Source of the DNA: Amphirosellinia nigrospora
Lineage: Eukaryota > Ascomycota > Sordariomycetes > Xylariales > Xylariaceae
Direction of reading: 5' to 3'
DNA length: 64,000 nt
Assembly (NCBI GenBank): GCA_004123355.1
Contig: SCHM01000002.1
Location: 3,038,001 to 3,102,000, forward strand
Shown here piece after piece: positions 1 to 64,000 of this stretch. How positions within the stretch are numbered: position 1 is the stretch's first letter; each line of letters begins with the position of its first letter. Under the pieces are notes generated by a model, which saw only the letters and a program-made list of their open reading frames with translations, was not told the DNA's origin and did no database searches. Position numbers and translations under genes: made by a program.

Positions 1-727
1 TAAGTTTATGCTGAACTAACTCGAGTTAGGCTAGTCTAGACCAAGTTTAGTGGCTCCGCCACACCTTTTGTGTCACCTTATGACCCAATGCGCCCGACAG
101 CTTCCGTTTTTCATCCTGTCTCTGCCCAACTCATGAAGTTCAATGTTTGTTACCTGTCAACACCAAAGTTTGAGGTTTCAAGCAACGACGTCAAGCTCGA
201 CGCACAGAGGCCTCGCTTTCTGTTTATCTATCATCAACTAACTCTCCTGTCCAAGGGCTTGAGAGAATCAGCAGCTGTCTCTGAAATAAGGCCCTTTATT
301 TCCTTGGAGGAGACTGGCTGTGTTTGATTATACCCTTTACGCCCCGCTAGAGTGCGCGACAACCTTGGAACTGACTGTCCCAGCGCCCCAGCGCCTAGTG
401 TCTACGGCTCTGGAAAACCCTCACCTGGGAAGCTCTCCATCCATCCATCATCCATTGGAAGGCTTATTGCTGTGACATCTGTTTTTCTTAACCTTCATCT
501 TCCAGTACTGTAAGGCACCGCCTGCAGTATTCGGTTGAGTTCTGCCGACGTCCAGGATTTATCCAACCATTGGCCAAAGCACGCATTCATCCACATGATG
601 CCGTAGCTGTTCGTTCCAGTGTAGCTCGTCAGAATTTCCTTCTCTATTTTCCTTGTCTCTATACCCTTAGGTATATCACTCGCAACAAGTCTCTTTCTAG
701 TATGGTAAGACTAGAATTACTGTCGTG
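1..727. other. 5' flank without a gene
   Basis: No coding region could be supported here. The stretch includes a short CCAT/CATC-rich tract near 438-456 and pyrimidine-rich DNA close to 727. It probably carries the promoter and leader of the DUF2293 gene that starts at 728. Confidence 0.5.
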
Positions 728-3700
728 ATGACCAGAGAAAAAAAGAAAGCGCCTGCGCCGGCGCACGGCGTTGCTGCGGCCGCTAGACGTGCCAAGATGG
801 AGAGAGCCTTGCAGTACTCCGATACTGTTTGGCGCAATCTAAACCCCTTGAAGGCACCCCCCAAGATGAAGCATAAGTCGTATTTTGAAGCAGTCGAAAA
901 TGCAGACAAGAAGAAGAAACTAGAATTCGAGGTATATAGTTATATTTACAGTTGGGTAGAACTCGAAATCTCAGCGAAATGCTTACCAGCTACAGATCAC
1001 CACCGACCGAGAGCCACCCCCGGGCTTCGAATTTATTCCTACCGGGCATCCCGAGCTATCACAGGAGTGCAAAGAGCAATCGCGCGATAGAGACGCCATG
1101 TTCTTCATTGTCTCTGTGAGATCTACCATTGGTATTTCTGTCTCGAAAACCACTGACCATACCGTCTAGAACTCGAAAGATACGCTGAAGCTCGATCATC
1201 ACATGAATCGCCTAGGATATCATTTCCGATGTTCCATCGTGGAGGAAGCGCGCAAAGTTCTAAAGGAGAATGGGCACCATGAACAGGCGGCCTATGTACA
1301 CGAACCTGGGAAACCGGAGCCTATACCGAACTGCCAGCGGGAGATAGATCTTGAGGCTGATGCCGTCCTCAGAGACCTTTTCCCCAGAATACCAAACACT
1401 GACCGACAGGAGATCATCGACCACGCCTTTAAGAAAGTATGCATTTCACACTATTTCTGGCTCGCTCGTTCGCGCACTAACCTAGTCTCACCAACATAGG
1501 ACGGCAAGTTCAACGGTGAAATCAAAGTCGGCATGGCCAAGGATATAACACTGGCGCGCCGAGTCCAACTTGCGGCTCTTGCTCACATAAGACATACTCA
1601 CACACGCTATGATAAACTGCTCAGAGAATCTGACTGGGCAAATGCCCGGAAAGCTGTAGAAAAGCCATGCTTGGATATCATCGTCAAGTGGCGAGGAGAT
1701 GAAGAGACTGGCCGTGACCAGCTCGACGAGATTCTTCGGGAAGTCATTGAAATTTCTGATACCGAAAGTGATTCCGAGGATGAAAGAAGTATTGCAGACA
1801 ATGCACACATTCCTACCCTTCGGACAAGATCGGTCGCAGCATCAATACCAAGCAGGGCGGTATCACGATTATTCCGTGCCGCTAACCAACAAACGGGCGT
1901 GGATAGCCGGACAAGTAGTCCTGCTCACGGTCCTCCTACGCCAACTCGGCTGAGAGCTGAAAGAAGAGCTCGCAAGACTCAGCAACGATTCAAGCGATAT
2001 GCTGCTGCAGCTGAGGCCCTTGCAAGCTCTTCGAACCAAGATGGCCAAGGGAGTATGTCCGGATTCGTAGCTACGCCCACCGAGCTTGTTGGACGTCAAG
2101 GTTCAGCCCACCCAGTAAATACATACCGCACAACTCCAAGTGCAGTCGCGCATGAGACATATATTCCGAGACCTTCCTTTGGAAGTACCGAAATCCAAAG
2201 GATGCCTCCTCCTTCCGATGGCGTTAACTATGACAGAATGGCAGGAACACCTTACGTACCTGTGGACTCTCGTGTCTATAGAGGTACAGAGCAATTTATC
2301 CGCGTACCAGATGCTCAGCGGCCCAAAGTTGGGCCATACTCGGCGAACCATATTCACCCCCTCCCGCGCCTCCTTTGTCGCCAGTAAGGCTAGGTTTGCA
2401 GGATATGCTACTGCCATCTGTTGAACCTAGGTCACCTGGCGGTGCGCCGGCCTCACCAGATGCATACCACAGAGTGCACCGTGAAGGCTATCAACCCAGG
2501 ACGGAAGCTCCTCGAGTGATTTCTCGTACCATTATTGAGCCTGTTGTGCCTGCTTATCGTCCCCAATCCCCAGGTATTATAGCCACAAATGATGAGGTAG
2601 CTGCAAAACGTCGCCGTGTCACGACTTACTTTCCCGAGGATTTCCAAGGATCTTCCAATTCCTATGTGCGTGTGGCTCCACGGAACCATGATGATGAACC
2701 TTCACATCAACCGCGAGTCGAATATCTTGGAGATGGCCGTTCCCAACCCTCGAGGCTTCAGGAACGTGTCGTTTATCAGGATGCTTCCTGGGCGACATCT
2801 GGTCAGGAGTTTCGAGTAGTTCGACCTGAAGATGGTTCTAATATATTACGACCCTATCCGATTCCTGTAACCGGGAATGATCGACCCCCAATGGTTTCGA
2901 GGGCCCCAGATCAGGTCGTCTACCCGAGCAACCCGCGGACACCGGAATATCCGACTAATCGGATTGAAGCCCCTCTTAGGTCGAGGGCTAATCCTATTGT
3001 CATCGACAGGGACAACTACGAACCCCGTCGTGTTATCGAAGTGCGAGGGTCTCCTGTGCATGGGATCTACAGAACAGCCTCTCCAAGAGGAAGGACCATT
3101 CGTAGTCAACATGTCCAAGGAGAGCCTCGCATTCGAGATCTCTCGAGAGTAGTTTATATTGATGGATCTAACGACCGCCCTGGTGGTGAGCCTAACAACC
3201 GACATCACTTGGATCATCAATCCCAATCAGTGAAACCAACCTATTATGAGGCTTCCCGTCCCATATCCCCTGCTCTGCATCCCTACCCTCATCCCAACCC
3301 GCATTCTCGACCGATCAGCGCGCTATCCTATTCCTTATGCTGGGATATCGTTCGAGTCAACGGAATGGAACGAATTCCACCTGCTCAGCCTAATCCTGCA
3401 TTCGGGGAAGTTCAAGTGCCATCCCCAGAGGCACCGAGACCTGAAAGGTAAGAACGTCGTGTGCATTTTGTGGGTCCGAATACCCATCAGGGCTCAGTCC
3501 GCTGACTATTACTACAGATTCGCAGGACTACGACCACACCCGGATGTTGGTATTGCGCAGGAAGCTATGCCACCACGGCCTAGAGACAGTGTCATCTACC
3601 GGGAGATTAGGCCTGACATCACTATGTCTCCAGGGGGTGAATACGAACGAGCGGCTCAAAGGCCATTCCCCGTCTGCCCAGCTCCGAGCAGTTACGTCGA

Positions 3701-3773
3701 GATCCGTGGTCCGCCAGCACACCAGCGTATACCCGATCATCGTGATATGTATATGTGGAGTAAATTTTACTGA
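728..3773 (+). CDS. DUF2293 domain protein with long disordered tail
   Basis: The exons read 728-931, 990-1115, 1170-1436, 1500-3447 and 3518-3773, all with GT-AG introns. The first four encode a basic N-terminus followed by a DUF2293-type domain, with landmarks such as GFEFIPTGHPELS, a CSIVEEARKVL helix and LFPRIPNTDRQEIIDHAF. After the domain comes an acidic patch (ISDTESDSEDE) and then about 600 residues rich in Pro, Arg, Ser and Tyr, which look disordered. The molecular role of DUF2293 is not known to me; the basic N-terminus and Arg-rich tail would fit nucleic-acid or nuclear contacts, but that is inference. The reading frame changes by one base somewhere between about 2256 and 2345, where no intron of normal length fits, so one base is probably missing. 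The neighbouring gene VPS20 is convergent. Confidence 0.75.
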
Positions 3774-4468
3774 TCACGATTTAATGTGTCAGAAAACAAA
3801 GGGTTATCCCTGTATAACTGCCTTCATGAGAGGCGTATAAATCATTACGAGGAGTTTACGAGACGAAACGATAGAAAGGACCTGGCGTTTCTGGTTTCAC
3901 GGTGCATGAAGCGGATTGTTTCCTGGGACTGGTCACTTTCCCAAGATACCCCAGTGCTTGACGCAGTCATGAATTCTCTGTCTGGAGTATACCAATGCAT
4001 CAATCGGTGTCCTTAGGTGTTTCGGAAAGCGAGCATGGGAGGTATGTCTTTTACACAAAAGGATGGTATATACCGGCGTGGAATTTTGTCCGCTTCAATG
4101 TCTGCACCCTGTTTGATCCTGTATATACTATGACAGAGGATCGGGAGTGCCCTTGCGGGGGTACTATTGTATACTCAAGATGCTATGCATCAAAAGTCAA
4201 TATGGTTAAAAGAAGCCATCCGTATTATATTGAGCCTTCATAATCCCTTTGTGATAAGTCATCTCGACTTCTATATGGCTGTTTATGCCGTGTATGATTA
4301 TCCGGCGCTCTTCAGAGGCCTATGCTAATAATGTAACCAAAATCTATGCGAGTGCCACCCTTTACCTGGCCTACATGCCTTACTCCACGCTACATGATTA
4401 AAGTAAACCAAATCTTAATGTTCCGTCATGATGCCAGCATCGCTTGCCTTTCTGGCCGTCTCTCTGGC
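3774..4468. other. Intergenic, convergent 3' ends
   Basis: This stretch lies between the ends of the DUF2293 gene and VPS20. Short open frames here have no recognisable family or splice logic, so I assign none. It should hold the 3' UTRs of both genes. Confidence 0.5.
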
Positions 4469-4692
4469 TTATTCGGGCCGTTGCTGCTCGCCCGTCGTAG
4501 TTTCGGGGACGAACGGTGTTGTGTTGGGGACGGCGGGTAGGGGGCCGGGCCCGTTAGCCTCACGCTCGAGGGCGGCCAGTTCGTCTTCGACTTCTTCTTC
4601 GTCTTGGTTTGTGATGCGTTCGCCGAGCATATCGCTGACTTCCTGTATGACACACAAACGTGATTAGTGTTCTCCTCCACCCGCATAATTCT

Positions 4693-4728
<36 letters not shown>

Positions 4729-5219
4729 ACGTACCTTCTGGTAGGCGATGGCATCGGCCGTCTCGCCCATGAGCTTCTCGACGTGCTCGATGCCGCCCAT
4801 CTCGGCGTGGATCTCCCGGAGCACGGCGGTGCCCTGCTGCAGGCCGAAGACGATGTCCTTCTGGATCAGGGCGAACTCGACGTTGCGCATCAGCTGCTCC
4901 AGCTGCGCCAGCTGGGCGTCCGTCTTGGAGAGGAGCTGCTCCTGGTACTTCTTGCGCCGCAGCGCGAGCAGGGCCCGCCTCTTGTCCCCCGCCGCCAGCA
5001 TCTGGCGCGCGACGTCCGTCTCCTTGTCCGTCAGCAGGGTGATGCGGCGCTGGTATTGGTGCAGCTTGTCGCGCTGGTTCTTCAGGTCGAGGATCGCCCT
5101 GTTGTAGTCGGAGGGGTGTTGGTTAGCCGGTGGGTAGGTGGCTGGCTGGTGATTGGAGAATGGAAAGGAGCAAGAACGTACTTGTCCTGGGCCGTCACGC
5201 GGCTTGAGGTATTGCCCAT
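4469..5219 (-). CDS. VPS20: ESCRT-III subunit Vps20 (CHMP6 type)
   Basis: The exons are 5219-5182, 5098-4735 and 4642-4469, which splice in frame to 191 residues, close to the family size. The protein starts MGNTSSRVTAQDKAILDLK, giving an N-terminal myristoylation signal (Gly2), then the basic helices around RRKKYQEQLL and an acidic C-terminus (QDEEEVEDELAALE) of the MIM type. In the family, Vps20 is recruited by ESCRT-II to endosomes and nucleates Snf7 polymerisation during multivesicular body sorting. This is one of the few genes here without any frame break. Intron 2 holds a long CT repeat on the gene strand. Myristoylation and role follow from family knowledge; splice sites are seen directly. 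Confidence 0.93.
4697..4727. repeat. (GA)n microsatellite in VPS20 intron 2
   Basis: A dinucleotide run of about 31 bases lies inside the second VPS20 intron. On the gene strand it reads as (CT)n and sits directly downstream of the 5' splice site at 4734. Confidence 0.95.
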
Positions 5220-6570
5220 GTTGACTTTCTCTGCTGGCTCTGGGCTGGATTTCGCTGGCTTCGTTCGTTCGTTCGTTCTCTCGCTCTTTCTTCTCTCTCG
5301 CCTGGCCTAGAATCGCTGCGGACTCCCGCCGGGAGCATGGTCTAAGACGACCCCTCCTTTATCAAGTATGCAAAGCAACGCTGATCAAAGTTCGTGGCTT
5401 GGGATTAGGAGTGAATCAGGAGTGTTTTTTGTCCTCCTTAGCGTACGGTGGTCGGTCGTCAGGGGTCTCGTGAGTTGCTATCGACGCCGTGGTCTCGATG
5501 TGGATCTACTCGTATGTCGTCGTCGTTGTTCCATTGCACCTATGGGACGCGGGATCTGCGCTAGCGTACCTAGCTACCTACTAAGGTACCATCTGCCCTT
5601 AATGATACCCAGCAACAACTATCGATAAGATAAGATACCTACCCTGCTAACCCGTCTCTTGGATGATAATCGTGTAGCGCCATGCTAAAACTAGGAAAGC
5701 CAAGAGTACTGTTAATCGCAAGGCTGTGATGCAATTCAAAGAGAAAAATTAGTTGCTGATCCAGTCTTAAAGTGTATTTGCTACTCAACAAACCCTAGCC
5801 AGCAAGTAGACGTAGAAAAACTTGCTCTCCCACCAGAAATTCCCTGCCAGTACAAGCCCTAGCGCGGCGCTACGCGATTATCATTCTGGGGACCTGCGTG
5901 TAAGTACCGGATGCTTTGCGCGTGAGGGTACGTTTTACTGGGCAGGAACTATGCATGTATGTATTTACGATTCGACCAGCAAGTGCCCCAATCAGCTATG
6001 ACTCAAGTGTAGGGGAAGAAGGTACTGTAAGTCCAAATACTAAATAGGGAGGTACCATGAGCCCCAGCAATATGCCCTTATGCCCTGGCATCCGTTTGTA
6101 GACACCATAAGGAAGGGATCTAGCTGGGCACCTGGCACCTGGTACCTATGGTGGGAAAGTATAAGCCCTGTTAGAGGGATTTTGCAGTGTATTATGGGCC
6201 GACAAGGTTTTGTGCAGGGGCTTCGGACAGGGTTGCGACGCGGCGCTTGGGCTACGCGATAGAGTTTACTACCTAGGCAGTAACTTAGTAGTCGTACGTA
6301 CCTTACATAGCTAAAATGATTTACGTACCTTACGTACCCTTACCTACCTGTTAAAATTATGTACCTACCTACCTGCTAAGATGAATAATAGTATGTAGTG
6401 CACCTTACTTAGCTAAAATGAATTACGTACCCTTACCGACCTGCTAAATTGTGTATATATACTCTAGTATCTCCCCACATACAGGGAAGACAATCCTCCA
6501 TCACTTTCAATCCATTTTTCAACCCCCGTTTTGGTAATCATCAGAACTTGATATACATTCTCTTGCCAAA
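5220..6570. other. Intergenic between VPS20 and RIX7-like gene
   Basis: This is the shared 5' region of two divergent genes. It contains GTTCG repeats near 5264-5279, many TACCTACC/GTACCTTA-like short words from 5560 to 6470, and an imperfect direct repeat listed separately. No gene is supported. Confidence 0.6.
6301..6458. repeat. Imperfect direct repeat, 102-base spacing
   Basis: A block around TAGCTAAAATGATTTACGTA (from 6308) recurs from 6410 with a few changes. Both copies run on into TACGTACCCTTAC-type sequence and a CCTGYTAAA word. The repeat lies within 270 bases of the RIX7-like start codon. Confidence 0.75.
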
Positions 6571-8712
<2,142 letters not shown>

Positions 8713-8863
8713 AATGAGATTAAGCCAGGCGTATCGGATAGACACGCGGAGAAGTTGAGAGTGCTGGAAGAAGTGGGCTGGGAGTAGAATGAGATTAAGC
8801 CAGGCGTATCGGATAGCCATGCTAAAAGGTCTATCGAGTATTGAAGGAACTCGGTTGGGAATA

Positions 8864-9359
8864 GACATGGTTTATACACAATCGTACTAATACGTACCGC
8901 CTAACTTACTAGGTGCATTGATGCCGCGTGAATTTGTGGTTCTATTTTCCAGCATTGTTTTCCTCGTTCTCATCAAGTATCGTCTCTGTCTCCCAACGTA
9001 GTCACATGTAATTTCTTAAGCGCTGTGATCATTAATGAAGGAATTGACGAGTCAATCACTGTTTATAGGATGGGACGTATTTGAATTTTGGGAATATTAC
9101 AACCCATCTGTCCTTGTTCAATCTTGGGGCCCGGCATGCGATTATTTCAAAGATCGATTCACGGCGAAAGTCGGCGAAAGTCGTTGGAGGAACAAAAAGC
9201 CTCAGAGTCTTTGTGTCAGGGTCGAGTTATTCAAAGTGCACTTTTTGTAGCTCGTAAACTACTCATCTCGACTGCGAAAATGGCTAGATAGCTCTCGAAA
9301 GGCCCCTTTTCATTGTAGATAGATCGTACTGCTAAGAGCTTGGGTCCGCAGAAGCGTCG
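8864..9359. other. Intergenic, no gene seen
   Basis: A 71-codon open frame at 9035-9250 has no recognisable domain, no splice context and ordinary composition. I do not call it a gene. Confidence 0.5.
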
Positions 9360-11285
9360 ATGATGCTATCGCGATATCATGAGGTAGCTCGAATGGCTGA
9401 CTTGGGATTTGCAGGTTTCATAGCCTTTTGTGTGTTGATCTTTGCGCCGGTGACGATCATGGCGGCGAGGGGGGCGGGAGTCTCGAGACAAGCGACCGAG
9501 GAGCACCGCCTCCTGGGGTTAGAAGTAGCCGAATGCTTCACCTCGCAGCCGAAGTTCCGGTTCGTCGACTTCGCCGGCCTCGGCCGCCACGGGCCGGGGG
9601 GCGCCCTTATACTGTCCAAGATGTCCGAGATGTCCGACTCGGACCCGGGCGTCGTCGAGCTGCGCAGTTGGTCATCAAGTACTCGTACGGCGCCCTGGCG
9701 CTCGACGACAGGACTGACGCCGACGACGACCTGCGCAACGAGTACTACTAGCTCTCGCGCCTGCGCGGCGCCGAGCACATCGTCCAGCTGATCCCCCTGG
9801 CCGACTGCTCGCTCTCGTCCCCGGCGCGTCGGACGGCGAGGACACCTACGACCAGTCTGTACAGAATCAGAAGGACGGCGAGCAGATTGCCCTCGATCGC
9901 GGGGAGCGGCCGCTCGTGCGCCGCCTCCGAGACGGTGTCCTACGTTTGCGCTCGAGTATCTCCCGGGGTGAGTATTCTGGACCCGTGACATCACCAACTT
10001 CACGCCTCTGGTGGTAGGCGGTGTCTAAGTTGAACAGAAGAAACGCTCTATCTTTCCTTCTTTCCTTCCTTCTTTCTTTCGTACTTACCCTCGCTAGCTA
10101 AGTATCTCAACATAGGGGCACAATCCATACGTTTCTCACAAGGATACGTGCCGATGGCGCGACTTGGCTTCCGAGCTGACTCCTCTGGCGAATCTGGCTT
10201 TGCAGTAAGCAGCCCTTTAGCAGTTTTCAACAACTCCAAATTCTCCCAAAAAAAAAACCATAAAAAAAAAACTTGAGAGTTTGGATGTCATTACACTCGA
10301 AGATTGCTCGCGCGTCTCGTGATCCAATTTCACTCAACTAACCAAGACGCAAATGACTCTAGTGGTCCGCCACTGCGTCAGGATGGCTTTCCCGCCCGAT
10401 ATCCCGGACGACCAATATGTCCCTGGGCAAGTGGTCCGAGAAGTCATAAAGAACCAGCCTTACTCTCAAATAACGCAGAACTCGCCGCACTTCGCCAACT
10501 TTGTGTTTGGTCAAGCGGCCGATATACCGGTGGCGAGCACCAGCCGGACCTTCCCGTGCTCAAGGTAAGCAAGCAAGCGAGCAAACCGGCATTGTTGGCG
10601 TTGATTCATGGCCGAGAGACAACGGGAAAGATAATAGTAGTCTAACGCGTGCTACAGCTCATCGATTTCGGCCGGGAAGAGAAGAACCTTATAGCAGGGC
10701 TGCAAGGTAAGTCCATGAGACAAAATCTTTTTCACGTAACTGGTCTTTGCTTTTCCTCTGGGACTAACGTGTATCCAGAAAACTCCCCTCTACCCCCTTA
10801 GAATTCGGAAGCAGGACGAACCTCTACGCAGCAGCTCTCGTAAGCCTATATTCCTAACCCCCCTAACCCCCCCTTTCTCTAAAATTATTCCGCCCTCCTC
10901 CTCTAACGCTCGCAGTCCTTCGTGGGGCTATGCTGTCTGCACGCGCCACCCGACACCTCGTTAGCGGCATCCAAGGACCCGACCGTCTACTTCTACCGGC
11001 GGCCCGACGGCACCGGCCGGCTCGTGAACACGCAGGCGCCCGCCGCGCTGCGGCAGAACCGGATCATCGACCCGCAGCTGCGGCACCTGCTCGTGCGCAT
11101 CATCACCGAGGCGTGGGCCGACATCCCCCCTGCCCGAGGTGCTGGCCGAGACCGAGGCCGCCGTCGCCTCCAAGGGGCCCGACGACCCGGACCTCGTCAA
11201 CCACGTGGCGAGGGCGCAGGGCGTTTCCGAAACGGACGAGACGCTCCGGGTGATTGCCCAGAGGTATTTATATAATCCGTCGTGA
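9360..11285 (+). pseudogene. Decayed protein-kinase-like gene
   Basis: Separate pieces in different frames together resemble a fungal kinase-fold protein. Around 9678-9800 there is a VIKYSYGALAL strand followed by a helix ending NEYY and then LRGAEHIVQL, like the ATP-lysine and alpha-C region. At 10660-10680 LIDFG resembles the DFG motif. A C-terminal part (VYFYRRPDG, DPQLRHLLVRI, EVLAETEAAVASKG) lies at about 10978-11270. Intron borders are still visible, for example GTAAGC at about 10566 and GTAAGT at about 10709. The frame is lost at several points, and a TAG at 9749-9751 replaces what would be a Trp codon, which is a substitution and not an indel. No clear HRD catalytic loop was found. 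I infer a dead or dying gene; some indels may be assembly errors. Confidence 0.6.
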
Positions 11286-12269
11286 CGCCCCGTGGGTTGG
11301 TTGCCCACGGTTGGGTCAGCGGCGTATCACATCAGTCACTGAAAGGGCATTTTGAAAAGGAATGAGCTATGTTATATGGCGTTTCGTTGTAACGAGGTCT
11401 GGGGTTTTGAATAGGATACACCGAGGTACATGTGTAGTAAATAGACTATAAATCGAGTACTAACATCTTTACTATAAAAGTAGATAGGGGTTATGATTAT
11501 TACTAATTTATATAGTGGAATGGAGCTGGAGTAACTAGTTAAATATCTTAGTAGTCAGGTATTCCCATCGTCTTAATTAAATGATCTAAAGCTCTGCCAT
11601 TATGGTCTAAAGTATAGGCCACCTGGCGCTTTGCGTGTGTTACATGATAACAAGGAAGCTACTTAGAGAGCCAAGTTTTTTTTTTAATTTTTTTTTTTTT
11701 TTTTATATTTTTTTCATGTTGTGGTATAGTTCGAAATTTTCGGAGCTGATACCGCGGGTTAGTACGACCAACTAAAACGTGAAGGTTTCATGTGATACCT
11801 AATTTGTCCCTGGCATCACCCGCGAGTCATATTGCTGATATACCAAGATAGAAGTCGACCAGAACAAATGGCTGTGGCGCTAATTCAGCTGACTCGCGTG
11901 TACTCTTCAGTTGTCATATTAACACGTCAATAATTCAAAAGATTTCACGTGGACGTCGAAATTGTATGTAATAAAGATGTCAAGTAAGACAATCGGATAT
12001 CGCTAGGCAAAGGTCATCATATACAGTATTACTGGTAATTCTAAACCCGATCCAACCCCGGCCTTCTAGATAGCAGCTCGAACTCCAGTACAACCTGCGA
12101 CCGACGGCTTGCTTTTTGGGAGAAAGTATCATTAAGAGGAGAGGGATATATGCTCGCATCAACCACGGGGGCGCGCCACGGTCTAGTCTATAAAGTACAC
12201 TCAGTGGCCGATCCGTCTATGCATATGCTCTTTTTAATCGTTACACGTCCGCTTCGTCGCGGTTATTAT
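11286..12269. other. AT-rich intergenic region
   Basis: No gene is supported. There is a T-rich block at 11676-11714 and general AT richness. Part of it must hold the 3' UTR of cytochrome c. Confidence 0.55.
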
Positions 12270-13061
12270 TTATGCGGTTTCCTTCTTGAGGTAGCTGTGG
12301 GGAAACCAGTTAGCAACTTGCGTCGAAGACGAACAGAAGAAAAGCGAAAAGGTGGCAGCTTACCTGATGAGGTCGTTGCGGTCCTTCTCCTTCTTGAGAC
12401 CACCGAAGGCCATCTTTGTGCCGGGAATGTACTTCTTGGGGTTCTCGAGGTAGGTGAACAGAGTGTCCTCGTTCCACTCAATGCCCTTCTGCTTGTTGGC
12501 GTCGGTGTAGGAATAACCATCGACGGAGCCGGTCTTTACGGCCGAACAAACCATGCAGCGCAGGGCCGACCTTGTTGCGCCCTCCTTCAGGGTGTGGCAC
12601 TGAGCGCAACGAGTTGTGAAGAGCTTCTCGCCCTTCTTGAGGTCACCTGAGAGTCGACGTTAGTCCTATGTTTTTGGTAACATCGCAAGCCATGCTGAGG
12701 ACAGATTGCATGTCGCAAGGATCAGAGTAATCCATTCTGCGCTTGCAGTATGCTATGGATTTCGATCTCCACACTGAAAGCTGCGCCCCATAGACACCCT
12801 TTGTGTCACTATAGACTGGCGTATCGAGACAATTGGTGAAAATAGCGCAAGCCCAAGTGAGAGTCGCAAACAACGTAGTTGTATTGCAGAAGCCCGAAAT
12901 CAACAGGGCAATAACCGTCTACGCCTCGTGATGTTCGGCTCAAATGTAGATACGTTGGAAATCGCCCAATGGCTTGATGATAGGTTCGGATCGACGTTGC
13001 AGACGACACGCAATGGACGAGACAATGAGGAGCGAGAAAACCTACCAGCAGAGAAACCCAT
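12270..13061 (-). CDS. CYC1: Cytochrome c
   Basis: The exons 13061-13046, 12646-12364 and 12294-12270 join in frame to 107 residues, the usual fungal length. The start MGFSAG, the haem-binding CAQCH, the [11 protein letters not shown] segment with the axial Met ligand, and the KKEKDRND tail are clear. The product carries electrons from complex III to complex IV in the mitochondrial intermembrane space. About 14 residues between EGAT and KTGS do not match the near-invariant family sequence (which has [11 protein letters not shown] there); the expected residues are present one frame over. The shift lies between about 12571-12580 and the three-T run at 12535-12537, so two opposite indels cancel. 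The gene is divergent from a mitochondrial membrane-protein gene. Confidence 0.93.
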
Positions 13062-13779
13062 TTTGACGGTTGTGTTGAGGTTGATGTGAGGAAGACGGTA
13101 GGTGCAGGATTGAGAGTAGTGAGGCGACGAGTAAGCTGTCGTTGAGATGGGTTGTGGCGAGTTGTAAGATGTCGTAGGAATTATCAGGAGGGAGAAAAAA
13201 AGATTGAGGTAATCGGGATTTATTAAAAAAAAGAAGTAGGTATGAGCTCAGCACTCGCAGCAGACCTTCCTTGCATGCCACTAAGATCTGTGTTTGGCAA
13301 CGTCTGCGGGTCACCATTACGGGCCGCTTCTTTGTATTGGCCAATGGCGAGAGCCCTGAAGTAATAACCGCTCCGAGGAAATCCGGCTGTACGGAGGTAC
13401 GTACTTTGTTTAGCACTCTTTAGCGAGAATTTTTCGCGGTAGACCGCTGGCCCCTTGACAAACGGTGACGCTACGGCGGCCGCACAGTTTATCTCAGCTA
13501 CAAAGTACCTAGGTACTTGGCATATAGCGGCGGCTTCCGCATACCCCTGGGGTTAGTGTAAGCATCACGGAAAAATATCCCTGATCGCCGGCTGCTCTCG
13601 CAGATCTGCTATCACAAGCAAATGTGCTCTTTGTAACCCACATTCGAGTCATGTCAGCGTTCTTTTAGTGAGGCTATCGTGGATACAGATTGGGACGGCA
13701 TTAGCGGGTGCGACTTCGCAAACCCCAGAAACCCAGAAACCCCAGTGCTGTTGTGAATTTCCGACCCAATTGACCTGCC
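13062..13779. promoter_or_regulatory. Divergent promoter of two mitochondrial genes
   Basis: This 718-base gap separates the start codons of cytochrome c and a mitochondrial membrane protein. It contains an ATTGG at 13336-13340 that directly abuts a CCAAT at 13341-13345, a palindromic site of the kind bound by the HAP/CBC complex, which is known to control respiratory genes in fungi. Binding here is inference. Confidence 0.5.
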
Positions 13780-14966
13780 ATGGCTTCAAAGACGACGTAC
13801 ATACCTCGATTTCTTCTTCCCCAGCACGGCCCAATGTGGCGGGCTGCTGTGCGATCGGCCGCTTTCCCACGGCCCCTCAACGTGGAGGTTGGCCAAGTGA
13901 TGGTGCGCTATGCCTCGCAGACGGCATCGAAGAGGTCCACCACAGTGACGAAGGTTGTGGCCCAGAGGAATGCCTCAACCAAATCCTCTGCTGCGTCCAA
14001 GGCGGCCAAGCATTCCGCGCCCACCAAGCCCTTCCAAAAGACAGCCGCGAAGACCCCCGCATCGAATCCTACAGCTCCCGAGAAAGCTGCGATTCCTCCC
14101 AAGCCCGCAACCGCTACCACAACTCCCGCTCCCGCGGCAAACAAACCTATAGTCCGAGCTGCCGCGCCAAAGCCTGCCGCTGCGCCCCCGGCAGTCGACC
14201 CCTCCAAACCCATCGTGCTCGAGAAGCCGGAGCGGTTCAACCCCCCTCGCATGGCTCCCGACTCCCGCGGTCGACGCCTAGGCACTATGGCGGCTCCATG
14301 ACGGCCGAGGAGGTCCAAGCACAAAGCCAAAGGTCATATCCGGGGCTACCGCCCCCTCCGAATACCTGGTCGCACTGGTTCATCAACCACCGTGGGATTC
14401 ACGTGTTCATCACCCTGGTAAGTCCCATTGTTATTCTTCCCTCAAGCGTACCCGGGATGGGGGTACTAGTAACTGTCTCGTTTTCACGACTACTGTGGTA
14501 TGCTGACGAACTCGCCCCGGGATAACAGGGCACCTTGACCTCGCTGGCCTTGTACACCTTCAGCATGAACTTCCAAGAGAAGTCCCCCTTCGCGGACATG
14601 ATCCCGCCCATCTCCGAGTTTCCGCGACACCCGTTCCAGTACATCGGGGTGTGCATCGACGTGCTACGCCTACACGAGGAGCACGAGTCGGCCCAGACGG
14701 CCGAGAAGCGTCGTCGCAAGATTGAGGACGTCGCCAAGCGCAACGAGTACCGCAAGGCCCACGGCCTGGAACCTGCTACCTCTGGCCTCTTCGGAAGTAA
14801 GGTTGCCGAGGAATCTCCGGAACCTCCGAAGACTGTGGATGACGCTTCACCACAAGCTACCGCGATTGTCAAGTCGTCAACGCCGGACCCGGATGATGCG
14901 GCTGCCGCCGAACCGACGCCCGAGGGAAAGAGGAAGAAGTTCATGGGCATTTTTGATTGTACATAA
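13780..14966 (+). CDS. Mitochondrial single-pass membrane protein, unknown role
   Basis: Exons 13780-14417 and 14529-14966 flank a GTAAGT-AG intron. The N-terminus is rich in Arg, Ala and Ser and acid-free for about 35 residues, ending near VRYASQ, which looks like a mitochondrial presequence. A low-complexity Ala/Pro/Lys linker follows, then a conserved-looking core (KPERFNPP, SHGSRLPR, TPRHYGGSM, WSHWFINHRGIHVFITL) that leads into one hydrophobic segment across the splice junction. The C-terminal part is charged and includes EKRRRKIEDVAKRNEYRKAHG. I do not know its function. The C run at 14241-14246 appears one base short: the frame moves exactly there. A possible poly(A) signal AATAAA lies at 15064-15069. 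Confidence 0.8.
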
Positions 14967-15151
14967 ATATCATGTCATATGAGAGTCTGAGGCCTTTGTA
15001 TGAATCACGGCAGCACTCCCTGCTCCTGTATAATTCATAACGCACATAAATGATGCGTAATCCAATAAAACAAATATACGCACATGCACGTACATCTCTT
15101 GGTAGAGGCATATTCATTCATAGTGTCGTGATAACAATGTGTACGAGAGCG

Positions 15152-16430
15152 TTATGCCAATTCGACACCATCTAGGCCCTCTAACACCTCGTCCGCAACA
15201 CCTCCCTTCTGTAATATCTTCTCTACAATGGTGCTTATGATGGCAATCTTGGACCCGCCCCGCGGCGCCTTCCACACGCCTTCCACACTCCCCGTCTCAG
15301 CAGCCCGTAGCCCCGTCGTCTCCTTCGCAGCGGCGGACACAGCACCGCCCTGCTGCCCCATGCGGCCGCATTGACAGCGTTTGGCACACCAGGCGCCGTC
15401 AGCCGCGAGGGCGGGTCGATTGTGCGCACAGACAGAAGCCGCAGCGTCCGCGCCTTGACCTCTGCATCTACGTCCATCGCGCTCGTCTCTTCCGCCGCGT
15501 CGGCCTCGCCTACCGAGACCGCGAGCGCGCAGTCGGCGACCGCGAGTTCTTCCTTGGAGGGTCGAAATGACGTTCTCCCCCACGGCCATGACGAGGAGCG
15601 TTATGGGCGGTCTGGGGGCGTTTGTCGTGGACGTCGTGGACGTCGTGGAGCTGCTGCCGCTGCGCGAGTAGACGAATTGCGACGCGGCCAGTCGTCGTCG
15701 AACATGGGTCCTCGTCGCCCTCGGACCTTAAGCGCGGGAGCCGCGTGGCGAGGAGGGCCAGGTGCTCGTTAGACTGAGGAGTGGGAGGGGGTAGGAGAGG
15801 GTGGGGAGATGAGTATGATCTGTATGAATACTATATTTAGAACAAACTATGTTTCTCAAATGATGTGAATGGGCAGGGCGCTTTCGCGAACTCACGTCCA
15901 GTATAACTTCCAGTGAAACCGGCGGTTGATCCAAAGTTTCTTGGTCAATTCGCCGTCGGCGAGCAATGCCTCGCTCAGCATAGTCGCGAGAATACAGTGC
16001 CGCTGTCGTCGTCGCGATACCCCGGGATCTCCACGGATGTTCGAGCCAGTCGTCTTCGCCACGGGTTCAACCTCCCCATCTTCGGCTTCGTCCTCGTCAT
16101 CTTCCTCTTCTTCTTCTCCTTTGTCGTCTCCTGATCTTTAGCTGTTGCTTCCGCCTCCGCTGCCTCGGCTGTCGCGAAGATGGATCTTCGCTCGTAGGCC
16201 TGTTCACGGTCTTCTCGACTTCCGCCTTCACGCCCACGACGGCCTCGTCCCGTCGGCGAAGCACACGCGCGCGCGCCGTTCGTCCCGCAGGATCCCCGTC
16301 TCGGCGGTCAGCGGGCGGAACTGCGTCGCCGTCCTCCCATCTGGCCGGAGCGGCGGCGTCAGGCTGAGTGTGCTGTGGAGGTAGGCGAGCTCGGCGGCGA
16401 GAGCAGCAGGTGCTGCGACGTTGTCGCCAT
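15152..16430 (-). CDS. RRP42: Exosome core subunit Rrp42, frame broken
   Basis: Exon 1 is 16430-15896 and exon 2 is 15819-15152, with a GTGAGT donor. Family landmarks are spread over several frames: AELAYLHSTLSLTPPLRPDGR, FRPLTAETGIL, ARVCFADGT, INRRFHWKLYW, PPLSYPLPLLSL, RTIDPPSRLT, GVPNAVNAAAWG and the C-terminus KGGVADEVLEGLDGVELA. Rrp42 is one of the RNase PH-like proteins of the nine-subunit exosome ring for RNA processing and decay in nucleus and cytoplasm. I see at least six one-base breaks in this GC-rich coding sequence, which is far more than in the neighbours. The gene is essential in yeast, so sequence error is more likely than loss, unless another copy exists. The choice of Rrp42 over the related PH-ring subunits rests on the N-terminal region. 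Confidence 0.78.
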
Positions 16431-17453
16431 GGTGGGGATGGCGTTCGCGCTGAAGAATTGGTCGAGGAATGTGTACTAGTAGTGTGTGGGGAAACAATCG
16501 AGTTTGCTTTTCTTGTTTATGTCTTTTGCCGAAATCTTTCTTATTTTAGCAACAATATTGTATTTACAGTATACTTAGTGTCGCTTGCCCAGCAAGCTCG
16601 TCTTTCGAGACCCGACGTGGGTTGGCGGGAGACTTTTTTGAGCTGAGCTCTATGAAGGCGATTGATTGCTGAAATTCATTGTGGCTGAAGCTCATTGGTG
16701 GGGCAATGTGCTTGGGGCTGCTCATCATCCCCCTCCCGAGAGAGCTAACCCACCACCTAAGTCAATTTTGGCCCAGACCTCCGTAGAAGTCCTGCACAGT
16801 AAAAAGGAGAAAATAAGCAACAACCACTTTAACTAAGCTATTTAATGTATACGTTATCATTTACCGCAGACAAACACCAAATGAATACCTAGTCGAAGCC
16901 AAGGAATCGTTCGTATCTAAATACGGTCCTATTATTGCGGGTGAAAGTTCCCCTGTGAAGTCTCCGGCTTGGTCCGTGCTGTCAGCGATATGTCCATCGT
17001 GGTCCGGAGACAAAGTACGGCATAACAACGCTCCCGACTCTCTTCAAAATCATAGAAAAGTCGCCGGACGGCCACGAGGGACAGTGCTCGAATGATATGA
17101 AAATAGCTACCGGTAACCTAATTCGTACCTGATGGACTTTTGTTCTGCGTGAAAGTACGCTGCTTGGACTTAGTTGACAATTCAACCCCCTAACCATGCC
17201 CCCTTGGCGAGTGAGTTTTGTAAGCCATCATGAGGGCATCGCAGAGGACGAACTGCGGACGAGTCCGAGGGTGCGATGTTCTATCTTACGCTTGGTGGTA
17301 TAAGAGTTGAGGGAGAAAGACAAAGAATATCTCACAATGTCTCAAGCTCGACGTCGAATCTGTGCCCATCGCTGAACAACTAGCTGGATGTCTACAGTAT
17401 AATCTGATATTGCTTTTTCTTCCTGATTAGAGAACCCAAGGACCAACGACAAA
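16431..17453. other. Intergenic, divergent 5' ends
   Basis: The gap separates RRP42 and the dehydrogenase. No gene is supported. A nested inverted repeat at 17237-17278 is listed separately. Confidence 0.5.
17237..17278. repeat. Compact nested inverted repeat
   Basis: CATCGCA (17237-17243) pairs with TGCGATG (17272-17278). The 28-base interior itself contains GGAC and GTCC words that can pair. It lies about 175 bases upstream of the dehydrogenase start codon. Confidence 0.6.
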
Positions 17454-19136
17454 ATGACGATCTCCAGTAGCCTCTATCAGATCTACATGAAATGGTTCCC
17501 GATCGCACTTCCGCCGCCGGACAGCTTCAAGGGACAGCGCCCTCGTGACGGCGGACGAGTGGTTTAGGGCTCGCTGCTGCTGCCCACCTCGTGAACTTGG
17601 GCGCCTCCGAGGTGATAATCACGAGCCGAAATCCAAAGCCGCGGAGCAAGCACTCGCGACGCTGGAGAAAGAGACCGTGGCCGCAGCAAGGGCGTCGTCC
17701 GCATTCTCGAGCTTAATATGTACGCTACGACTCGGTACTTGCGCTAGTTGAGGAGGTAAAGAAGGTCCGAGCTGGAAATGGAGGTCTCGATTTCGTGCTG
17801 TTGAATGCCGGTGTCATTGGCATTGAGTATAAGGCAGTGGATGAAGGATGGTGAGTACTACTATTTCGACTCCCCCCATTTGCCCTGGGATGTTTACTTC
17901 ATCAGTGCTCCATGTTCAGCAAAGCATGAACCTAAGGAGGAAATAGAAGCATATTGAGAGATAATATTACGAGGTATCAACCAGCTAACAAAACCGCACC
18001 CAACAACAGGATCAGAACATACAAGTCAACGTCCTCAGCACCACGCTGCTCGCCCTTCTACTCCTTCCATGGATGAAAACCGAGCGCGCCCACCGGTTTT
18101 CACCCGCGCACATCACCATCGTCGGCTCCAGCTCGCACTTGGACGTCGACACGGCAGCCTGGAAGGCTACATCGCCAAGGACGGCGGCGTACTAAAGCAC
18201 TACCGCGACCCGAAGAACTGGCCCAAGGACCCGAACGTCATGTACGGCGCCACCAAGCTGATGGTGCAGTACGCGGCCAACGAGCTCGCCAAGCTGGCAG
18301 AGGAGAGGCGGTCGTATGTGCCTATGTCAAAACTCCAAGACGAAGAAAACAAAGCTTACCCCAAGTTCTCTCTCCCTAGCCCCGACGTGATCATCAACAC
18401 TACCTGCCCAGGCATAGTACGGACGGCGCTCGCACGGAACTACACGGAGAGCAGCCGCATCTTCGTCGTGTTCATATTCGTGTTTCAAGCAGTCCTAGCA
18501 AAGACGGCAGAGAACGGTGCCCGGTCCTTGATAGCGGCCGGGCGGACGACGGAGAGCGAGAATGTAAGGCCCCCCTTTTTGTCTCGCCCCCTTCTCCCCC
18601 AACTCGTTCCCACAAGCGACTATGTACCTATAGCATTTCCCTCGTCGTTGGTTTATTCACGCGCTTGGCCCGATCGCCACAGAACAGACGCTAACTTGAA
18701 GTCACAGGGCAAATTTATTCGGTTCTACGGATCTGAAGCGGAATATCAAAAGTGAGTCCTACCACAAACAGCATGTAGCTCCACTTCCTCTTCGCTTTTA
18801 CATTCCCGTAGTCGATATCATCGCCGTCCATATTTCACACACTAATCCCCTTTCCCCCCATGTGATCAGAAGCCAGCGAAGAAAGTGATGTGATATGGAC
18901 GAGTGACTAATTTCCCAACTACACAGTACAAAACACGCTTCACAAACGATAGTGGCCGTCACGTCCAAGCATCCGTCTGGTCCGAAATTACGAGTGAGCT
19001 CTCTACCAAGGTACCTGTGACCCACTCCATTATCAATGCGTCGAAGAAAGGTTGTGAAATCGTGAAGACGGAAAGATACGGGTTTGTTATTTCACCTATA
19101 TTGAAAATGCTCTCAGTCCCATGTTACTACGTTTAG
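17454..19136 (+). CDS. Short-chain dehydrogenase/reductase, frame broken
   Basis: The start MTISSSLYQIYMKWFPIALP is followed by a segment that in mixed frames gives the SDR Rossmann start (ALVTGG, SGLGLAAAAHL). Further on come VLLNAGV (NAG motif), an ITIVGSSSHL strand, the active-site MYGATK (Tyr-x-x-x-Lys) and a CPGIVRT turn. Introns are visible at 17851-18009, about 18318-18381, 18564-18707 and 18752-18926. The protein would be an NAD(P)H-dependent oxidoreductase; its substrate is unknown. A hydrophobic stretch FVVFIFVFQAVL suggests membrane contact. Several one-base breaks lie at 17527-17570 and one near the first intron. The 3' end is uncertain: I give the stop of the longest open last exon. 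Confidence 0.72.
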
Positions 19137-19442
19137 CGTTTCCTATGTATCATACGCATAGAATATCACAACCTGGGGTCTTTAGGCTGTTTCTAGATTT
19201 AGCAATAGTAATTCGAGAATGAATCCCCTGATTTAGTGTTATCAAGCCATCTTAAACAGTGGTGTAGATGCGGGATGACATATGTAGACATGAGAGGAAA
19301 ACTGATTGGCGGTGCGCCTATATAAGGTCAACATGGAATGAAACACTACCCATATCCGCTTCCCATGAATGTTTGGAATCACGTAGTCGTTAGGTAGCAC
19401 CGACTAGCTACCCGAATGTCTAGACAAAGCTGCGGCATGAGA

Positions 19443-21032
19443 TCAAGCCGATGGCTGCTGCCATTTGCGCCACTTGACCTCTTGGGCCATTGTCAACTCG
19501 GATATCGTAGTTCTCATTTGCCACTGGAATACGTCGACTGCAGTGTAAATGCCTGCCCTGAGGCGTACCGGAACTTTGTCATAGTCATATGAATATAAAT
19601 CTTCCATTGGTGGAAGGCCGGGCATGTTGCTTTCAAGAAGCGAGGTGTAGCCTCCAGCGCTGTCACTGTCGCTCTCTGCATCGTTTGGGTTACCCTCGTC
19701 ATCCATGGCTGCATCTTGATCCTGCCTCGCATTACCCACTTGGTCATCGCCGGCACTTGAGAAATTCAGATATCCGTGACTATCGAATTTTGCTAGAATT
19801 TCATTGATACCTCTACCCACTCCATCCTGTTCGATTGAGGATCTGCTGAGGTGAATAGTCCATCTTGTATCGCATTTTTGGACACGTATGTATATAAAAG
19901 CCGGGATACCACCAACGATACTCTCCCTCTATAGCAAGCGCGATCTCTCGCAGGCCCCTAGTTTACCAGGGCTCCAGCAGTGTATTGATTCATGGTATAG
20001 AAAGTAGACGGCACTGACGGCGTGCGGAAGAAGGTCGAGAACACCTATTGCGACTAATTGTCCGTCGAGCCGGTAACATTGATGGTAAGAGCCAAGACGT
20101 TTCTCGTGTCCATTCGACGTCGTGACAATGCCCCGCCTCAGGGGTGAATTGCAGAGAAACTTCGCAAACCCATCCCGAATATTTCGGAACTGGGTTCTTT
20201 GTGAACCATACGGTAATTCTCGTAAACTGCATATTTTTCTTCCGTAAAATCATCTAACTCTAACGTGACATCGAATGAATGGGCAGGCTCAGGGGGCTGC
20301 TTTAATGATTGGCTCTCGCTCTCATGGATCCTTTCCGTCAAGTGGAATTCGGTGTCCCGCTTATGCGCCTGTTCGCGTGATTTGGGATACCGACGAGCGG
20401 CTTCTTTAGCGCTATAACAACCAAGCGTAGAAATCACCGCTTATACTCACCATTGGACTCGTGGGGCCCAGGAACGTGCGGGCGCGAGTTTTGCCAAAAC
20501 GGAGATGAAAGACTACGGAATGCATACTAGGTATCGCCCATAACATGTTTGTTGAAGCGATTGATGGCCTGTCGTTGATCTCTGGTAGGTCGGATGCGGG
20601 CAGAGTCTACGCGAAGAGTGTAGTGAGGACAGCAGGCATCCGTTGATTCGGCCGGTACAGGAGGTTGCCTGATCGTCTCCAACTCCGATCAACCAGAGCC
20701 TGGTAACATTCTGGACTCATGGAGAGCGACCGAGTGTAATAGGATCGTCCTGAAGTAGGCGGGTATGTCAGATAGGCTCAAATGCTGGCTGCCAAGCTGC
20801 CAGATGGCGAGTTCGGGCGAGTCCATTAACTGATGCTCGCACAGGCTCGGAAGCCCATTTGTCTCCCATCATCGACGGGGCAAAACCAGTTGCTGCGGCC
20901 GTGATGGGTTGAAGCACCCGAGGCACCACGACAGTAACCCCAGGTTGTACATGAACGGAACTAGGTGCACACACGATTCTGTGACTGACCGTTCCCACTG
21001 CGACGGCAGTAGCCGCATGTAGACGATGACAT
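19443..21032 (-). CDS. ATE1: Arginyl-tRNA--protein transferase, frame broken
   Basis: The first exon starts at 21032 with [11 protein letters not shown], carrying the conserved Cys pair of the N-terminal domain. After an intron that ends near 20749 the protein resumes with [32 protein letters not shown], then an exon with [19 protein letters not shown] and [11 protein letters not shown]. The catalytic C-terminal part follows: [47 protein letters not shown] and [13 protein letters not shown]1 adds Arg to N-terminal Asp/Glu, marking proteins for the Arg/N-degron pathway. Frame breaks occur near 20664, 20175, 19957 and 19825, each compatible with one lost or gained base. The last segment, 19443-19820, is open to its stop. 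The exact first intron donor (about 20985) is a guess. Confidence 0.85.
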
Positions 21033-24000
21033 GTAGCCTGCAATACCAGGTAGTTAGAATAAGTATTGCCCAAGTCAACCCACGGATCTATCTAAGGTAA
21101 ACGACCTATGCCACGGGGTAACGAGGTTGTATTGTCTTGGCAGATCTGAGCCTCCACTTGCACACTGCATAGCAGAACATGTAGCTCCTCATGTCCTACC
21201 TCTACCATGAAGCCATCGGATTGAAGACAAAACGATAGAAGGGCGTGGCATGATGGTGCGACACGAAGTGTAGGGCAAGGAGCAAGAAAAGCAAGTGCAA
21301 TGCAGGATCTGTTCGCAAACTTGGCGACACGATGGTTCAAAAAAAGCACAGATGAGGATCGTAGACTAGTTTAAGGTGGCCTAGCATCAAGCATGAAGCT
21401 GACGGACCGATGCAGAAGGATCGCGTCAGTTGGTTGGATGTGGCTGTCGATATGACATAAAAAGCGTAGGACGAGAGACTTCCCCATAAGTTCATGTGCA
21501 GGACAGCCGGCCAACAGCAGGACCGCGATGATGCACGAGCTCAATTCATTGGATGCGGTGTGTGGTGATGGATTGGGTGAATAACGCAGGTATCGGGATA
21601 GTGGTGAGAGTATCACCGGCGGGTGGGCGGGCGGACGGGAGACTTAGGTTTGCGGTAGTGGAGCTGACATACCCATCGGTGTGATGTACGAGAAGACATC
21701 CTGAGATGCATCTTCAGGATGGCCTGCATGGTGACGGCACTCGCGAGAGCTGCGAGCAGAGGAAAACGCAGTCTGTTAGAAGTGGTTGCGGAGTTGCAGG
21801 TGTTGTGTTGTTGGTGTTTGCTGGTGGTAAATGCTGCTTGCTGGTATATCTGGTGGAGTCGGTCCTAGGGAAAAATGCGCGGGGTATCTATCGAGCAAGT
21901 CGGAGGCTGAGGCGGCTGTCAAGGTCGAGTCAGAGCCAGACGGCTATACGCACTTGGAACGGCCCAACCAGGAAAGCGAAGGGAAGGGAAGGGAAGGGAG
22001 GCTGATGGCCCGGTCTGATCCCGGTCAGCGTGAGATACCGGATCTGTAATCCTTCTTGAACGAATGGGTATAATAAGTTTCGAGTACTAGAACTCCAAGT
22101 CGTTGGCTTGAAGCGTAACAGCCCTAGAGTAGCAGTATATAATACTACCTAGGCTTACTGCACGATGGTAGCAGTCGAGGACATCTGCGCCTGCGCCGAC
22201 ATGCAGAAAGAGACGGATGATAATGCTACCTACCTACCTCCTAGGCGGTGAGGCGAGACGACTCATCGACTCGGATATGTGTGCGTGATTTCGACGACAG
22301 ACCTTGGAAGTTCTTGTGGCGACAAGGTCCACGATGGTGAAATGTATTGGGCAGAACAGGTAGGTGGCAAGCAAGGCAGTGAGTGCGTGACAAGCCTTAC
22401 ACATCACTTACGACTTATGCGCAACTCATCCACGTGCAGTTGCCAGTGACAGCTGTCCAGTATAGGTAGGTACCTAAATACCACCCCTCCATCGACTTAC
22501 ACACCAACTCTACCTATTGTAATACCTACAGCCAGCACATACCTATGTACGCGAGGTAGTAGGTAGAGATGAATAGCAGAGCCAGGCCTCTATTAATGGC
22601 CATTTAAGTAATTCTATCACGTTGCACCATGTAGAACTACTAGAATTGTTGAGTAGGAAAATTGGTTAGTAGGTGCTTTAAGTTTACTTACACAGCCTCT
22701 GTCACTACAGGCATCTATTTTGGACTGCCTGTGCTGACCAGACCCCCACACATTCCGCAGACAGTCTCGATACTGTATTCAGATCAATACAGAAAAGGAA
22801 TATTGTCTCGTGGACTTATCTAGCCAAAAAAAATGGTGGCCTAAGTATTATTTCTATTTAGGGAAAACAATAGGTAGGTAGATTGATAAGCACAAAGAGC
22901 TAGAACTCAATACAGCTATCCATACTACGTACGTGCTTCAACCAATTTACACTAATAGGAATATGACGCACAAGTAGATTCAAGCAAACGGTTTACTACC
23001 GAGTTGCAGATTTCATTGCCTAACAAAAACCTTCTTCCTCCGCAAACTAAGCCCAGGAAGATGGGCCTTGTTTCGGTTCTAGATGATTGAAGATTAGACT
23101 GAAATAGCATAGCCAAACCGAACCACATGAATCTGCACCCAACAGCATTTGACAAACGCTGATTGGGTTTCTAGAATTCGATCTTGGACAACCGTTGACC
23201 AAGGCTAGTGACGTGCATCTGGTCCACGTCCCGTGTCGACCACCACGCCGCGTAACCCACTTCGTAATAATAGAAATAGGTAACAATCTATATTCGATGA
23301 GGTGCTACACATGCAGCTGGGTGATCCGTTAAAAACCCGTAGGTTCAGTTATATCAAGCATGTTCATATATGTATCTAGGGCATACCTACCTACCCCAGG
23401 TACTTTGCCTATGTCTTCGAAGCTACGTATAGATAGGTATGGTTGAACTTGTATCTTTTGCGATATAGCCTCTGCATTCTTATGTCCTTGTGTATGTGCC
23501 GTGTCAAGATTGGAGCAGTTTTGTAGTTCCAGTTCTGAAGCTTTGAGGAAGTTTGTGTGGGATATAGTATTCCGAGTGGGCACCATCTGATCAGAAAGTA
23601 CCTCACGAGTACCTACACCTGCTTCAACCACAGTAGGCACGAGCAGCAGAAGCCCAGAGGTATAGGAGACAAGGTATAGCAGTGTATTAGTTAGAGCTAA
23701 GCACTGTTGCTATAGCCTATGCTAGCGCTCCTAGTGGTGATTAGTACTAAAATAGTGCTAGTGTACTCTACCTGGATGGAAACCTATACCTATTTAGGTA
23801 AAAAGGAGCACAACTAAGCGATACCAAATAGGCGAGGGCAATGGAATAGGTAACGAGGGGCACTTATGAGGGGCCTCACTTGGGCAATCATATAAGTGCC
23901 AATTTTTTTCCTTCTAGCTAGCCCTCATTCACGTACCCTGCAATACCATGGACTGATGTAGCAGTTAATGCTTTTTATGGTACCTGGGACGAAATCTAAG

Positions 24001-25531
24001 GTAGGTACCTAGTCTAGCCAGCCCGGTAGTAGATTGACGGCATTCCACCTTTTCTGCCGCTCCTCGTGCTATTGTGCTATTATTCACTTCGTCTTGACCC
24101 CCTGGTTCCTGAATCATGACACAACGCCCAGTTGTCCCGGGCCTGACATTAGCAAAATGCTAAAAGCAATCCATTCTGGCTCGGCCTTAACTCTGAATCA
24201 GTAACACCGCCGTTGCTGCAGCCTTTCACCCCCCGATGCCTCTGAACACAAACACGTCTCGTCTCATCTCATAAGATGCTCTGCATCCCGCTTTGTCTGC
24301 CTTTATTACGAGAGGACTGTTAACGACCAAATCGTCCTCCGTTGTCTGCTTGGACATATCATAGCACAACAACCGATAGCTTGGTGAGGCTTCCAACATA
24401 TTATATCACTTGTTATTTCCTTGGACGCTGTTTACAGTAAGTACTGTGCTGCACCATACACCGACATATCCCCACCGCTTTCCTCTCTGTCTTCTGTTGA
24501 TCTCTTTTCTTCCCCTTGCCGCCAGAGCTGCCCTGTAGCTCGGTGTTCGTTGTCCCCTTCCTTCCTGGCCGACGCTGCGGCTCCCTAGGGAGGCCGGACC
24601 AGACCGCCAACGAAGGCCAGTGACCGGTACTGTCCAGGTACCTAGCTTGTCCCATCTCGGGTTGGTATGGTTGTTAGGAGATCATCCTTGCTGTATTTAC
24701 TCGGTCAATTGTGTTTTCCGCTTGTCCTCCGATGGCCCCTCAATACACTGCTTGTTGCTATATCCAATTTGTGAGCATGGTGGATGGTGCAAGCCATCCA
24801 GCCGTCGCAGCACTGTTGCTTGATGGTCCCGCCAAAAATACATGATCCCGCTCTCACTCTTGGCTTGTCACAAAACTTTTTCTCATCGGCGTCTCCCGAC
24901 CTTATATAGCACCATTGAACCAGTCCTTGGCCCTTTCCCTACCTTTTTCTTTAGCGCTCGCTTTGGTCTCGCTTTACTAGGGAGAGCTTTTTTTTTTAAC
25001 GATCCCGTAATAGTGTCCCGTGGCTCCCGCGCGCCCCAGTTACCGAAACCTCGACAAAACCAGTCAGCCTGCAACCAAGTGGACTACCAAACCAACCATA
25101 TCCATCGATGCATGGGATTTCCGGATACCCCGTGATCTCAGGAAGTAACTGGTAGGATTCGCGGAACATTCTACTATGGGTCTTGAGCTTTATATGTACC
25201 TCTAAGAGCTCGACTTGTATACACAACTTTTTTTTCGTCCTCAATTGCCCAAACCGCCTGCCTCGGTGCTGTGCTTTCGTCGCAAGCTTTAAACCTTGAG
25301 CAACACGCAAATCAAGCCACCACGCCTGGCGCTCCACCACCAACGCCTGCATATCATCAGTTTCCTCATCACCTATAAACATGCTGCTGAATAGGATACC
25401 GTGAAGCATTTTCTTTCCAGCTGACTCTGGTCGGAGACAACTCCATCAGCGCTCCCTCTACTGTTACCAGCACTCTCTCTTAACTCGTGGATCTTCAAAT
25501 TACTCTTGGCTGTGTTGCCCACTATTCGAAA
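21033..25531. other. 4.5 kb gene-poor region
   Basis: I find no gene I can support. The region contains a G-rich tract at 21981-21999, many AGGTACCT/TACCTACC words (for example near 22228, 22465, 22872, 23390 and 24000) and, from about 24400 to 25500, pyrimidine-rich DNA that is probably the promoter and leader of the Nudix gene. Open frames such as 24842-25135 look like chance. Confidence 0.55.
21981..21999 (+). repeat. Four-run G tract (G-quadruplex motif)
   Basis: The repeat (GGGAA)3GGG followed by AGG satisfies the four-run G-quadruplex pattern with two-base loops. It sits about 950 bases upstream of the ATE1 start codon. Confidence 0.8.
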
Positions 25532-26122
25532 ATGGCGTCCAGTTCTACTAGTCGTTCTATGGAGTCTCGGACTGGAAGGAGCATGCAGCGTAAGTCTATT
25601 CTAAGTCGTCACTCCGAATTCATGAGAGAGTTGTTGCGCCGATATGCGGAGAGTTACATTGAGGTCTCGCCTACTCTGCGAACGAACTAATTTCTTGGCA
25701 GGCTATAACGCTAAAGGCGAGCGTCTAGTTGCTGGGGTCGTGCCCCTGACCAGGACAGAATGTACGTCCTTCTGATCCAGTCGACAAGACGGAAAGGGGT
25801 TTTGCCCAAAGGCGGATGGGAGACGGATGAAGACTGCATGCAAGCCGCCGAGCGTGAGGCGTGGGAAGAGGCCGGCATTGCTATCCAAATCGACTACGAT
25901 CTAGGCGACATCCTAGATTCACGTCCACCTAAAAAGGTATCCAAGGAGGCACCGAAATCATTATATCGTTTCTACCAAGCTACGGTGCTACGAGAAGAAG
26001 ATGAATGGCCTGAGAGACACAAGAGAGAGCGACAGTGGTTCCTATTCCCAGGCTAAGGAAGCTCTTTCAAATCGGCCAGAGCTTCTACAGGCCCTCGAAA
26101 CTCTACCATTCATCGGACGTAG
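25532..26122 (+). CDS. Nudix hydrolase, diphosphoinositol phosphatase type
   Basis: Exon 1 is 25532-25589 (donor GTAAGT) and exon 2 starts at 25702. After YNAKGERLVAGVVPLT comes a Nudix box: KGGWETDEDCMQAAEREAWE then EAGI, with the expected Gly, Glu, Arg-Glu and Glu-Glu positions. The GG(W) and REAWEEAG pattern is typical of the DIPP/Aps1 group, which hydrolyses diphosphoinositol polyphosphates and diadenosine polyphosphates. About 170 residues would be the normal size. The frame breaks near 25753 (just before MYVLLIQSTRRKG) and near 26041, after RERQWF; beyond this QAKEALSNRPELLQAL continues in another frame. The 3' end could be a few codons further on. Substrate is inferred from family. Confidence 0.82.
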
Positions 26123-26573
26123 ATTATAGAGGCCGACATTGGATCCTACTTAGATGGTGCATGGGGAGGGCGTCTGGTATACAAGGCGATGAACACCTTT
26201 CCTAGCCTCACGGCCAGCTCAGACGACTCGATACAAACGACTGCATAGATCTGGGTTACGGAGCTTTCCTATTCACGATTTTCCCCGACGCATCCATAAT
26301 TCATAACGGCCACACTTTTCAGTCTTGACGGGAAGAAAACCAAGCTGAAACCAACCCTGATTTGGCGAGTATGGGGTGTGGAAGCGCGTCTTGTTTCCTT
26401 TTCTTTCTCATTTGTACTTGCACTTTCATCTTGAGAGAAAACGGTAGAGGCATATTTGCATAACTCGGGCGTTGTTGGCAAACCATCGTAGAAACTGAAG
26501 GCCGAGCTAGTGAGCCAGCTCAAGAAAGCTCCTCACTACTAATGAAGACGCATGGAAGAGACCTGCAAGCTCC

Positions 26574-26578
<5 letters not shown>

Positions 26579-26618
<40 letters not shown>
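26579..26618. repeat. (GA)n microsatellite
   Basis: About 20 uninterrupted GA units. Confidence 0.95.
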
Positions 26619-26621
<3 letters not shown>

Positions 26622-26956
26622 GGTACATTCTCGGGCATCGATCTGTTGTGTGAACATCAAAGCACCTGCGGATTCCGCACACAATGACGGCGAGATGCAG
26701 CATAGAGTAAACGCACGGCGAGCCTTTCGATAGTCTCCTTTAGAAGAGACGAGGCGTAGACATCCTAAGACAAAAAGAGGCCGCAATACATGAAGAGCGC
26801 CTACACCCTTCGCGCTGTATTGAGTAGTGACGTGTAAATGAACGTGATAACCCCCATCTGTAACTTGTTACATGTCAGACTAGCAAGCAGGTTTCACTCA
26901 CGGAGACAATCTGGACCCCACGCGCGAGTCCAGGCATCTAAACTCACCATTATTGA

Positions 26957-27070
26957 TTTGCTTACAAGACGTAGCGGATATCCGTGTCACGCTTCCAGAA
27001 CAGTACTACTCTTGGTTTGCTTACATGAAAGACATGGATATGTCAGTGTCACCTCCAGAAGAATAATAGG
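26957..27070. repeat. Imperfect direct repeat, 59-base period
   Basis: TTTGCTTACAAGACGTAGCG (from 26957) and TTTGCTTACATGAAAGACAT (from 27016) begin two related blocks that both continue through a GGATATNNGTGTCAC-like centre to CTCCAGAA-type ends. A third weak echo (ACGAGACGTAGCC) follows near 27090. Confidence 0.6.
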
Positions 27071-27799
27071 TCCTTCTAGAATGTCACGAGACGTAGCCTA
27101 TGTTTCAGAAGGACGATTTAGCTCATGTCTTACCGGGAAAACTAAGGGAACTCGGGGAAAGCAAACAATTAGTGGTGACCTCGTGCCCATATAGGTGTTC
27201 ATTTTCATTTCGTCCGATGTCTTACACATACATACATCTGCATGTACGATCCAGACGTATGTGTGAGTGTATGTGTGTCTGGCTTTAATTTACCCTAGTC
27301 TCTGATGCCCAAGTGTCCACCTGATCTTTACTCATGTGCTTCTTCTGCACGATCAGCAGCAGCCTAAGCATCTCTTCTTTGTCATCACGTGTGTTGGTAA
27401 TGTAAGGATATATGGCTCGTACTTGTCACGTCAGCAGCTAACGTCAAAGCTAGCTACCCTGTCCAACGGTGACAAAGCAGAGATAGCTATTACAAAGTTA
27501 GAACAATGAAAATTGACTAGAATTAGAAGGTATGTATGTTAGGTTATACATGAGACCAAATCCTAAGAAATTACCAAAAAGACCCATGTCCCATGTCCCA
27601 TGTTACCCCATTGACGTCGGCCCTTTTTCCCTCCTTTCGCCTTCCCGATTCCCGCCATGTATATCCAAGCACAGTCTACCCGACACTCTCGCCTGACTCC
27701 CAATGTGTATATCATCTAATATCTAGCTTCTCTAAGAGCGAGCCAGAGCCCTTGACTGGCTACCTGTCGAACGGATCCGCCCGATCCCATCATATCCTG

Positions 27800-29660
27800 T
27801 TACTCGCATGCCGCCCTGGCAGCACGGTCGTTGAGGCTAGGTCTGCCGCGGCTCATTATGCTTCCCCTGTCTAGATCGTTGCGTACCCTAGGGAACGTGG
27901 CAAACGTCCCTTTGCCGTTCTTAGGCTGTCCCAAGGGCATTGTTCTGTTGAAATCGCCGCGGCTCGCTCGCCCAGGCGTAAATGATGGTCGTGGCGTACG
28001 TAGGCTTAGAGTGTTGTTGTTTGATGCTGGCCTTCTGTCTTTGGTGGGCGTTGGTTCACCAGACTCAAGGTCGCTGCTGTCTCGAAATCTGAAACGGTTT
28101 GGATCCGTTGCTGTTAAGCGCACCGATGGACGCCTTCCAGGTATCTCTGGATCAAAGGTAAGCGGTGAACGAGCGCTTACACGTCGCTCTTGAGGGGGTG
28201 GCTCTGCACTTTTCGGTGAGTGATAATAGGGTCAGTCGGTAATGGGACTGCATAGTTGGTTCGTTTTGTGGAGAGACAAGAGTCCTTTTCAAAGATGGAT
28301 ACCGTACGGCTACCATAGGTAGAGGTGGTATAGATTCTGTTCTAGTTTGTTGCTGTATATCCATAGAAGATCTCGCTTTGCTCTTCTCGCTGCCAACTCG
28401 GATGAGACGTACGGTAGTTGCGCTACTAACGCCATTATCCTTTTGTAGTCGAAATGGTTGCGCGCCGTCCATATCACTTGCATCTTGCGTCAGACTTATA
28501 GTCTCTTCCTGATCGCTATAGCCGCTAGCAGCAGAGCTGCTATTATCGCGTGCTTCACGTTTGGCTTTCTTAGATCGCATCAAGGGACTTAGGCTCGGCA
28601 GCTTGAAGTCATCCATTGTGGACCTGAAACGAGGGAAACGTGGGCTTGGTGAATCACGAACAGCGACAGGCTGTTCGCGGGTTTCTTCATTGCTTGCTAG
28701 AGCCTTTTCTCCGCGTGTTGACTTCTTCTTACGTCTGTACCTAAGCAACAAGCAAGTAGAAAGTGTGCTCAGTATCGCAGTTCCAACGATAGATACTGTG
28801 ATGACAATCGCAAGAGTGGAAGTGGACACAGAATTTGACCGTGCTTGTCCCACTGGCGAGTTTATATCACTCTATAGATTGTAAGGTCAGTGTGTCACTT
28901 CTAGAATTCAGAACAAGTTGACATACACCCACGCCACTTCCGGCCGCCTGAGCTGCCTGAATTCTACTTGCTGCAAACTGGCTAGCTGCAACCCGTGCTG
29001 AGCTTATAGCATTGCTAGCGCTGCTCTGGGCACTGGCTAGGTTAGCAGAGATCCGAGAGCTCATGCTAACTAACGACTGTGATATCTGATCGCTAGCACG
29101 TGCGTTAGCTGCAGACACGGCACTTGATGCCGAAGACTCTGTCTGGGACAGCTGCCGGCTCGCCTGGTCAGCCGATTGTGCAGCTTGGTCTGCAGACTGT
29201 CGAATTTGATCTGCGGATTGCCGTACAGATTGAGCAGATTGGGACATTTGGCTCAATATCGAGGAAGCGCTCGAAGACGGAGGATATTGCTTGAGTAGCC
29301 GATTGTGAAAGTGATTGAAGCTGAGCTGAGAGTGCTTGGATTTGACCGTCGTCCTGCCGCTTTCGAAATGACGATATTGCCGTCGGCCAAGGTGTTCGCA
29401 GTGCCGGTGCTTCCCTTTCCACCGGAACGATTGTTGGATAGGTCGTCCGGTCCAAAAGTCTCTCGAACACGGTTTTCTGCTCGATAGTCTCGGAGACCAC
29501 CACTTCATGTGATATAAACCCTAGCTCGTGGGTTTTGCCTAAGCACGGAAGATGCTACCTCGATGCTAGATTCGGTACCATGGTTATAGGCCAAAGCCTC
29601 TCTAGTGGCCGCCACTATTAAAAGGGAACAACACAGGAGCCAGCTCTGCTGCATCCTCAT
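27800..29660 (-). CDS. Single-pass membrane protein with Ser/Gln/Ala ectodomain
   Basis: The start MRMQQSWLLCCSLLIVAA at 29660 looks like a signal peptide. The ectodomain includes SHEVVVSETIEQKTVFERLL and a low-complexity part with heptad-like QSADQ units (29156-29230) and many Ser, Ala and Gln residues. An intron at about 28873-28934 (donor GTGGGT) leads to one transmembrane helix (TLAIVITVSIVGTAILSTL), a basic stop-transfer RYRRKKK, and a long cytoplasmic tail with Ser/Pro-rich stretches. The tail continues past a break near 28235 to the stop at 27800. There is another break near 29230-29270. I know no function. The plan resembles fungal surface sensors (signal peptide, flexible Ser-rich ectodomain, one helix, phosphorylatable tail), but a WSC or similar headgroup is not evident. 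Confidence 0.65.
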
Positions 29661-31863
29661 GAATCCATAGTCTGTGTTGATACGTGTTCACGGTCGTCTG
29701 AAAGTTCGTAGGTGAGGCTAGAGGAATGGAAGGATGAGATGGAGCGGGCAAGGGTGAGAAAGGTAGTGATGTCTATAGTCAATATGATAATCAACAATAT
29801 GGACCGCTGTTAACCCCATCACGTCCTACTTGTTCACTTAAACAGCAGGGTAGCAAAGTCTTGGGGCGGGAGATCATGCATTCACGTTTGAAGAGCTGTA
29901 GAGCACGTTTGAAGGCCTAAAATTGGATCGTGTCCAACCAAAAGCTTGGTAGCCAGCAACCCAGGGAGCTGGGGTATGCAGCCAGCAAGCCGTTGGACAG
30001 GGTTAGCAAATAAGCCCAGGTTGACCATCCGATTTTCTTATTTGACCTGGTATCTCCTGGGTGGAGATGTGTGTGATCTACAGCCGGAAACACCATAGCG
30101 AAATGCGCCCAGGGCACAGAATCGAGAGGTGACATGAGCCAAGAAAGTGGGGGAACGAGCCGCATTAGAACGACCCAGGTAGACTGGGAGAGGATCCGGG
30201 TTCTAGCGAGGCACCTTGTTCTTACACTTGTCGAGGAGATAAAAGCAGCAAAGCGCGGATCTACTCCGTGATCTATGCTACTGTAAGACTATAATGTGGT
30301 GTTTTTGGAGGCAATACGGCCTGCTCCTATAGCTGGAGCTTCGTTTCTAGATCTCCTGATCAGCAAGACAGAAATAAACTTGCGAGATAGTCTTCAAATT
30401 AGGCAGAATGTACTGATCAACGACGTTTCTTCGAGGCCAAACATATTTGGGGAGAGAGCTAAACATGTCCTTGGGAGGGGGAACCACGACGATAGCTTCC
30501 GTCGAACGGGCACTTTCATACAACTACGGGTGTGGTATGGCCCGAGAACCTAGATAACCAACCTCGTCTGCAAGGACTAGCACAACGTGATACGAATGCT
30601 AGGCAAGGTCAGCGGTCACAGTTGTAGAGCGACGCCCTTGTCTTGCCCAGGTAGGCTTGCTGAAACAGTTGCCAACTTCATAAGGGCACGGATAGTCGGG
30701 CGCCGGGAACAACACACAATCGACCCACGTGGTTGGGTCACTGAATCCCATCTTTCGGAGTACCACGTCCATCAAACTAGGCAATGTCCGAACAGGATGA
30801 AGAAGCGAGGAGGAATTATGTAAGTGAAGATAAGCGATTGATTATTCCGTATCGGCCTGAAAGGTAGGTATGGATGGTATGTGCAGTCTGTGGTCCAAAC
30901 CTGTAACTGGCTTCTGTGGGGTAATGTGGGACACTCGTTCCAAAGGCGCATGCGCTCGACGTCGGTTTGATTCAATACTTGGATACCTTTTTCTTTTATT
31001 TTATATTTTATTTTAAATTTTTTTAATGTCTTTAATTTTATCAGAATGTTCTTTTCCTAGTAGTTAGTATACAATAGCAACATGGCTTTATTTTAGTAGA
31101 CGACATTTGCCAGCCATTGACTACCCTACCTATTGACGAAAGGAGTCAACACCCCCACAACACAGGAAGACCTGGTTAGTTAGGAGAGACATCTGAAACC
31201 TGAGAACGTGGGATGGATATGCATCTGGGCAACGTGTCATGTAACTTCAACTTGCCGAGCCATGATTTGCTGTTATTGAGTGTAGAGAATGGAGAAGTTG
31301 TGATTGCCTCCTTCTCCTTGTATCATATTGATTCTTGCTCGTGCTGCCCAACTCAGCATGATTTACCCGTGTACTGTAGGTAGTTGCGGTAGATTGCGCT
31401 AGTTGCTGCTTTCTCATTGTTCATAAGTCACTGGGAGGTTGGCTTCTGTGAGTAAACAGGCATCTAATTATGCAAATGTGTCAGTTTGATAGAGCTTTGT
31501 TACAATTGAAGTCCAAGCGACGAAGGAACGAGTGTTTGTTGCTTGATATCATTGGTAAGTGAGCAAACGCTCTGTCTACTTATCTGTAAGATTAGTTATA
31601 CTGTACCTTGCAGCAGCGCTAGTAGCGCACGTGCCACATGGCGCATTAAGATTTCTCTCTCGGGGGCTAGTCTAGCCTACCTGGGTAGTGACATCAGTCA
31701 ATAACAATAAGCAACAAGACAAAGTAGGTTACGCCCGACTTCCAAGGTTCCATGTCGCAACAGCAAGAGCCTCACATCCACGCTCCGTAAACACCTCCTC
31801 CATGGACGGTCGGTGATCCTTTATCCGAACAACGCCCCGACTCCGACCCAATGATATGGTATT
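29661..31863. other. 2.2 kb intergenic region
   Basis: I find no gene. AT-rich DNA (ATTTTATTTTA type) occurs at 30990-31045. Small open frames such as 30296-30553 have no recognisable family. Confidence 0.5.
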
Positions 31864-32551
31864 ATGGAGCATCTCAACATCCACGACCCGCCGCCGCCGC
31901 CGCCGCAGCCAGGCGGCCCTCATCCCGGCGCCATGATGAGCCCCTCCGGCCCTCCCCCCCGCCACAGGCCCAGCAGCTGCCCCCCCAGATGTTCACCACC
32001 GCCGCCCAGCTGTTGGACCTCACCGATAGTAAGACCACCAGCCAGCGGACCAGCGCCGAGTAGACATGGTTGACCGTTGACCGCCACCTTAGAGAAGCTC
32101 TTGCTCGTCCTCCGCGACGGCAGGAAGTTAATAGGCATCCTTCGCAGCTGGGACCAGTTCGGTATGTCTTCGCCCTCTTTGTCTGCCTGCGCTGCACGGG
32201 CCCCTGAACTCACGCATTTCCTTGAAACGTAGCAAACTTGGTTCTCCAATCCACTATCGAGCGCGTATTCGCCGCCACCTCCGACCCCGAAGACCCTCGT
32301 CCCAAAGGGCTATATGCCGACAAGACCCATGGCATCTTTCTCGTAAGAGGCGAGAACGTATTGCTGTTGGGCGAGATCGATCTAGACAAGGACGACGATC
32401 CCCCTGCTGGCTACGAGAAAGCCGAATTCGGTCTAGTCGAGAAGCTCGCGAACGAGCAGAAAGCCGCCGAGAAGGCCAAGGAGACGAAGAGGCTCAAGAA
32501 GCTAGCAACGTTAGGTTTCGAAGGCGAAAACATGGAGAAATACTACTCTGA
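31864..32551 (+). CDS. LSM1: Sm-like protein Lsm1
   Basis: Exons are 31864-32028, 32093-32161 and 32233 onward. After a Pro/Gln-rich N-terminus come FTTAAQLLDLTD, KLLVLRDGRKLIGILRSWDQF (Sm1) and GIFLVRGENVLLLGEIDL (Sm2), then a charged helix ANEQKAAEKAKETKRLKKL. Lsm1 is the cytoplasmic member of the Lsm1-7 ring, which binds 3' ends of deadenylated mRNA with Pat1 and promotes decapping. The C run at 31954-31960 seems one base short. Near 32532 the frame probably also loses a G: the family-like ending EILL-stop lies at 32540-32551 in the next frame, whereas the frame as given reads on to 32729. I give the former end. Confidence 0.9.
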
Positions 32552-33139
32552 AAGCTGTTACCCACATGCTATAAAACATAGAAATCGACACGCAGTCGAA
32601 GACGTGGGGATGGTGTCATCGTTTCGGCAAGGGACCATCAGGGACGGGCTGTGGTGGATTATAGTGGCAGAATATTGTGAAATGCCACTCCACCAACAGA
32701 GATTCAATGTCTATATTGATATATCTTAGGTGCATAGAAAAAATAATTGGCCTCGTCATTGTCAACAGTGAGATGGCTTGCGACAGTGCGCAAACCCATT
32801 CGAAATACTGAATAAAGAATAACCTTCCCTGCGACTTAGTCATTCTTGCTTATCTAGTATCTATTTCACAAGGATTATATGCAACATTAACACTACTACA
32901 CCCTGTCTATATGTACCAAGACACGGTTTGCTCTTCGTTACAGTCAAGTTCATAGCCACAACTTGGCTAGAGAAAAGTATCACCCAAGACAAAGACGAAG
33001 CAATTCAAGAATCCAATTAAAAATATCGGTGCTCTTTTTGGTATGGGATTGACTTTTTGTTACCATTTCTTGACTCAGACACCTCTTCAATAGTGAATTT
33101 GCATGAGCGACCTAACCCGAACTCGGGCTCCTTGTTACA
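32552..33139. other. Intergenic, convergent 3' ends
   Basis: This gap between LSM1 and the glycosidase holds no supported gene. If the frame near 32532 is correct as given, LSM1 would run on to 32729. Confidence 0.5.
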
Positions 33140-35557
33140 CTATAATCCGGGGACAAACCCCTCAACCCTGGCCCTCCAAGCTTCTGGGAAATGCGAGCCA
33201 GGCTCCCCATCCCATCCCCCAGCCATCATTGCCACGGCAAGTAAGAACGAGCTAGAACCCGGAAAATAAGGAGTCGGAACTCTCGATCCTCCTTCGGGAT
33301 ACCCAGCGTCGTCGAAATTGAATAGGGGGTCCAAAAGATACTCGACCGCCTTGTCGACGTCTCCAAGGCGCAGCGAGTTCACTGTGACAATTGGAGATCA
33401 GTCATATGTCACCGTTTCAATAGTGTGGATCTTTATGGGAGCCAAAATTTTCACTCACTGGCGAGCATCGGGAAGTCCCAACCCCAGCAATCGTCCGATC
33501 CCAGAGATCGCGGATCTTACTCGCCGTATTCCGCACAACTGTCATATTGAGCGGCGGCCCGCTGCTCGGGGGCGGCAGGAGCCCGAAGATGCCCGACATC
33601 GCCGGGTGATCGGTGACGGTCGTCGAATTCGGCACCCACATGTCCGGGATGCCCTCGTAGAGCGCGAAGGCGTCATCCGCGGTCGGCAAAGGCGCCAACT
33701 TATCGCGGACGTCAGTCCACTTCGCGGTACGGGGAGCTCCTGCCGCTGCTTCCAGCGGATGGCCACGTCGAGCCCGAAGCGCCAATATGCCAGCTCGAAA
33801 GCTGGGTTGACCGTGGCGTTGGGGTTCGTGTTCTCCGATGCCGGGTACATGGGTGGGCCGAGGTCGTAGACGCCGTCGACGCGTTGTAGAAAGCGTACGA
33901 GGCCATGAAGTCCGCCGTCGGGGTGAGGATCGTGTCCCACTTCTCGAGCGTCGCGGCGTCGGGGAACGAGCGGTACTCCGTCTCGGCGAAGTGCATCGGG
34001 TGCGGCTGTTGCCAGATGAGCAGCGAGTTGATCTCGCCCGGAGCGGATCGACCCATGGGGTCCGTCATCTTACCCATCGCGCGCCCTCGTAGCCTTGGAG
34101 CCGCGCGCGATCTATAGATGAGCTTAGGAAGTCGCTGTATGTATGTGGCAGACTGCGCCATAACAAGGGGTATTTGTCCCAGCGCGCGAAGTGAAGTAAG
34201 TGCCATAGTATCATTTCCAACTAGGGGACATCATTAAAGAAGGTAGATCTAAGGCCCGGGGCACTGCGCTTACATGAAACTTGCCGTACCAACCATTGTT
34301 CACCAGACCTGAAAAACGGCGTTAACTACTCAAGGGACCGACGCCTAGTAGGGAGCGTGATTTTACCTGACTCTGTTGCAGTTGGTGAGCATTTTCTCAG
34401 AAATAGGGATGACGTGGTAGAGGGAACGTACCTTGCGGGGGGTATGTAGATGCTGAGTTGACGGCGGTAAGATACTGAGATAAGATGATCCTTCGCTGCA
34501 ACTCGGTTGCTTTTGCTGAGGTCGTCGCGGACAAATCAACGAATGCGCCTGAGGTCCAGAACGATCCCCACCATTTTATAGACGCCTCCTTGATCTGGGT
34601 CAAGCTGGGAATCTGAGCTCCCGTCGCGTCTGGCGCAAACGTCACTGACAGGGCAAAATCCTTCGTTCCTGATGGTTGTAGCAAGTAACGGTGAGTTCCT
34701 TTGACAGGTCCGGAAATGTCAGCCTGAGAGTTCCAGTTGAAGGAAACATCGTATGAGGTCTCATCCAGATCGTGATGTATAGTCGCAGCCGTTTCGTGAG
34801 TACGCAGGGTGGTTCTATGACTACTCGTGGCATTGAGAACTCCGACGAAGGGAGCGTCGAACTTATTCCGGGTTGGAAGAGGGAAGTCGAAGAAAAAATC
34901 CTAGAGATCCTTCCGCGAGTAGTTCTGATTCTACTGAAATTCCTATTGAGTCTGAACTTGCGTCTGCCCATGTTTCTACGTACGTGGAAGTGCCGTTGTA
35001 CTTAAACGAAGATGAGATCTTGCCAGTCCATAATTCTAGCTCTTGTGCCTTATCTTCTAACTGGTCTTCATTTATCTCTTCTCCGTTGAACGAGAAGCCA
35101 ATTCGAGCTAAATTTAATCTTTGGGGGTTTTGTATCAACCAATTCGAGATGTCGCTTTGGGTAGGATTGGGTTGATTGTAATTCACTAGGCGGCCATGAG
35201 TCCACCAATCCAAGCCTACGAAGTCTGTTTGAGAGCATGAGTCGGACAAGGTCCGTGTAGGGCGTGAGTTGATATCTCACCCTCGACTGAAGTCTGGCCA
35301 GGGGTAGTAGGTAAGCTGAAATTATGCCAGCCCCAAGTTGACATGGCGGCAAATGGGCTGAAGGTTTGCAACCCCGTGATGTCGACCCCGAAGGCGAAGT
35401 TGCCGTTGCCTACTTGTAACGGCGTAGTAGGCGAGCTCACATTGCGTCGAGGATTAAATCTTTGGACCACTGCTCTCCTGTCAATTTGATGGCCGGCTCC
35501 AATAGCTTCCGGGATGCAGAGAGCAAATATGCTGATGTTGAGAAACGTGTGGCGCAT
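33140..35557 (-). CDS. Secreted six-hairpin glycosidase
   Basis: The start at 35557 gives a signal peptide (FLNISIFALCIPEAIGA). Then come PLQVGNGNFAFGVDITGLQTF and STWGWHNFSLP, followed after an intron by WWTHGRLVNYNQ and NLARIGFSFNGEEI. The catalytic-barrel part includes KDFALSVTFAPD, SQYLTAVNSAS, GYEGA, MTDPMGRSAPGEINSLLIWQ and HPMHFAETEYR, and it ends with SRVPTPYFPGSSSFLLAVAMMAGGWDG. The VGNG N-domain plus an (alpha/alpha)6 barrel resemble the GH65/GH95/GH15 superfamily; I cannot assign a CAZy family. Extracellular polysaccharide or glycoside breakdown is the likely role. There are four or more exons. The T run (A run at 34893-34898 on the given strand) seems one base too long, and further breaks lie at about 33750-34120. 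Confidence 0.78.
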
Positions 35558-37514
35558 TCTTGATACTTGCTCCTTTGATCTTACTTGAGACGAATCCGCT
35601 TAGACACACATAACACACATTACAAAATGGGAGGGTTGTTTTCCACAAAAGCAACCATCTCGATATTCGTCAACGTTGATAAGAGACATGATCGAAACAA
35701 CCGTCCCCCGGACTCGTTACCGCACGGGCAGCTCCATCTGTGGGGTCACTCTATTTGTGGTTGATCTGGGGAATCTCGGTGAGATGTATACCGAAAGCCG
35801 GGGAAAGGAATCTGCCCAGCCTGCAGTTCCTTATGAGGTGCCTGAATTATCATTTTGGGGTCGCATTTAATTATACGCCTATCACGCAATGGGAACCATA
35901 CTAATTCAGCTTATACTATGTTGTCTGTTAGATTACCAGAGCTGATAGTCCTAAGGCATCCCTGCATATAGAAAGGGGGCAAACACTCCGATATCTCACG
36001 AACATGCTTACATTAATTCCTGGGTAGTTATCAGGTTATTGATGCCCGACCAAACGAGCTGAACCGAGGCATCCGAACTACAGGTTCGTACAGCATTCGA
36101 AGTTCGGCTCCGGTACTAGAACGTCTCGACGAGGACAGAGGACGGACAGCTCATTGCCGGCAACCGGCAAAAATAGTACAAAAGCACTTCTCTCGCGCAA
36201 GTAAAAGCGAGTTTTTTCGTGGGTCCTCAAGCCTACTCGCAATATTGTCCAGCGCGCCAAGGGGCGTGGACTCCAGAAACGGCCAGGGATTACTGATCCC
36301 TGCAATATTTCTCGATTATCGAATGCCTAAGTGAGGAGGTAGATCGAAGGCCCAGACCCTCGGGAATAAGATGTCAGGTAGACAACTATTGTATATGGTG
36401 GCGATTTCTGCTAGATTGAGGCAACCCGAATGAGGGAATTTCAGCCTCTATCGTCGGAAACCGCGCCTGGTTAGCTAGTGATTCATAAATGGGGGCATAC
36501 GTACGACTACCGGAAGATGGCGATTTCGAGGTCACGTGCAAGCAATCTAGCCCTCAATGTAGTCTAAGTTAGAGGCTCTAGAAAGCGGGTAGAGCCGTTG
36601 TTCTAATTTCGTATAGCTAACTATAATGGCCTTTTGTTTTTTTGCTTTCTTTTTCTTCCCCTTTTCCCCACGTGACCTAGTTTCACCTCCCCTTACTAAG
36701 TATTTATGGTAGATTATGTTTGCTCGCAAATAAATGGTTGCGGTTGGATATTGAGATATGCCACATGCTTACACTACCCATATGAGATCCCTTATCCCAG
36801 CCGTTTCAAGACACGAGGGATGTCCTACGGCGCCTGGTGCTTATCTATGTTTTGTACCTACTAGCAAGGGAGATCGTCGGGTAATACTATCTCGAGGTAG
36901 AAAATCGGGCTTTTAACTATCACATTCTATTCGCCTCAGCCACGCACTACTTGGATTGTCTACAATTGTCCTGCCCTAAAGGTCCTGGAAAGTCCCAATG
37001 AGATGTTCGATTTTGAAAAGATGGTATACTTTGTGACATTCCTATCGCAGTAGTTGCACGTTGGTAACTCCTTGTAGATTAGGATACCGTGTGACAAGAC
37101 GATCTATACACATGACAGCCGGAGGCCCCCCAATTGGTTGACAACATCAACTACGAACCTAAATTTACAGAAAAAAAGTCGGAAAACAGTCATCTAGGTT
37201 TCAGAAGACGTAGATGAATAGTGGAAGAGCGGAGCCACGATTTGAAGCCCATTTCAGGCATTAGGTAGGACTTCGCCCTGGTCGTTAGGCCTCCGGGCCT
37301 GGTTTCACACAGGCTTGCTCTCTATTGTTGGGCGCACAAGTGTCACGGTACCCAGCTGTGGTGCAGCATATTTAAACGTCTGTACGTATATATCATATAT
37401 AAGACACCGGCCAATGGGGGCGTTGAAGTACAGAAGGGGGAATATGAAGTACCATATATCATCACTAGTTGTTTCACCAAACTTTGACTACTACCGTTAC
37501 TTACCTTGGAGATT
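35558..37514. other. 2 kb intergenic region
   Basis: This is the 5' region of two divergent genes. I see no supported gene; short open frames are in AT-rich or low-complexity DNA. Confidence 0.5.
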
Positions 37515-38871
37515 ATGTCTACAATTTCACTACTTGCCGATCCCCTAGGGGAGATGTTTACTCCTGACGAGAAGGCACTACTACGAAGTCCCAACCCGAA
37601 ACAGAAAGAATCAAGGGATAGCCTTGTTGTTAGACTTGCCGATGCCTTTACGTTCCGCCGTGCGCCGAGAGACTGGCAACCCCTTTCAACTGCTTCGAGA
37701 AAGCGGATCTACCGGAAGACGTCGACATTTCTCTCCTTGGCCTACCGGCAATGAGCCCGGCTGATATTGCCAAGGCGAATGAGTACAAGCCCTCACTGCT
37801 ACGTTTTGTGCCATGGTTGATTTATTTCACATAGAGTGATGGAATATGTGGGGAGCAGCATACCCCAAGGCGCACATGATACTTCCTCTGGTGTGACTGT
37901 GGACGAGTTGAAAGATATTCTACGGATTTCCCAAGACGTATGGGCAAAAGACGGTAGGGATCAGAACCTTGCAGCTATTATTGACAGTGTTCCCAATAGT
38001 GCGGAGATTAACAAGGTTGTTTGCATCGGGTTATCTGAGATAGCGGTGAGGTTTGATCGCAGAAGCGAGGACGTAACGGTCATATCTCGATGTCTTGCCC
38101 AGCATCTTGCTGTTCTGAGCAGTAAGTGATTCTCAAAATAGCTCCCCTCCGCCACTTAGTATGATTCTTTTTAATATTGTTTCCATTTAAAATACCCATG
38201 AATCATTCTTAGGATTTCTATGGCTAAGTTCGAGTGTTGCAGTGGTTCGTTATTTAAGGGACTTCGTATCTCACGAGGTCGAACTCTTCGCAGCCGACTG
38301 GAGCTACGACCCACCACACGAGGAGGCACTGGAGTTACTTGGATTTACTATTCTCGATGCTTCCTATGGAAAGCAAGAACACCTTACGGCAATTGACGAT
38401 AATACGATGTTGATATCCTTTTCCATAGCCGACTTCGAATCTATTCTTCCAATTGTCAGCGAGTACGCCCGCCCTGTGGCCATGATATACGACGCATACG
38501 ATTATCTAATAAATGCGATCCATACTCGGCCACCTACCAGCCCAGTATGGAGCCGAGTGAAGTACAATGACGCTTGGGTTGCAATTCCTGGTCCTCCACT
38601 GGTAGACTCAAAATCATCTGCAGCAAGCGATACAGGAGATGCGGCAACCCGAAAGCCTTCATGGGTTCCATTCTACACCGAGTCGACCGGCAAGATGTTG
38701 GATGATTATGAGATTGTGATGAACATATTCGAATTTGACGTAAAGGGGCTCGCCAATAGATTCGAACTTCACCCTCGCACAGATCACAGGCCGAGAGACG
38801 CGGATGAGGCCGAGCAGAAGCGATTTGTGAGCCAAAGTAGTCGCCTCTTTGTTCGAAAGCGATATTCCTAG
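37515..38871 (+). CDS. SRR1-like domain protein
   Basis: The start at 37515 gives MSTISLLADPLGEMFTPDE. One intron runs 38122-38212 (GTAAGT to TTCTTAG). The core reads SAEINKVVCIGLSEIAVRF, QHLAVL, VELFAADWSYD, EALELLGFTILDASYGKQEH, then IDDNTMLISF and ILPIVSEYARPVAMIYD, as in fungal SRR1-like proteins; SRR1 homologues have been tied to the plant and animal clock and to haem control in yeast (Ber1). The C-terminal portion is acidic and ends FVSQSSRLFVRKRYS. The T run at 37684-37686 is one base short, and another break lies near 37833. This family is often multi-copy in filamentous fungi. Function here is unknown. Confidence 0.75.
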
Positions 38872-39487
38872 ATCCTAGAAACAAACATAGTTTCCTGAAA
38901 CCAAAATTTGAAAGCATTCTTGTAGCGTGATCTGTAGTAATAAATTTGAATACGCATAGCTCTCTGCGGTATTTTGCCTATTAGAGACCTGTTATGATTA
39001 CCTAGGCTGGTCCCATATCCAGGCAGTAAGACAACATTCATGCATAATGCTTAAGTATCTGTCACTTTCTCGATGTTTGAATAAGTAAAAAGTGCTGGAT
39101 GCTTCGCTCTACACCTACATATTGGAACAGGGTCACTGCCACCTGCAATGTAAATCAACAATATCCAAATATACCAGATCATAACCCAGGGCGTCTAGTT
39201 ATAAAAAGGAACTAAGCTTCTCCAACTGAACGAGAAGAGAAATCAGGAGCTAAACCTAAAAGTTTTAATAGGCTGGATTAATCCTTGATTCCCAGTGCCT
39301 GAGCAAAGGCGGGCGAAAAGAAATACGATGCAAGCCCTTATATCAAGATTTAGCAGTATCAATTGCTTTCACATACAGCTGTCTAAAGCGTCTCCGTTAC
39401 AGTCCTCTTACGTTAAATTTTCGGCATGCTATATCAGTCCTTTAATTTGTTGCCCACTCTCTTTCCCCAAATCTCCCACCTGGAGAC
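38872..39487. other. Intergenic, convergent 3' ends
   Basis: This is the gap between the ends of the SRR1-like gene and the AAA ATPase. No gene is supported. Confidence 0.55.
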
Positions 39488-42487
39488 TTAACTGTTATGG
39501 CGAGTGTGTTCTTCCTCCGGGGCGAAACGAGACCTTTCGTTGTACGCTCTCTCATCTGCAGTGGCGCCATGAACATTTACTAAGTACTCCTTGAACTGGG
39601 ATGTCATGTCAAGCACCTGCTCGAAGTCTCTCTGGTCCAAAACCCCCTCGTCTTCCGCTTTGTCTGTCTTTTGCTGAAAGCGATACTCTGCGAGGGCCAC
39701 GGCCGTTTGAAATGCTACATTCGATCACACAAGTTAGCTGATACCTTTACTACGCTCTAAGTCCAAGCAATCACGTTTTGCTTGTGGTGATTAGATTGCT
39801 CTTACCGTTCCGGATTTCTCGTCCATTCCAGCCCAGCTCTGCTATATTCTCGTCCTCTAACACGTATCGTTTCGCACGAGAGGTCACTGTCACATCTTGT
39901 CGGTCTTCGCTTAGCTTGTTGAAGAATTGCTTCCAAATTTTGGCTCTATCGTTGCCTCGCAAGTTTTCGTAGGCAATGACCACGTGGATTCTCGACATGA
40001 ACGCATCGTCAAAAGTCCCAACGCGATTCGTTGTTAGGAATAAAATTCCCCTGTAGTATTCCGTACATCGCAGAAAGACTGTGAGCCCATTCACGGTTAG
40101 GCGCGCAATTGAAGTCTCGTTGCTTCTTATTAGGGGAGACATAGACTTACCGGATACTAAGCTGTTTCGCTTCAGATCTGCAAACTCACGTCTTTCGAGG
40201 TAGACGTCAGCTTCATCTATAAGCATGACAGCTCCCATGTCTCTGCCAATTTGAACCATTTAGCAAGGTTCTCCTCAACCTTTGTTTCGTCGGTCCCGAT
40301 ATCTCCGCCTGTTAAGGACAGGAGAGCTCTGCCTGTATACTCTGCGATGCACTCTAAGTAGGATTAGCAGAGCGCTCTCTTATATTAGAGAGGTAAAACT
40401 TGCCAGCTGTCTACAAAAATGGTGTTAGCATATATATTGAATCGTAGGAAGCGGACATGTTGTTCTTACAAATGTCTTTCCTACCCCGGGGCCACCATGT
40501 AGCAAGAAGATCTGTCCTTCACCCTTGTTCTCCATATGGTCGGCCAACCAAGGTCGCGGACCTTGATGTTTCATGCTGTCTTTTGTGAACCTCTGAACTA
40601 GAGCCTTTATCATGGTTTTCCTCTCCTCGGGCATGACTAAATTCTCGATTGCTCGAGTGTTGGCCTTTGGGGTACTGCAGTTTGCTACATCGAGACTCGC
40701 TGTCATAGATTAGCTAAGAAATCGAGCCAATAATAGTTTTGCTGCGAATGCTCACCCCACGTTCTTGTTTTTAACATGAGCCCCCAAAAGCGGCTATTAC
40801 AAAGCAGGTACCTGTGTCTCGGATGCTCTTCGAGCCCATTGGTCTCAAGATTTCGGTTCTTAAACGGATCGAGGACGTCGTAGGTGGCCCAGCGAAACCC
40901 TCGCGGCGGGTGGGATCGCTGCCCGCTGCATTCTTCGCAGTAGCACTTAGGCAGTCCTGCGCCCATATCCTCGATTTCCCCGATCATTGGGACGGAAGAG
41001 GGGTTTTCAGAGTAGTAAGAGAAACTATCAACATACGCGCGACCATAATACTATGCCGCATTAGCTAATCCAGAGGTGATAGGCAAAGGTCAACTTACAC
41101 TCTGGTTCCTGGAACCAGCCAGCCTACCAGAATAGTAGACCTGCCTCCCGACTATGCTTTCGTACCACTGCTTCCCATTCTGCTCAAGTCTCTGGCGTGT
41201 CTGCCCTTTGTCTTGCTTGTCTAGATACTTACAAGGGAAAACCTTCAAACTAGTTATGGCTCGCTCTCCCTCGAACTGTGGAATTATTGCTGTTTCAGTG
41301 CATCGCCCAACGAACCGGCCATCAAAATCTAGGCTCCACATAGTGATTGTGTAGGGGCTTTTTCTCGTCGATTCGGACAGAATACCCTCATCCACATCGA
41401 CATGACTGACAACATAAGCGGCCAAGCTGTTTTTGGTTTCACAGTACACTGTGTCGCCAGGCTTGAAAAGGTACCACAGCATACGGAAAGTACATGTCAT
41501 CTGTTCATATCGGGCAAGCTCGTCGCTGATATCGTCTTTGTATACCGAATCCTTGACATAGCTCAGAAGCGAGTTGAGGTAAGCCGACGTATCTTCGGAA
41601 TTATTGATAGGAGTGTCCGACTCAGATTTAGTCCTGTTGCCGTATCTTTCGAGCTGCTCCATGTGGTGGGCAATCAAGGGGTAAGGCTCATTGATGGTGA
41701 CCGTCTCTCCTTCCAAGTCCACGAATGGATAATAGGTTACCACCTTAGCGATAGCCTCGATGATCTCTGGCGATTTAATCACCATTTTCCCACTCCATAC
41801 TGTGATCCCAACTGCGGGGTTTTTGAGAAGTTCTTCACCGCTTACGGTTTCCCAAGATCTCGTTTGAGAGTATGTCGTCCTTAATATCGTAACTACCTCA
41901 AAGATTGGCTCCCTTTCTTTGCGTATCCCAATCACGCCCCTTGCCGCCTGCAGGTCGAATGGCTTCACCCACGGCTCAGAAGTAACTGTGCTGCCAATTC
42001 TATCCATGTATTCGACAGTGAAGGAAATTTTAGGCGAGTCATCATTTTCGTTCAGATCCCCCTTTCTTTCGTCAGTGTGTTGCTCGTGATCTCTTGATTC
42101 GCTATCGCTTCCTTCAGCGTTGCTTGCTTCGGTGACATTCGTTGCGCTGATATAATTAGGTTGTGTCAAGTCTTCGGCACACCGTGGACACTCTTCGTAA
42201 CCAAAATCAACGAGAACTGAATGAGGCCGGCCGTTTTTAGGACAGTAAAGACGAGCTTCACTTTGCCAATTTGAATCATTCTTGGGCTCATTTACCTCTG
42301 CTTCGTTCTTCGAGTCTTGATGATGCGGTTTGGATAAAGTTTCACTCTCGGTCAGCTCCCTTTCGGTATCCTCCATGACCACGACAGTGATGGTTTGCTG
42401 GTCATCCTCCGGATTCACATCTGGCTTAGGTGTGACCACATCGTTGTTTAGTACAGAAATCTCTGCTACCAATTCAGTAGCAGACAT
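39488..42487 (-). CDS. AAA ATPase with DUF7025-like N-terminal domain
   Basis: Seven exons: 42487-41099, 41050-40756, 40699-40470, 40410-40404, 40353-40151, 40078-39806 and 39714-39488. They give 874 residues once a single missing base at 40233-40235 is allowed for. An acidic N-terminus with two Cys pairs (CPKNG, ECPRCAEDL) precedes a DUF7025-type region (PFVDLEGETVTINEPYPLI and YKDDISDELARYEQM). A CYCEEC motif follows, then the AAA module: GGPGVGKTF, LLSLTGGDIG, AVMLIDEADVYLERR, ILFLTTNRVGTFDDAF. The C-terminus holds the sensor-2 lid. Such proteins are numerous in filamentous fungi; their clients are not known. The 7-base exon 4 lies just after the Walker A codons, between a GT-AG intron and a GC-AG intron. 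Confidence 0.85.
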
Positions 42488-43285
42488 TGTAGTAGACCTA
42501 TTTCTTTGCTGTGTACGAGGTGCTCAACTGTGTTTGGGGGAGGGTCTGCACAGAAGTAAAATTTTACTGTGAGTTGTGGGAGGGAAACAGCAGTTTCGAG
42601 TTGTAGTATATTGATCTGGAAAGCTCTGGCGGTCAGATACTTGAAAATTAGGCCGGTACAGAGTAACAAGGCATTTTCTGATCATTTATCCAGCTTCTAA
42701 AATACGGACCTTGAGGCTCTGCATCAATCACAATCCCTAGTTTCCGACACACTAGACCCAAATACAACCAAGAATAAGGTCATCCGGTTTCTAATATGCA
42801 GGCCTTTTCGGCCCCCAATCGTGCTGGCATTAGTAGTCCAATGCCCATTATTATTGGCTAGAAAATGCTTCAGCTTATGCAAATTCAACAGGCGCCATGT
42901 AGGTAACCTTGAATGCGTCACATTATTGACTGGCACCCGCCGTACGCGTTGCCCTTTTACGAACCACCCCAATTATTGTGCGGTACCGAGGCGCCGATAC
43001 CATGCACGGAGATGTGGACGGTTGTGTAGTAGCTAGCATTGATTAAAGGTCATTGGTTCTCTGGCAAGCTACATTTATTCATATGTGGTAAGTGAAAAGC
43101 TGACTGCAGCTGACATGACCCTGCCGAGAACCTCGAAGGCGACGAGCCATGCCGATATTCTTGCGATAGCGCTTCTGGAAATGCGTGACCATGATCTTTG
43201 ATTTCGCACCGTACATAACGTCGTGTACTGTCGTGATTAGAACTATCGCGTATATTCCGGGAGCCGTTCAGGAAACAAATGAGCC
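42488..43285. other. Divergent promoter region of two accessory genes
   Basis: This is the 5' gap between the AAA ATPase gene and the DUF7708-like gene. No gene is supported. Confidence 0.55.
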
Positions 43286-45347
43286 ATGGATGAAGTTCGA
43301 ATGACGCCGTTAGTTCGCACGTATAGTTTGCAGCTTACTGACTCAAGCATTTTATCTCAAAGTCTTGGGGCTGTTGCAAAGGCAGAGCAAGAAAGTGATA
43401 AGAAACAGGCGGTTGAGTTGCAGGAATGGCAAGAATGGATTCGCTTCGAATGGACTTCTAGGTAATCTGATGAGATCTCTAGGAATAGACCTGAGACTAA
43501 TGCCTTAGCAGTGACCCCAGCTACCAGAAGCTCACTCATCATAGTAAATTATTAGCTGATTGTTGGAAGAGGTTCGGCTCCCAATTTGACCTCGAGAGTG
43601 TGAAATGTATAGCAGGACATACCATTCCCACTATTGACACACTCCTACGAGTCGTCAATGACGCAAAGGCAGAGATGGAATCGAATAAGCAGGCCCCGAT
43701 GGGTCGAGCTAAAGAGCGATTTCTGCAATTCACAAACCTACTGAGTGACTACTCCTTCCTGTTCTCCGTCATCCCGAACAATGACAAGTATACCAGTCTG
43801 ATTACTGGCGTCTTATCATCTATTGCCAAAGTAGGAGTGAATATTCCACCGCTCTTGAAAAACTGTTATTGATGCTAGTGTAGGCGGCCGCGAAATACCA
43901 GGAAACTGCTGAAAAGATTTCACAAGCTCTCGATCGAATCGCTTATAATATCGGAACTGTTAAAACGCTCGAAAATTGCCGGTACTCCTGAGGTTCGCGG
44001 CTTTGTAATCGAATTCTTTGTCAAGTTATTTGAGCTTTTATGCTGCATCATGTCGTGGTATCAATCAAGGCCGAGAAGGATTCTCGGATCATTTGTCAAG
44101 AGCTTTGATAAGGAACTGAACGGGAAAGTCGATGCAGTTGAGCAGACCTTGAAGGATTTATCCGAGGAAACAAACCTCATAACTCAGCTTCGAGTTAACG
44201 ATCTACGTGGAGAGGTTGCAGCGATATCCTCAACAACAGTGAACACAAATCGAGATGTCCAAGATGTGAAGGCTTTACTACAACAACTTGTGGTAAAAAT
44301 AAGCACCTTGGAAGATGTTGGATATGTTGCGACGCAGCAATTCAACTCTATACACCAAGATTTCATGCGGCAAAGGGTCGTCACTACAGATCGCCGCATG
44401 ATCGGTATTCATCTCCCCTCGTCGACAATACACAGAGTCAATTGTCTTCCCTCTCTTTTGATGGCCATGTAGAAGATTGTATGTGGAAAGATAGCCGCCT
44501 CAGTCATGAATGTGTAGATGAATAACTGACCATGATAAAGGCACGATTACCCATTTCTCCAAGTCCGATCTACTTCAATACCCAACAACTCAAACCATTC
44601 GTTGATGATGGGCGAGATTCTGTTTCGAAAGACGACAGACCGACTGCAAGAGCAGTTTTACCCCGAGAAGTTATCGGTGAGATGCAGAAGTGGATGGCAA
44701 GTGAAAACTCCAAGATGCTCTGGGTTGAGGGAATCAGCTCGCACAGCTCCGAACCAGTGCTCTCAATGGCAGCGCTGCACATGTGCTCTATCGCATCAAA
44801 CTCTGGTATTCCATGCGTATCTTATTTTTGCACGTCTTCAAATGAGCGGAGAAAAGCGACCCAAAAGGACCAGCGCCTGACTCACACCGAAGCAACATGC
44901 GTCTCTCTTCTCTACTCTATCATTATTCAACTTTGCGAGTATCTCCCAAATGATTTTGTCGGAACAGAAGGCTTCGACCACAGATTTCAACTCCTTGACG
45001 GAACTCTCTCAAGCTCAGAGGTCGCCGTCGATTTGATTAAGGATCTTCTCAACCACTTGCCCCCGCTCACTGTCTGGGTCTTGGATAGGTTTCCATTTGC
45101 AAAAACCAAGTCGACAGCTCCTTATATTGCGAAGCTTATACGCGTCTTACGTCATGACGATACTAGGCGGGTTACGAAGGTCCTCTATACGACGGAAGGA
45201 AATACACACTGGTTGGCGGATAACTTGCAAGCAGATGAGCACTTTCTTGCGTCGCGAATGGCGCTAAACAAACCAGGGCGCTTGATGCCTGGTGGAGTTT
45301 CGCCACTATTCCGAGGTCAATTTCAGAGAGATCGGCAGCAGATATAG
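43286..45347 (+). CDS. DUF7708-like fungal protein with NTPase-like C-terminal part
   Basis: Exon 1 is 43286-43461 and exon 2 is 43545-43836, after which a 47-base intron (43837-43883) follows. The N-terminal part (DCWKRFGSQFDLESVKCIAGH, LFSVIPNNDKYTSLITGVLSSIAKV, ETAEKISQALDRIAYNIG) resembles the DUF7708 helical domain. The middle is a coiled coil (VDAVEQTLKDL, DVQDVKALLQQLVVKI). The C-terminal part has KMLWVEGIS and ending-strand motifs (PPLTVWVLDRF, KVLYTTEGNTHWLADNL) that recall the degenerate P-loop region of fungal STAND-type proteins, but a clean GKT Walker A is missing. One break lies near 43975 and another intron or break near 44380-44530. The family is unnamed; a role in recognition or regulation is inference. 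Confidence 0.6.
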
Positions 45348-45636
45348 CAGATTACCGCCTGGCGACGCGAAAAATACTACCTAGATAGCTTTGCTCAACC
45401 CCCTAACCACTTGTGGAATTTCTCGGTAGATATGTCTGACATGTCAGTAGCATGCTATTATCACACGAAGCTCCCTGAATTTGTTATTTTCAGGGCCGTG
45501 TCATTATGCGAACGATTGAAACCCACTAGATATGAAAATGGGGTTGACTTACAATAATAATAGTATGTTCATTATTTTAAACTATGGCTCTAGATGTCGC
45601 CGCGCTATCTCTAATGAACTTCACATGCCTAAGGTT
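45348..45636. other. Short convergent intergenic gap
   Basis: These 289 bases separate the stops of the DUF7708-like and HET genes; no other element was recognised. Confidence 0.5.
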
Positions 45637-47423
45637 TCAGTCGCGACACAAAGACGACTTCTTACGATTAAGCTCCTTTTGACTAAGCTTCTTTTTAATC
45701 CTAAGTCGTGTATCAGATGAATCCGAGGCCCGCTCCCGCGGTTGGTCAGGTATCCTATCAATTGCCCCCAGAGTATCAGACCCGGTAGCCACATCATACG
45801 CCCCAAACAGCATCTCCGCGAACCGCGTGGAACGCTTGACACGCTCAATCTCGATGTCAATGAAGTACTTGGATGGAGGTTTCACCCGAGGGGTTGTGGA
45901 CACTTGCGCGTTATGGTATTCTAGCTCGATCTTGCCGGCCTTAGAAGGTTTATATAGCCGCTGCATGTCTTCGAAGTTGATTTCCTGGGGATTCGTTCGG
46001 ACATCGAGTTCCTGCACATCACAGCCGACCTGGAAGATCTGCAGTGAGCCGATAAGAACGACGATACGTTCTCCGTCGTCGCGATCAAATATGATTGCTA
46101 CTGAAAGCTGGTCGGCCCCCTCAACATGGGAAAAGTGATCGGACGCCCTACTAAAGATATTGAGTTCGTGCCCATTGTCGTGTTAAGAGGGTCCATCCTC
46201 TTTTCAGTACTGGGCGGTTCCAAAACGCGAACAAGTTTGTAGATATCCGCCGTTGGCATGTTTCTGAGCTGTAGAACGTGCTGGGGAAATGCACCGGTGC
46301 TCGATTGCTCATTCGGCTTCTGGCGGATGTAGATCGTCTGGAGGGCCCTCGCTGACGGACCATGGCGAAAGTCCCAACTCTCACGCGAGCATACTGGTCG
46401 TCACTGTTGGAGAGCCTCTCGAGGTAAATGGCAAGGAAACTGGAATTCTCGAAATTTGGAGGCGGGGGGCAATCGACTGCCGCGACGTATTGCCCGTCAT
46501 CAAGGGCCGTGAGATGGAGTTCGATGCGTAGCCCGCGGTTCGTCATGTGTAGGGCGATCTCGGCTCGAAGTCTTCGTATGGGATAATACTGTTTGAAAAT
46601 AGGAAATTAGATGTCGACGGTGCCAATAGCCCGAACCTTGCGTCTGGGGATGAGGACTGGTTGACCCAGGCAAATAGCGATTGGTCGTCTGACTCTCTCA
46701 TGATCTCCTCCTGTAGTCGAAGAAAGGCCCTTTCCGCCCCTTCGCCGTATAGCATGGGCATATTCACCGAGAATACACCCATTAAGCTGTAAGCTGTGTC
46801 TTCGGGTCTCGTCACCTCTCTTTTCGCAGCCCAGGACATCCGCCTAGCAATACTCGCAGAGTTGAGAGGCTTGTCACCTAATAGGATCTCTCTATCGATA
46901 CCAGTAATCTTGGCGAGAAGGTCACTAAGTGTCTTCTTCTTACCAATCGTTTTCCAGTTTCCCGAAAAGAACTCAACGTCCCTCGGGGCAAGTAACTCCT
47001 GCAACGTCCATCCTCGACGGAACCATTTGCTTCTCGAGAACTTGGCGGACCCTTCTTCCGTACTGTTATTGTCAGGTGCGTCATTCAAATATGCGTAACA
47101 GGCCGTTGCATCCCGATACCATGCAAACATGGAGTTGATGGCTTCGGATAGCTCCGCACTGCTCTTCTTATCAATACAACATGTGTCTATCCATATGTAC
47201 TGATGGCCGTCCCAGCTGCCTGCTCACATGCCTTATAGACCTTATTTCGAGATGTTTCTGATCCCTTATACTCCAACCCGTTGATGATGTCCTCGAATAT
47301 TATCTCATTCTCTTCCCATACATGAGAAAGGATGGCATATCTTAGACCGACCATCTGTTTTGGGGTTTTCTCTACAAGCGTTAACTTCCCCGTTGCCTCA
47401 GGGTTCGTTTTTAAAAGACGCAT
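45637..47423 (-). CDS. HET domain protein
   Basis: I start it at 47423 (MRLLKTNPEATGKLTL), the usual HET-protein opening. The HET domain is clear: YAILSHVWEENEIIFEDI, YIWIDTCCIDKKSSAELSEA, INSMFAWYRDATACYAYLND, WFRRGWTLQELLAP and VEFFSGNW. The TYSLMGVF-like element (AYSLMGVFSVNMPMLYGEG) and AFLRLQEEI follow. The C-terminal region is a fungal-specific extension that ends in a basic tail (LRIKKKLSQKELNRKK). HET domains trigger cell death in heterokaryon incompatibility and related non-self responses. The frame is broken at 47211-47213 (C run, one base short), at about 46561, near 46350 and near 46043. No nucleotide-binding or repeat domain is fused to it. Confidence 0.85.
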
Positions 47424-47941
47424 TCTGCACGGCGTCGATCCCGTCAAGGGGGTCACACTGGGAGGGGTTAAGTATCTGGATTGTATTTGCACCACACCTA
47501 ATAAATCTTCATATTAAATGATACCGGTTTGGTTTTATAAGAGAACGGACGGATGCAGGGACGAGAATGACGCCGACATCTATAACATTCGTATCAACTC
47601 TTTTAAACACGAATCAGCGTGTCGCTTTCCCCCGCGGTGTGGTGTGGCTAAGAAATCCTGCATGACCATGTAAGAGCTCAATTGGCTCACCGAAAGGAAT
47701 CAGATGGTTTCATCGCGCGTCCATAATATTCCTAGTAACAAATCATCTTATCGCCCCCAACTAATAGGCAGACTTGATCTAAACGTGTCATAAGGCGGCG
47801 CAGCACCTACGGGATAAAAACGGCGTTAAGCGCATCTCAATAGTAAAAGATGAATAGCGAGTGAGACTCGCATCGCCTTAAACCGCGGCGTTATTGTTCG
47901 ATAATCCCGTCTTTCATTTGCTCAATACCAACTCAATCAAG
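47424..47941. other. Divergent promoter of HET and LITAF genes
   Basis: No gene is supported in this 518-base gap between two divergent start codons. Confidence 0.5.
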
Positions 47942-48615
47942 ATGGCCGAAAGTCAACACACAGAGGGCATCACAGAAGCGCCGAAGCGTGATGCTGCAGC
48001 GCAGTCGGAAGCTACAAGAATCCCAAACGAGAAGGCTGGAAATGAGATCAATCAAGACGGTCCATCGCCGCCCGCATCACTGCGCCCGGTATGATCCAGG
48101 AGGAGTATGCTTTTTTTTATCCAAGACTTGACGGTGCCAGGAGGTCTAATATTGATGCAGAAACACAAAGCATTTGAGTGTATTGCCGGCCGCGAACGTA
48201 CCTCAAGTTGTGCCGGAAGGCAATCCGCGCATGGTCACGCCTCTCGAAAGGCTAACTCCACAGGAGACTTGGATTGATTGCCCGTTCTGCCAGCATGTTA
48301 CGAAGACGCGCATTACAAAGGAGGGAGACACCCAACAAACGTTCGTGATGAGTCATCCCGCTCGCTATGGCAGAGTCGGGTCTCTATGCTAAACACAATA
48401 TTAGGCTGGCGTCAGTGATATGCTGTCTCATCTGCCTTCCGCTTGCGTGTATTCCATGCGTGGCGGGTTGGTGCGAGAACACTCACGTCTTCTGCAGCAG
48501 ATGTGGGAGAAAAGTAGCGACGATTCCTCACGACGGCGGCCCGGTACAGGTTGTGGGCAACCAGCAACCGGGTTTAGTACCATCCAAGTACGTGGCACAG
48601 CCCGGCATGAAATAG
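47942..48615 (+). CDS. LITAF-domain zinc-ribbon membrane protein
   Basis: Exons are 47942-48088, 48161-48340 and 48405-48615. After a polar N-terminus (AESQHTEGITEAPKRD) comes a Pro-rich stretch, then the split zinc ribbon: WIDCPFCQHVTKT at one end and VFCSRCGRKVAT at the other. Between them lies the hydrophobic, Cys-rich insert ASVICCLICLPLACIPCV. This is the LITAF/SIMPLE layout, which inserts monotopically into the cytosolic face of endosomal or plasma membranes and binds one Zn through four Cys. Function in fungi is little known. The second intron donor is GTTCGT, which is rare, with a GCTAAAC branch site near the acceptor. A one-base break lies just after 48161. Confidence 0.82.
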
Positions 48616-50213
48616 GTAGCCGCCGAAGTGGAAGAACCTGATCCTTCATCCTTATGTCGATCGAGATCTTACACACTTGATATTCGAAGCTTGGGGCCGT
48701 GGTATAGATGTCGCAGCCTATCAGCTGTTACTATTATTCTGTAGTATAATGAAAGCTTTACTTGAGCCGTGCCGCTTTAAGCGTCTCCTTGCCAGCGTGT
48801 TAGATCTTCACACACTAACTACTAAGGGGTGGAGGTTTTCTGTTTGCAATACAAAGATAACAGGAAAGCTAACATCAAGTCTGACTAAATTATGGCTCGA
48901 GCTAATCAATGCGCGTCAAGGCATAAGGCAAAGGACGACGACAGAATCGACTTTTAGGTGTTTGTAATGAGACCTCGGGTGTCACTTGTGCATTCGTCTT
49001 GACATCGTGGGGTCGCAATTCAGCAAGGGCCAATGCCACCTACTTGCATATGTATGTAGTACCTCTCAGCCGCCAAAGCGGGGTAATCACTATCCCTTCC
49101 CCAGGTATAGTTCTGTGTTTATTTATATTTTTAGATTCTTTTCCGGAGAAGGTTGTCTAATGATCTTCGGCATGTCAACGGCTCGGCTCAGATTATCGCT
49201 GTGTTTCCAGGGACGCAAGATAACCGGCAACGTCTCTATATCCCTGCAGTCATACGTCCGTCCCCTGAAACCGTTTTTTCATGGATATTTTACTACAGTC
49301 TAAATAGAACATGGTGAAATATACCAAAAGGAACGATTCAGGCCATGTCAGGGACATCTTCAGTATTATTCTGCTACATTTGGGGTTTGAGTAGAGGTTG
49401 TCAGCCTGGTCCTTTCTTGTTTGACTATATTTTATACAGATTATTATTACTTTGTAAGTAGTGCCGCCATTTCTTTTAACTGTTAAGTCGGAATACAATA
49501 CTACGAAGTCTAGTCATCCCATCGAATTTAGATATACACTTCTATATGCTGTTACGGAACTCGAATTCCTTTCGCCTCAACCAGGCTAGGTGAATCTACG
49601 ATGATAAGTTAGTATTCACCTTCCAAGTCCGATAGGGACACAATATATACACATAGCGTGAGGTTGCATACCAACCACATCAGTTCGCTATACCCCCCTG
49701 AAAAGCTAAGTCGAGTTTAACTACCTTTATCCTCATCCGCGGTTTTACGTATGGCTATGTCATGAAGTCACGCCACATTACCCCAGCCACATTACCCCAG
49801 CCACTTTAGGAACAAAGAGATTATCTGTATATAGCCTAGTTACGCCTACGGAGGTGGTTTAGAGACCTTCGCGCAACAACAAGTATAGATGACCTACCCC
49901 ATACCACGAGGTCCCTGACAGGCTACATTGTGAGGCGTCAAATTGACTTGGTCCGTAGGAAATCACGATCTTTGCGCTTTTCAATCAGTAGGCAATTTGG
50001 AGAATAGTCACTGGCTTTAGGGCTGCGTCGAATAGGCATATGTATTTATCTAATTCGCTTCGGCGTACTAAATTTGCGCTTTTCACACATATCATTCTGG
50101 CCACCAGAGCTGAGCGAATAGAGACCGACTTGTCTTGGAAGGGTCAGATTCTATTCCTCCTCCCCTCTACATCGACGAGACCGACCATCCTAGAAGACTG
50201 CCTTTAAGCAAGT
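48616..50213. other. 1.6 kb intergenic region
   Basis: No gene is supported. At 49775-49802 there is a short tandem CCACATTACCCCAG repeat. Open frames at 48677-49303 have no recognisable family. Confidence 0.5.
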
Positions 50214-50696
50214 TTATGACGAGGTCTTAACGTGGAAAGCGGGGGTAGTCGGCACCGAAGCCATACGTTGCCCGAAGCGGTAATACCAGCCATCGCCTTC
50301 GCGACCATCGATGGTGGCCACTTTCCAGGTGAACTTCTGATCGGTGAATTTGACAGCGCCTGGCGATAGTTAGGACAGTTAGCAAAGGCATAGAACGGGG
50401 TTTCAAACTGTTTCCAGAAGTAACTCACTGTTCAGAACAATCTCCTGCCCTTTGTAATCATAGACTGGCGAGCCGAGCGGACCGCCGTTGGGCGACACGA
50501 GGATGGGGTTAGTGAGGAATGAGTCGACGGTGAGGTTGAAGGTGTCTGTTCGGGTCTCGGGGTCCCATGTCAACACGAAGTCGGTTTCCACCTGGTAGAA
50601 GGCGTCGACGGGAATGTCGTTGGTGAAATGGAGGGCCTGCGCGGCTCCGGCAAGGAGGGCGGGCAGCGCCAGGAGCTTGATCAGGGATTTGGTCAT
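50214..50696 (-). CDS. Small secreted protein, possibly Kre9/Knh1-like
   Basis: Exons 50696-50429 and 50359-50214 splice in frame to 137 residues without any break. The N-terminus is a clear signal peptide (MTKSLIKLLALPALLAGAAQA). The mature part (DAFYQVETDFVLTWDPET, TFNLTVDSFLTNPILVSPNG, GWYYRFGQRM) is beta-rich with no Cys and no transmembrane or GPI signal. It recalls the N-terminal beta-sandwich of fungal Kre9/Knh1-type Ser/Thr-rich wall proteins, but the Ser/Thr-rich tail and GPI site are absent. It could be a cell-wall-associated or effector-like protein. The function is not known. Confidence 0.7.
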
Positions 50697-52396
50697 GATC
50701 GTTGATTTCTTGTTGGCGATGTAGAATAAGAAGGGAGCGCGTACTCTTGCTCATAAAAAGCAGATGAACTGGAATACATTGTGCTCTATATATACATTTT
50801 ACCTCCCATACAATCAGCCAAAGTTTCCGTGTCTTTGAACCCCCTATCCTGACGAGTGCGGTCGCACTTTTCAGCGTGATGACTGGCGCTTAATGCTCTT
50901 TTCCATGATCCTAAAATTTGCACAGTCATCATCGTCGGGCTATGATGCTGTGCCGCGAGCCCGCGCCGGGGAAATAGAAAGGTTGATTATTCAACTCGCC
51001 GAGTTGTAGGGATACAAAGTTGGCGAATCTGATTGGGACGCTGATGCAATAAGGTGTCAACGGATCGATTCTAGACCAAGGTACCACCAGTCAGGGCTCA
51101 TGTTAAGGGACGGTCCCGTCTTATAGGGCTGCAGGGTGTAAAAAGGTGCAGCGGACGGACTCTATATTCAGACCCTAAAACCACCGGCTCAGGAGGCTTT
51201 AAGGTTCTTGTACATTGATTAGCTGTTTTGTTATGTAAACTTAAATATTAACTCCGGGGCTACACGGACTGTTGACTTATTTAGATATTTCAGGCTCGGA
51301 GAATTAAGCATTCCTCCTCGTGTTAGTAAGGGGAGGAGCGGCACAAGTCTCTTGGCTGCTCTTGGCAACTAGTTACATAGACGACCTTATTCGCCATGGT
51401 TATTTATATAGCAAGTCTATGCTACATTCTATCAAGTTTACATGTTGTACTGCGAATGCTGCTCTCGTCTGGTATTGACACTAGAAAAGGGTCGGCGGAA
51501 ATTTGCACCTTCGTGTACACCGAAAGTCACCTAATTAGTACCTGAAAAGTGTTGCATTGTGCTATTATAACAACCACCTCGGTCGGTAAGTTTTCCATCG
51601 TCCCCTCTAGATAAATCTATTATGCCTTACGAAATGTTTCAAGGGTAGTTCGTTGTACATAGGTAACGTAACTCGTTCAGTTGAGATAAGATGGCCAATC
51701 CATGGCTGTACTAATTGCCGGTACCCTTGACCTATTAGAATTCCAGGAAGTAGGTACAAGCCAGCCTTGCTATTATTTGCTTTTTACAACCAAAAAGCAA
51801 GAATGTCTTAGGGTACATATAAAGAAAGACTCAATTTGAGTGCCATACGAAGCTCTTTTGCTCTAAGGCCTTGCTAACTACGATTGATAACGAGGACTTC
51901 AGAGTTGTTGACAGGCTGGGTATTCCTCCCCACTAGGTATGGAGGAAATATGGATGATGATGCAATGGGGAATCTTCCCGAGCATTGGCGGGGTATGTAC
52001 CACTGTGCTAGATCTCCCGCGGCAGGGATGTGCCTGGGGCGATCGCCCGGGGTCCGTGCTTTATTACACTACATAGCAACGCATCCGACTTCAAAACATC
52101 GTCGTGGTGATACATGTATTCCATATCAATACCTGCCCAACCACAATAAGCTACCTACCCACCTGGGAACAAGCCTACTACTGCAGCCGCGTTTATTACG
52201 ATCTGGGAGCCGTGATTATACAGAGGAACACACAGAAGCATAACACCAAAGAATTGGAAACTCTAGGTACAAACCCCCACCATCTCTTTCGCAACTGCAA
52301 TCAACAACAACAACAACTGCAGCATGCTAACAGAACAACCACAATGTCGCAGCCAACAACCAACCCCAGAGTCCTCTGCGGAGATTCGAGGCCAAG
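50697..52396. other. 1.7 kb intergenic region
   Basis: This is a divergent promoter region between the small secreted protein and MOB1. No gene is supported. A CAACAACAACAA tract lies just upstream of MOB1 at 52303-52315. Confidence 0.5.
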
Positions 52397-53258
52397 ATGG
52401 CCTCTTTCGTCACGACCGTGTAAGTGATAACCTCAATTATGCCCCATTCCCATCCAACTGGCAAGAAGCGAAACCGACAACAACAGACTAATCGCTCCCG
52501 TAACCGACAGGAACCAGCGCGCGCGCAACCAGTTCCGCTCGCGGGCCGGCAAGGGGGTAACACGAGCTACCAGCTACGCCAATACGCCGAGGCGACGCTA
52601 GGCGGCGGCAGCCTACGGAAGGTGGTCAAGCTGCCCGAGGGCGAGGACGAGAACGAGTGGCTGGCCGTCAACATGGTCGACTTCTACAACCAGATCAATC
52701 TGCTCTACGGCGCCATCACCGAGTTCTGCTCGCCGCAGTCGTGTCCCGAGATGAAGGCGACGGACGAGTAAGTTTGTTTGTGGCAGCAGGGCATCTTTCA
52801 AATCTACCTACCCAGGGAAGAAAAGAAGATTATGCAGGTAGAGAGCAGCTAGCTAACTATTGGCTTCCCCCCCCGTGATAACAGATTCGAATACCTCTGG
52901 CAAGACAACGAGACGTACAAGCGGCCGACCAAGATGGCCGCGCCGGCCTACATCGAGCAGCTGATGGGCTGGGTGCAGGGGCACATCGACAACGAGAGCG
53001 TGCTCCCTCGCGCATCGGCGTACCCTTCCCAAGTCCTTCCCCCAGACCGTGCGCCAGATCTTCAAGCGCATGTACCGCGTCTACGCCCACATCTACTGCC
53101 ACCACTACCCCGTCATCCGCGAGCTCGGCCTCGAGCCCCATCTGAACACCAGCTTCAAGCAGTACGTCCTCTTCATCGACGAGCACGGCCTCGCCAGCGG
53201 CAAGGACTTCTGGGGCCCCCTCGGCGATCTGGTCGAGAGTATGTTGCGGAGCGATTGA
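52397..53258 (+). CDS. MOB1: MOB1 kinase activator
   Basis: Exons are 52397-52419, 52511-52767 and 52885-53258. The short first exon gives MASFVTTV. Exon 2 has [32 protein letters not shown] and [18 protein letters not shown], with the zinc-site Cys in [10 protein letters not shown]. Exon 3 has [20 protein letters not shown], the zinc-site His residues in [12 protein letters not shown], and [20 protein letters not shown], ending LRSD. MOB1 binds and activates NDR/LATS-type kinases (Dbf2 in yeast) in mitotic exit and septation. The G run at 52553-52557 is one base short and there are two more breaks between about 53008 and 53035. The surrounding protein sequence is otherwise highly conserved, so assembly error is the likely cause. 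Confidence 0.93.
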
Positions 53259-53888
53259 GGAAGCTGGCTACACGTATACAATGCCTGCAGGTTTCAGGCT
53301 TGGACTAGCTTGTGACTCAGTGGTGGGGGCGACGAGCGACCCTGAGATACGGGATATGGTATAGATGAAACGACCAGATAACGGCGGCCATCACGGACGC
53401 GGGCGTTGTTGATGCATGGTTATGATGACGTGTTCGAGTAATGGGGACAAGCCAGGCGTTCGGGGCTCATTAGTTGCATGTGTTGGAAGCGAACTAGGGT
53501 AATAGAGGTCTGCGGGGTTTTGTATGCAGTGGTCTAGCATGCGACACATGAATTCGTGGGAAGACGCTCCTATTCGTCGTCTGAAAGACAGCCCGCGTTT
53601 GCGGCATAGATATAAATGCATGCGTTTCTTGATGTACACGAGCTTCAAAAGCATCCATCTTTACATCTGTGGTATCCCTCTGATAGCCGGCCGAAAATCC
53701 TTAAACAGCACTTACGGAAATGTCATAATCCTTCTCAAAACATGCTGACTGATCCGCCACTAGGCCGTACAAAACACTGATTGTCCATTCCCGATCATTG
53801 AAACGCCTGGTGACATGCTATGGCCCTACGAAACGTGTACAGTCGCCTCTTGACCAAGGCGCAATTCTTCCAAAACTTATACATCGCC
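53259..53888. other. Intergenic, convergent 3' ends
   Basis: This is the gap between the stops of MOB1 and the mitochondrial carrier; no gene is supported. Confidence 0.55.
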
Positions 53889-55188
53889 TCATGGCATGTC
53901 CTTGAGAGCATTGATCCTCTTCTTGAAGAACTCGAATGCAGAAAAGAACACGGCGTTCACCGCGGCAGACCGTCCATAGACACGCCGAGTCCGCGGTACA
54001 TGTCCCGTCTGAAGAATTGGATTTTGGGAATAGGGACAGTTTGACCCTTGGAATACATCAGAGCGTTTCGTTGGTAAATGCTCTTGACCGAATCAATTGG
54101 ATCTAGCGGGGGTTAGCCCAGTCATATCTCTCAAGAGACGCAGAACCTACAGATCAACGCCCAGGATACTATGCCACAAAGACCTCCAGCTGCTAGCACA
54201 GCAATTGGGTTCTTATGGGCATCTGTGCCGCTAAACGTTGTTAACAATTGCTTGCTGCTCTCGTACGTCGCAAAATAGATCCCTGTTCCAAGGGTATCTC
54301 TCACTGATCATTGTTAGTTAGCGGGAGTCTGAAACGGAATGCTAGCTAAGGGTCGCCTTACATAAATGCAAATTTAGTCCAGTGTACATTCCGGCAAAGC
54401 CTCGATGCTTCACGATATTTTTCAAAGTTTTGACGGTACCTTTGTTGTGATAACTGAGTGCAATAGCCTTTTTCTTCGGATCTACGTTTTTCTGATTCGC
54501 CATCAAGACCGACACTTGCGCACTCAGCTTTGTTAATTCGAAAGGACCTGGTGATATCCCCAGACCAATTAGCGCTGGGCTGCGAAGAGGGACGTCTTGA
54601 CTGCTGCTCACAAGCAATTAGGGTAATGCCAGAGCCAGCTGTGGCTCCAGCGGCCCCGAAACAAGCCATAGTGCCCAGGTTGGGATAGGCACCGTTCTTG
54701 TTCACATGGTCGAGCGGGCTAAAACCAACATTCCTGGCCATCCAATCGGAGTAAACGTATTTCGAGCGTTGATAGATGGAGAAAGAGATGGTGCGGACAA
54801 GCGTGACACTGGCGAGGGGAGCTGTAACACCTATATTCTCGGGGACACACGAGTTAGCGACGTAGTTATAAGATGACCAACGCATAAGGGCGTGTGAAGC
54901 CGCACCTCGGAAGAAGCCTCGCATTCCCTCGGCACTGTAGGTTGACCTCACACAATGTCGTGCGCCATCGTAAGGGTAGGTCTGCATGCGAGTCTTGACG
55001 CTGTCGAGAGGAAAGGCGGTGATGGTGGAGAGGACGCTGGCGGAGGAGGCAGCGACCTCGGTGCGGTACCGCTTTATCCAGCGACGCGGCTCGTCCTTGC
55101 CAACACTGGGAACGCTGGGCTGCTGAGGCATGGTGCGAGTCCGTAGAGGGGGAGTGGTGACATTTTGGAGGCTGGACTCAGCGGGCAT
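53889..55188 (-). CDS. Mitochondrial carrier family (SLC25) protein
   Basis: The start at 55188 is MPAESSLQNV. Three carrier repeats are visible: repeat 1 has FPLDSVKTRMQTYPYDG and EGMRGFFRGAASHAL, repeat 2 has ACPFELTKLSAQV and HRGFAGMYTGLNLHL, and repeat 3 has YPIDSVKS. The PxDxVKxR signatures and GMYTGL-type loops establish the fold. The first intron is 54611-54548 (GTGAGC donor); two more lie near 54350-54310 and 54110-54150. The protein ends KDMP at 53889-53900. The substrate cannot be told from sequence by eye; repeat 2 lacks the canonical Asp (PFELTK), which narrows the subfamily but I cannot name it. A G is probably missing near 53974-53975. Confidence 0.88.
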
Positions 55189-57023
55189 GGCTCTCGGTCA
55201 GCCGGCGGTGTATTGCGGTAGGAAAGCTTCAGACAATGGCCTCGAGACGAGGACCAGAGTCATCGGCGCGGTCGCGATACAATGGCGTCGGCTGGCGACA
55301 AGAGATGTGCCATCAAGATCCCAAATTGAGAGGACTCGATGGTTAGGTTGGGGGTATGGTGTTTTGGAGAGATGATGAGAAGGGGAGGTTGGTTGGCTGT
55401 AGGCGATGTTGCGGGGTTGAGATGGGCGAAGTTGAATAGTAGATAGATACCTGTAGATCCGTTTCTAGGTAAGGTAGGTAGCTACTGCACAGTAGGCAGA
55501 GCACTTGCCTCTTAACAACCTTGGTAGTTTAGGTTGGGATGAGGAGTGCAGGCGGGACGGAGGCTAGTCTAGTCTACCGTCGAAAGCGTGCAAGTGTGGT
55601 GACCCTACTATGTATCATCGAGACCGGAGACTGGAGACCGGGCAGGATCTACCGTACCGGATACTTCTACATGGAACCATAGCCAGGCAACTCTGGCGTT
55701 TAGGTCTGTTTAGGTGGCTTGCAAGTGCCTACATCAGAAGCGCACGACAAGTACTCGATACGAAGCACTCGATGTACCTATTGATAGTGGGGTTTTAGCC
55801 ATTTTGCGGGGTTGTCAATCGGTCCTAAATAACCTTCTGTCTGAGGTCTCTCTGGATACCTACATGGGGAACAAAGACTTGGAGACATAGAACAATAAAG
55901 GAGGCTTTAAGTAGGTATGGTCCTATGCCATCATCAAGCAGCATATTAGGTACTTCGGCATGGTACTGACGCCGTCGCCCACAGTCTACGGTGTACGGGT
56001 AGGTAGCTAGATCAGCCCATGCATAAAACACGTTACGTCTCTGCTAGCTGATTGGCTGGAAATAGCCGGATATCTGTCTAGCTCCCCATAATTCGTGTGG
56101 TTTGAGGTGCAGCTCAGAAGCTCGGGTGTGAGCTGCAGATGGAGTTTGTGGAGGTGTTTGTATAGTACGTCCTCAGAATCATGCTTTCCAGTCTTCATAA
56201 TCTCTCCATCATGGGATGATCTTTTTTACAATCAGCGCATACTTTCTCTCATATTCTGACAAAAGGGGCCTAATAATCCACATCTTGCCATGAAATATGC
56301 TATGTACAAGAATAAACAGCACGCCTAGGTAGGCATTTGGGCAAAGAGCTTGGAGGTAGAATGTTTCTGAATGGTGAAAAATCCATGCACTGATGCTATT
56401 GGGCGCACTTCTACCGCTTACCTACCCATATATGTCGGCAGACGTCATGTCTTCCAAGTTGCCACCCAATTCCCTTTGCCGGGGACAAGCCTTCGCTGAT
56501 ATATTTACACCATATCAGAGACTACTTTCTGTCATGGATGAAAACAGTCCATAGTGATAGATTATGAGTGTTATCATTTCCTTCCGCTCTTGTCTGTGTT
56601 GAGGTAGGGGAGACAAGCACTTAAATCCCAAATTATGGTGCCGCACACAACGCATGGATGAGCCCAATAATGCGGAGCTTCACGCGACTTCCACATGCAG
56701 CTTCTCGAAATTCGATCGGCGCAGCCATTCGGCGGCATCCCATTAATGTAGGGTTTGTCTTGCGACCACCTAGCAGTCGACGCTTATTCGTTTGAGGGGA
56801 CCCTGGACGGGGAAAGCGGTCGCAGCAGTCGATTCGTCCAACTCAGACGAGCCAATGGCCCAAGTTACCGTCGCACCGTCTTCGCAAGTCCAGGCTTGAG
56901 CCAGGCCCAATACTTCTGCTGAGTATGCTAACTTGATGTCGTCGAGAACGCATACAAGTGCGGGTGCTGTGATATAAATATATGCAGATGGCTGAGTAAC
57001 ATTGCATGCGTCCGATTGCCACC
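55189..57023. other. 1.8 kb intergenic region
   Basis: No gene is supported. The frame at 56770-57036 has no recognisable family and overlaps the end of the next gene. AGGTAGGTA-type words occur near 55480. Confidence 0.5.
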
Positions 57024-57482
57024 CTATCGCAAACATAGGCCCATGGTTTTATTGAGCATAGCGATGGTCAAGTCGTAGTGGTTGTACGCTGTTTTCCGGA
57101 CATGTTCCTCTAACGCCGGCCTGGTCTCTTGTTTAGCAATGAAAGCATCAGGACTCACGCGACAAAGTACTCGCCTGTTCTGCTCTGCGCGGCGCTCTAT
57201 TTGGACGTGTTTCCAGCTTGCCGCATCTTCATACCGATACCAGGCAATGAACAGAAGATTTTTGAGAACGCGGTGTTCCAGACCACGCTCTCTTGTTGCC
57301 GCATCCAGAAAGCGAATGGTTCGGGCAATTGCTCGATAATCATATTTGGCATCCTTTTCACGGAAAGCTCTTCGCAACTGATTACGAGCAGTATAACGGG
57401 CGGGTTTTGAGAACTGGACGGCGTGTAACAAACCCCGATAGAGGTGGCGATAAGCGTGGATGATATTAGAGTCAGCCATCAT
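57024..57482 (-). CDS. LYR-like small protein (DUF1763 type)
   Basis: A single open exon encodes 152 residues. The N-terminal part HAYRHLYRGLLHAVQFSKPA and ARYTARNQLRRAF contains an LYR tripeptide and a following basic helix, as in the Complex1_LYR/DUF1763 group of mitochondrial proteins. Such proteins are assembly factors or ribosome partners, usually bound to the acyl carrier protein. A three-helix pattern continues through TIRFLDAATRERGLEHRVL. It is uninterrupted. The start is at 57482 or the next Met codon. The assignment rests on short motifs and is tentative. Confidence 0.6.
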   Translation of the reverse strand: MMADSNIIHAYRHLYRGLLHAVQFSKPARYTARNQLRRAFREKDAKYDYRAIARTIRFLDAATRERGLEHRVLKNLLFIAWYRYEDAASWKHVQIERRAEQNRRVLCRVSPDAFIAKQETRPALEEHVRKTAYNHYDLTIAMLNKTMGLCLR

Positions 57483-58516
57483 GTTGTTTGGAAGATTCCA
57501 CTCGAGCTATCACCATGTAATATTCGGGCGCCTCACGAGCACCGAATGCTGCAGTCTACTAACTCCCGGTTAGGACCCGTCTCTGTACCACTTCCTATCA
57601 GCAGACCTAGCGAGTTATATCTGATTATCCGTGGATAAGTAGATTTGACGGTCATCAAATGCGCTCGATCGGATACATCATGCCAGCTACCGTGGGCCTC
57701 TATCACGTGCGCTGTCAGAATTGTGAGAGGTGCGAGAAAGCTGGAGGTTTAAGGATCCATCGTCAAAGGTAAGGTTTGTTTACTTATGCACAGCTTATAC
57801 GCTTCATAATAGCCCTGGAGCCCCACCTTCAGAGGGCATTGGATTCTGCACTAAGCACAAAGCTTGGATCCACGCGGTGGTGGGTATCTTGGCATGCATG
57901 CTACGCTGAACTCCGCTAGAGACTGTTAACGGAATGCCCGAAAACAGAAGAATTTACAGACACCAGCACCAGCTAGGTACCTCTATCTAGAGCCAAGGTA
58001 CCTCTCATTTAGTGCTGATTAGGTAGGGCGAGCTGAACATCTAGGTACCTAACCTTGGGTTGCTATACCTAAGTTAGGTAGTTTGGCGGGGTGCTTCCAA
58101 ATCGACACCGCCCGGATCTTTGCCACCATGGATCGCATACAAGCCTGGACTTTGAAATGAACGTTTTTAACTGCCTGAACAAGTAGGTCAGTAAATGCCA
58201 CTTACGAAAGTGCAAGGATAGAAGGGCTCGTAGTGTCTCTGCCATATATCATTTTCTGACTGAGCAACACTTACTTTTACTATGTAAACGACGCTGCCGT
58301 GAGCTCGAGATTCGACCTCTTCGGATATCGTGTCCCATCTATTTTACCTTTATTTCAACATTCTCATCCTAGATCGTACCACTACCACACCCCTTCATGA
58401 CGGGCCTTAGGGACGTTTTCTTCCATTGGCCATGGTCGTATGAATAGAGATCGTACCATTATCCATACTATATTGTACTGTTCGCCGTCATCGTCTTCAG
58501 CTAATTAGGGTAGCCA
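57483..58516. other. 1 kb intergenic region
   Basis: No gene is supported. Several AGGTACCT words are clustered at 57975-58080. Confidence 0.55.
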
Positions 58517-60568
58517 ATGACGTCCCTCGTTACCGAGTTGCTGGTCAACCCGGTTCTTCGTCAAGCTCGCCGCTTTTCTCTGTCACGTCCGTCCCTCCGT
58601 CCCTCACATCTGATCCGGTAGGACCGGGCTCTCCCCGACGAATATCGCAATCCTGCCCACATCCGCAGCAGGATGATTTGATATCCGAGATCGAGGAGGA
58701 GTATTCAATGCGCACCGATCCCGAAGATAGTGCATCCTCGCGACGTTCCTCCCGGAGTTCGGCCACGACCAACCCGCATATGGACGCTAGTCGAGCTGAT
58801 GAAGAGCATAGCCGGTCAGACGGTACCGAGATCCCTACCAACCCTGAACCCTCGGCCGTCGATGCCCGTGTATCCGGCTCACGGAGCGACTCGTTCTCCA
58901 CCGACCCTCCCAGTATGAGTACACACGAACCGCCACCCTCGCCCTCTATGCAGAGCTACTCGCCGCTGCCGGAAGATGATGGGATGGGTTCGTTGCGGAA
59001 GCGTATAATTGCCATCCAGGCCCAAAAGATTGGCCACTCGGAGAAGGCCCATCAGATGCATCGATTGCTGTCAGAGGGATACACAAAGTCCCAGACCCGC
59101 GTTCAACCTGAACAGCCACTCTCCCCCTCGAGTCCTAGGATCACCGAGAAACGTGCATCACAGATTCAGGGACCGTTAGAGTCATTCAAGTTCTGGCAGA
59201 GTGCGTTAAGCGAAGCTGAGAACGCCGAAGAGTTCGCATTGACGGACAAAGACCTCGAGCCTACGTTTGTGCCCAAGAAACAGCCGGCAGAGTCTACCTC
59301 GGACACAGCAGACGTCGAGACCAACAACGAGAAGCTTCTCGGATGCGAACATTACAGGCGCAATGTCAAACTGCAATGCTCAACGTGCGACCGATGGTAT
59401 ACTTGCCGATTCTGCCATGACAGTGTGGAGGATCATATTCTTATTAGAAAGGAGACGCGGAACATGCTGTGTATGTTCTGCGGGACGGCCCAGAGAGCTA
59501 ATCAAACATGCGCGTCTTGTGAGGCACCGGCGGCAAGGTATTACTGTGACATATGCAAGCTCTGGAATGATGACCCAAACAAACCTTGTTATCATTGTAG
59601 CGATTGCGGCATTTGCAGGATTGGTCATGGTATTGGGAAAGATTTCTATCATTGCAAGGTGAGCAATCCGTCCGCCTTGACACGAAACTCACCCACTGAT
59701 GCATGGCTAGAAATGTTCTGCATGCATTGCTATATCGACTCAATCGGACCATAAATGTATCGAGCGTGCCATAGACTGCGACTGCCCTATATGTGGTGAT
59801 TATATGTTCACATCACCAAAACGGGTATGCTTTATGAAGTGTGGGCACAGCATACACCGAGATTGCCTCGACGAACACCAAAAGACCTCGTACAAGTGCC
59901 CCATATGCAACAAGAGCCTACTCAACATGGAGTCACAGTTCCGCAACCTAGACCTCTCTATCCAAGCACAGCCAATGCCACCGGAGTTTAAGGACACACG
60001 TGCGATCGTCCTATGCCACGATTGCTCGGCGAAGAGTTCGACCATGTACCACTGGCTTGGCTTGAAATGCGGCGTTTGTGAGTCCTACAACACTGCTCAA
60101 CTTCAAATCATAGGTTTGGATGCCGAAGCGATCGAAAATGACTTGGTAGGACGTAGTACACAGGTTTCAGGCCTAGCTACTCTTCGGAATCCCGATGCTA
60201 TTGTAATGGATGGTACTACACGCGCAATGCGTCGCCGGCATTCGTCCACAGTCACTGGGTCGGTTTTCGTTGGTGCAGATCTTAGTTCATTCCCTACCGA
60301 TAGGCTGGCGCGCTCAGTATCGCCAGTTCCCACACCAGCGCGTTCGTTGCGCACATCAATGGTTGGGGGCTACTTCGACTTGGAAGAGGAGGAAGAAGGC
60401 GACGGGGATATATTTGGCTTCTGGAGGCGCTTCCCCCGTAGCTTGGCCAGCAACGGCGAGGACGACGCTGCCGAGTCTAGCGACGGCATGACTTCAGACG
60501 AAGAAATGGGAGATGACGAGGGTGAAGAATCAGAAGACGATGCTTTTGAGTTGCTGGGTCATAGATAG
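58517..60568 (+). CDS. CHY/CTCHY/RING zinc-finger protein (RCHY1 type)
   Basis: The N-terminal region is Ser/Pro-rich. From about 59340 the CHY zinc finger appears (CEHYRRNVKLQC, CRFCHDSV, MLCMFCGTAQRANQTC), then CTCHY (YYCDICKLWNDD, HCSDCGICRIG). After an intron at 59659-59710 the RING follows (DCPICGDYMFTSP, CGHSIHRDCLDEH, YKCPICNKSL) with a rubredoxin-like part (LKCGVCESYN). The tail is acidic (DLEEEEEGDGDIFGFWRRFP). The family includes RCHY1/PIRH2 ubiquitin ligases. Exon 2 is uninterrupted. I place the start at 58517 (MTSLVTELLVNPVLRQARRF), which requires a one-base break before 58620; a start at 58708 is the in-frame alternative. Confidence 0.82.
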
Positions 60569-61054
60569 AGTCGGCACCTAGATCCTACTTGGTTTTTGGG
60601 AGGGACATCAGATCGGCGTTCGGAATTAGCATAAGTGCGTGATGAGTAACGATACCAGCTGCGTTGGGCAAAACATTAGCAAGAGGCGCTTGGATTGATT
60701 CGTTTTGTTTCCCTTCTCGTTTATATGGCCCGCATTGCGTGGCATTACAAATACACACGGTAACCTACGGGCGGCAGGAGTTTCAACCTAGAGGCATCAA
60801 ATCAAATGTGCACGATCAGAAATCATCACTCTTTTTCTTATTTATTGTGTTAGGCGAGATGAATGATGACAGAATATCACTTCATCATGTTTCCGTGAAA
60901 CTTCTCTACTTGTTACCTGAGAAAACCCAACCAGATCCCCAATACTATTAACACCGGACGCCTTGCCGAATCGCCGCCTAAAGATAAAATCACAGGCCGA
61001 CTTCCATGAAACTATTGACGACTGCAAAGTATAGCCTAAGAATCTATGTCTCGT
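60569..61054. other. Intergenic, convergent 3' ends
   Basis: This is the gap between the CHY/RING gene and MZT1. No gene is supported. Confidence 0.5.
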
Positions 61055-61515
61055 TCATTGATTGCCAGCAGCCGCAGCATTGGCGAAGTTGACCTTCTGA
61101 GCCTCCTTTCGTAGATATTGGACGACATTCTGAACAGATACGTAAAGTGTCAGTTATTTCTATCCTGTCATTCTGCTGTGGCAGCAATTCATGCGCGGGA
61201 TTTGTTGATGGTGGTTGAGGTGAGGGGAAAACTCACTGCAAGCGCCTCGGGTTCACACCGTTCTCGACCATGGAGATGCAGACGGAGAGCGTCCGGCGGT
61301 CGAGATGGCAGTTCTGTGAGTGTAGAGTATTAGTATTGGATAGAGTAATTCAAGATGTCTACTATACTGGGCGCATTTTCTGGTTTCATCAAATGGGCTT
61401 TCAGAGATGGGTAAAGTACTTAGTAGGTACGCACTAGAATTGTGGATATCTCGTGTAGTATGTCGACTGCCTGCCTTGCGGCGTCTTGCTTTTCATTATC
61501 GGCCGGCGGTGCCAT
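61055..61515 (-). CDS. MZT1: Mitotic-spindle organizing protein MOZART1
   Basis: Exons 61515-61435, 61313-61237 and 61129-61055 give 77 residues if one missing G is allowed at 61249-61251. The protein begins MAPPADNEKQDAARQAVDIL, then HEISTIL, and continues with LSVCISMVENGVNP after the intron, which is the MOZART1 signature. It binds the N-terminus of GCP3 and activates the gamma-tubulin complex at spindle pole bodies. The last exon (NVVQYLRKEAQKVNFANAAA) differs from the usual C-terminus but has a helical pattern and sits after a good acceptor. It is the smallest gene in the window and is oriented with SPC25. Confidence 0.85.
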
Positions 61516-61894
61516 GGTTGTGAGTTTGTGTTGTGCCTTGATATTCGGCTTCGCCAAGGAAATTAATTGGCCTCGTTGGTCGGTTGCGGTTGTGTTGGTG
61601 AGTTGAGGACGCGTTTGGCTTGCAGGGCGGCTCTACTTTATGCGGCCACAGTTGGTTGCAGCTGTCACTCTCTATATGGCATTCAATGAACAGTTTCATT
61701 CTTTGAACCGTCACAATTGGTCAAGACAGTTATTTAGAGATGGGCAAAGAATAACATTTTGGGTATAGGTATCTCATGTCTTATCGTCATAATCAAGCAA
61801 AGCCCTGCAAGTTCGAGGGTCAGCAGCAAAACTCCGTACTCCAAGCCCCGATACGTATCTCATCATCCATCCACCGTAGCCACAACATGCCCGA
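61516..61894. other. Short intergenic gap
   Basis: These 379 bases between SPC25 stop and MZT1 start hold no supported gene; they contain the MZT1 promoter. Confidence 0.5.
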
Positions 61895-62756
61895 TCACGA
61901 CTTCATCGCCTCTACAAACAACTCCCTCATACCCTTGAGTAACACCGGCAACTCTCTAGACTCGTTCACGCGCTCAAGGACGCGCTCGATCTTCTCGCGC
62001 TCAAGCTTTGGCCTACAATGCTTGACCTCGTAGTCTCGAGAAGCGGTGCTGAGCTCGAACCAGGCCTCGCGCTCCCAGTCGCGCTCGTCGACGTGCGTGT
62101 AGACGAACTTGAGCCGGTCGTTCTGCCCCGCGCCTCGATCCGCAGCAGAGGTTCGTCACCCAGAAGTCGAGCTCGGGCACGTTGAACCGGCTCTGTGCCT
62201 CGACGCGCGACGCGTGCGCCCGCTGCGCCGCCAGCCGCGCATCGATCTCCTTCTGCGCCGAGGCGATCTGCTTCTTGAGGTTGTCGCGCGCCGTCAGGTT
62301 TGCGTCCCGCGCTGTCGTTAACGAGCCGATCGCGCCCTCCATCTCCCGCCGCTCGGCGTCTTCTTTTAACCGCGTCTGTTGGTGGGTGTTGATCTTGTGT
62401 TGTACGATTTCCATGTCCTTCTTCTTCATACGCTGGTTCCTCTGTTGTTCGTAGCAAGCGTCCTTCGTTAGCATTGTGATTGGACTAGAATTGGGTGATT
62501 CGTGACGTCGGGATTGTAGCGTACCTTGTAGCTCGGCCAGGTTCATGCGGAATTGATTGTGTTCTTCCAGCACTCGCTTTCGCCCTTGTTCGATGAATGC
62601 GTCAAATTTCGCAGTGAACTTAGCCATGCGATCGCGGAGGTCATCGAAACCGAAGTTGATGCTGGGGAGTTGATCGGCCATCGAGGGCGCCGTTGCCGAC
62701 ATTGTCGGGCGGCCGCTCAGGCTCGAAGAGAGCGAGGACTCGAATGCGGTCGACAT
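61895..62756 (-). CDS. SPC25: Kinetochore protein Spc25
   Basis: Exon 1 is 62756-62525 and exon 2 is 62441-61895. The N-terminus MSTAFESSLSSSLSGRP and the segment LPSINFGFDDLRDRMAKFTAKF precede a coiled coil (KKKDMEIVQHKINTHQQTRL, RDNLKKQIASAQKEIDARL). The RWD globular domain starts FNVPELDFWVTNLC. Its C-terminal part (WEREAWFELSTASRDYEVKHC and RELFVEAMKS) lies in another frame. Spc25 pairs with Spc24 in the Ndc80 complex, which links kinetochores to microtubules. Breaks occur just after the intron (62430-62441) and near 62140. The gene is divergent from RRN6 with a 494-base gap. Confidence 0.92.
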
Positions 62757-63250
62757 TTTATTTGGGTGTGTGTCGTAGATCCAAGTTGTTAAAGTTCAAT
62801 CGTAGTCTTGAGTGTTAGATGGTACTCAACAAGGTCGTAATTTCCGGTACGCAGGCCATAATAGAGGGTCTATTGCGGGATGTTTACTTTCGTTGCCCAG
62901 GCCCCTAAACAGGGATGACCCGACCCACTAATATAGTGTATAAATAATATATATGCACCTAAGCAATAGGAATTCGATAAGATAAAGCTTGTGAAAGTTA
63001 CCTAAGACCTACCTAGATAGGTACCTACTGGCTTTTTTAATGAGCTTCTGGAATTCGTTGTGACCGATGCGGTTACTAGACCCTTGGTCATATAAATCTT
63101 TTATTTATTTCACTCATTTCCCGCTCGTTTTGTTTCGTGTATATACGGCGTACGTAACTCTACGTACGTTCCTGGGTCGCGGTGGTATCGCAATGCACAT
63201 AAAAAAACACAAGCCAAGGAGGACGAATAACATAGAGCTGAGCTCCCCGA
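62757..63250. promoter_or_regulatory. Divergent SPC25/RRN6 promoter region
   Basis: The 494 bases separate two divergent start codons. They contain an AT-rich run (62930-62960), AGGTACCT near 63020 and a CTACGTACG word near 63160. No gene is supported. Confidence 0.45.
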
Positions 63251-64000
63251 ATGACTGAACGCCGCCTAATCGAATCAGCTATTGGGTTAGCAGGACGCCT
63301 TTCGCATATCCCATATGGCGCTGAAAAGGCCGACGATTGTGGTTGGCGTTCCTCGCGGAACTTCACCCGGAATAGTGAGTACTGTCTACAACTTACGTTA
63401 ACACAGCTAACATCGTGATAAGCTCCGGTTTTCAGGCCCCTCGGCCCTTGCAAGACGTGGATCCTAGCTGAGCCCGATCATGTTGCGGAATCGCTACCGC
63501 CATCTGGGACGCTATGGAGCAAAGTCGGAGGCAGCAAAGGTGGCTCGTGAAGAACCACCCCGAAGCTAGCTTAGGCAACTATATGCTGCATGACCACCTT
63601 ATCGAAGACAACTTAGCAGCCTCATCTCAGCAAGAAAGTAGCAAGCACACGTGCTTCTTTACGCTGGGCGAATTGACTGATACATCCTTGAGAAAGAATA
63701 CTGGTGTTCCACTAGTTGTCACCGTCAGTGGTAGTGCAAATAATGTCCTGCGCTTAGCAAGACTCGACCAAGAAAGATGGACATGGTCTCGAGAACCCAA
63801 CGTTGCGGTGCGTCTGGCCGATATATCCACGGAAAAGCCAGAACTGTGGATAGATGAAGATTTGGGGCCCATTCGTCGTGTAAAGTGCATGATCGATCAC
63901 AAACGATATAAACCTATACGATGGTTAGCAGTGCAACGTGACTCGGGCACGACGATATTCCAACCGGAATATCGTAAAGAACCAGCGGATGGCAGCCCGA
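63251..64000 (+). CDS. RRN6: RNA polymerase I initiation factor Rrn6, 5' part
   Basis: Exon 1 is 63251-63374 (MTERRLIESAIGLAGRLSHI) and the 48-base intron 63375-63422 has a perfect CTAAC branch site. Exon 2 continues with FRPLGPCKTW, then RRQQRWLVKNHPEAS, NNVLRLARLDQERWTW and IRWLAVQRDSGTTIFQPEYR to the window edge. This matches the N-terminal beta-propeller of fungal Rrn6, the large subunit of the core factor that recruits RNA polymerase I at rDNA promoters (SL1/TAF110 counterpart). One base is missing in the A run at 63524-63526. The gene is truncated by the window, so its 3' part is not seen. Confidence 0.82.

Follow-up and report, generated by a model that had tools for sequence, protein, structure and literature searches.

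How a conserved ATP-binding site is completed across a 116-base gap is the question raised by a minus-strand gene in the 64,000-nucleotide stretch of Amphirosellinia nigrospora DNA that we analysed (hereafter, the window). The exon carrying its Walker A motif stops at position 40470 with GGA AAG ACA TTT (GKTF), and the next conserved exon begins at 40353, where the sequence from the third base onward, TGC ATC GCA, reads C-I-A. The first-pass annotation had proposed that these parts can be joined only through a seven-base exon lying next to a GC-AG intron, and that such an arrangement could make splicing of the ATP-binding site inefficient or regulated. Judging from sequence comparison, the seven bases ACAGCTG are very likely a genuine exon, which would probably be contained in all productive mRNA.

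Profile matches place the gene (42487-39488, minus strand) among the fungal-type AAA ATPases, with an upstream DUF7025 domain, an AAA core and an AAA_lid_13 lid. Exon 1 (41099-42487) is open from a presumed start codon and contains DUF7025 (PF22942, E = 1.4e-27, above cut-off, at 41090-42484). It is followed by intron 1 (41051-41098; GT-AG, 48 bases), exon 2 (40756-41050, open frame), intron 2 (40700-40755; GT-AG, 56 bases, with a GCTAAT branch-like motif) and exon 3 (40470-40699), at whose end lies the Walker A sequence GGPGVGKTF. Both introns and the start of exon 3 were read by eye, intron 1 lying beyond the spliced alignment, and the ends of exon 2 were set by eye against the paralogue L029. 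Downstream of the Walker A junction, exon 5 (40151-40353) holds the Walker B motif, and spliced alignment delimits intron 5 (40079-40150; phase 1, GT-AG, 72 bases), exon 6 (39806-40078), which covers the sensor region and the start of the lid domain, intron 6 (39715-39805; phase 1, GT-AG, 91 bases) and exon 7 (39488-39714), open up to the stop codon. The lid profile PF23232 was matched above cut-off by both exon 6 (E = 7.4e-16) and exon 7 (E = 2.8e-13). Domain order and motifs agree with those of the fungal AAA ATPases described by PF22942 and PF23232 in Pfam, whereas the exon layout at Walker A varies among members of this family. Elsewhere in the window, a second AAA ATPase lies at 6879-7937, with a strong PF00004 match and AAA_lid_3 just under cut-off; no Rfam family matched the window at gathering thresholds.

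Within the gap, an intron of 59 bases, an exon of seven and an intron of 50 are present base for base as the first-pass annotation had described them, together with their splice-site types and branch motifs. Intron 3 (40411-40469) is a phase 0 GT-AG intron, the microexon (40404-40410) encodes T, A and the first base of E, and intron 4 (40354-40403) is a phase 1 GC-AG intron. The donors read GTAAGA and GCAAGT and the acceptors TTGTAG and ACTTAG, while branch-like motifs, GCTAAC and GCTAAT, start 19 and 15 bases from the ends of introns 3 and 4, respectively. The same sites were picked, without being given in advance, by a spliced protein-to-DNA alignment that allowed introns of both the GT-AG and the GC-AG type from 40 bases upward, penalised GC, and used as query the L029 protein, whose gene is intronless across the aligned part. 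In dinucleotide shuffles of the 116-base gap, the pattern AG/ACNGCNG/G[TC] with both introns of at least 40 bases arose in 5 of 50,000 cases, and its GT-only variant in 1 of 50,000. The spliced 64-residue peptide with the microexon included matched PF00004 at 32.3 bits (cut-off 21.2), and exon 3 alone did not match this profile. Microexons are internal exons of up to about 15 bases between two spliceosomal introns, and the sites, the phases and the conservation in a paralogue place ACAGCTG in this class. The 301-base stretch around the site matched itself alone in the genome (48 Mb, 11 contigs).

The main reason to believe in this predicted exon is its presence in a sister gene, L037 (C5:7737000-7741000), the nearest family member, with 92 of 131 core residues identical. 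L037 carries a phase 0 intron after GKTY (53 bases) and a phase 1 intron in the E codon (59 bases), which enclose a seven-base exon, ACTGCTG (L037:2127-2133), placed at the same codons as the microexon of the window gene; the donor downstream of it is GTGCGT. Across the 119-base gap of L037, AG/ACNGCNG/G[TC] was found in 26 of 50,000 dinucleotide shuffles. Comparison of the two genes over three segments (52, 115 and 41 codons) gave 0.87-0.90 synonymous differences per site, past the range of the Jukes-Cantor correction, against 0.19-0.30 non-synonymous differences per site. Saturated synonymous sites combined with low non-synonymous change suggest that the seven-base exon has outlived a long separation under purifying selection.

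We identified at least 25 family members by DUF7025 matches in the genome, namely the window gene and 24 others, one of which (L026) is above cut-off only together with its neighbours. The 18 places that the AAA peptide matched in a search of the genome all fall within these 25. In the 12 members for which no intron was modelled at this place, the protein reads TAE in 11 and TVQ in one, which favours the microexon model. The phase 1 intron that splits the E codon (TA/E) is found in 10 of the 25 members, which are scattered over the tree, and probably goes back a long way; the upstream phase 0 intron is found in two, the window gene and L037. Three of the members that lack the TA/E intron (L028, L031 and L035) carry one intron within a few codons of that site: it follows TAEA or falls inside GxxGxGK, a layout that looks as if the intron position had shifted. 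The simplest account is probably that a second intron landed seven bases upstream of the older TA/E intron: in the ancestor of the window gene and L037, insertion of the phase 0 intron would have cut off the microexon. The protein tree (132 columns, with the row of the window gene garbled for a few residues next to its frame break) splits these two genes from the rest with an ultrafast bootstrap of 77. This value is taken from the tree string before rooting; in the list printed after re-rooting, the support values are tied to other groups. This support is moderate, and an older gain of the upstream intron with loss in the branch of L029 and L035 is possible. With the L029 protein as query, 27 pattern-matched stretches in a prokaryotic contig collection and 5 in a viral one yielded no confirmed relative, although collections of prokaryotes and viruses say little on fungal relatives.

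A first alternative is that the gene is a pseudogene and the microexon a relic. The frame of exon 5 changes between about 40262 and 40235, that is, between the Walker A and Walker B parts, and this is the one break elsewhere in the coding sequence that the first-pass annotation had anticipated. As a control, we searched the genome with the profile of the chaperonin family PF00118, whose members are expected to be essential. On C6, two loci (4018175 and 181474) each cover almost the full profile within a single frame; at several other loci, adjoining segments of the profile fall on overlapping DNA but in frames that differ. At all six junctions inspected, from five loci and chosen because they looked broken, the frame switches with no room for an intron; the encoded proteins are chaperonin-like by their profile positions. 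Chaperonin genes with intronless frame breaks (L069-L074) lie on C1, C4 and C6. Among the 25 ATPase family members, spliced alignment placed frame breaks in 9, some of these calls, where the alignment is weak, being possibly false. Small insertions and deletions thus appear to be frequent errors in this assembly, and since its chaperonin genes are broken in a like manner, the exon 5 break is probably such an error too. The sequence before and after the break shows little non-synonymous change and the remaining exons are open, so that we regard decay of the gene as unlikely. Small insertion or deletion errors cannot create a 59-base intron or the exon shared with L037. Other frame breaks in the window should be read with assembly errors in mind. 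Over the 44 bases 59711-59754, a frame encoding a CHY zinc finger overlaps the next one, which encodes a RING and a zinc ribbon; a single gene, interrupted by a frame break or an intron, may underlie the pair.

The GC donor of intron 4 is not common to the family, as the other nine TA/E introns carry GT; its context is otherwise intact (GCAAGT), and the position of the intron itself is common to the ten members. Since L037 lacks it, the GC is either a later change confined to the window gene or a wrong base, which is possible in a single assembly with many small errors. If real, it would have arisen after the microexon, by a change of GT to GC that left the rest of the donor consensus untouched. 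Among the core introns modelled across the family, 2 of 47 have a GC donor, and GC-AG introns are reported to make up 1.009% of annotated fungal introns (PMC7072748). According to a Fusarium intron study, Augustus does not recognise GC-AG introns (PMC5677156), and such a site is therefore easily mis-annotated.

As to the likely mechanism, where fungal introns are short, splice sites are probably recognised across each intron. Each of the two short introns (50 and 59 bases) would accordingly be recognised as a unit by the donor, branch motif and acceptor that it carries, and the two would be removed one after the other, although the acceptor of the first and the donor of the next are seven bases apart; the microexon itself would need no recognition. 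A second alternative holds that inclusion or skipping of the microexon is a regulated switch for ATPase production, turning it on or off. Skipping the microexon through the normal sites, or retaining either intron, leads to a stop, and regulation is conceivable because full splicing alone yields the family protein, the skipped or retained forms ending early. A glucose-dependent 20-base microexon, reported in Trichoderma Xlr2 (PMC11121469), offers a precedent. However, any exon that does not comprise a whole number of codons would be expected to give stops when mis-spliced, and the sister gene has the same exon with a GT donor, so that the GC variant is no conserved control element. The suggestion of inefficient or regulated splicing therefore found no support: the introns are short, their sites are good, and L037 keeps the exon. 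We consider a switch of this kind distinctly improbable, and infer that the microexon is included constitutively.

Two further family members have modelled tiny exons at the same junction. In L049 (C11:3000-7000), a four-base exon, AATG (1882-1885), directly follows the TA/E intron; in L043 (C4:11398700-11402700), a divergent member that also has a GC-AG intron further on, a six-base exon, TGATTG (1976-1981), directly precedes it. Branch-like motifs occur in both introns flanking each of them. The pattern AG/ARTG/GT arose in 120 of 50,000 shuffles for L049, a stronger result than the weak control of L043 (642 of 10,000, on a stretch that began one base late). We keep both exons as models only; they would have been made by second introns other than that of the window gene and L037. 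Exons of six bases in L041 and eight bases in L045, also proposed by spliced alignment, were judged spurious given their poorly aligned ends. One could imagine that a second intron was added at least three times at the Walker A junction (seven-base exon in the window gene and L037, six in L043, four in L049) and that the tiny exons act as an on/off control of the ATPase; two of the three lengths (7, 6 and 4) shift the frame when skipped. The idea of an intron-gain hotspot at Walker A was dropped, as the placement tests, made with modelled introns of at most 140 bases over query residues 44-172, were not significant. Of the 19 distinct intron positions, seven, the TA/E site among them, are no more than 24 bases from that site, and 10,414 of 100,000 random placements reached a seven-position cluster around some position. 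Four genes have two introns at most seven bases apart, against 1.7 expected, the count of four being reached in 1,395 of 20,000 placements; taken as three events, the close pairs were equalled in 4,519 of 20,000. Recurrent gain combined with on/off control strikes us as distinctly improbable.

Returning to the seven-base exon of the window gene, it is the join that best fits the family, yet the claim that it is the only one was too strong, since other joins keep the frame. Eighteen single-intron joins do so in the range searched, the most plausible being an intron from 40469 to 40352 that skips the seven bases, uses an AG two bases further on and yields an ATPase without TAE after GKTF. It is in frame and GT-AG, and is the simplest model for an automatic predictor; but it would span 118 bases, as compared to 48 to 91 for the other introns of the gene, it removes residues that all 12 members lacking an intron at this place retain, and L037 would need the same coincidence, all of which makes it very unlikely. 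With the outer sites fixed and GT-AG or GC-AG introns of at least 40 bases, two in-frame two-intron solutions exist, one being ACAGCTG (T-A-E). The other, CTGGCAA (40406-40400, L-A-K), has an acceptor AG four bases past the first and a GT donor that would make the GC donor unneeded, but we give it almost no credence, as this donor (GTTTTA) differs from the customary GTAAGT, none of the 12 members contains LAK and the L037 exon is in the TAE register. All these other joins are rejected on what the members without an intron here read. A stwintron, in which one intron is nested within another, was also rejected, as it would drop the TAE codons.

The window microexon is another case of the tiny exons already known inside conserved motifs of fungal genes. 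A one-base exon of Fusarium CYP621A P450 genes (PMC12940212) resembles it in being tiny, located in a conserved motif, frame-keeping, spotted via an intronless relative and kept across related genes; it differs in its length of one base rather than seven, in being supported by RNA reads and in its AG and GT sites, with no GC donor in the parts consulted. The same paper gives an eight-base exon in the I-helix motif of the P450 CYP5141A1 of Phanerochaete chrysosporium (PMC12940212), a fungus whose P450 genes are reported to contain widespread microexons (PMC1184071). This exon shares the size class, conserved-motif location and small introns of the window microexon, but its gene is of a different family and its host a white rot fungus. 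The 20-base Xlr2 exon of Trichoderma virens is likewise found in a filamentous fungus, has a length that is not a multiple of three and forms part of a functional domain; it is reported to be glucose-regulated (PMC11121469), whereas we found no sign of regulation at the window gene. The four-base microexon of MPC1 is also very short, not a multiple of three and constitutive, as shown for MPC1 and presumed here; it has long introns, exon definition and distant branch points (PMC9929638), whereas the short introns of the window gene make intron definition more likely. In our literature search, no paper named DUF7025, none treated intron gain, microexon and adjacent intron together, and none brought together microexon, non-canonical, filamentous fungi and intron.

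Taken together, this analysis suggests that a seven-base exon can persist through saturating synonymous divergence, and a relative keeps it without the GC donor. Around a single motif, the paralogues display a naturally occurring range of intron layouts, which is useful for the study of microexon origin. Automatic gene models of the DUF7025/AAA_lid_13 family may, in turn, err in the ATP-binding site.
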